Origin: Prevotella sp.
GTDB lineage: Bacteria; Bacteroidota; Bacteroidia; Bacteroidales; Bacteroidaceae
Direction of reading: 5' to 3'
Assembly: GCA_017410365.1 (NCBI GenBank)
Contig: JAFQQY010000017.1
Coordinates: 1 to 33,984, forward strand
Length of the DNA stretch: 33,984 nucleotides
Below, one piece after another: positions 1 through 33,984 of the stretch. The translations under genes were made by a program, and so were the position numbers. Under the pieces are notes generated by a model. The model made no database searches. It was not told the DNA's origin and saw nothing but the letters and a program-made list of their open reading frames with translations. Each line of letters opens with the position of its first letter. The stretch's first letter is position 1.

Positions 1-171
1 ATTTTATTCATTTTCTTAGCAGAGGTAAGAGACTACTAAGTTACTGAAAACCAGGCACTTGACCAAATTTTATTAGTTATATTATGTTAAAGTAACTCAT
101 TGATTTTTAAGCGATTAAATGTATTATTAACTAAGTATTAAGAAAACATACACTAATAATTAAAATATAAT

Positions 172-1041
172 ATGAGTTTGAAAATTGTAGTGCTTGCAAA
201 GCAAGTACCAGACACAAGAAATGTGGGCAAAGACGCCATGACCGCGGAAGGCACCGTGAACCGTGCTGCATTGCCTGCTATCTTCAATCCTGAAGACTTG
301 AATGCCTTGGAACAGGCTCTTCGATTAAAGGAGCAGAATCCAGGTTCTACAGTAGGTATCCTGACCATGGGTCCTCCACGAGCAGCAGAAATCATCCGTC
401 AAGGACTATACCGCGGTGCAGATACGGGTTGGTTGTTGACCGACCGTCTGTTTGCCGGCGCTGACACACTGGCCACTTCTTATGCTTTGGCAACAGCCAT
501 CAAGAAGATTGGTGATGTGGACATCGTTATCGGCGGTCGCCAGGCTATCGACGGTGACACAGCACAGGTTGGTCCACAGGTGGCTCAGAAGCTGGGACTG
601 AACCAGGTTACTTACGCGGAGGAGATTCTGAAGTGTGAGGATGGCAAGCTGACCATCCGTCGCCAGATTGACGGTGGTGTGGAGACTGTAGAGGCGCCGA
701 TGCCTGTTGTAGTGACAGTGAACGGAAGTGCTGCTCCTTGTCGTCCACAGAACGCAAAGCTGGTGATGAAGTACAAGCGTGCTACAGCTCCGCTGGAGCG
801 TACACCAGACATGCCATATCAAGAACTGTATGAGGAACGTCCGTATCTCACACTGACCCAGTGGGCAGTGGCAGATGTTGACGGTGATCCACAGCAGTGC
901 GGACTGAGCGGTTCGCCAACCAAGGTTAAGGCCGTTCAGAACATCGTATTCCAGGCTAAGGAGTCAAAGACTCTCACTGGCAGCGACGCAGACATCGAGG
1001 GCATGATTAAGGAATTGTTGGAGGAGAAGATTATTGGCTGA
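172..1041 (+). CDS. etfB: Electron transfer flavoprotein beta subunit (EtfB), bifurcating-like
   Basis: This is the small ETF subunit, which pairs with EtfA to carry electrons between NADH or an acceptor and a flavin dehydrogenase. The start is an ATG in an AT-rich leader; the 289-residue length suits the longer anaerobic type. Visible signatures are the N-terminal KQVPDT, DRLFAGADTLATS at about residues 91-103, and GRQAIDGDTAQVGP at about 122-135. The last two resemble EtfB of clostridial and Megasphaera-type ETFs, where this subunit holds a second FAD rather than AMP; that comparison is from memory of the family. etfA follows after 209 bases and an acyl-CoA dehydrogenase after that, so the three probably form one electron-transfer unit in the cytoplasm. 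No TAnnTTTG promoter is visible in the first 171 bases. Family assignment is secure; the bifurcating role is inference. Confidence 0.95.
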   Translation: MSLKIVVLAKQVPDTRNVGKDAMTAEGTVNRAALPAIFNPEDLNALEQALRLKEQNPGSTVGILTMGPPRAAEIIRQGLYRGADTGWLLTDRLFAGADTLATSYALATAIKKIGDVDIVIGGRQAIDGDTAQVGPQVAQKLGLNQVTYAEEILKCEDGKLTIRRQIDGGVETVEAPMPVVVTVNGSAAPCRPQNAKLVMKYKRATAPLERTPDMPYQELYEERPYLTLTQWAVADVDGDPQQCGLSGSPTKVKAVQNIVFQAKESKTLTGSDADIEGMIKELLEEKIIG

Positions 1042-1044
1042 TCA

Positions 1045-1093
1045 AATAAAGGAAGATAGAAGAAGATAAAGGAAGATAGAAGAAGATAAAGGA
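1045..1093. repeat. 20-bp tandem repeat, two full copies plus a partial
   Basis: Two identical 20-bp units (1046-1065 and 1066-1085, ATAAAGGAAGATAGAAGAAG) are followed by an 8-base partial third copy. They begin four bases after the etfB stop codon. The purine-rich strand is the transcribed mRNA sense. Confidence 0.9.
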
Positions 1094-1193
1094 CATTACT
1101 TCCAAGTAGCTCCTTTTATCTTCGGAATAAGATAAACAAACGACATCTTCATTAAATCCTTCCAAATTCTTTGAAGTAATGTCTTATATCTTC
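1082..1193. repeat. Long imperfect inverted repeat between etfB and etfA
   Basis: The arm at 1082-1102 is complementary to the arm at 1173-1193 at 19 of 21 positions, with a 70-base spacer. Inside the spacer, TCCTTTTATCTTC (about 1111-1123) can also pair with the left arm, giving an alternative shorter hairpin with one bulged T. The element fills most of the 209-base etfB-etfA gap and would be transcribed if the genes share an mRNA. It could be an attenuator, an mRNA-stability element or a small dispersed repeat; the sequence alone does not decide. Confidence 0.75.
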
Positions 1194-1250
1194 GCGACAA
1201 AGTCGCATACCTTCCTCTAACTCCCTATATCTACATTTAAAATAAAAAAT

Positions 1251-2273
1251 ATGAACAACGTATTTGTATATTGCGAGATAGAAGGCACACAGGTACAGGA
1301 AGTATCTCAGGAATTGCTGACGAAAGGACGCAAGCTTGCCAATCAACTTAATGTAGAGCTGCACGCCGTGGTTGCTGGAACAGGCATCAAGGACAAAGTG
1401 GAAGAGCAGATACTGCCATATGGCGTTGACAAACTCTTCGTGTTCGACGGCGAGGGACTGTTCCCATACACATCGGCTCCACATACCGACATCTTGGTGA
1501 ACCTCTTCAAGGAGGAGCAACCACAGATTTGCCTTATGGGCGCAACTGTTATCGGTCGCGACCTCGGTCCAAGAGTTTCGTCATCTCTCTTCAGCGGTCT
1601 GACAGCCGACTGTACAGAACTTGAAATCGGTCCATATGAGGACAAGAAGAACAATAAGGTTTATGAGAACCTGCTCTATCAGATTCGTCCTGCTTTCGGT
1701 GGAAACATCGTGGCAACTATCGTAAATCCTGACAACCGTCCACAGATGGCAACAGTACGCTCCGGCGTTATGCAGAAGGCCGTTTACGAGGGCGAGTGCA
1801 AGAAAGAAGTGGTTTACCCAGAAGTATCTAAATACGTGTCTCCAGAGGCATATGTTGTGAAAGTGCTCACCCACGAGGTGCAGGAAGCACAGCACAACCT
1901 GAAGGGTTCGCCAATCGTTGTTGCCGGCGGTTACGGTGTCGGTTCAAAGGAAGGTTTCGACCAGCTGTTCCAGTTGGCAAAGGTTCTCCACGGCGAGGTT
2001 GGCGGCAGTCGTGCTGCCGTTGATGCCGGTTGGATTGACCACGACCGCCAGATTGGCCAGACCGGTGTAACGGTACATCCAAAGGTATATATTGCCTGCG
2101 GTATCTCTGGCCAGATTCAGCACATAGCAGGTATGCAGGATTCAGGCATCATCATCTCTGTAAACAACGACCCAGACGCTCCAATCAACAAGATTGCCGA
2201 CTACGTAATCGTTGGTACAGTAGAGGAGGTTGTGCCTAAGTTGATTAAGTATTATAAGCAGAATAGTAAATAA
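1251..2273 (+). CDS. etfA: Electron transfer flavoprotein alpha subunit (EtfA)
   Basis: This is the large ETF subunit, which binds the mobile FAD and docks to partner dehydrogenases. The N-terminal half has the ETF alpha/beta fold; the C-terminal half is the FAD-binding domain, with VVAGGYGVGS, SRAAVDAGW at about residues 253-261, QIGQTG at about 267-272, and GISGQIQHIAGM near residue 285. The 340-residue length is normal. The start is the ATG after AATAAAAAAT. It is preceded by an inverted-repeat-rich gap after etfB and followed by a REP-like element before the acyl-CoA dehydrogenase. Same strand and a shared pathway suggest co-expression with both neighbours, although gaps of 209 and 178 bases leave room for separate control. 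Confidence 0.96.
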   Translation: MNNVFVYCEIEGTQVQEVSQELLTKGRKLANQLNVELHAVVAGTGIKDKVEEQILPYGVDKLFVFDGEGLFPYTSAPHTDILVNLFKEEQPQICLMGATVIGRDLGPRVSSSLFSGLTADCTELEIGPYEDKKNNKVYENLLYQIRPAFGGNIVATIVNPDNRPQMATVRSGVMQKAVYEGECKKEVVYPEVSKYVSPEAYVVKVLTHEVQEAQHNLKGSPIVVAGGYGVGSKEGFDQLFQLAKVLHGEVGGSRAAVDAGWIDHDRQIGQTGVTVHPKVYIACGISGQIQHIAGMQDSGIIISVNNDPDAPINKIADYVIVGTVEEVVPKLIKYYKQNSK

Positions 2274-2274
2274 G

Positions 2275-2441
2275 GCCTCACCCCTTCCCCTCTCCAAAGG
2301 GCGAGGGGCGTGATATGCTTTATTTACAGGCAAAATAAATTATTGTTTAATATATAAAATGAAACCCACGACCCTTTTTCACTAAGGGAAACACAAGAGT
2401 TATCACTCCCCTCTCTATGGGAGAGGGGTCGGGGGTGAGGC
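2275..2441. repeat. REP/BIME-like GC-rich inverted repeat pair
   Basis: The left arm (2275-2295, starting GCCTCACCCC) is almost the reverse complement of the right arm (2419-2441, ending GGGGTGAGGC). Each arm also closes its own hairpin: CCCCTC with GAGGGG at 2287-2308, and CCCCTCTC with GAGAGGGG at 2408-2427. Two small palindromes facing each other is the layout of bacterial REP/BIME elements, and CCCCTCTCC-type repeats are common in Bacteroidetes genomes. The right arm ends only 10 bases before the ATG of the acyl-CoA dehydrogenase gene. Confidence 0.8.
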
Positions 2442-2451
2442 TTTAAAGATT

Positions 2452-4158
2452 ATGGCAAACTATTATAGTGACCACCCAGAGATTGGATTCCACTTGAACC
2501 ATCCTCTGATGAAGCGAATCGTAGAATTGAAAGAGCGTGACTACGAAGATGCAAAGACATACGCTGATGCTCCCGTTGACTACGAGGACGCTATCGAAAA
2601 CTACAAGCAGGTGCTCGACATCACCGGCGACGTGGCTGCAAACATCATCGCACCTAACTCTGAGAGCGTTGACCTTGAAGGACCGCACCTCGAGAACGGA
2701 CGAATGATTTACGCAAGCAAGACATTCGAGAATATCGATGCCACACGCAAGGCCGGACTGTGGGGTATCTCTATGCCAAGACGCTACGGCGGTCTGAACC
2801 TGCCTAACGTTACATTCTCTATGCTCAGCGAGATTATCTCTGCTGCCGATGCCGGTTTCCAGAACATCTGGTCATTGCAGAGCTGTATCGACACTCTCTA
2901 TGAGTTCGGTAGCGAGGAGCAGCGCCAGAAATACATTCCACGCATCTGTGAGGGCGAGGGCATGTCAATGGACCTTACTGAGCCTGATGCCGGTTCTGAC
3001 TTGCAGCGCGTGATGCTGAAGGCTACTTACGACGAGGAGAACCAGTGCTGGCGTCTGAATGGCGTGAAGCGATTCATCACCAACGGCGACTCTGACATTC
3101 ACCTCGTACTGGCTCGTTCTGAAGAGGGAACAAAGGATGGTCGTGGACTGTCAATGTTCATCTACGACAAGCGTGACGGCGGCGTTGACGTGCGCCACAT
3201 CGAGCACAAGCTCGGTATTCATGGTTCACCAACCTGCGAGTTGACATATAAGAATGCAAAGGCTGAGCTTTGCGGCGACCGTAAGTTAGGACTTATCAAG
3301 TATGTGATGGCACTGATGAACGGTGCCCGTCTGGGTATCGCTGCACAGTCGGTAGGTGTTGAGCAAGAGGCTTACAACGAGGCATTGGCATACGCTAAGG
3401 AGCGTGCACAGTTCGGACAGAAGATTATCGAGTTCCCGGCTGTCTATGACATGCTGAGCCGAATGAAGGCAAAGCTTGACGCTGGCCGTTCTCTGCTTTA
3501 TCAGACAGCCCGCTATGTTGATATCTACAAAGCACTTGAGGATATACAGCGTGACCGCAAGCTCACTCCAGAGGAGCGCCAGGAGATGAAGAAATACACT
3601 CGTCTGGCAGATGCTTTCACACCACTGGCAAAGGGTATGAACTCTGAGTATGCCAACCAGAATGCTTACGACGCAATATCTGTACATGGCGGTTCTGGTT
3701 TCATCATGGAGTACAAGTGCCAGCGCCTGTATCGCGATGCCCGTATCTTCTCTATCTACGAGGGAACAACACAGTTGCAGGTGGTTGCTGCCATCCGCTA
3801 CATTACAAACGGCACATACCTCAACATCATCAAGGAGATGCTGGAGCAGGAGGTGGCTGAAGACTTGAAGCCACTGCAGGCTCGCGTTGCAAAGCTTGTT
3901 GAACTGTATGAGGATGCTCTAAACTATGTGAAAGAGGCTGCCAATCAGGATATGCAGGACTTCCTCGCACGCCGTCTGTACGATATGACCGGCGACATCG
4001 TGATGTCACTGCTCATCCTCGACGATGCTACACGTGCTCCAGAACTCTTCGCTAAGAGTGCTCAGGTTTATGTGCGCCACGCAGAAGCTGACGTAAACGG
4101 CCATGCAGCATACATCAAGGCTTTCAAGGCTGAAGAACTGGAGAGTTTCAAGGCATAA
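2452..4158 (+). CDS. Acyl-CoA dehydrogenase, long (about 570-residue) form
   Basis: This FAD-dependent acyl-CoA dehydrogenase oxidises or reduces the alpha-beta bond of an acyl-CoA and exchanges electrons with ETF. The N-terminal, middle and C-terminal dehydrogenase domains are present: TEPDAGSDL near residue 180, the RAQFGQ stretch in the C-terminal helical domain, and SIYEGTTQ, whose Glu (about residue 437) is in the position of the usual catalytic base. About 110 extra residues at the C-terminus match the extended form of the family, longer than the usual 380. It follows etfB-etfA on the same strand, so those subunits are the likely redox partners. The substrate cannot be read from the sequence; a butyryl- or other enoyl-CoA reductase role is possible. 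The start is the ATG directly downstream of a REP-like hairpin. Confidence 0.93.
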   Translation: MANYYSDHPEIGFHLNHPLMKRIVELKERDYEDAKTYADAPVDYEDAIENYKQVLDITGDVAANIIAPNSESVDLEGPHLENGRMIYASKTFENIDATRKAGLWGISMPRRYGGLNLPNVTFSMLSEIISAADAGFQNIWSLQSCIDTLYEFGSEEQRQKYIPRICEGEGMSMDLTEPDAGSDLQRVMLKATYDEENQCWRLNGVKRFITNGDSDIHLVLARSEEGTKDGRGLSMFIYDKRDGGVDVRHIEHKLGIHGSPTCELTYKNAKAELCGDRKLGLIKYVMALMNGARLGIAAQSVGVEQEAYNEALAYAKERAQFGQKIIEFPAVYDMLSRMKAKLDAGRSLLYQTARYVDIYKALEDIQRDRKLTPEERQEMKKYTRLADAFTPLAKGMNSEYANQNAYDAISVHGGSGFIMEYKCQRLYRDARIFSIYEGTTQLQVVAAIRYITNGTYLNIIKEMLEQEVAEDLKPLQARVAKLVELYEDALNYVKEAANQDMQDFLARRLYDMTGDIVMSLLILDDATRAPELFAKSAQVYVRHAEADVNGHAAYIKAFKAEELESFKA

Positions 4159-4165
4159 CAGCTAA

Positions 4166-4193
4166 TATTAAACCCAAATATTTGGGTTTAATA
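4166..4193. terminator. Perfect 28-bp palindrome after the acyl-CoA dehydrogenase gene
   Basis: Positions 4166-4193 read the same on both strands (TATTAAACCC to GGGTTTAATA, centre at AAAT/ATTT). It starts seven bases after the dehydrogenase stop codon and sits between convergent genes, so a bidirectional terminator is likely. A protein-binding palindrome is the alternative. Confidence 0.6.
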
Positions 4194-4261
4194 ACAACGA
4201 ATTAAACGAATTTTACGAATTCCCTTGAAGAGAATTTACTCAATTCGTTTAATTCGTTGTT
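4193..4261. terminator. Perfect 20-bp inverted repeat in convergent intergenic region
   Basis: The arm at 4193-4212 (AACAACGAATTAAACGAATT) is exactly complementary to 4242-4261, with a 29-base loop that can form a further short AATTC/GAATT stem. A T-rich tail (TTATTT) follows on the + strand. It probably ends transcripts arriving from the dehydrogenase gene and perhaps from the opposite side. The ACGAATT motif repeats inside each arm. Confidence 0.65.
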
Positions 4262-4288
4262 TTATTTAATACCCTTATTAGAGCTTAA

Positions 4289-4312
4289 TCCAAATCGGCC
4301 ATTAGATTTGGA
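4289..4312 (-). terminator. Weak hairpin just after the MscS-like gene
   Basis: TCCAAATC at 4289-4296 pairs with GATTTGGA at 4305-4312 around an 8-base loop, directly downstream of the - strand channel stop codon. There is no clear T run, so this is a weak terminator candidate. Confidence 0.35.
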
Positions 4313-4314
4313 GG

Positions 4315-5490
4315 TTAATTATTCGTTTCAGAATACTGCAACTGGTATATCTTCAATCCGAAATCAGGAGTTATGGCGTAAATACTATCCATAATGTCAG
4401 CCAGATTATGCTCATAGTTTACCCAGACCTTATCGGTAAGGAAGAAATAGAACTCAACAGGAAGACCCGCATTTGTGGCTTCCAACTGACGTACCATAAT
4501 TATCATCCCTGTGTTTACCTCTGCATTGGCTGCCAAAAAGCGTTCCATATATCGCCGATATAGGCTCATATTGACCATGCCTGGCTTTATCTCACCTGAT
4601 TTGAAATATCCCTTCTTTATCAGTAATTTGCAGTCAGATTCATTTAGAGTCCTGATTGTATTGAAATCATAATAAACCTTACGCTTCACGCGACGGCCGT
4701 CGCTTTCCTGCATTCCTCGCCAGTTCTGAAACGAATCGTCAACAAGCGTCTGAGGTGATATTGTCAATATTGTATTGTCCCAGTTGCGAACCTTCACCGT
4801 GGTCAGTGTTATCTCAGTTACAACACCGTCGATACCGGCTTTCGGAACAGTTATCCAATTGCCTTTGTGCAGCATATCGTTGCTAGTAAGACGTATTCCT
4901 GCCACCAATCCCTTAATAGTATCTTGAAACACCAACATAAGAATGGCTGAAGTAGCTCCCAAACCAGCTAACAGCACCGTCGGACTCTTGTCTATAACAA
5001 TTGCCATTACTACGATTATGCCAACAAAAACAGCCACAATCTTAAGTACTCCGCAAAAAGTATGTATATACTGACGCGTTGATGTGGTAACGCTATCATC
5101 AAGAATCTTGAAGGAATTTATCAGTGCCAGCACCGTCCTTACCGACATTACCGTTATGTATATCGCCGTAAGCCTGCCTAACAGCATCTCAATCGTCGGG
5201 AACCTATAGAAAATGGCTGGTAGAAACATCCACACAACAATAGCAGGAACAATCTGGCAGGCAGACACAAGTACCTTTCTGTTGAAGAACAAATCGTCCC
5301 ATTGGGAGAGCGTCTTGCTGGTTATCTTCAATATCAGCGGCACCACTATCCTACTGCAAACAAGTCCTAAACCAAATGCCAACACAAAGGCAAGAACAGC
5401 CAAAGTCAAATGGCTAAGTATGATTGACGTCTGTGATGCCAAGCCCCAATCTGCAAGTAAATGCTCTACATATATTGTCAATTTCTCCAT
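4315..5490 (-). CDS. MscS-family mechanosensitive channel (YbdG-like)
   Basis: This is an inner-membrane small-conductance mechanosensitive channel that releases solutes under osmotic downshock. About five hydrophobic segments fill the first 190 residues; the last contains the MscS-type pore helix, seen as GLGATSAILMLVFQDTIKGL. The beta domain follows, with GNWITVP, GVVTEI and WDNTILTISPQTLVDDSFQNW. The later GRRVKRKVYYD stretch and the C-terminal soluble domain are like E. coli YbdG, and the 391 residues are close to YbdG's length. The ATG start is 33 bases downstream of the PBP4-like gene stop on the same strand, so the two envelope genes are probably cotranscribed. Confidence 0.9.
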   Translation of the reverse strand: MEKLTIYVEHLLADWGLASQTSIILSHLTLAVLAFVLAFGLGLVCSRIVVPLILKITSKTLSQWDDLFFNRKVLVSACQIVPAIVVWMFLPAIFYRFPTIEMLLGRLTAIYITVMSVRTVLALINSFKILDDSVTTSTRQYIHTFCGVLKIVAVFVGIIVVMAIVIDKSPTVLLAGLGATSAILMLVFQDTIKGLVAGIRLTSNDMLHKGNWITVPKAGIDGVVTEITLTTVKVRNWDNTILTISPQTLVDDSFQNWRGMQESDGRRVKRKVYYDFNTIRTLNESDCKLLIKKGYFKSGEIKPGMVNMSLYRRYMERFLAANAEVNTGMIIMVRQLEATNAGLPVEFYFFLTDKVWVNYEHNLADIMDSIYAITPDFGLKIYQLQYSETNN

Positions 5491-5523
5491 ATTTCTACTG
5501 TTTATATTATATCATCATGTTAT

Positions 5524-6711
5524 TTATTGTGAACAAAGAACCCCACAAACCTGATCTTGGAAATCACGAGCCGGTTTATTGGTAAGCACACCTTGATTGA
5601 TAATGGTGAAAGCAAGCTTATGACCATTAGATGCCGTGCAATAGCCAGCCAGACTGATTATGCCTGTAAGAGTTCCTGTCTTGGCACGCACATTACCTTC
5701 ACATGGGGTCTTGCGCATTCTTTTCTTTAACGTTCCATCCTTACCAGCTATTGGCAACAGCTGTTCGAGATGCTTGTATATTTCTTTCTTACCATAGGCA
5801 TAACGTAAAAAACTTGTTAGCAATTCTGCTGAAACATAATTGTAAAGCGACAACCCACTACCATCGGCAAAACGATAGTTTTCAGGACTCTTGCCCATTT
5901 TCTTTACCACCTCGCGAATTGCAGCACGGGCATGACGAGCCGTTGCCGGCCTACCAGCTGCAACAGATGCCGCCAACTGGTAAAACACAGCCTCTGCATA
6001 TAGGTTCTCGCTGTCTTTCATCATCGGGTTCATTACATCGCATAAACCATGAGAGACAGCCGTTGTTCCCTTGCCAGATGCTTTGCCTGCCAACCATACA
6101 GTACGAAACTTATCAACAAAGCCATCCTTGCCATCAACAAGCAACGGGTCGAGCACCGGATTGTCATCATCCCAGCACCACCCCTCGCCAAAGCGCAACG
6201 TATCTTTCATGCTCTTATCTGCTATGGCATCGCCGTCAACAGTTTTAATGCCCTTATTTTGTAGATACGCAACGAACTTCTGCATATCAACCAATGAAAA
6301 CATTGGGTCTAAACTGCCTTTGAAAGTTATATTTCCATGCAGTACACTATCTCTTATGCTTCCGTCAATGCGCATTGTCGTTCGGAAACGATGGTTGCTT
6401 CCCAAACGGTCAAGAGCAGCCACTGCTGTTATCACCTTCATCGTTGAAGCAGGACGCATCAGCTGACGCTCATTATGCGTATAAACAACACTGTCTGCTG
6501 TGAGGTCGTAAACCATCATAGCCAGCTGTGATGTTTTTAGCAACGGATGGTCCATTAGTGAATCTAATCGCTCCACAGTTTTCTGCATCCACGATTTTTC
6601 ATATATTGTATCTGTATAAGCCGCATCTTGTGCATGCACTTGGACTGCAACAGATGCCACCATCATTAGCGTGAAAAATAATCTGAATATAAATATGTCT
6701 TTCCTGACCAT
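5524..6711 (-). CDS. D-alanyl-D-alanine carboxypeptidase/endopeptidase, PBP4 (S13) family, short
   Basis: This is a periplasmic penicillin-binding protein expected to cleave D-Ala from, or cross-links in, peptidoglycan. With the ATG at 6711 it has a clean signal peptide (VRK, a hydrophobic stretch, then VHA before QDA) and 395 residues. The three active-site motifs are present: STMK at about residues 89-92, SEN at about 234-236 and KTG at about 344-346. The distance from the first serine to SEN is about 145 residues against about 244 in E. coli PBP4, so the inserted domains are much reduced. I reject the longer TTG start at 6765 because a TAnnTTTG promoter element lies on top of it. The gene heads a likely two-gene unit with the channel gene and is divergent from nadB. 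Confidence 0.88.
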   Translation of the reverse strand: MVRKDIFIFRLFFTLMMVASVAVQVHAQDAAYTDTIYEKSWMQKTVERLDSLMDHPLLKTSQLAMMVYDLTADSVVYTHNERQLMRPASTMKVITAVAALDRLGSNHRFRTTMRIDGSIRDSVLHGNITFKGSLDPMFSLVDMQKFVAYLQNKGIKTVDGDAIADKSMKDTLRFGEGWCWDDDNPVLDPLLVDGKDGFVDKFRTVWLAGKASGKGTTAVSHGLCDVMNPMMKDSENLYAEAVFYQLAASVAAGRPATARHARAAIREVVKKMGKSPENYRFADGSGLSLYNYVSAELLTSFLRYAYGKKEIYKHLEQLLPIAGKDGTLKKRMRKTPCEGNVRAKTGTLTGIISLAGYCTASNGHKLAFTIINQGVLTNKPARDFQDQVCGVLCSQ

Positions 6712-6762
6712 GTCTATAGGCTTGCACCTCATAATTAGTTTATATTTATGTTTAGATACTTG

Positions 6763-6770
6763 CAAAGATA
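6763..6770 (-). promoter_or_regulatory. Bacteroidetes -7 element for the PBP4-like gene
   Basis: On the - strand the sequence reads TATCTTTG, a match to TAnnTTTG. It lies about 50 bases upstream of the chosen ATG (6711) and rules out the upstream TTG as a start. Confidence 0.65.
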
Positions 6771-6866
6771 CAAAAAAAACGCTGTATCAATAGAAACAAG
6801 AGAAGAATAAAACAACAAATCATAAAAAATATATTCGCGAAAATGCATATTATAAATTAAAATAAC

Positions 6867-6874
6867 TACTTTTG
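6867..6874 (+). promoter_or_regulatory. Bacteroidetes -7 element for nadB
   Basis: TACTTTTG matches TAnnTTTG and lies 24 bases before the nadB ATG at 6899. A TTG at 6872 inside the element cannot be the start codon. No clear -33 TTTG is seen at the usual spacing. Confidence 0.65.
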
Positions 6875-6898
6875 CATAGTAATTCAATACATAGCATT

Positions 6899-8488
6899 AT
6901 GGTATTTAAGTACGACTTTCTGATTATCGGCGCAGGCGTTGCCGGTATGAGTTATGCCCTGAAGGTGGCAAAAGCGAAAAAAGGCAAGGTTTGCATTATC
7001 TGCAAGACTTCATTAGACGAAGCCAATACAACATTCGCACAAGGCGGCGTTGCATCGGTAACGAATCTAAAACTTGACAATTTCGACAAGCATATTGCCG
7101 ACACTTTAATTGCCGGCGACTACATAAGCGACCGTAAGGCCGTTGAACAAGTAGTGCGCAATGCTCCTGAGCAGATAAAGGAACTTGTTGACTGGGGCGT
7201 GAACTTCGACAAGAAAGAAGACGGCGAGTTCGATTTGCACCGCGAAGGCGGACACTCTGAATTCCGCATTCTTCACCATGCCGACGATACCGGAGCGGAA
7301 ATACAGCGAGGGTTGATGGCTGCCGTTCGCAGTAACCCTGACATCATAGTCAAGGAGAATCACTTTGCCGTAGAGATAATCACACAACACCATCTCGGAG
7401 CAAGAGTGACAAGACGCACACCATACATACACTGCTATGGCGCATATGTACTTTCACCAGAGACTCAAAAAGTAGATACTTACTTGGCTAAAGTTACAGT
7501 AATGTGCACTGGCGGATGCGGCGCAGTTTACGAGACAACCTCTAACCCTGTAATTGCTACTGGCGATGGCGTAGCAATGGTTTATCGTGCAAAAGGAACT
7601 GTAGCCGACATGGAGTTTGTACAGTTTCACCCAACCGTACTTCATCACGTAGGTGAAACCCACCCTGCCTATCTCATCACCGAGGCCATGCGAGGATATG
7701 GCGGCATACTGCGTCTGCCTAACGGTGAATCGTTCATGGAGAAGTATGACGAACGTCTTTCTCTGGCACCACGTGACATCGTGGCAAGGGCAATAGACAA
7801 AGAGATGAAGCGCCACGGACTAGACCACGTTTGTCTTGACGTTACTCACAAGGATGCTGAAGAGACAAAGCACCACTTCCCGAACATATACAACAAATGC
7901 CTCAGTTTGGGCATTGACATAACAAAAGACTATATCCCTGTAAGACCTGCAGCCCACTATATGTGCGGAGGTATTAAGGTTGACCTAAACGGTTTGTCTT
8001 CTATCGACCGTCTGTATGCCTTAGGCGAATGTGCTTGCACCGGCCTACATGGCGGAAACCGACTGGCCAGCAATTCGCTTATAGAGGCTGTTGTCTATGC
8101 TGATACTGCGGCAAAGCATTCACTGCAACATATAGACGAGTACGACTTTAACGAACAAGTGCCTGAATGGAACGACGAGGGTACCATGACCAACGAGGAG
8201 CAGGTTCTTATTACACAGAGCGTCAAGGAGGTTGGCCAGATAATGTCTAACTATGTCGGCATCGTAAGAAGCGACTTGCGCCTGCATCGTGCATGGGACC
8301 GCTTGGACATGCTTTATGAAGAAACAGAAAACCTATTCAAACGCGTGAAAGCAAGCAAAGACATTTGCGAGCTGCGCAATATGATTAATGTCGGCTATCT
8401 AATCACACGATGGGCAATTGAGCGCAAAGAATGTCGTGGTCTTCACTTTACCACAGACTATCCTCTGCACGCATATGACAAAAAATGA
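6899..8488 (+). CDS. nadB: L-aspartate oxidase
   Basis: NadB is a cytoplasmic FAD enzyme that oxidises L-aspartate to iminosuccinate, the first step of bacterial NAD synthesis. The N-terminus has the dinucleotide-binding motif IIGAGVAGMS at residues 9-18. It also shows TTFAQGGVA, HREGGHSEFRI, EFVQFHPT, APRDIVARAI, RPAAHYMCGGI and GECACTGLHGGNRLASNSLIEAVV split across the FAD and capping domains, all typical of NadB rather than succinate dehydrogenase SdhA. The length of 529 residues is normal. The start is the ATG at 6899, set by the promoter element just upstream. nadA and nadC are not in this window. A strong hairpin follows the stop codon. Confidence 0.96.
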   Translation: MVFKYDFLIIGAGVAGMSYALKVAKAKKGKVCIICKTSLDEANTTFAQGGVASVTNLKLDNFDKHIADTLIAGDYISDRKAVEQVVRNAPEQIKELVDWGVNFDKKEDGEFDLHREGGHSEFRILHHADDTGAEIQRGLMAAVRSNPDIIVKENHFAVEIITQHHLGARVTRRTPYIHCYGAYVLSPETQKVDTYLAKVTVMCTGGCGAVYETTSNPVIATGDGVAMVYRAKGTVADMEFVQFHPTVLHHVGETHPAYLITEAMRGYGGILRLPNGESFMEKYDERLSLAPRDIVARAIDKEMKRHGLDHVCLDVTHKDAEETKHHFPNIYNKCLSLGIDITKDYIPVRPAAHYMCGGIKVDLNGLSSIDRLYALGECACTGLHGGNRLASNSLIEAVVYADTAAKHSLQHIDEYDFNEQVPEWNDEGTMTNEEQVLITQSVKEVGQIMSNYVGIVRSDLRLHRAWDRLDMLYEETENLFKRVKASKDICELRNMINVGYLITRWAIERKECRGLHFTTDYPLHAYDKK

Positions 8489-8526
8489 TTATCGCTGAAT
8501 AAAAGGAAAGAACAGGAACAATAGAT

Positions 8527-8591
8527 TAGAGAAATGCCAGATCTCCATGAGTAATCTTGCCAATTACTGTAAGAGATCTGGCATTTCTCTA
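8527..8591. terminator. Bidirectional terminator between nadB and sprA
   Basis: The arm at 8527-8545 (core AGAGAAATGCCAGATCTC) is perfectly complementary to 8573-8591 over 19 bp, with a 27-base loop that contains a nested AGTAAT/ATTACT stem. ATTTTTG follows on the + strand. It lies between convergent genes and can serve both. Confidence 0.8.
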
Positions 8592-8613
8592 TTTTTGTAG
8601 TCCTCAAGCAATA

Positions 8614-11600
8614 CTATCTTGTAAGCGAGAACTTAAAGCTGAATCCGAAATCCTGTGTTGTCGTTGGATAGCTGCTACTTGAAAGCAACGGTGTATTGGT
8701 CTGGCGATCGTAATAAGCGCTAACAGTAAGCAAACGAGAGAGGGTGTAGTCTGCCATGAACGAGATTTTCAAAGCAGAGTTACCACTGCTTGCAGAACTT
8801 GTCATTGTGGCTATGTCACGAGTGATTGCAGCCTGGTTGCGATACGAAATGTCAAGACGCAAGTTCAAGTCATGGTTTACGCCAGAACGACCACGCGTAT
8901 TGGTAGATGACTGCTGGCTGTTGCTCTTACTTCCGCCTCGTTGAGCTTTCTTGATTTTGCGAGAAGAAGCATTGCTGAACAGTTGGAAGTTACTTATCTT
9001 ATATCCCAAACCTATCACCCAGTCTTTACTCAAGGCTTCGTTTATCTGTATGCTGGTCATGCTAAGATTAAGCACACGAGTCGTGCTATATTCCATCTTG
9101 CAAGTAAGGTTGTTGTTTAGAGTGAAATCAATACCGAGAAGTGGCGAGAAAGCTTCATTGATGCTCACTGTACTAACATTATACATGCTGTTAGGTATTG
9201 GATTACCTGTCTTGGTATCATTAATAAAGCCTAGACCGTTCATATATTCATGATAAGTGCTATAGCTGGCATAACTGCCCACTGCATATACACTCTTATA
9301 TGAGTGGTTAAGATTTACGCTCTTAAAATGATCGCGAAGCCATGGCAGTTTGCCCAGACCGCTATACTTTATGGTCCAGTTTGGCAACAATCGCTTGAGT
9401 GTCGGGAAAATATCAAGTGATGAACCAGCACCCGATGTATATGCAGAAAGGAATGCTGGTATAAGCACGTCTGCACTATACTTGTTTACAGTTCCCAGTT
9501 CAGGGTTATAGGCTGTACCGCCAAGATTAACTCCTTGAGCATCTCGCAAACCCTCTGGATAAGTTGTGTTTGCATATTGTGCTTGCACCTTATCACGGAA
9601 ACCATCGATAGACTGGCAGAATTCGTTAAACGAGTTAGAATGATAACCATTGTTCGCATCGCCCATTCCCTCTAATGCGCTCTTCAGACTGACTGTTGTC
9701 ATAGTGAATGTTCCGCTCTGTGTTGTCGGCATGCCTGAATACATATATTGTATGCTTCTTGCCTTATTGACTTTACGGCTGGCATTAAGGTCTATCTTCA
9801 AATCGCGTATCGGTTCAAGAGTCATGCGTATCTGAAGGTCCTCACTACTATTTGTTGTAGCTGGTGTAGCCACGCTATCGTTGCAAAGCAACCAATTGTT
9901 TTCATAGGCTTTGTTTAGATAGCTATCGTCAATGAAACCGAAAGCGAAATCAACTCCAGGCGACATCACTCCACCTGTGCGCTGACCGAAAGCATCGCCC
10001 ACATTAGGAATGAAGCCTGGAAGAGTCATTGAATACTGGTTGCGGTAAGAAATGCCTACACTACGCACCATCATGAGGAAGCGTGCCGCATGCTGTGCTG
10101 GACTATACCACCACTGCTTGTCAAGTGGTTCCTTTGGAGTAACGCTTATCTTTATCTTGACCGTATCTTGATTCTTGACAAGTATCTTGTTGTCATCAAC
10201 AACCTTGTATTTCAACTTATACGGCTTGCCATCGGCTGTCTTGGCAGATACAATAAGACGCTTGCTCTTCTTGCTGTGAGTTACAAGCACTGTGGTATCA
10301 GGCTTAAGAGTTATCTCTCGCTGATATGTATTCTTGTTCTTCGGCAGAACCTTCTTTTCCTTTTCTGCTGCCTTATCGTCTTTCGTTTCTTTCTTATCTT
10401 TTTCGTTAGCCTTTGTTCTTGAGTTAACCTTAGTCGGTTTCTTGGTTATACGTTGGTTGTTGCTCTTCTTGAAGCGTTCATTTGCCTTCTTCAGGAATGG
10501 GATATGATTATAGAGCGTCTCCATATTAAGCGTAGAGTTAATATTGAGATTACGATTTGTTGTAATAGTGTTGCCTAGCGAGGTTCCATTGTCAAGTTCG
10601 GTACCACGAACCCACGAATAGTTAGAGCTGTAGCTTGCATCTGCATTGAGCCAATCGAAAATAGGAAGTTTGTTCAGCGGCAGTTGATAAGACGCCGTAA
10701 ACGACTGCTGATAATCAAGCGGCGTACCGAGGTTACGGATACTATGAGATATAGAGTCTTTCCATACCTGATATTGGTCTGGATAAAGGTCCTTGTTAAC
10801 CGGAACGTATGGCTCTTCTATCTCCGCATGAGTTGCCGACTGGAAGTTCATGTGCAGATTCTTTGTAAAGTCCCAACGCATAGAGAACTCACGATTCCAT
10901 AGGAACTGCTCACTGAACGTAAGCGGCAACTGCGAGTTTTCCATACTTTCCATATCACGTTCTTGCAACTCATAGTAGTTGCGCATTATTTCACTATTGA
11001 ACGTGATGTTCTGTGGAAGATAGTTGAATCCGAGAGCCTTAGGGAAATTGAGCCATTTACTCTTACCCTTGAGTTTCTTAAATGGTTCAAATGTCTTATA
11101 TACAGGTGTATAGCTGTAGTTGAGTGAACCACGCCATTGGTCTTCTTTCTCATAGACAGTGGTCTCTCCGGAAGTGCGGCGGTGAGAATGACTGTAACTG
11201 AAAGAGAAGTTAGCAGGGTCGTATGGCATTGGATGACGCTTGGTCTTTATGCCTACTCGCACATTAGACAATGAGAAATTGGTATTTGTTGTCTTCGTTA
11301 CTGCTATCGACTCTACAGAGTCTCGCTCTTGTGATGTAAGCGCTTCCAATGCATCGTCCAATTCCATATCAGTATCCAACGGGTTATACTTTGGACGGGT
11401 CTCTTCTTTTGTTACTGAATAATAAAGTGGTGCAGACACCTTTGCCTTATCTGGGAAGAACTTACCCAATTCAAGATTTGCCGTAAAGCTGTATGTCTTA
11501 TAGTCGTCAGTGCTACGTTGAGCTATTCCATCTTCCAACCCGCCAAAGCCCTCGGTTATCATCTTGCCAGTAAGATTAACAGTTCCGAAATCAGACAATT

Positions 11601-14600
11601 GCATGTTCAAGGCTCCCGATGCAGCCCATCCACCGCTATTGTTGAACTCCAACAGACGCAGTTCATTAACCCACACCTCGCCCGACTTTGGAGAAGGGGA
11701 AATATTTCGCACACCGATTATCATGGTCTTAACCTCACCAAGCGATGGGTTACCCATGACACTTATCTTATTGCTTGGTTTGTCGGCATCATATTCTGAG
11801 AACAATGTATTGTATGATGCGCTGCCAGCTGCCTTAGACATGTTTCGGGCTTTCTTTATTGCTGTAAATACAGATAAGTCAATATCTACCATATTTTCCT
11901 CTGGCCAAACCATACGACAATCCTCACTAGAATACTTGTCGTACTGACCTTCTGGAGTCAGTTTCAGCGGTATTTCATATTCATAATAGTTGCTCTTGTA
12001 ATCACTACCAAGACGCACGAACACAGCCAACTGGTCATTCTGCAGATTTGTAGTGTTCTGCTTGAAGGCATTAGCATGAACGAACATCTGGAGGCGCTTG
12101 TATTGGCGCAAATCAAGAGTAGTATTCTTATATACCGCTTTTGCTTCACCCTTCGACAGATTCTTTACTGTCATGTTAAGAGCCTGCTCATTAGCCTCAA
12201 CTAACTGTGGCTGTGACGGGTCGGTAACACGGCTGATGCCTGGAGGCAGGACGTAGTTAACCGGTTGTTTGTCATTGTATTCCTCTATGTTCACAGCACT
12301 AACCTCAAGCGTTCCGCTATTGCTTGATGCCGTATTGCTAAGGTTCTGCTCATAAACACGCCACTCGCCACGTACAAGGTCTAGGCTACCAAAACGCAAG
12401 ACAATCGGTTTCTGGAAATCTGTAAGGAACATACGCATGAAGCGTATAGAAGTGAAATCGCTGATGGAACCAACCTTCTCCTTTTCACGTGCATTCACCG
12501 GTATGCGGAACTTATACCATTTCACGACTTCCGTATTTCCATTACGCAGACGCACGCTTGATTCACGGATGTCTGCAAGGTAGTTGTTGCCAACATTCTC
12601 CTCTCTCAAATCTTCTGGACGTATGCTCACTCTATACTGATAATAACGTTCATATTCATTAAGAGTATAGTCCTGGTTAATATCTTCCACATCCGGCATT
12701 GTCTTATAAGATGTGTCGTAACTCTCATTGTTGCCGTCACTATCAGGAGAGTTTCCCTGCGGGTTGTTAATACGCTTATAACGCTCAAGAATAGATGCCT
12801 TACGCTCATCTAATGCAGAACCACGGAAATACTGATAGTTGTCATTAGCAGGGTCAGCTGTCCAAGCATTACGCACACTATCGTTAGCAATAGTGCTAAC
12901 GAAACTGTTAAACTGCATATATTCAGGAAACTCTTTCTCCTCTGCATCAGTAAGACCATTAAGACCTACGTCCTGCTTTTCTCTAGAGCCAGATGTCGTA
13001 GCAAAAGCGTATGTCTGAGTAGCCTGCACCGGTATCTTACCCCACTGAGTGTTTGCAAAACTACTTGTTCCGTCTACAGGCATTCCACTCTCATAGAATT
13101 TCTTTCCGTCGCGAAGAATATCCTCGCTGACTTCACCAAGATTGATATAGAGGTCACCGCCGTATGAAGAAGCATCAGCTTGATTACGGGTATATATAAA
13201 TGGGTCAAGAAGCCAGAACTCTACATATTCTATATTAGCAGCCTCAAAGTCGTTGGTGTCTAGTTTTCGCATCATTCCACCCCACTTGGTTGCCGGGTTA
13301 CTGAGCGTTCCATCTGCATTCATCGTTGTTGTGAAATTGTATGGTCCGCGCTCAGTCGGATAGTATGCCAGATTGAGAATTGGCAAGGTAGAAGTGGCTC
13401 CATTGTATGTACTTTGGTCGCGATTAGGATAAAGTTCGCTGACATAAACCTCACGTACATAGTGGTTTGACAACTGTTCCAAATCGCTCTTAATGTGGCT
13501 TGGGGTCAGCGAACTGCTTCGATAAGTGAACAGCGGGTCAATGTTATACCATGCCAAAAGCGAACGGTTATAGCCACTTGACAATCCATCTTTGTCGCCA
13601 TGCTCAGGGAACATTGTCGGCACACTTGACAACACCCACTGTTTAGGTTCTGATATATCGAGTCCGTTCTTTGTATTTTCAAAGTCATCAATATACGAAG
13701 CGTCGTCTTGAGTACCGCCAGCCTGACCGGCTATGAGATGGGCGAACTCTCCTGTAAATGATATCTGCGAAGGCTGAGTACAATGCAAGAACGGTATGGC
13801 ATCGAGCATATTGGTCAGCCACTGGCTCTCTTTCTTGAAGTTCATATTCAGACCCCACAATATATTATTAAGCGGTTCTGAACCCATTGCCACCTTAGAT
13901 GTCTGCGCCTGTTCACTGAGATGCTGGAATGTACCTCCAATCTGGAAATCCTTAGTAAAGTCATACTCCCAGTTCAATCCCATCATCGTCTTGCGCATCT
14001 GACCATACTCCGTATTGCTCTCCAAACTAACGTTCACCGATGTTCCTGCATCGATAATGCTTTGATTGAGAATGGTAACCTCACCGGCTGAATAGTCGAC
14101 ACTATAATCAGATCCTTCCGTAAGAACCACACCGCCTGCAGTAACTACAACAGAACCCTGTGGTACATTATATGCCCCCAACGAGATAACATTTGCAGCA
14201 GTTCCTTTAAACTGTCCCATCAAGACGAACTTGTCTTTCTCTGCTATCTGCTTGGCTGCAGTCTTTGTCGTGTCGTAAAGTTCAGTAAATGCATATTTAT
14301 CGGCTGTATTTGCTGTAACACCAGCCCTTACAAGATAGTTTTTAAGATATGCTCCAAACGGTTCGGCAGCAGGGAAGAACACACGTCCGTTGCTTACTGT
14401 ATATCCTTCTACGAAGTCGAAATATCCGTTACTGTTTGGTTTGTTGTTATTGTCCAGGCGATCTGCGCCGAGCACCTTGATAAGGGTACGGTCTTTAACC
14501 TGTGGTTCTGGCAGATAAGTAAGATAAACGCCTGTCGTATCGCTTTGATACTTTACATCAAGTCTGAACTTTGTCTTTTCAACTGTAGATGCAAGATAGT

Positions 14601-16203
14601 AGACGTTCTTCATCATCAGTCGCCAGTTGCCCATCTGCGGACTGTTATTGGTATTCTTTAGCGACTTGACGAATATGGCCTCGTTTGTATTCGTATTGTC
14701 AGATGCAAACTCACCTACCTGATATGTCTGTCCGTTCAGAGTATACTCGTATGCCACAGCCAGAATCTGGTCTGTCTGCAATGTGGTTTTAAGTGAGATA
14801 TAACCCAATGCTGAATTTACCGTATATTCTGATGATGACAACAAGCGCGCGCTCTGTACCTTTTCATAATCAATACCGCCGGTAAAGCCGCTGATTGCAT
14901 CAAGTACGGTATTGGTCTGCTCTATATTACGTGCTGCAGCATATTCATTGACCATCGCATTATACTGCGAGTTGGCAGCATTGCTTGGTGCGACATCCCC
15001 AAGTCCACCCCACAAGTTGTTCTTTACATACTTGCCTTCACCCAAATCGGTAAGCGCCACCACATTACGTGTATTACTGGTATTGCCTGTCTTATTAGTC
15101 ACCCACACTTCCACGCGAGTAATCTTTACGCCAGTGGTAAGATTTGGCAGTGATGCCATGGCACGATCGTAGCGCTCACGGAAATAATGACTCAAAAAGA
15201 AGTGGCGGTTTTCCTCGTAGTCTGCTACGTCTATTTCAAATGGTGTAAACTGTGTGCCACCTCTTGATGATACACTCTTTGTTGTCGAATTCTTCTGCGA
15301 CAACACTGTTTGCAGTTTCAATCTACCGAATTGGAAGTCGGTACGTATACCAAACAACGAAGACGCTCCCTTGATTAGTGAAGAATTTGACGGGAATGTT
15401 ACATTACCAGCCTCAACCAATTTTATTATCTCGTCTTCCTTTCCTTCATATCGAAGCTTAATGTTTTTAGTATCCCAGTCAAAGGTAGCATCGGTGTTGT
15501 AGTTAAGGTTCATGTTCACCTTATCGCCAACTTTACCATTCAGATTGAGGTTTATCTTTTCATCAAAATCAAACGACTTAGTCTTTCTATTGCGGATTGG
15601 CAGCGACGGATTATCAACATCTTTTGTTGTCATACCGATACGCAGTTCTGCCGTTCCCTGTGTTTTTATTCGCACGCCGCCAGGACCGAAGATTTTCTCT
15701 GCTGGTCCAAGATCAAAATGCATATCAGAGAAAGAGAATTTTTCTTTTCCCTTACTTGCCACGTTTTCCGCATCCTTTTGTCTGAAGAACTGCTTCATCT
15801 GTCGGCGTTCACTCCATTTGTTATACTCTTCTGGAGTCATCAGAAGAGGGGCATTTAGATATGTATCTCCTATCTTCGAACCAACAAAATAGAGATTCAG
15901 CGAGTCATTGTATTCAGCACGCTGCAGAATGTTGTCAGGCATCTTCAAGTCAAGTGCAAAGGAATCTAGGTCGCTAATAAGCACTGGTGCAGTCTTCTTA
16001 ATCTTCCAACGTGGATTTAACAGAGAGTCTGGTATCACTTCCTCCTCAACCGACAACTTTGGTTGTGACTTAGGCTGTGGTTTGGGTGTCGCCTTTTTCT
16101 CCTCTGCTTCTTTCTGAGGTGCAGTAACAGGCGGTCTTTGCATTGCGGCAAATGCCACAATACCCACAAACATAAGCAATATGTATAATACCGTTCTTCT
16201 CAC
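8614..16203 (-). CDS. sprA: Cell-surface protein SprA/Sov, type IX secretion translocon
   Basis: This 2529-residue protein is a SprA (Flavobacterium) / Sov (Porphyromonas) homologue. SprA is the very large outer-membrane barrel through which type IX secretion cargo crosses; the family size is about 2400-2500 residues, so this copy is complete. The start is a GTG at 16203 followed by a signal peptide (MRRTVLYILLMFVGIVAFAA) and a short Lys/Pro/Gln-rich linker. FDLGPAEKIFGPGGVRIKTQG near residue 170 is like the conserved SprA N-terminal motif; many Asp/Asn/Thr-rich strand repeats follow; the C-terminus ends FKFSLTR, as expected for a beta strand of a barrel. A Lys-rich segment near residues 1900-1960 is unusual. 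The gene lies 108 bases downstream of ruvA, an order I recall from other Bacteroidetes. No other T9SS genes are in the window. Confidence 0.93.
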   Translation of the reverse strand: MRRTVLYILLMFVGIVAFAAMQRPPVTAPQKEAEEKKATPKPQPKSQPKLSVEEEVIPDSLLNPRWKIKKTAPVLISDLDSFALDLKMPDNILQRAEYNDSLNLYFVGSKIGDTYLNAPLLMTPEEYNKWSERRQMKQFFRQKDAENVASKGKEKFSFSDMHFDLGPAEKIFGPGGVRIKTQGTAELRIGMTTKDVDNPSLPIRNRKTKSFDFDEKINLNLNGKVGDKVNMNLNYNTDATFDWDTKNIKLRYEGKEDEIIKLVEAGNVTFPSNSSLIKGASSLFGIRTDFQFGRLKLQTVLSQKNSTTKSVSSRGGTQFTPFEIDVADYEENRHFFLSHYFRERYDRAMASLPNLTTGVKITRVEVWVTNKTGNTSNTRNVVALTDLGEGKYVKNNLWGGLGDVAPSNAANSQYNAMVNEYAAARNIEQTNTVLDAISGFTGGIDYEKVQSARLLSSSEYTVNSALGYISLKTTLQTDQILAVAYEYTLNGQTYQVGEFASDNTNTNEAIFVKSLKNTNNSPQMGNWRLMMKNVYYLASTVEKTKFRLDVKYQSDTTGVYLTYLPEPQVKDRTLIKVLGADRLDNNNKPNSNGYFDFVEGYTVSNGRVFFPAAEPFGAYLKNYLVRAGVTANTADKYAFTELYDTTKTAAKQIAEKDKFVLMGQFKGTAANVISLGAYNVPQGSVVVTAGGVVLTEGSDYSVDYSAGEVTILNQSIIDAGTSVNVSLESNTEYGQMRKTMMGLNWEYDFTKDFQIGGTFQHLSEQAQTSKVAMGSEPLNNILWGLNMNFKKESQWLTNMLDAIPFLHCTQPSQISFTGEFAHLIAGQAGGTQDDASYIDDFENTKNGLDISEPKQWVLSSVPTMFPEHGDKDGLSSGYNRSLLAWYNIDPLFTYRSSSLTPSHIKSDLEQLSNHYVREVYVSELYPNRDQSTYNGATSTLPILNLAYYPTERGPYNFTTTMNADGTLSNPATKWGGMMRKLDTNDFEAANIEYVEFWLLDPFIYTRNQADASSYGGDLYINLGEVSEDILRDGKKFYESGMPVDGTSSFANTQWGKIPVQATQTYAFATTSGSREKQDVGLNGLTDAEEKEFPEYMQFNSFVSTIANDSVRNAWTADPANDNYQYFRGSALDERKASILERYKRINNPQGNSPDSDGNNESYDTSYKTMPDVEDINQDYTLNEYERYYQYRVSIRPEDLREENVGNNYLADIRESSVRLRNGNTEVVKWYKFRIPVNAREKEKVGSISDFTSIRFMRMFLTDFQKPIVLRFGSLDLVRGEWRVYEQNLSNTASSNSGTLEVSAVNIEEYNDKQPVNYVLPPGISRVTDPSQPQLVEANEQALNMTVKNLSKGEAKAVYKNTTLDLRQYKRLQMFVHANAFKQNTTNLQNDQLAVFVRLGSDYKSNYYEYEIPLKLTPEGQYDKYSSEDCRMVWPEENMVDIDLSVFTAIKKARNMSKAAGSASYNTLFSEYDADKPSNKISVMGNPSLGEVKTMIIGVRNISPSPKSGEVWVNELRLLEFNNSGGWAASGALNMQLSDFGTVNLTGKMITEGFGGLEDGIAQRSTDDYKTYSFTANLELGKFFPDKAKVSAPLYYSVTKEETRPKYNPLDTDMELDDALEALTSQERDSVESIAVTKTTNTNFSLSNVRVGIKTKRHPMPYDPANFSFSYSHSHRRTSGETTVYEKEDQWRGSLNYSYTPVYKTFEPFKKLKGKSKWLNFPKALGFNYLPQNITFNSEIMRNYYELQERDMESMENSQLPLTFSEQFLWNREFSMRWDFTKNLHMNFQSATHAEIEEPYVPVNKDLYPDQYQVWKDSISHSIRNLGTPLDYQQSFTASYQLPLNKLPIFDWLNADASYSSNYSWVRGTELDNGTSLGNTITTNRNLNINSTLNMETLYNHIPFLKKANERFKKSNNQRITKKPTKVNSRTKANEKDKKETKDDKAAEKEKKVLPKNKNTYQREITLKPDTTVLVTHSKKSKRLIVSAKTADGKPYKLKYKVVDDNKILVKNQDTVKIKISVTPKEPLDKQWWYSPAQHAARFLMMVRSVGISYRNQYSMTLPGFIPNVGDAFGQRTGGVMSPGVDFAFGFIDDSYLNKAYENNWLLCNDSVATPATTNSSEDLQIRMTLEPIRDLKIDLNASRKVNKARSIQYMYSGMPTTQSGTFTMTTVSLKSALEGMGDANNGYHSNSFNEFCQSIDGFRDKVQAQYANTTYPEGLRDAQGVNLGGTAYNPELGTVNKYSADVLIPAFLSAYTSGAGSSLDIFPTLKRLLPNWTIKYSGLGKLPWLRDHFKSVNLNHSYKSVYAVGSYASYSTYHEYMNGLGFINDTKTGNPIPNSMYNVSTVSINEAFSPLLGIDFTLNNNLTCKMEYSTTRVLNLSMTSIQINEALSKDWVIGLGYKISNFQLFSNASSRKIKKAQRGGSKSNSQQSSTNTRGRSGVNHDLNLRLDISYRNQAAITRDIATMTSSASSGNSALKISFMADYTLSRLLTVSAYYDRQTNTPLLSSSSYPTTTQDFGFSFKFSLTR

Positions 16204-16252
16204 TTCTTTTCAGTTCCTTATTAGTCAGCTATAACCATCTGCATAGCTGCCC

Positions 16253-16314
16253 TAACTCTTAATTCATAACTCCTAAATCCTAATTCCTAACTCCTAACTC
16301 TAAATCCTAACTCA
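16253..16314. repeat. 7-bp tandem repeat (TAACTCC type) between ruvA and sprA
   Basis: Nine units run head to tail with + strand consensus TAAcTCC (GGAGTTA on the transcribed strand); one unit is 6 bp long. The last unit overlaps the ruvA stop codon and the array ends about 50 bases before the sprA start. Confidence 0.85.
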
Positions 16315-16914
16315 TTTTATACGTTTCAACGCCAATTTAACAACCATCTCAACCGGAGCGTCTGGTTCTTCTTGCAGTATCTGAAGTACAACCTTCTGCG
16401 ACGGTGCTGGAGAGAAGCCGAGCATAGTCAGAGCGCTAACAGCCTCATCCTTAACTGCATTGTTAACCGGTGCTTGCATTGCACCTCCAGCAGGAATCTC
16501 GTCGGCTATGCCTAATGCAACAATCTTGTCGCGCAAATCAACAATAATACGCTGCGCTGTCTTCAATCCGATTCCTTTGACACCCTTTATCATACGCTCA
16601 TTATTAGTAGAAATGCAGTTGCAAAGTTCTGCTGGACTCAGCGACGACAATACCATACGAGCTGTATTTGCACCCACGCCCGATACACTAATCAGCAACT
16701 GAAACATCTCACGTTCCTTCTTGTTTACAAAGCCATAAAGCACGTAAGCATCCTCACGAATAGCTTCATAAACATATAGTTTAACATCCTTCTTGCCTTG
16801 AATAGCACTATAGGTGTTTAGCGAAATGTTCAGTCCATAACCCACGCCTGCCGCTTCAACGGTAGCAAATGCAGGAGTAAGTTCGGTCAACTCACCCTTG
16901 ATGTATTCTATCAT
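16312..16914 (-). CDS. ruvA: Holliday junction branch migration protein RuvA
   Basis: RuvA binds four-way DNA junctions as a tetramer and loads the RuvB motor for branch migration in recombination repair. The 200 residues have the full three-domain layout: N-terminal OB fold ([12 protein letters not shown] onward), two helix-hairpin-helix motifs ([13 protein letters not shown] near residue 78 and [13 protein letters not shown] near residue 113), a variable Ala/Pro-rich linker near 140-150, and the C-terminal RuvB-contacting domain ([13 protein letters not shown]). The ATG start is clear. It is upstream of sprA on the same strand, separated by a 7-bp repeat array, so read-through into sprA is possible. 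No perfect TAnnTTTG is visible ahead of it. Confidence 0.95.
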
Positions 16915-17119
16915 CGTAAAATTACATTTTTGTATATATACATTCTTATTAACGTCGTTTACTTACATTTTATTGTATTTGCCCCGAAAAACATCTCACA
17001 TTATCATTTAATCCAAGTTTCAATAATTTTTTTATCTTTTCATTTATTCCTTTTCAATCAAAAAGTGTAATTTTGCATCTCGAAAGAATAAAGAAACTTT
17101 ATAAAACCAACATAACAAC
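16915..17119. other. Intergenic region between divergent ruvA and ddh
   Basis: This 205-base AT-rich stretch separates divergent genes. I see the ddh -7 element at 17068-17075 but no convincing ruvA promoter, hairpin or small gene. Confidence 0.6.
17068..17075 (+). promoter_or_regulatory. Bacteroidetes -7 element for ddh
   Basis: TAATTTTG matches TAnnTTTG and lies 44 bases upstream of the ddh ATG. Confidence 0.6.
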
Positions 17120-18019
17120 ATGAAGAAGATAAGAGCAGCCGTTGTAGGATACGGCAATATCGGTCGTTATGCAATTCAGGCCCTCGAAGCAGCAGAAGAC
17201 TTCGAAATAGCTGGAGTTGTAAGAAGAAACGGAAGTGAGAACAAGCCAGCAGAGCTTGCAAACTATGAAGTGGTCAAGGACATTACTGAATTGAAAGACG
17301 TTGACGTTGCAATCCTTGCCACACCGACACGCAGTTGTGAGGAGTTCGCAAAGAAGATTCTGCCAATGGGCATCAACACTGTTGACAGTTTCGATATACA
17401 CACAGACATCGTTAAATATCGTGCAAGTCTTGATAAAGTTTGCCGCGAAACAGGAACAGCTGCTATCATTGCCGCTGGTTGGGATCCAGGTAGCGACTCT
17501 ATCGTGCGTACACTTATGCAGAGTCTTGCTCCAAAGGGACTCACTTATACAAACTTCGGCCCTGGCATGTCTATGGGACACAGCGTTTGCGTGCGCAGCA
17601 AGGATGGTGTAAAGAATGCCCTCTCTATGACCATTCCTCTAGGTGAAGGCATCCATCGCCGTATGGTTTATGTGGAACTTGAAGAAGGTGCTAGCCTTGA
17701 GGAAGTAACAAAGGCAATCAAAGCAGATCCTTACTTCTCTCACGACGAGACACATGTGTTTGCCGTTGAGTCCGTAGATGCTGTACGTGACATGGGTCAT
17801 GGTGTGAATCTTGTACGCAAGGGCGTCAGCGGTTCTACCCAAAACCAACGCTTCGAATTCAATATGAGCATCAACAATCCTGCCCTCACTGCTCAGGTTC
17901 TTGTAAATGTTGCTCGTGCAACAATGCGCCAGCAGCCAGGATGCTACACTATGATTGAGATACCAGTTATCGATATGCTTCCAGGCGACAGAGAAAGTCT
18001 AATTGCCCATTTAGTGTAA
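17120..18019 (+). CDS. ddh: meso-diaminopimelate D-dehydrogenase
   Basis: Ddh is a cytoplasmic NADPH enzyme that makes meso-diaminopimelate from tetrahydrodipicolinate and ammonia in one step, feeding lysine and peptidoglycan synthesis. The N-terminal Rossmann motif VVGYGNIGRYA lies at about residues 9-19, followed by VVRRNGS, which suits NADP binding. The substrate-domain signature AAGWDPGSDS and FGPGMSMGHS (about residues 118-155) is typical of Ddh and separates it from DapB. The 299 residues match the short form known from anaerobic Bacteroidetes and Firmicutes. It is a single-gene unit with its own -7 element and a strong terminator directly after the stop. Confidence 0.95.
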   Translation: MKKIRAAVVGYGNIGRYAIQALEAAEDFEIAGVVRRNGSENKPAELANYEVVKDITELKDVDVAILATPTRSCEEFAKKILPMGINTVDSFDIHTDIVKYRASLDKVCRETGTAAIIAAGWDPGSDSIVRTLMQSLAPKGLTYTNFGPGMSMGHSVCVRSKDGVKNALSMTIPLGEGIHRRMVYVELEEGASLEEVTKAIKADPYFSHDETHVFAVESVDAVRDMGHGVNLVRKGVSGSTQNQRFEFNMSINNPALTAQVLVNVARATMRQQPGCYTMIEIPVIDMLPGDRESLIAHLV

Positions 18020-18032
18020 ATTATGATACAAC

Positions 18033-18066
18033 AAAAAACCGACGGCCTACAAACCGTCGGTTTTTT
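18033..18066. terminator. Bidirectional intrinsic terminator between ddh and the cyclophilin gene
   Basis: AAAAAACCGACGG (18033-18045) pairs perfectly with CCGTCGGTTTTTT (18054-18066) around an 8-base loop. The GC core with A and T runs on either side makes a terminator in both directions, serving ddh and the - strand cyclophilin gene, which stops at 18069. Confidence 0.93.
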
Positions 18067-18068
18067 GT

Positions 18069-18755
18069 TTATTTTCCCTCTACTATCCTCATTCTTAATA
18101 TCCTGACATCGGAAACTGGTCGGTCATAGTCGTCTGTATATTCCTTTTGTATTTTCCCCACGACATCCAGACCTTCCACAACCTCACCGAAAACGGTATA
18201 TGCCCCGTCGAGGTGCGGTGCGCCACCTGTCTTGCGATAGCATGTCCGCATATCTTCCGTCATCGGGAACTTACCAGACGTCACACTGTCAAGTCTTTCT
18301 GAGAAATGGTCAACATCATTTGATGAAAACGTATTGCCCCAGACTATATAGAACTGACAGGCATCAGACTTAAATTCCGGATTCAGTTCGTCAGCCTCAC
18401 GAGCCATTGCCACTGCCCCACGCTTGTGATACAATCCGGGCACAATTTCAGCTGGAATCTTATACGGCAACGTGCCTTCGCCCAATGTAATTCCCGACTC
18501 AGCTTTCTTGCTGTCAGGATCACCTGCCTGTATCATAAAATGCTTTATCACTCGGTGGAAAAGCAAACTGTCATAAAAATGCTCATTGACAAGACGCACA
18601 AAATTGTCTCTGTGCTTTGGTGTTTCCTCATACAAAGCAATACGTATATTGCCGTGAGTTGTCTCCATCTGCACTTCTGTGCGATGTTGAGCAGCCACAC
18701 TAAGAACATTTAACATGGCAAGGGCAACCAGCAACAGGCGAATTTTATTTACCAA
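18069..18755 (-). CDS. Exported cyclophilin-type peptidyl-prolyl cis-trans isomerase
   Basis: This protein should catalyse proline isomerisation during folding of exported proteins. The cyclophilin domain starts at VQMETTHGNIRIALYEETPKH; catalytic landmarks are FHRVI, MIQAGDP and the later GAYTVFGEV. An insertion rich in charged residues (VDHFSERLDSVTSGKFPMTEDM) precedes the GGAPHLDGAY segment. I choose the TTG at 18755 because it gives a signal peptide with a basic start and hydrophobic core ending VAAQ. This start overlaps the end of the upstream 87-residue gene by 11 bases, suggesting translational coupling. An internal ATG at 18716 would leave almost no signal peptide. It is the last gene of a likely prsW-small protein-cyclophilin unit. 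Confidence 0.88.
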   Translation of the reverse strand: MVNKIRLLLVALAMLNVLSVAAQHRTEVQMETTHGNIRIALYEETPKHRDNFVRLVNEHFYDSLLFHRVIKHFMIQAGDPDSKKAESGITLGEGTLPYKIPAEIVPGLYHKRGAVAMAREADELNPEFKSDACQFYIVWGNTFSSNDVDHFSERLDSVTSGKFPMTEDMRTCYRKTGGAPHLDGAYTVFGEVVEGLDVVGKIQKEYTDDYDRPVSDVRILRMRIVEGK

Positions 18756-19008
18756 AACTATTAAGTTTAAAGTTATGGAAAACTGTTGAAGCAAGCAATA
18801 CACCGTATTCTTGAATCAACCTGTCGATATCTTGTAACTGTTCAGAAGTAAACTTACCATTCATATCCTTCAAAAGGGCATCTACCTTAGCACTCTGTGC
18901 TTCTAACTCTGCTTCTGATACTTTGCTGTCAGCCATTATGCTCTGCAAAGACTCACTTCTAAAGATATTTTCCTGCAACTTCTGCAGACCATTTTCTTCG
19001 AAAATCAT
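18745..19008 (-). CDS. Small protein of unknown function (87 residues)
   Basis: I do not recognise this protein. It is acidic, Glu/Gln/Leu/Ser-rich and probably almost all helical (SEAELEAQSAKVDALLKDMN), ending in a less acidic tail (HNFKLNSFGK). There is no signal peptide, membrane segment or cysteine. It starts 15 bases after the prsW stop codon and its end overlaps the chosen start of the cyclophilin gene, which supports it being a translated member of the same transcript. Its role may be linked to envelope stress or folding through those neighbours, but that is only positional inference. Confidence 0.7.
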   Translation of the reverse strand: MIFEENGLQKLQENIFRSESLQSIMADSKVSEAELEAQSAKVDALLKDMNGKFTSEQLQDIDRLIQEYGVLLASTVFHNFKLNSFGK

Positions 19009-19023
19009 AATATATTTAATATT

Positions 19024-19761
19024 TTAATATTTATATTCCGTTTCATCTGTTCTTTTGATAGCCATTCCCATTGCCATTAGTTCTGCAATTCTGGCACTGC
19101 ACCTCTTTCGTAACTTATTGCATAACCACAAGACAGCAATCGCCAGGAATATACTTAGTTCTGGTGCCACTTGCATATAGAACAACAGCGTATCATATAC
19201 GCCATGAATCATTATCGGAACAAGCAGCACTAGGCTTTTATTCCAAAGACTATGATTATTATTAAAATGAATCAGTGAATAATAGTAGCCCATTAGTATT
19301 CCGCAACCACAATGCATTGGCACAGCCAATAAAGCACGTGTAATGCCCACAGTCACCCAATCGTCGAGATTATCGAATAGATATAACACATTTTCCAATG
19401 CGGCAAAACCCAATGCTACGCTTGCTGCATATACTACACCATCGAGATGCTCATCAAAATACTTATTCTTGCGTATCAAAAGCCAGAACATGAAAAATTT
19501 CGCCAGTTCTTCCGGTATGGAAGCACCGAAAAACGAAACGCCAAGACAATCAAGAAAGCTTGTTTGCACTTCCGGAGAGAGTCCAACTGCTGTCATAGGC
19601 AAGCTGATTGTCAATGAAAGGAAAGTAGAAAGCACACCAAACCAAAGACCCTTAATCAACATGCCTGTGGGTTCTGGATTCTGCTTGTCTTTAAAATAGA
19701 CATAAAGCATAAGCACAACTATTGGGGCCAATGCCGCCGCTAATACATATAGAGTTTGCAT
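19024..19761 (-). CDS. PrsW-family intramembrane metalloprotease
   Basis: This multi-pass membrane protein belongs to the PrsW family (a relative of the CAAX protease/ABI families); Bacillus PrsW cleaves an anti-sigma factor. Visible motifs are the zinc/catalytic EELAK in SIPEELAKFF, the histidine in AVPMHCGCGILMG, and HGVYD near the C-terminus. There are about seven hydrophobic segments. I start at the ATG at 19761 (245 residues) because a TAnnTTTG element is 28 bases upstream and a longer frame would run into the dnaX coding region. It is divergent from dnaX and heads a three-gene unit with the 87-residue protein and the cyclophilin. The target is unknown. Confidence 0.88.
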   Translation of the reverse strand: MQTLYVLAAALAPIVVLMLYVYFKDKQNPEPTGMLIKGLWFGVLSTFLSLTISLPMTAVGLSPEVQTSFLDCLGVSFFGASIPEELAKFFMFWLLIRKNKYFDEHLDGVVYAASVALGFAALENVLYLFDNLDDWVTVGITRALLAVPMHCGCGILMGYYYSLIHFNNNHSLWNKSLVLLVPIMIHGVYDTLLFYMQVAPELSIFLAIAVLWLCNKLRKRCSARIAELMAMGMAIKRTDETEYKY

Positions 19762-19788
19762 ACGGTAAGATTCTGTTGTTTCAAGCTG

Positions 19789-19796
19789 CAAATATA
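19789..19796 (-). promoter_or_regulatory. Bacteroidetes -7 element for prsW
   Basis: The - strand reads TATATTTG, a TAnnTTTG match, 28 bases upstream of the chosen prsW ATG; it decides that start. Confidence 0.65.
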
Positions 19797-19848
19797 AACA
19801 TTTTAATATAAATAAGATGTTTTTTATCTGAAAAAAATATTTTTTACG

Positions 19849-19856
19849 TATCTTTG
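19849..19856 (+). promoter_or_regulatory. Bacteroidetes -7 element for dnaX
   Basis: TATCTTTG matches TAnnTTTG and lies 22 bases upstream of the dnaX ATG. It is back to back with the prsW element, 53 bases apart. Confidence 0.65.
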
Positions 19857-19878
19857 CGCAAGCAAACAAAAAAGACTT

Positions 19879-21690
19879 ATGGAAGAATATATTGTTTCGG
19901 CACGAAAATACAGGCCCACGTCGTTTGACACTGTTGTGGGACAAGCTGCGCTAACCACAACACTCAAGAATGCGGTGAAAAGTGGCAAGCTGGCTCATGC
20001 CTACCTGTTCTGCGGTCCGCGTGGTGTCGGCAAAACCACATGTGCCCGCATTTTTGCCAAAGCCATTAACTGCATGAACCCCACTGCAGATGGTGAGGCT
20101 TGCGGCAACTGCGAAAGCTGCATTGCATTTGGCGAACAGCGTTCGTTCAACATTTTTGAACTCGACGCTGCATCAAACAACTCGGTTGAGCACATCAAGA
20201 CACTGATGGAGCAAACCAGAATACCACCGCAAGTGGGCAAATATAAAGTATTTATCATCGACGAGGTGCACATGCTCTCTACGGCGGCTTTCAATGCGTT
20301 CCTCAAAACGCTTGAAGAACCGCCGGCACATGTTATATTCATCCTTGCCACAACAGAAAAGCATAAGATTCTGCCTACTATCCTCTCCCGCTGCCAGATT
20401 TACGATTTCGAACGCATGACGGTACGCAACACCATCGAACACCTCAAAAGCGTTGCAACGAAAGAAGGTATACAGTTTGAGGAAGAAGCTCTTGCGGTTA
20501 TTGCTGAGAAGGCCGACGGAGGTATGCGCGATGCGTTGTCTATATTCGACCAGACTGCAAGTTTCTGTCAGGGCAACATCACATATCAGAAGGTGATAGA
20601 AGACCTCAATGTGCTTGATGCCGACCATTATTTTAAGATTATCGACCTTAGCATCGAAAATAAGGTAAGCGACATTATGGTGTTGCTTAACAACATCATC
20701 AACAAGGGTTTCGACGGCGGTCTGCTTATTGGCGGATTAGCAAAACATGTGCGCAATGTACTGATGGCAAAAGACGAAAGTACACTGCCGCTACTAGAGG
20801 TGAGCGATAGTCAGCGAGTGCTGTATAAACAACAGGCTGCTAAATGCGAAGCACGTTTTCTATACCAGGCATTGCGCATAATGAACCAATGCGACATCAA
20901 CTACCGACAAAGCAGCAACAAGCGCCTGCTGGTTGAACTGACGCTAATAGAGGTTGCGCAGATAACACAGCCGGAGGATACGCCTAGCGCGGGGCGTCGC
21001 CCCAGAAGATTAAAATCCCTGTTTAAGAATTTGATTCAGCAAACCCAGCCACAACAGAGAACCCCGCAGGTAGTTCCGGCTGGGCAGGTACAACGTGCTG
21101 AATCGCAGCAGCAAATTGCAACTGCACAACAAGCATCGGAGCCTGCAAAAACGGTTCCAACAGCAACTTATAGTTCAGCAACCCGTCCAGTACTGAAAAC
21201 AAGTATTGGTAAAATTGGCAATTCATGGAATAATCTGCGCGAACAGAGCAATACAAGAAAAAAGATGCAGATTATTCCTGGTACTCTTGGCACCGACGAC
21301 CCTAATGCTGCCGTAAAAGAGGAGTATCTGGAGTTCACTCAGCACGATTTGGAATTTGAATGGCTATCCATGTGTAACCGTATGCCACAACAACTCACCG
21401 CCTTGGCTGCACGAATGAAAAACATGAAGCCCGTAATCACAACGTTCCCTGAAGTTGAGGTTGACGTAGACAATAAGATAATGCTAGAACAAATAGAGAA
21501 CATCAAGGGCAACATATTGAAAACCTTGAAGCACTATCTGCATAATAATGCAATAACTTTCACTCCAAAGCTAGTCGAACACCATGAGCAAGTGAAAATA
21601 CTTAGCAGAAGAGAACAATTTGAAGAAATCACCAAGCAGTATCCTGCTGTTCAGATGCTTAAAGAAATACTTGATCTTGACTTAGCATAA
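19879..21690 (+). CDS. dnaX: DNA polymerase III subunits gamma and tau
   Basis: DnaX is the ATPase of the clamp loader; full-length tau also ties the polymerase to the helicase. The AAA+ module is clear: Walker A GPRGVGKTT at about residues 46-54, a zinc site with Cys 65, 75, 78 and 81, DEVHMLS as Walker B, and the LSRC arginine-finger motif. A Gln/Pro/Ala-rich linker covers about residues 385-440, followed by a C-terminal domain, for 603 residues in total. An in-frame A AAA AAG heptamer at 21258-21264 (codons 460-462) with a -1 frame stop at 21303 could produce a shorter gamma form of about 475 residues. It is divergent from prsW and convergent with asnA, with a hairpin directly after the stop. 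Confidence 0.96.
   Translation: MEEYIVSARKYRPTSFDTVVGQAALTTTLKNAVKSGKLAHAYLFCGPRGVGKTTCARIFAKAINCMNPTADGEACGNCESCIAFGEQRSFNIFELDAASNNSVEHIKTLMEQTRIPPQVGKYKVFIIDEVHMLSTAAFNAFLKTLEEPPAHVIFILATTEKHKILPTILSRCQIYDFERMTVRNTIEHLKSVATKEGIQFEEEALAVIAEKADGGMRDALSIFDQTASFCQGNITYQKVIEDLNVLDADHYFKIIDLSIENKVSDIMVLLNNIINKGFDGGLLIGGLAKHVRNVLMAKDESTLPLLEVSDSQRVLYKQQAAKCEARFLYQALRIMNQCDINYRQSSNKRLLVELTLIEVAQITQPEDTPSAGRRPRRLKSLFKNLIQQTQPQQRTPQVVPAGQVQRAESQQQIATAQQASEPAKTVPTATYSSATRPVLKTSIGKIGNSWNNLREQSNTRKKMQIIPGTLGTDDPNAAVKEEYLEFTQHDLEFEWLSMCNRMPQQLTALAARMKNMKPVITTFPEVEVDVDNKIMLEQIENIKGNILKTLKHYLHNNAITFTPKLVEHHEQVKILSRREQFEEITKQYPAVQMLKEILDLDLA
21258..21305 (+). promoter_or_regulatory. Candidate -1 programmed frameshift site in dnaX
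   Basis: The codons AGA AAA AAG create the heptamer A AAA AAG in the X XXY YYZ register, the same heptamer used by E. coli dnaX. A one-base backward slip would add 13 codons from 21264 and stop at TAA (21303-21305). No strong upstream Shine-Dalgarno-like stimulator is visible, and only a weak downstream GGT/ACC hairpin. Confidence 0.5.
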
Positions 21691-21697
21691 TTTAAAA

Positions 21698-21746
21698 TTG
21701 AAGGGTTGAAGACTGCTCATCAGTTTCGCTGTCTTCAACCCTTCAA
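21698..21746. terminator. 16-bp hairpin after dnaX
   Basis: TTGAAGGGTTGAAGAC (21698-21713) is perfectly complementary to 21731-21746 with a 17-base loop, seven bases after the dnaX stop codon. The right arm is made of the first units of an 8-bp tandem repeat, so the hairpin appears to have been built from that repeat. Confidence 0.7.
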
Positions 21747-21821
21747 CCCTTCAATCCTTCAATTCTTCAATCTTTCAATTCTTCAATCTTTCAATCCTTC
21801 AACTCTTCAATCCTTCAATTC
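21734..21821. repeat. 8-bp tandem repeat (TTCAAYCC type), 11 units, dnaX-asnA
   Basis: Eleven consecutive 8-bp units, such as TTCAACCC, TTCAATCC, TTCAATTC and TTCAATCT, run from 21734 to the asnA stop codon. Two of the units are exact neighbours and the rest vary only in the last three bases. Confidence 0.88.
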
Positions 21822-22858
21822 TATATCAGCTGCATCCCCAACTCCTTGCACTCCTTGCGCATATCGTCAGGCCAGATGCTTGCCTGTATTTCTCCGATGT
21901 GAGCCTTTTGCAAAAGTACCATGCACAGACGACTCTGACCGATACCGCCACCGATGCACAAAGGCAGTTCGCCGTTCATCAGTTTCTGGTGGAAATAAAG
22001 CGACATTCTGTCTTCCTTTCCTGTAAGAGTCAACTGACGCTGCAGCGACTCCTTGTTCACGCGGATACCCATTGACGACAATTCTATCGAGCGTCCAAGC
22101 ACAGGATACCATATCAGAATATCACCATTCAATCCCTGACGTCCATTCTCCGCCACCGTTGACCAGTCGTCATAGTCCGGCGCACGTCCGTCATGCTTCT
22201 CACCGTTGCTCAGTTCCGCACCTATACCTATTATAAATACAGCACCATACTTCTTGGTGATAGCGTCCTCGCGCTCTTTCGGAGTAAGGTCTGGATACAT
22301 CTGCAACAGTTCCTCGCTGTGTATTATTTTTATCTTCTCAGGCAAGAAAGGCTTTATCTGCGGATAAGTCTCACATGTCAGATATTCCGTGCGACGTATA
22401 GCTGCATATATGCGATCCACCACATCACAGAGATAGGCCGATGTGCGCTGCTCATCTGTAATAACAGCCTCCCAGTCCCATTGGTCAACATATAGCGAAT
22501 GCAGATTGTCTAGTTCTTCATCTGCGCGTATGGCATTCATATCAGTATATATGCCGTATCCCGGTTCCACCTCATATTCTGCCAGCGACAGACGCTTCCA
22601 TTTGGCAAGTGAATGCACAACCTCTGCTCTTGCTTCGCCAAGGTCTTTAATAGGGAATGTCACCGCACGCTCCACTCCGTTCAGGTCGTCGTTGATACCC
22701 AGACCCTTCAGCACGAAAAGCGGTGCAGTCACACGGCGCAGTCTCAGTTCTGTAGATATATTTTGTTGGAAGAACTCCTTAATCAGTTTAATGCCCTGCT
22801 CCGTCTGCTTCATGTCGAGCAGCGGTTTATAGCCTTCAGGCTTTATCAGTTTGCTCAT
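21821..22858 (-). CDS. asnA: Aspartate--ammonia ligase (AsnA)
   Basis: AsnA makes asparagine from aspartate, ammonia and ATP in the cytoplasm and is related to class II aminoacyl-tRNA synthetases. The protein is 345 residues, near the family norm of about 330-345. Typical features are an N-terminal LRLRRVTAPLFV, NDDLNGVERAVTFPI, the SLYVDQWDWE block, HDGRAPDYDDW, and the C-terminal motif-3-like LCIGGGIGQSRLCMVLLQ with the ATP-site arginine. The start is the ATG at 22858, 28 bases after a TACCTTTG promoter element. It ends against an 8-bp repeat array shared with the convergent dnaX gene. Confidence 0.96.
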   Translation of the reverse strand: MSKLIKPEGYKPLLDMKQTEQGIKLIKEFFQQNISTELRLRRVTAPLFVLKGLGINDDLNGVERAVTFPIKDLGEARAEVVHSLAKWKRLSLAEYEVEPGYGIYTDMNAIRADEELDNLHSLYVDQWDWEAVITDEQRTSAYLCDVVDRIYAAIRRTEYLTCETYPQIKPFLPEKIKIIHSEELLQMYPDLTPKEREDAITKKYGAVFIIGIGAELSNGEKHDGRAPDYDDWSTVAENGRQGLNGDILIWYPVLGRSIELSSMGIRVNKESLQRQLTLTGKEDRMSLYFHQKLMNGELPLCIGGGIGQSRLCMVLLQKAHIGEIQASIWPDDMRKECKELGMQLI

Positions 22859-22886
22859 CTATGTCCTAATTTTTGTTTTTGCGCTG

Positions 22887-22894
22887 CAAAGGTA
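22887..22894 (-). promoter_or_regulatory. Bacteroidetes -7 element for asnA
   Basis: The - strand reads TACCTTTG, a TAnnTTTG match, 28 bases upstream of the asnA ATG. Confidence 0.65.
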
Positions 22895-23052
22895 CATCTT
22901 TTCTGTTAATTTGCAAACCATCGGCGCCATTTATTTTCCAATTTGTTAGAAAATAAAGACAATTCGTTTCTTTTTGCGAAAGAACAGCAATAATCACAAA
23001 CCTTATCATGCGAGCTATTGGAAATAAATATCCCTGCAAGCAGACATCCTAC

Positions 23053-23112
23053 AATAAAGAAGAACTGAAAATCGAAAGCAAACTTTCATTTATCAGTTCT
23101 TCTTTATTTTTT
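23053..23112 (-). terminator. Terminator hairpin downstream of tRNA-Arg
   Basis: AATAAAGAAGAACTGA (23053-23068) pairs perfectly with 23093-23108 around a 24-base loop that holds a nested GAAAG/CTTTC stem. It lies immediately downstream of the - strand tRNA. The T run is stronger on the + strand side, so termination could be bidirectional. The remaining gap up to asnA (22895-23052) shows nothing I can name. Confidence 0.7.
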
Positions 23113-23113
23113 G

Positions 23114-23187
23114 TGATCCCGTTGGGATTCAAACCCAAGACCTTCAGAACCGGAATCTGACGCTCTATTCAGCTAAGCTACGGGACC
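23114..23187 (-). tRNA. tRNA-Arg (anticodon CCG)
   Basis: The reverse complement folds as a full cloverleaf: acceptor GGTCCCG with CGGGATC (one G-T pair), D arm with TAGCTTAGC, anticodon stem TCAGA/TCTGA with loop TTCCGGT, and T arm TTGGG TTTGAAT CCCAA. The central loop bases CCG read the Arg codon CGG. The discriminator is A at 23114, and CCA is not encoded. A TACCTTTG -7 element lies about 20 bases upstream and a hairpin follows. Confidence 0.96.
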
Positions 23188-23206
23188 TAAAACCTATTTG
23201 CGGATA

Positions 23207-23214
23207 CAAAGGTA
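23207..23214 (-). promoter_or_regulatory. Bacteroidetes -7 element for tRNA-Arg
   Basis: The - strand reads TACCTTTG, matching TAnnTTTG, 20 bases before the tRNA 5' end and about 67 bases beyond the hsdR stop codon, so the tRNA has its own promoter. Confidence 0.65.
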
Positions 23215-23280
23215 ATAAATTTTATGAAGACTGCAAAGATGAAGAGCCAAAAAGCGAATAAATGCACCACCGTAGCACAA

Positions 23281-26200
23281 TCATTCTCCAGATTCACCAA
23301 GCGTTTCCGCCACATTCCAACAGAATGTTTCATCGGGCAGTATATCATACCTATTTGTTGCCTCACTTACATATCGGCTAACTACGTGATACCAGTCTTT
23401 CTGATTCATTCCGAAATATCGTTCACCAAACTGATTGAAACATTCTCGCACAATAGACAATAACGTTGTACCTGCATCAAATGCCATCATTTGGTCAACC
23501 ATGTTTTTAAGCGAACTGTCATTGCATACATTATCTATTGTTGCCAAATGAATCTCAACAGCAACGCAATGCCCTTCTTCCCGCTCATACTTTTTAAAGT
23601 TCTCTGCTTGTTCAAATATTTCCTTAAAAACCTCATCCTGCGGTACTGGGGGATAACCATGTTCTGCCAATATCAGAATCAAGTCCATTTGCAGTTCTGC
23701 CTTGATATCAGAACGGTTTGCCCAATCAGTATATTTCGATTTATCATCCACCATTGCCTTCACTGCAGCTGCCAATTTCAGCAGTTTGTCTTCTGGATAT
23801 GAAAAGCCGAACTTTTCTGCTATATCCTTCAAAATATCATAAAAAGCCTTTTCTTCATAAGTGATACCCAAATCCTTGAACGACTTCTTCTCCTTGTTCA
23901 CCTCATGCAAAAGTTCTGCCATCTGCTTAGCCACTTCTTCCAACACCTCCTGAGCCAGTACTGCATTATCGCTTCTGTCGTTATATCTTGCAACCAAAGC
24001 ATTCAAACGCTTCGTAAAGTCCACTCCCCTAATCTTGTTCACCTTCTTGAAATCAGTAATTACTGTACGCAGCAGCTTCTCCATCAGCTTTACTTTCGTG
24101 TTGGGCAGTTTCATTTTTTCAAGCCTTGCCATATACTCCTCGCTAAGCAAGTCTATATCCTTGGTGTTAGCATTTACCTGAGCAACCTCCTCAACACCTT
24201 CTGATTGCAGAGCCCGCTGCAGCATCTCGCTGACCTTACGGTTCATCTGTGTAATATCAGGCGCATTTCCTTTCGTCAGTTTGAATATTATTGAACGTAC
24301 ACCTGTAAAGAAATGAATATCTTCTCTGTCTTTATCTGTTATGTCATCATGATTCATACAGATATTATATGCCGATTTCATCTTCTTTACGTGTCCCATA
24401 AAGAGGTTTTGAGTCTTTTCTGTTCCTTGTATGAACTCTGCGGCATTCTTCAGGCACTCCAATTGCTCTAATGGTGTTCCACTTGTGAATTTAGAATAGT
24501 CGAACATAGTAAACATTCTGCGAAGAATGTCCAGTTCATCCTTTACTATAGTCAACGACTGTTCTATTGTTTCCACATTCTCGCCTATATTTCCACCACC
24601 AGCATATTGCCTTAATGCATCATTCAGATTATTCTTTATGCCCAGATAGTCAACCACCAGTCCCTTATCCTTACCTTCAAATACGCGATTTACTCTTGAT
24701 ATCGTCTGTATCAGCGTGTGCTTCTGCAAAGGTTTGTCTATATACATAGTGTCAAGACACGGTGCATCAAAGCCCGTAATCCACATATCTACCACTATGG
24801 CAATCTTAAATTCTGACTCCGGGTCTTTAAACAATCCATCCAGTTTCTTTCTGTCATCATCACCACCTAATAATTCATATAGCCTTTGCTCATCGTCCTT
24901 AGAGCGCGTCATCACCATTTTCACACGGTTTTCCTCCCATTCTGGACGCAAAGAAATAATCTGTTTATACAGGTCGTATGCAATATGACGACTGGAACAT
25001 ACAAACATTGCCTTGCCACACACGGTACTGCCTTCCTCAATGCGCTTCTCGTAATGCTCCACAAAATCTCTTGCCACTGCAGCCAGTCGCTTCGGGTCAC
25101 CCAGAATCTTGTTCATCTGTGTAACAGCCTTCTTGCTTTCTTCTATTTGGTATTCATTAGCACCCTGTTCAGCACATTCCTTATAATAATCCTCTATCTC
25201 TTGCAATTGTCTCCCATCTGTAAACACCTTGGCAGCACGACCTTCATAGACTATGCGGCGCGTGATACCGTCTGCCACTGATTCCGTCATAGAATAACTA
25301 TCCACCACTTCTCCAAACACATCGATTGTGGCATCAATCGGAGTACCAGTAAAACCTACATAGGTAGCGTTAGGCAGCGAATCGTGCAGATACTTGGCGA
25401 AACCATAACTTCGTTTCACACCTTTCTCTGTTATTGATACGTTCTGCTCCACATTTGTCTGCGAGCGATGAGCCTCATCTGATATGCAGATGATATTTGC
25501 ACGTTCCGAAAGCAGATTAATGTCCTCGCTGAACTTTTGTACCGTTGTGAGAAATACGCCTCCGCTCTTCCTGCCTCGCAATCGCTCACCCAGTTCCTGT
25601 CGCGTTTCCACGTTAACCACCGTCTCGTCGCCAATAAACTGTTTGGCATTGAGAAATTGAACAGACAGCTGGTCATCAAGGTCTGTTCGGTCGGTAATCA
25701 ACACTATAGTAGGAGATGCCAAATGACGGCTACGCATCAGCACCCTTGTCAGAAAAAGCATTGTCAGACTCTTGCCACAGCCGGTAGCACCGAAGTATGT
25801 TCCTCCCTTGCCGTCGCCATGCAGATTGATGTGCGAGTGTTCCAATATGTTCTCATATAGGCGATGAGTGGCAAAGAACTGCGGATAGCGACACACTATC
25901 TTTAGTTCGCTCTTCGAATTGTCTGGGAAATAAACAAAGTCTTTCATCACGCTCAGCAGTCTCTCCCTCCTGAACAGTCCTTCCATCATCGTGTGAAGCG
26001 TGTTGATGCCCTCACCAGGCTTATCTTTCTGCTCTACCTTACGCCACGAGTAGAAGAAATCATAGTCTGCAAATAGCGACCCGTATTTGTTGTTCACTCC
26101 ATCGCTAATAACCACAAAAGCGTTATAGCGGAACAGGTTTGGTATATCCCTGCGATAGCGCACCGTCAACTGCGTGTAGGCATTCATGATGGTGGTATCT

Positions 26201-26694
26201 TCCTTCACGGCACTCTTAAATTCCAGTACCACTACAGGCAGACCGTTCACATATACGATACCATCAGGTATGCGCCGTTCCTGTCCCTTTATCTCCAGTT
26301 GGTTCACCACCTTATATATATTGCGGTCAATAGAGACGCCGCTTTGTGACGTATCCACAGGCGAAAAGTCTATCACCTCTACGAACAAGTCAGGCAGCGA
26401 AGCATCCTCTCGCTTGATGGCGAACCCCTCCGTCATCAGTCGATAAGTCTGTGCGTTTTGCTGATAGAGCGGCGCACCATTGTCAGCCGTCAGCTTCGCA
26501 ATGACTCGCTCCACCTCCAAGGGCGTGATTCCCTCCTGGGCATATCTGTCCATCAGATACATCCGCAAGTCATCACGCAGCAGCACCTCCGTCTGCTCTT
26601 TATGTATCGTCTCGCCATTCACGTAGCTGTAACCCTGTTGCTCAAACAGTTCCATGATGGCCATCTCCAGCGCATGTTCATTAAAGTGTGACAT
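23281..26694 (-). CDS. hsdR: Type I restriction enzyme R subunit (HsdR)
   Basis: HsdR is the motor and nuclease subunit of a type I restriction complex with HsdM and HsdS; it translocates DNA and cuts unmodified targets. The N-terminal nuclease domain shows VEVIDF and the ExK of the PD-(D/E)xK site in VVVLEFKS (about residues 155-161). The helicase core follows: Walker A GATGCGKS at about 302-309, TDRTDLD, DEAH at about 406-409, FTGTPID, and QTISRVNRVFEGK. A long helical C-terminal region completes 1137 residues, within the family range, and no frame damage is seen. The ATG is 5 bases after the fic stop, and its ribosome site AAAGGAG lies inside the end of fic, so the two are translationally close. 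It is the last gene of the operon. Confidence 0.96.
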   Translation of the reverse strand: MSHFNEHALEMAIMELFEQQGYSYVNGETIHKEQTEVLLRDDLRMYLMDRYAQEGITPLEVERVIAKLTADNGAPLYQQNAQTYRLMTEGFAIKREDASLPDLFVEVIDFSPVDTSQSGVSIDRNIYKVVNQLEIKGQERRIPDGIVYVNGLPVVVLEFKSAVKEDTTIMNAYTQLTVRYRRDIPNLFRYNAFVVISDGVNNKYGSLFADYDFFYSWRKVEQKDKPGEGINTLHTMMEGLFRRERLLSVMKDFVYFPDNSKSELKIVCRYPQFFATHRLYENILEHSHINLHGDGKGGTYFGATGCGKSLTMLFLTRVLMRSRHLASPTIVLITDRTDLDDQLSVQFLNAKQFIGDETVVNVETRQELGERLRGRKSGGVFLTTVQKFSEDINLLSERANIICISDEAHRSQTNVEQNVSITEKGVKRSYGFAKYLHDSLPNATYVGFTGTPIDATIDVFGEVVDSYSMTESVADGITRRIVYEGRAAKVFTDGRQLQEIEDYYKECAEQGANEYQIEESKKAVTQMNKILGDPKRLAAVARDFVEHYEKRIEEGSTVCGKAMFVCSSRHIAYDLYKQIISLRPEWEENRVKMVMTRSKDDEQRLYELLGGDDDRKKLDGLFKDPESEFKIAIVVDMWITGFDAPCLDTMYIDKPLQKHTLIQTISRVNRVFEGKDKGLVVDYLGIKNNLNDALRQYAGGGNIGENVETIEQSLTIVKDELDILRRMFTMFDYSKFTSGTPLEQLECLKNAAEFIQGTEKTQNLFMGHVKKMKSAYNICMNHDDITDKDREDIHFFTGVRSIIFKLTKGNAPDITQMNRKVSEMLQRALQSEGVEEVAQVNANTKDIDLLSEEYMARLEKMKLPNTKVKLMEKLLRTVITDFKKVNKIRGVDFTKRLNALVARYNDRSDNAVLAQEVLEEVAKQMAELLHEVNKEKKSFKDLGITYEEKAFYDILKDIAEKFGFSYPEDKLLKLAAAVKAMVDDKSKYTDWANRSDIKAELQMDLILILAEHGYPPVPQDEVFKEIFEQAENFKKYEREEGHCVAVEIHLATIDNVCNDSSLKNMVDQMMAFDAGTTLLSIVRECFNQFGERYFGMNQKDWYHVVSRYVSEATNRYDILPDETFCWNVAETLGESGE

Positions 26695-26699
26695 CAGCT

Positions 26700-27875
26700 T
26701 TATTCTCCTTTTGTTAATTCATTATATAGTGCCATTCCTTTCATTGTCAGCAGATACTTCTGCCGTGGATGCCGAGGAGAGTCGGGATAGAGCATTCGCA
26801 CATATCCTTCCTTCATGGCAGGATTCAGGTGATATTCCAAGAAATTCGGTCTGTGTTTCAATTCTAACAATTTCATCAATTGAGAAATTGAGACTGACTC
26901 ATTGCCAATCTTCTTGATGAGGTTATTAATCAATGTATTATTGGTGTGCAGTAAATCCTGTACTTGTTCGGGTACTTGTTCGGGTACTTGTTCGGGTACT
27001 TGTGGGATACTTGTAGAATCCGCAAGATTCGGCTGCACACTCCATTCTGCCGTTGGATGAATATGCAAATAGCGGTTACGCAAATCCCATTGCTCACCCA
27101 GCAGAAGGTTTCGGAAGAAACGTTCAAGATACTGCGGACTGTAATCAATGCCCTCCACAGCACTACGATAGTTTGCACGCACCAGAGCATTGCGGAAATA
27201 CCAAGAATGGTCTGCAAACATATCATTCTCTACCTTGAACCCAATATCACGCAAATATAAAATAGTAAACACCGCCGTTGTACGAGTGTTACCTTCACCA
27301 AAGGCATGTATCTGCCATATTCCAGAAACAAAGCGAGTGATATGAGCAATCAACTCGTCAGACGAAATGCTTTTATAACTAAAACTGCGTTCCTGTTCTA
27401 TATCGTGGTCCAATGCTCTGCGCAAGTCCTCCCAATTCAGATAATGCACTGTGTCATAGTTCAGCACCCATTCCTTCTTTGTGATATCATAGTCGCGCAC
27501 TTGTCCTGCATGCTTAAATACACCCTCAAAGATTCTCCGATGCAGAGCGATGTAGCCTTTTGTGCTGAAGTCCAATGCCTCAGAAGAAAGAATTTTGGTA
27601 ATGTTTGCAGATACTTTATCGGCTTCCTGCTTGTCATCATCGTCGGGTTCACGCTTCGTCTTCGACTGGTAATAGGTCTTTATCAGTTCCCGTGCCTCGT
27701 CAATGTCTATTTCCCCTTCGATATGTTTGCGAGCAGTCTCTTTCAGATAGTCTGATGTCTTCAAACCATCCACAGCTTGCAAGCCAATAGCCGTCCGCCA
27801 GATGGAAGCCTTTTCTTTCTTGTCAGGCTCACCCTGTCGGATGTACTCCTCAAAATCCAAATATCCTTCCTTCAT
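26700..27875 (-). CDS. Fic-domain protein with winged-helix C-terminus
   Basis: Fic enzymes transfer AMP, or other phosphate-containing groups, to protein targets. The 391 residues start with an IRQGEPDKKEKASIW segment, then ETARKHIEGEIDIDEARELI, loosely like VbhA-type antitoxin helices. The Fic core has HAFGEGNTRTTA at residues 190-201 in place of HxFx(D/E)GNGRxxR: the His, Glu, Gly-Asn and first Arg are kept, but Gly is Thr 197 and the last Arg is Ala 201. A VPEQ tandem repeat at about residues 291-305 links to a C-terminal winged-helix-like domain (ISQLMKLLELKHRPNF onward). It lies between a DUF4268-like fragment (15 bases) and hsdR (5 bases). Similar Fic genes are often seen in type I RM loci of gut bacteria. 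Target and activity are unknown. Confidence 0.9.
   Translation of the reverse strand: MKEGYLDFEEYIRQGEPDKKEKASIWRTAIGLQAVDGLKTSDYLKETARKHIEGEIDIDEARELIKTYYQSKTKREPDDDDKQEADKVSANITKILSSEALDFSTKGYIALHRRIFEGVFKHAGQVRDYDITKKEWVLNYDTVHYLNWEDLRRALDHDIEQERSFSYKSISSDELIAHITRFVSGIWQIHAFGEGNTRTTAVFTILYLRDIGFKVENDMFADHSWYFRNALVRANYRSAVEGIDYSPQYLERFFRNLLLGEQWDLRNRYLHIHPTAEWSVQPNLADSTSIPQVPEQVPEQVPEQVQDLLHTNNTLINNLIKKIGNESVSISQLMKLLELKHRPNFLEYHLNPAMKEGYVRMLYPDSPRHPRQKYLLTMKGMALYNELTKGE
26961..27007 (-). repeat. 12-bp tandem repeat inside fic encoding VPEQ
   Basis: Three perfect copies of TACTTGTTCGGG (+ strand) at 26961-26996 are followed by a decayed fourth copy. Each unit encodes V-P-E-Q, so gain or loss of units keeps the reading frame while changing the linker length. 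Confidence 0.92.
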
Positions 27876-27890
27876 GTTGTTTGTTTTTAT

Positions 27891-28043
27891 TTATTCGCCA
27901 AACAATTCCAACTCAATATCTATCGCATCACCCAGCAGCGTAAGATTCTCTTCCTGCGCAAACCACTTTGTGAAGTCATTTTCCTCATGAGGCCATACCG
28001 ACCTTAAATCGGTAATTCTTATCATCTTGCCTAATTTATCCAT
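27891..28043 (-). pseudogene. 50-residue fragment like the N-terminus of DUF4268 proteins
   Basis: A complete ATG-to-TAA frame encodes 50 residues beginning MDKLGKMIRITDLRSVWPHE and continuing DFTKWFAQEENLTLLGDAI. This matches the first 45 or so residues of DUF4268-domain proteins as I recall them (LGK, a D-L-R, W-x-HE, DF-x-x-W, EN-L-x-L-L). Those proteins normally run for hundreds of residues and include a nuclease-like domain; here the frame stops exactly where that would start and fic follows 15 bases later. No continuation in another frame is visible. It starts 10 bases after the upstream gene stop. It may be a decayed remnant or a small functional peptide gene; I lean to remnant. Confidence 0.65.
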
Positions 28044-28053
28044 AATGCCACAA

Positions 28054-28941
28054 TTATCTCTTTAGTTCATACTTATAATCTTCTTTCAATTCTTTTATTA
28101 GAGATTTTGTTGTTCTCTCCATATTCCTGTAATAGTGAAGTGGCAAGTAACTCTCTTTATTATTAATTGAGGAGTCACACAAAGCCCTTTCCTCACGATA
28201 TTCTTTCCACTTGTCAATGTAACTGAAATCATTATAATGGAACGGACCTTTATCTTGCTTTAATCTAAGAGTGTCTATTAACTCTTCGAGTTCTTTATCT
28301 GCTTTTTCGAATTCTTTTTGGGCAATTTTGATTTCTTCAATACCACTTAAATGGTCAGAATACAAAGTATTTCTGATAATATCATCCGAATCATCTATGA
28401 ACTCAATAGCATGAGAAATTAGTTTTCTTGCACTATCTATATCAATATTCTTTTTCAGAGGAACTTCATGACAATAAATATGCCTAAGCCTAAATATCTC
28501 AGAAACAGACTCTAATATTGCTTCTCCATTATCTTTCTTCCTAAATTCTGACAAGAAATTAATGCCAATTAGTTTTGATATGGCATTATCAATATCTTCT
28601 AATTTGCTACAAGGTATTAAAAGTGATAAATAATCACTTAATGAAATAGTATTCTCTTCAAAAGCCCCTATTACATCAAAATTAAACTTAGTGTCTTTAA
28701 ATAAGTCTATATTTTTCAGGTTCTTCTTTACTTTTGGATTTACAAGAATTTCCTGATACTCATCTCTGAATAATTGCTCAAAACAAGCTACAATTTTAAC
28801 AGGAACATACTCTAACAGTTGAGGATTATCCATTGTATAACATAATTCCCGCAAATCATAAAGCTCTATTTGAGCCTGGAAATTGGTTTTTCCTCGCTCT
28901 AATGATTCTGTTAATTCCGATAACTGTAACTGCTTTTTCAT
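28054..28941 (-). CDS. HEPN-like protein with RxxxxH motif in RM operon
   Basis: This 295-residue protein is of no family I can name with certainty. It is mainly helical and charged. EYVPVKIVACFEQLFRDEY near residue 50 followed by RHIYCHE at about 153-159 is the pattern of HEPN-domain proteins, whose RxxxxH motif forms the RNase site. The C-terminal part is strongly charged with Glu/Lys-rich helices (EKADKELEELIDTLR). It is notably AT-rich: 14 G+C in the 60 bases at 28681-28740. I start at the ATG at 28941, 23 bases after the hsdS stop; a TTG two codons upstream is less likely. Function is inferred as an RNA-targeting effector or partner; no toxin activity is shown. Confidence 0.75.
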   Translation of the reverse strand: MKKQLQLSELTESLERGKTNFQAQIELYDLRELCYTMDNPQLLEYVPVKIVACFEQLFRDEYQEILVNPKVKKNLKNIDLFKDTKFNFDVIGAFEENTISLSDYLSLLIPCSKLEDIDNAISKLIGINFLSEFRKKDNGEAILESVSEIFRLRHIYCHEVPLKKNIDIDSARKLISHAIEFIDDSDDIIRNTLYSDHLSGIEEIKIAQKEFEKADKELEELIDTLRLKQDKGPFHYNDFSYIDKWKEYREERALCDSSINNKESYLPLHYYRNMERTTKSLIKELKEDYKYELKR

Positions 28942-28964
28942 ATACAATATATTTTCATCGCATT

Positions 28965-30125
28965 TTATTGCCCCATCTTCGCCAAAAGCAAAGACTGAGA
29001 TTCGGTTAGTTTTTCGTTTTCTTGTATTTGTATGCTCACATGTGAAAAGATAGTATCTGTCTTGTTTGTAAAATCTTTAAGAATACCTTTTGGAGGTATC
29101 ATAATCTCAAATGATTCTATTTCAGATTTTGTGATAGCTTCTCTAGTTGATCCTGATTGGCTCATACCCAATAACGAACGTTTTGCATCTTTTGAGCACA
29201 ATACACAAAGGATGTAATACTGCATAAAATCCTCTTTAGAACGGATAATCATAACGTGCTGATTTACACGAGCAGGCAATACATCCTTAGGGACCATACA
29301 GCATCTTGCAACAGATGCTCCTGTAATATTAAATAGTATATCTTTCTCTATTACGGTAACGCCATCAAGTAATGCAGCTTGTTTATCGGATATATGAGCA
29401 AGTTCTTCGTAGCAGAAGTTCATATCGAAAACATTCATACTCCTTATGAGTGAAACACCAGTTTTCCCATAACCACCTTTTCCCCCTTTTGGTGTTGCCC
29501 CACTTCCTATCTTTGAACAAACTTCTCCCAACGTCCCCATTCTCCACCCTTCAGGAAGGTTTTCTTTGTCGATGTTATCGACGAAGGTTTTACGGTAGAG
29601 GGCTTGGGCGGTGGCTTCGAGGTGCTGAATCATTTGATTGTTGAGACGGATGCGGTTGGTCAGTGTTTCGTATTCTGCTACGATTTCCCGTTGGCGAGTG
29701 ATGGAGGGGATGGGAAGTTGTACATCACATAGTTCGTCCCAGTCGAATATCTCACGAGCACTTCCATGAGAATGGAAACGTGCATAACGGTCAAACTCTG
29801 GACGACGAAACCACATCATCAAATACTCTGGCAATAGTTGTTCGTGGTCAATAACCTCAAAAACAGTATATGCCTGAGAAACAATTGCATTATCATATTT
29901 ATCAAGTAAACCAATAGCTATTTTGTCACCACGTCGTGAAGTATCAGCGATATAAACTAACTGATTTCTTTCAACAACTTTATATGTAGACATATCCGTA
30001 CCAATGGTGTTAGCAATCGAAGACATAAATTCCTTCGATACGCTAAGCCCCAGCAAGTTCGTAACCTTCAACTCCCGATTACGAACATTCACCTCTCTGA
30101 TATAGTCGCCTAAACAGTTCTTCAT
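28965..30125 (-). CDS. hsdS: Type I restriction enzyme specificity subunit (HsdS)
   Basis: HsdS recognises the two halves of the target site and bridges the HsdM and HsdR subunits. The 386 residues hold two target-recognition domains: the first about residues 1-150 (ending FDWDELCDVQLPIPSITRQREIV), then a helical conserved region (EYETLTNRIRLNNQMIQHLE), and the second from LPEGWRMGTLGEVCSKIGSG to about 350, with a final helical repeat (SIQIQENEKLTESQSLLLAKMG). Both domains are complete, so the subunit looks intact. The central helical region is visibly richer in G+C than the flanking recognition domains. The target sequence cannot be predicted. The ATG overlaps the HEPN gene end by only a 1-base gap (TAA-T-ATG). 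Confidence 0.95.
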   Translation of the reverse strand: MKNCLGDYIREVNVRNRELKVTNLLGLSVSKEFMSSIANTIGTDMSTYKVVERNQLVYIADTSRRGDKIAIGLLDKYDNAIVSQAYTVFEVIDHEQLLPEYLMMWFRRPEFDRYARFHSHGSAREIFDWDELCDVQLPIPSITRQREIVAEYETLTNRIRLNNQMIQHLEATAQALYRKTFVDNIDKENLPEGWRMGTLGEVCSKIGSGATPKGGKGGYGKTGVSLIRSMNVFDMNFCYEELAHISDKQAALLDGVTVIEKDILFNITGASVARCCMVPKDVLPARVNQHVMIIRSKEDFMQYYILCVLCSKDAKRSLLGMSQSGSTREAITKSEIESFEIMIPPKGILKDFTNKTDTIFSHVSIQIQENEKLTESQSLLLAKMGQ

Positions 30126-30126
30126 A

Positions 30127-31098
30127 TTATTCCAATTTTACGGTAATCGTTTCAGTGATGGTATTTGCATTCGCCTTGATAAATTCCTGAATAGTCGATA
30201 ACAATATTGCAGTTGCTAATATCATTGGTTCACGCTGATCCATAAACCTGTCAAAATCTTCATCGGGACCATAAAAAGTATTCCAACTCTTTTGTATATT
30301 CGTACTTCCATGAACTAACAAAGAGCGCATACGATACATTTCATTAATTTGATTCTTCAGATATTTCTCTTTGCCTAATGGATATTCTCCCAATAACGCT
30401 TTTGTCTTGCGTCTCAATTGCTCTAAAATAGATTCTTCCTTATTGCTGCCATCATTATAGATTGCTTCTATTCCCAATAGTACATAAAAAATATATGTTT
30501 TTTCGTCGGCATCACTATATGATAATGCGTGTAACGCTCTATCAAGAGGTGTTTTACTAATATCAAAAAGAAAATTCGTTTTACTGAGAATCCACTCCCA
30601 ACAATCTTCGATAGACAATTCTTCTATTGAAGGCCATAGGCACAACTCGTCTGCTAATGAAAACAGGTCTGAGCTATACTTGAAATGACTACACACGGGG
30701 GCTCCATTACAATATATTGCACCACCATTTATATGTAATAAACTTGGATAAGCAAGATTTATTACAAAGCATAAATCCTTAATGCGGCCCTCGAAAACGC
30801 AATTATAGAAATCGCCATACGCTTTCGTGTAGATTTCCAAGGATATATAAATAGTCGTTTTTATGCTGATTATATCAACATCGTCATCTACACTAAATGT
30901 AAATGGATAGATTTTGTCATGTATGGGGACTTGTGGGTTAAAAGCAGTTAATTCATCGATAAATTCTTGTAATTCATCTTTTATTGCCTGATTTATGGTT
31001 CCGTCTTCTTTATGAATATAACACGCCCACTTCAATTTCGCTTCATAGTGTAGCGGAATTAGTTCTTCGTCTTTTATATCTTTATTAGACAATGTCAT
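30127..31098 (-). CDS. Apea-like HEPN protein in RM operon
   Basis: This 323-residue protein sits between hsdM and hsdS. The C-terminal half has the pattern of Apea-like HEPN proteins: FYVLLGIEAIYNDGSN, then KALLGEYPLG, then MYRMRSLLVHGST with RSLLVH at about residues 258-263 as the RxxxxH motif. The N-terminal half is an unrecognised alpha/beta region with no signal peptide or membrane segment. HEPN domains with intact RxxxxH are often metal-independent RNases in toxin and anti-phage systems, but many are uncharacterised. It begins 11 bases after the hsdM stop and ends 1 base before hsdS, so it is firmly part of the operon. Role inferred as an RNase effector or as a structural partner. Confidence 0.82.
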   Translation of the reverse strand: MTLSNKDIKDEELIPLHYEAKLKWACYIHKEDGTINQAIKDELQEFIDELTAFNPQVPIHDKIYPFTFSVDDDVDIISIKTTIYISLEIYTKAYGDFYNCVFEGRIKDLCFVINLAYPSLLHINGGAIYCNGAPVCSHFKYSSDLFSLADELCLWPSIEELSIEDCWEWILSKTNFLFDISKTPLDRALHALSYSDADEKTYIFYVLLGIEAIYNDGSNKEESILEQLRRKTKALLGEYPLGKEKYLKNQINEMYRMRSLLVHGSTNIQKSWNTFYGPDEDFDRFMDQREPMILATAILLSTIQEFIKANANTITETITVKLE

Positions 31099-31109
31099 AG
31101 TACCAACTA

Positions 31110-32672
31110 TTAAAGGTTATATCCTAACTTCTCAAAGAGGTCTTTCAACTGCTGTTTGCTCTCTTCTTCCTGCTGCAAGAGGTCGCGCATTTCGGTTTGC
31201 AATTGCTTCATCTTGGCGTCGAAGTCTATCTGCTCGTCACGGTTGCGGAACTCGATGTATTTGCTGGGTACGAGGCTCCAGCCTTTCTTCTCTATCTCGT
31301 CGAGAGTAGCTGAATAGCAATATTCGGGTTCGTTGTGATAGGTCTGTTCGTAACCCACACGCTGCCAGTTGTGGAAGTTCTCGGCTATCTGCTGTATCTG
31401 CTCCGCTGAGAACTGGATGTATTTCTTCTCGAACGGCTCTCCCCACTGGCGAAGGTCGATGAACAGCACCTCGTTCTCGCGATTGCGATAACGAATCATC
31501 TTGCCGTTCTGCTCAACCATTCGGGCTTTCTTGTTGTTATTCAAAATCCAAAGCGTCACGCTGATATCCGTAGAATAGAACATATTTCGTGGAAGAATAA
31601 CAATCGCCTCCACCAAATGGTTTTGAAGCAGTTGCTTGCGGATGGCCAACTCCGTGCCGTCGCCACTCAAAGCGCCATTGGCAAGTAGGAATCCTGCCGT
31701 GCCATTGGCAGAGAGTTTACTTACAATATTAAGAATCCAACCATAGTTGGCATTGCTTGTTGGCGGAACATCGTAACCCATCCAACGAGCATCATCCACC
31801 AACTCATTATCTGCCCGCCATGCCTTTTGGTTGAAAGGAGGATTTGCCATGATGAAGTCTGCCTTCAGATCCTTATGCTGGTCGTTATGGAAGGTATCAG
31901 CAGCCATCTCGCCGAGATTACAGGCAATACCGCGAATGGCGAGGTTCATCTTTGCCAGCTTATAGGTGGTATTGGTGTATTCCTGACCATAGACAGAAAT
32001 ATCGCGCTTGTTACCGTGATGTGCCTCGATGAACTTCATACTTTGAACAAACATACCGCCAGAACCACAACAAGGGTCATATATCTTACCACGATAAGGT
32101 TCAATCATCTCGGCAATAAGGTTGACGATGGTCTTAGGCGTATAGTATTCACCTTTACCCTTACCCTCGGCAATGGCAAATTTGCCGAGAAAATACTCAT
32201 AAACACGTCCAATAAGATCGTTTTCCGGGTCCTTCAGCGTGTCTATCTTGTTTATTTCGTCGAGCAATGCCGAAAGTTTAGTCCTGTCTAACGATAGTCC
32301 TGCATAATAATTGCTTGGCAGGGCGCCCTTCAAGGTAGCATTGCTCTGTTCTACTTTCGCCAAAGCCTTGTCTATCTTGATTGCAATATCGTTCTGCTTG
32401 GCATTTTCAATAAGATAATCCCAACGGCTTTCTGGCTCAAGATAAAAGACGTTCTTAGCGTTATAAAACACGGGATTATCTGCAAAAGCTTCCTTACCTT
32501 CTGCTACCAACTCCTTGCGTCGCTCTGCAAAGCGGTCGTTGGCATATTTTAAGAAAATAAGACTTAGCACCACATGTTTATACTCCGATGGTTCCACAGA
32601 GCCACGCAGTTTGTTAGCCGATTCCCAAAGAGTCTCTTCAATAGACTTTTCCTTTATCTGTTTCTTTGCCAT
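31110..32672 (-). CDS. hsdM: Type I DNA methyltransferase (HsdM)
   Basis: HsdM is the adenine methyltransferase subunit of a type I RM complex; with HsdS it protects host sites. From the ATG at 32672 it has 520 residues. The N-terminal helical domain (LWESANKLRGSVEPSEYKHVVL) is followed by the catalytic core: EYYTPKTIVNLIAEM, SAM-binding motif I DPCCGSGGM at about 199-207, and the catalytic NPPF at about 277-280. The last 40 residues form the usual coiled region (MKQLQTEMRDLLQQEEESKQQLKDL, split here for length) that contacts HsdS. An upstream TTG at 32741 is rejected because a TAACTTTG -7 element lies at 32708-32715, between it and the ATG. It is the first gene of the operon. Confidence 0.96.
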   Translation of the reverse strand: MAKKQIKEKSIEETLWESANKLRGSVEPSEYKHVVLSLIFLKYANDRFAERRKELVAEGKEAFADNPVFYNAKNVFYLEPESRWDYLIENAKQNDIAIKIDKALAKVEQSNATLKGALPSNYYAGLSLDRTKLSALLDEINKIDTLKDPENDLIGRVYEYFLGKFAIAEGKGKGEYYTPKTIVNLIAEMIEPYRGKIYDPCCGSGGMFVQSMKFIEAHHGNKRDISVYGQEYTNTTYKLAKMNLAIRGIACNLGEMAADTFHNDQHKDLKADFIMANPPFNQKAWRADNELVDDARWMGYDVPPTSNANYGWILNIVSKLSANGTAGFLLANGALSGDGTELAIRKQLLQNHLVEAIVILPRNMFYSTDISVTLWILNNNKKARMVEQNGKMIRYRNRENEVLFIDLRQWGEPFEKKYIQFSAEQIQQIAENFHNWQRVGYEQTYHNEPEYCYSATLDEIEKKGWSLVPSKYIEFRNRDEQIDFDAKMKQLQTEMRDLLQQEEESKQQLKDLFEKLGYNL

Positions 32673-32707
32673 TTTCTCTCGATTATAATGCTTTAGGATA
32701 TTATTCG

Positions 32708-32715
32708 CAAAGTTA
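32708..32715 (-). promoter_or_regulatory. Bacteroidetes -7 element for the hsd operon
   Basis: The - strand reads TAACTTTG, a TAnnTTTG match, 35 bases upstream of the hsdM ATG. No other such element is seen between the genes down to hsdR, consistent with a single transcript. Confidence 0.65.
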
Positions 32716-32840
32716 CTAATTCTTTCGCAAATAAACATCAAAAGAACTTATTTTTGATTTCTTTTGTCGCATAAAAAACATCTTGCAGAAGACAATCGTC
32801 TTCTAACTTTCATTTGTTTCTCCATTTCAAATCTTTTTAC

Positions 32841-32848
32841 TATCTTTG
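32841..32848 (+). promoter_or_regulatory. Bacteroidetes -7 element for the PPC-domain gene
   Basis: TATCTTTG matches TAnnTTTG and lies 37 bases upstream of the ATG at 32886. Confidence 0.65.
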
Positions 32849-32885
32849 CGGTCTATAGCACATTGTAATTTAAAACAAGAGAAAC

Positions 32886-33323
32886 ATGGAAAGAAACTAT
32901 ACATTCAGCGATATTGGCGAAGACAAATATGTGGTTAGCATAGCCAATCATGCCGAGGTGTTTGAAACGCTAAAGCAGTTCTGCATCGATATGGACATTA
33001 CAGCCGGCATCATTCATGGTATCGGAGCAGTAAGCGAAGCAACGCTGCGCTTCTTCAATCCCATTACGAAGCAGTATGTTGACAAGACATTCACCGAGCA
33101 GATGGAGATAGCCAATCTTACAGGCAATATCTCTACACTGAACGGCGAGACGTATCTGCACCTGCACGTGGTACTGGGACGTGCCGACTATACAGCCCTG
33201 GCCGGTCATCTGCTCTCAACAACGATTTGCGGAGCGGGTGAGTTTGTTGTAGAGGAGTATTTCGAAACCATCGAGCGAAAGTTGGATGAGGAGATTGGGT
33301 TGAATGTTTATGATTTGGAATAG
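32886..33323 (+). CDS. PPC/DUF296-domain protein, predicted DNA-binding
   Basis: This 145-residue protein is a single PPC (DUF296) domain, the fold shared with plant AT-hook regulators and with bacterial trimeric proteins of unclear role. Seen in the sequence are AGIIHGIGAVSEATLRFF, then LTGNIS, TYLHLHVVLGRADYTALAGHLLS, and ICGAGEFVVEEY, all of which fit the family. The histidine-rich HLH...GH set could bind a metal. There is no AT-hook or second domain. It is divergent from the hsd operon, has its own -7 element and starts at a clear ATG. Whether it regulates the neighbouring operon is unknown; the position alone makes it worth a check. Confidence 0.9.
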   Translation: MERNYTFSDIGEDKYVVSIANHAEVFETLKQFCIDMDITAGIIHGIGAVSEATLRFFNPITKQYVDKTFTEQMEIANLTGNISTLNGETYLHLHVVLGRADYTALAGHLLSTTICGAGEFVVEEYFETIERKLDEEIGLNVYDLE

Positions 33324-33355
33324 CTTGTAAAGAACTAAACTTCCGTACAAAGACT

Positions 33356-33796
33356 TCACCTTCCTAATGATATATGCATGTATGCTCCATAACCACGTTT
33401 TCCTTCGTCAATTTGAAAAAACAATTCTTCGGGGCAACCATCCAGTAATAAATCTTCTTTCGCTTTTATTGAGAACTCGGTTTGGCTTTTGTGTTCAAGC
33501 GTCAACCATAGATAAACTATTTTATTGTTTATAGGAATTAATTTCGTTCCTTTGCCTTCTAAACAATCTCTATATTTTTCTGAAACAATAGCACTTTCAA
33601 ATATGGCATCGTGACGTATATCAATTATCACTTCCTCTCCTTTGTTAATGTTTATCAAAGTGTCTTTGGCATGAAATATATTAATACCACCATCCAAATA
33701 GTTTTCTATATAAACATATTCTTCATCATCACTGCTACATGAACAGAACGAACCGATGCCTATAAACAGGCAGAATGCCAATAATATTTTTTTCAT
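33356..33796 (-). CDS. Small lipoprotein of unknown function
   Basis: This 146-residue protein is not recognised. It has a lipoprotein signal peptide: KK, a hydrophobic core, then GSFCSCSSDDEEYV. The two cysteines are two residues apart, and the acidic run after the lipid Cys is like Bacteroidetes export signals for surface lipoproteins. The remainder is an unrecognised domain rich in beta-type residues (YLWLTLEHKSQTEFSIK). It is convergent with the PPC-domain gene, the stop codons being 32 bases apart, with no obvious hairpin between them. It is AT-rich like the HEPN genes. Likely an outer-membrane surface lipoprotein; its function cannot be inferred. Confidence 0.82.
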   Translation of the reverse strand: MKKILLAFCLFIGIGSFCSCSSDDEEYVYIENYLDGGINIFHAKDTLININKGEEVIIDIRHDAIFESAIVSEKYRDCLEGKGTKLIPINNKIVYLWLTLEHKSQTEFSIKAKEDLLLDGCPEELFFQIDEGKRGYGAYMHISLGR

Positions 33797-33984
33797 TTGT
33801 TAACTTGGAAATTTCTTAGTAATTATAACTTATGTATTTTATTACAATAGTTCGTTAAAATTTCAATATATGGCCTAACGGCTATGCCGCTTTGCCAAAG
33901 AGTTCTTTGAAAATGTGATTAATTAAAGTTTGGTTCGGTCGGTATCGGCTTGCCTCAAAAATTCGCTTCGTCAGGAACGTATTG
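33797..33984. other. Terminal intergenic region with a possible boxA-like motif
   Basis: These last 188 bases carry no supported gene. GTTCTTTGAAAA at 33902-33913 resembles the boxA motif found in rRNA leaders (B. subtilis TGTTCTTTGAAAA-type), and CGGC-TAT-GCCG at about 33879-33889 can form a small hairpin. An rRNA operon could begin past the window edge, but no rRNA sequence is visible here. Confidence 0.25.

Follow-up and report, generated by a model that had tools for sequence, protein, structure and literature searches.

Genes lying within the hsd loci of Campylobacter jejuni are said to have been described by Miller in 2005 as rlo and mlo genes. In papers on these loci, rlo denotes genes between hsdR and hsdS and mlo those between hsdS and hsdM, with content that varies among strains (PMC5183652), and rlo genes in hsd loci are also described in PMC2928727 and PMC2610378. 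The model for control of an embedded gene product by the Hsd complex is PrrC (PMC3874165, PMC3710099), in which an N-terminal ABC ATPase is joined to a HEPN nuclease (PMC3710099). A survey of HEPN proteins places several HEPN families in restriction-modification (RM) operons, proposes Hsd control for such genes, and reports PrrC and RloC genes alongside genes for RhuM-like or Fic/Doc-like toxins (PMC3710099). The TgvAB genes are GmrSD-type genes embedded in the type I RM operon of Vibrio VPI-2 and provide phage protection that is independent of HsdR (PMC11411939). Finally, the PDC families are cited as guilt-by-embedding candidates (PMC12988326, PMC11411939).

Here, we describe an ordinary type I RM operon in a 33,984-nt stretch of DNA from a gut Prevotella sp. 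(contig JAFQQY010000017.1; hereafter, the window) in which genes for two proteins, termed A and B, and a fic gene lie among hsdM, hsdS, and hsdR. We think it likely that this operon has two slots of exchangeable defense cargo of a known (rlo/mlo) type and that A, B, Fic, and Hsd need not be obligate partners. No account of this gene set, or of the scars described below, was found in open-access papers, a collection that lacks many journals.

A type I RM operon and its embedded genes

The operon runs in one direction, in the order hsdM, A, hsdS, B, DUF4268 fragment, fic, hsdR, with intergenic gaps of 11, 1, 23, 10, 15, and 5 nt (Table 1). A one-direction cluster from hsdM to hsdR with gaps of 1 to 23 nt had been predicted and was confirmed, with every gene present on the minus strand; all of these genes are real, but the predicted span of 26700 to 32672 left hsdR outside. 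By Pfam, HsdM, HsdS, and HsdR occur with their domains in one operon, as defines the type I RM genes, and the operon is a genuine, functional-looking one. The close spacing suggests that the cargo is cotranscribed with hsd. The original prediction had also noted one visible promoter. A motif is present 5' of hsdM, matched with a consensus that we take to be Bacteroides style, but it is a weak candidate: the window holds 4 such motifs against 1.43 expected, a count reached by 3 of 100 shuffles. For B, the ATG at 28941 agrees with its relatives; the ORF list had given TTG at 28947. In the surroundings, a tRNA-Arg (CCG) gene at 23113 to 23187 follows the hsdR stop at a distance of 93 nt, and the gene flanking the operon upstream has matches outside its own genome of only 27 to 29% identity (60 genomes). 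An ORF of 2,529 amino acids at 8614 to 16203 presumably resembles SprA-type secretion/gliding proteins.

TABLE 1 Features of the operon in the window
Feature	Position	Strand	Evidence or remarks
hsdM, type I DNA methyltransferase subunit, 520 aa	31110-32672 (ATG 32672)	-	Pfam N6_Mtase 4e-98, HsdM_N 8e-22
Protein A, 323 aa, HEPN-like candidate, hsdM-hsdS slot	30127-31098	-	R258-x4-H263 conserved
hsdS, specificity subunit, 386 aa, two Methylase_S stretches	28965-30125	-	Pfam Methylase_S 9e-17
Protein B, 295 aa, RiboL-PSP-HEPN kind	28054-28941	-	R153-x4-H158 invariant
DUF4268 gene 5' remnant (scar), ORF of 50 codons	27891-28043	-	Homology spans 28043-27906
fic, 391 aa	26700-27875	-	N-terminal VbhA-like stretch, Fic core (HAFGEGNTR), C-terminal Fic-like_C
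hsdR, restriction subunit, 1137 aa	23281-26694	-	Pfam HSDR_N, SWI2_SNF2, T1R_D3-like, T1RH-like_C
Possible Bacteroidetes-type promoter (TTTG N23 TAACTTTG), 5' of hsdM	32708-32742	-	Motif match, weak

Both A and B had been called HEPN-like, on the strength of RSLLVH in A (R258 to H263) and RHIYCH in B (R153 to H158), and both motifs are present. By a rough estimate rather than a computed one, chance alone will often place a single R-x4-H in a 300-residue protein; what counts is its conservation across the A and B sequences. For B, R153 and H158 are invariant in an alignment of all five sequences (B and its relatives). When B and its relatives in loci L012, L017, and L010 were scanned with PF18735 (RiboL-PSP-HEPN), L012 (36.4 bits) and L017 (31.8 bits) scored above the 28.4-bit cutoff, while B itself (E = 0.0073, 16.7 bits) and L010 (14.6 bits) fell below it. 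The predicted structure of B (pLDDT of 75) placed HEPN structures at the top in VIA-align; with Foldseek, the best E value was 0.83; the HEPN likeness comes from the second look with VIA-align. Full-length B gave weak, seemingly unrelated matches in Pfam, PADLOC, and NCBIfam, matched no PADLOC model, and had weak unnamed matches in PHROGs (best E = 0.0015, residues 198 to 225). Two viral VP5 matches, from a search of the sequences of solved structures, were dismissed as chance. With two relatives above the Pfam cutoff, an invariant R-x4-H, and a model resembling HEPN structures, B is very probably a HEPN protein, as had been proposed. Judging from its family, B is probably an RNase that would cut RNA in the infected cell.

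The same claim is not established for A. R258 and H263 are kept in its sole relative (45% identical, one among 398 genomes of the genus), a comparison of two sequences only, but A matched no HEPN or other family in Pfam, PADLOC, or NCBIfam, and its predicted structure (pLDDT of 43) was unusable. A search of the solved-structure sequences returned nothing, and PHROGs gave weak unnamed matches (E of 0.069 or worse). When A's own genome was searched with PF18739 for ApeA-type HEPN proteins, there was no match at E ≤ 10; compared with two ApeA-type proteins, A reached probabilities of 0.1 to 0.3, against 0.1 to 0.5 for unrelated controls, with two-row profiles too thin to tell. A search of 395 genomes from the phylum recovered A's own copy alone. 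A weak match in G113, among 149 genomes of mixed relatives, was dropped (29% identity, four internal stops); none of the window's operon genes had a match in its neighborhood. A is a possible second HEPN protein and a candidate new family.

The Fic enzyme was borne out: Pfam identified the Fic domain (4e-10; 40.7 bits against a cutoff of 24) and Fic-like_C (3e-21), and the N terminus matched VbhA at 0.0054, below the Pfam cutoff. Fic proteins carry a motif of the form HxFx(D/E)GNxR, which the core stretch in Table 1 follows, and HxFxxGNxR was present in 57 of the 59 loci inspected whose fic ORF exceeds 300 aa. The product corresponds to PADLOC PDC-S72 (7e-128); PDC-S72 and PDC-S11 are reportedly guilt-by-embedding candidates of Payne (2024) in PADLOC. 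Fic probably AMPylates a target and would be restrained by its own N terminus.

The embedded genes and their operon in other genomes

If A, B, and Fic worked as partners of Hsd, their homologs might be expected beside hsd genes elsewhere, as the original prediction implied. The one relative of A follows a kinase-LRR protein (PADLOC STK_OB, 1e-48) and precedes PD-Lambda-3_A-like and YhcG proteins, with no hsd-labeled gene in its neighborhood (0 of 1). Relatives of B numbered three among the 398 genus genomes, two of them behind type III restriction genes; a fourth came from another genome collection; none was found in the 149 mixed relatives. As far as the loci were read, an hsd operon surrounds none of the four. 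Three (L011, L012, and L017) follow a type III res gene and are close kin: at this stretch, L011 matches L012 at 99.0% DNA identity over 8,574 nt and L017 matches L012 at 87.4% over 4,289 nt. The remaining one (L010) lies between a DUF2971 gene and an AlbA_2 gene, with no RM gene among its scanned neighbors. B and its relatives place RiboL-PSP-HEPN proteins next to restriction genes of type I as well as type III, and the relatives of A and B sit in other loci, mostly with defense-type neighbors; none was found in viral contigs, plasmids, or phages. Fic-family matches occurred in 180 of the 398 genus genomes, many of them partial, and an hsd-labeled gene lay within two ORFs of fic in 10 of 60 inspected loci (60 of the 62 best, some stopping at contig ends), where labels were assigned by blastp with the hsd proteins of the window as references and may miss distant hsd genes. 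No Fic relatives were found in viral contigs with single-sequence patterns.

A HEPN protein such as B inside the operon, with three relatives behind type III restriction genes, is also what would be seen if B, and perhaps A, were an RNase bound and silenced by Hsd and freed when a phage blocks restriction, in the manner of PrrC. Many effectors could plug into such a guard, hence the swappable cargo, and PrrC itself, together with an explicit prediction for RM-linked HEPN proteins in PMC3710099 and PMC3874165, provides a precedent. PrrC-like control of the cargo by Hsd is possible, yet we consider it unlikely to be the explanation: A and B lack the ABC ATPase part of PrrC, the L010 relative has no RM gene among its scanned neighbors, the relative of A adjoins a kinase, and TgvAB shows that embedded genes can act without HsdR (PMC11411939). 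Against the exchangeable-cargo reading that we prefer, the three type III-linked relatives of B, out of four, could point to a functional link with restriction enzymes more broadly.

That preferred reading draws on the same hsd lineage in other genomes. Of the 398 genomes, 18 others encode an HsdM 86 to 96% identical to that of the window, and neither A nor B was found in the parts of these loci that were readable. No two of the 11 complete operons (the window's and 10 others) had the same gene set in the hsdS-hsdR slot, although AAA and RloB genes recur in three and fic in three. The contents are AIPR; Mrr; a 23S-IVP-like gene (L144); a GmrSD pair (L147); AlbA_2 with a VbhA-like ORF; AAA and RloB with a VbhA-like ORF; DUF4268, AAA, and RloB; two other genes followed by DUF4268, AAA, and RloB; a GIY-YIG-like gene and fic (L077); fic and YhcG; and, in the window, B and fic, where the Pfam names 23S-IVP in L144 and GIY-YIG in L077 fall below the curated cutoff. 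Incomplete loci (L139, L140, L141, L143, L148, L149, L150, L153, and L154) are outside this count; some lineage genomes are themselves incomplete, with hsdR in pieces in L145 and an internal stop in hsdM of L151. The hsdM-hsdS slot, read in 13 other loci (L140, L141, and L143 included), contained a RhuM-Fic cluster in 8 (one by Pfam scan and seven by clustering with it), a metallophosphatase in 1, a reversed Fic gene in 1, and nothing in 3. Among 40 operons from hsd families further removed, ORFs of ≥100 aa occupied 24 of the 37 hsdM-hsdS slots that could be read and 20 of 34 such hsdS-hsdR slots; ten scanned slot proteins comprised YhcG (2), Fic (3), 23S-IVP-like (2), and OLD-like ATPase (1) proteins and 2 with no match.

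The two gaps would therefore be slots for interchangeable defense-type cargo, with A in the first and B and fic in the second, and this cargo would protect against phages. HsdM proteins so alike, combined with different cargo in 11 complete operons, form a natural (allelic) series, which lets one ask if effectors embedded in this way need the restriction complex, like PrrC, or share only its promoter, like TgvAB. The exact set hsdM-A-hsdS-B-fic-hsdR was met in no other genome searched, in keeping with its description as unfamiliar.

Two further kinds of locus were seen. L158 (G106) carries a PF18739 match and, at 622 to 1926, a 434-aa ORF directly before a DNA methyltransferase-like ORF, and we take it as another HEPN-restriction neighborhood. 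The hsd operons of L172, L175, L176, and L178 have several partial hsdS genes with a 297-aa ORF between them, labeled Fic by blastp alone.

Scars of replaced genes

The predicted DUF4268 fragment is real, but only the first ~47 codons are retained and the domain itself (residues 173 to 303 of the full gene in L146) is missing. Over 138 nt (141 in L146), the 50-codon ORF is 94 to 95% identical in DNA to the start of the full DUF4268 gene of L141, L142, L143, and L146, with homology beginning at the start codon, and it matches positions 1 to 47 of the 318 in the PADLOC PDC-S11 profile. By this sequence match, the ORF is the scar of a former DUF4268 gene, which argues that the operon was assembled by replacement. 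In the window, the DUF4268 gene was probably there first and was mostly replaced by fic, its start being left before that gene.

This scar also bears on the layered HEPN and Fic system, tied to this Hsd, that had been proposed. Tight spacing and common direction would suit a dedicated HsdMSR-HEPN-HEPN-Fic system evolved as one unit, yet the set recurs in no other genome searched, the hsdS-hsdR slot differs throughout the lineage, with other cargo in the 10 other complete operons, and the DUF4268 scar speaks for replacement. Given also the counts for A, B, and Fic above, the proposal is not supported, and we regard such a unit as very improbable.

Three of the other 10 complete operons carry a copy of the hsdR 5' end, placed 5' of the next cargo gene. 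These copies span 88 nt in L057 (94% identical to the window's hsdR and 99% to its own), 61 nt in L142 (90% and 95%), and 138 nt in L147 (72% and 77%, with in-frame stops); from its translation, the L142 piece reads like a fusion to the start of an AlbA_2-type gene. A 166-nt copy (79%) occurs in L152, with an HsdM at 67%, and in L146, 40 nt of the hsdS end are repeated after a cargo gene. From the 5' scars we infer replacement by recombination of the kind called homology-facilitated illegitimate recombination: new cargo would enter beside hsdR by homologous recombination in hsdR and non-homologous recombination inside the resident gene that comes next, with 5' remnants left behind. The scars would thus show how embedded cargo genes get replaced. 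This picture may be special to this hsd lineage, as copies of the hsdR 5' end were absent from all 35 operons of other families in which they could be sought (40 loci from more distant HsdM matches minus 5 without a full hsdR).

A tentative possibility is that this lineage is a recurrent cargo-exchange platform, with the start of hsdR (plus that of the preceding gene) as a repeated landing point leaving one-sided 5' scars; the operon would then express one effector set after another, and some effectors, B for instance, could be read out by unrelated type I and type III restriction complexes.

Short copies of the hsdM 3' end beside cargo in the hsdM-hsdS slot of L198 (~5218 to 5330, operon orientation) are perhaps a mirror image of the hsdR scars. 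ORFs matching Fic residues 2 to 74 lie directly after hsdS in L145 (5650 to 6003) and L156 (2991 to 3260; both operon orientation). They were dropped as scars because free-standing ORFs of ~114 codons with this match occur in several genomes (e.g., G000 contig C12, 6816 to 7034); the two may be VbhA-like genes, and such free-standing ORFs are possible solitary Fic antitoxins.

Comparison with described systems

Like PrrC in the EcoprrI operon, B is encoded within a type I hsd operon; unlike PrrC, A and B have no ABC ATPase domain by Pfam, and two candidate HEPN genes occur here with Fic. B resembles RiboL-PSP-HEPN proteins (PF18735) in its kept R-x4-H and in two relatives that pass the cutoff, but it scores below that cutoff itself, has an extra helical C-terminal region, and is located in an RM operon. 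The operon shares with TgvAB the placement of defense genes within a type I operon, and GmrSD genes occupy the hsdS-hsdR slot of L147; the enzymes in the window are others, and TgvAB is laboratory tested. With the PADLOC PDC families the locus shares its PDC-S72 Fic and the start of PDC-S11, which is broken here, and A and B match no PADLOC model. As with the rlo and mlo genes, ORFs occupy the hsdM-hsdS and hsdS-hsdR gaps here, and related operons contain RloB and AAA-type genes, but the slots are filled by A, B, and a PDC-S72 Fic, and the scars of replaced genes are visible.
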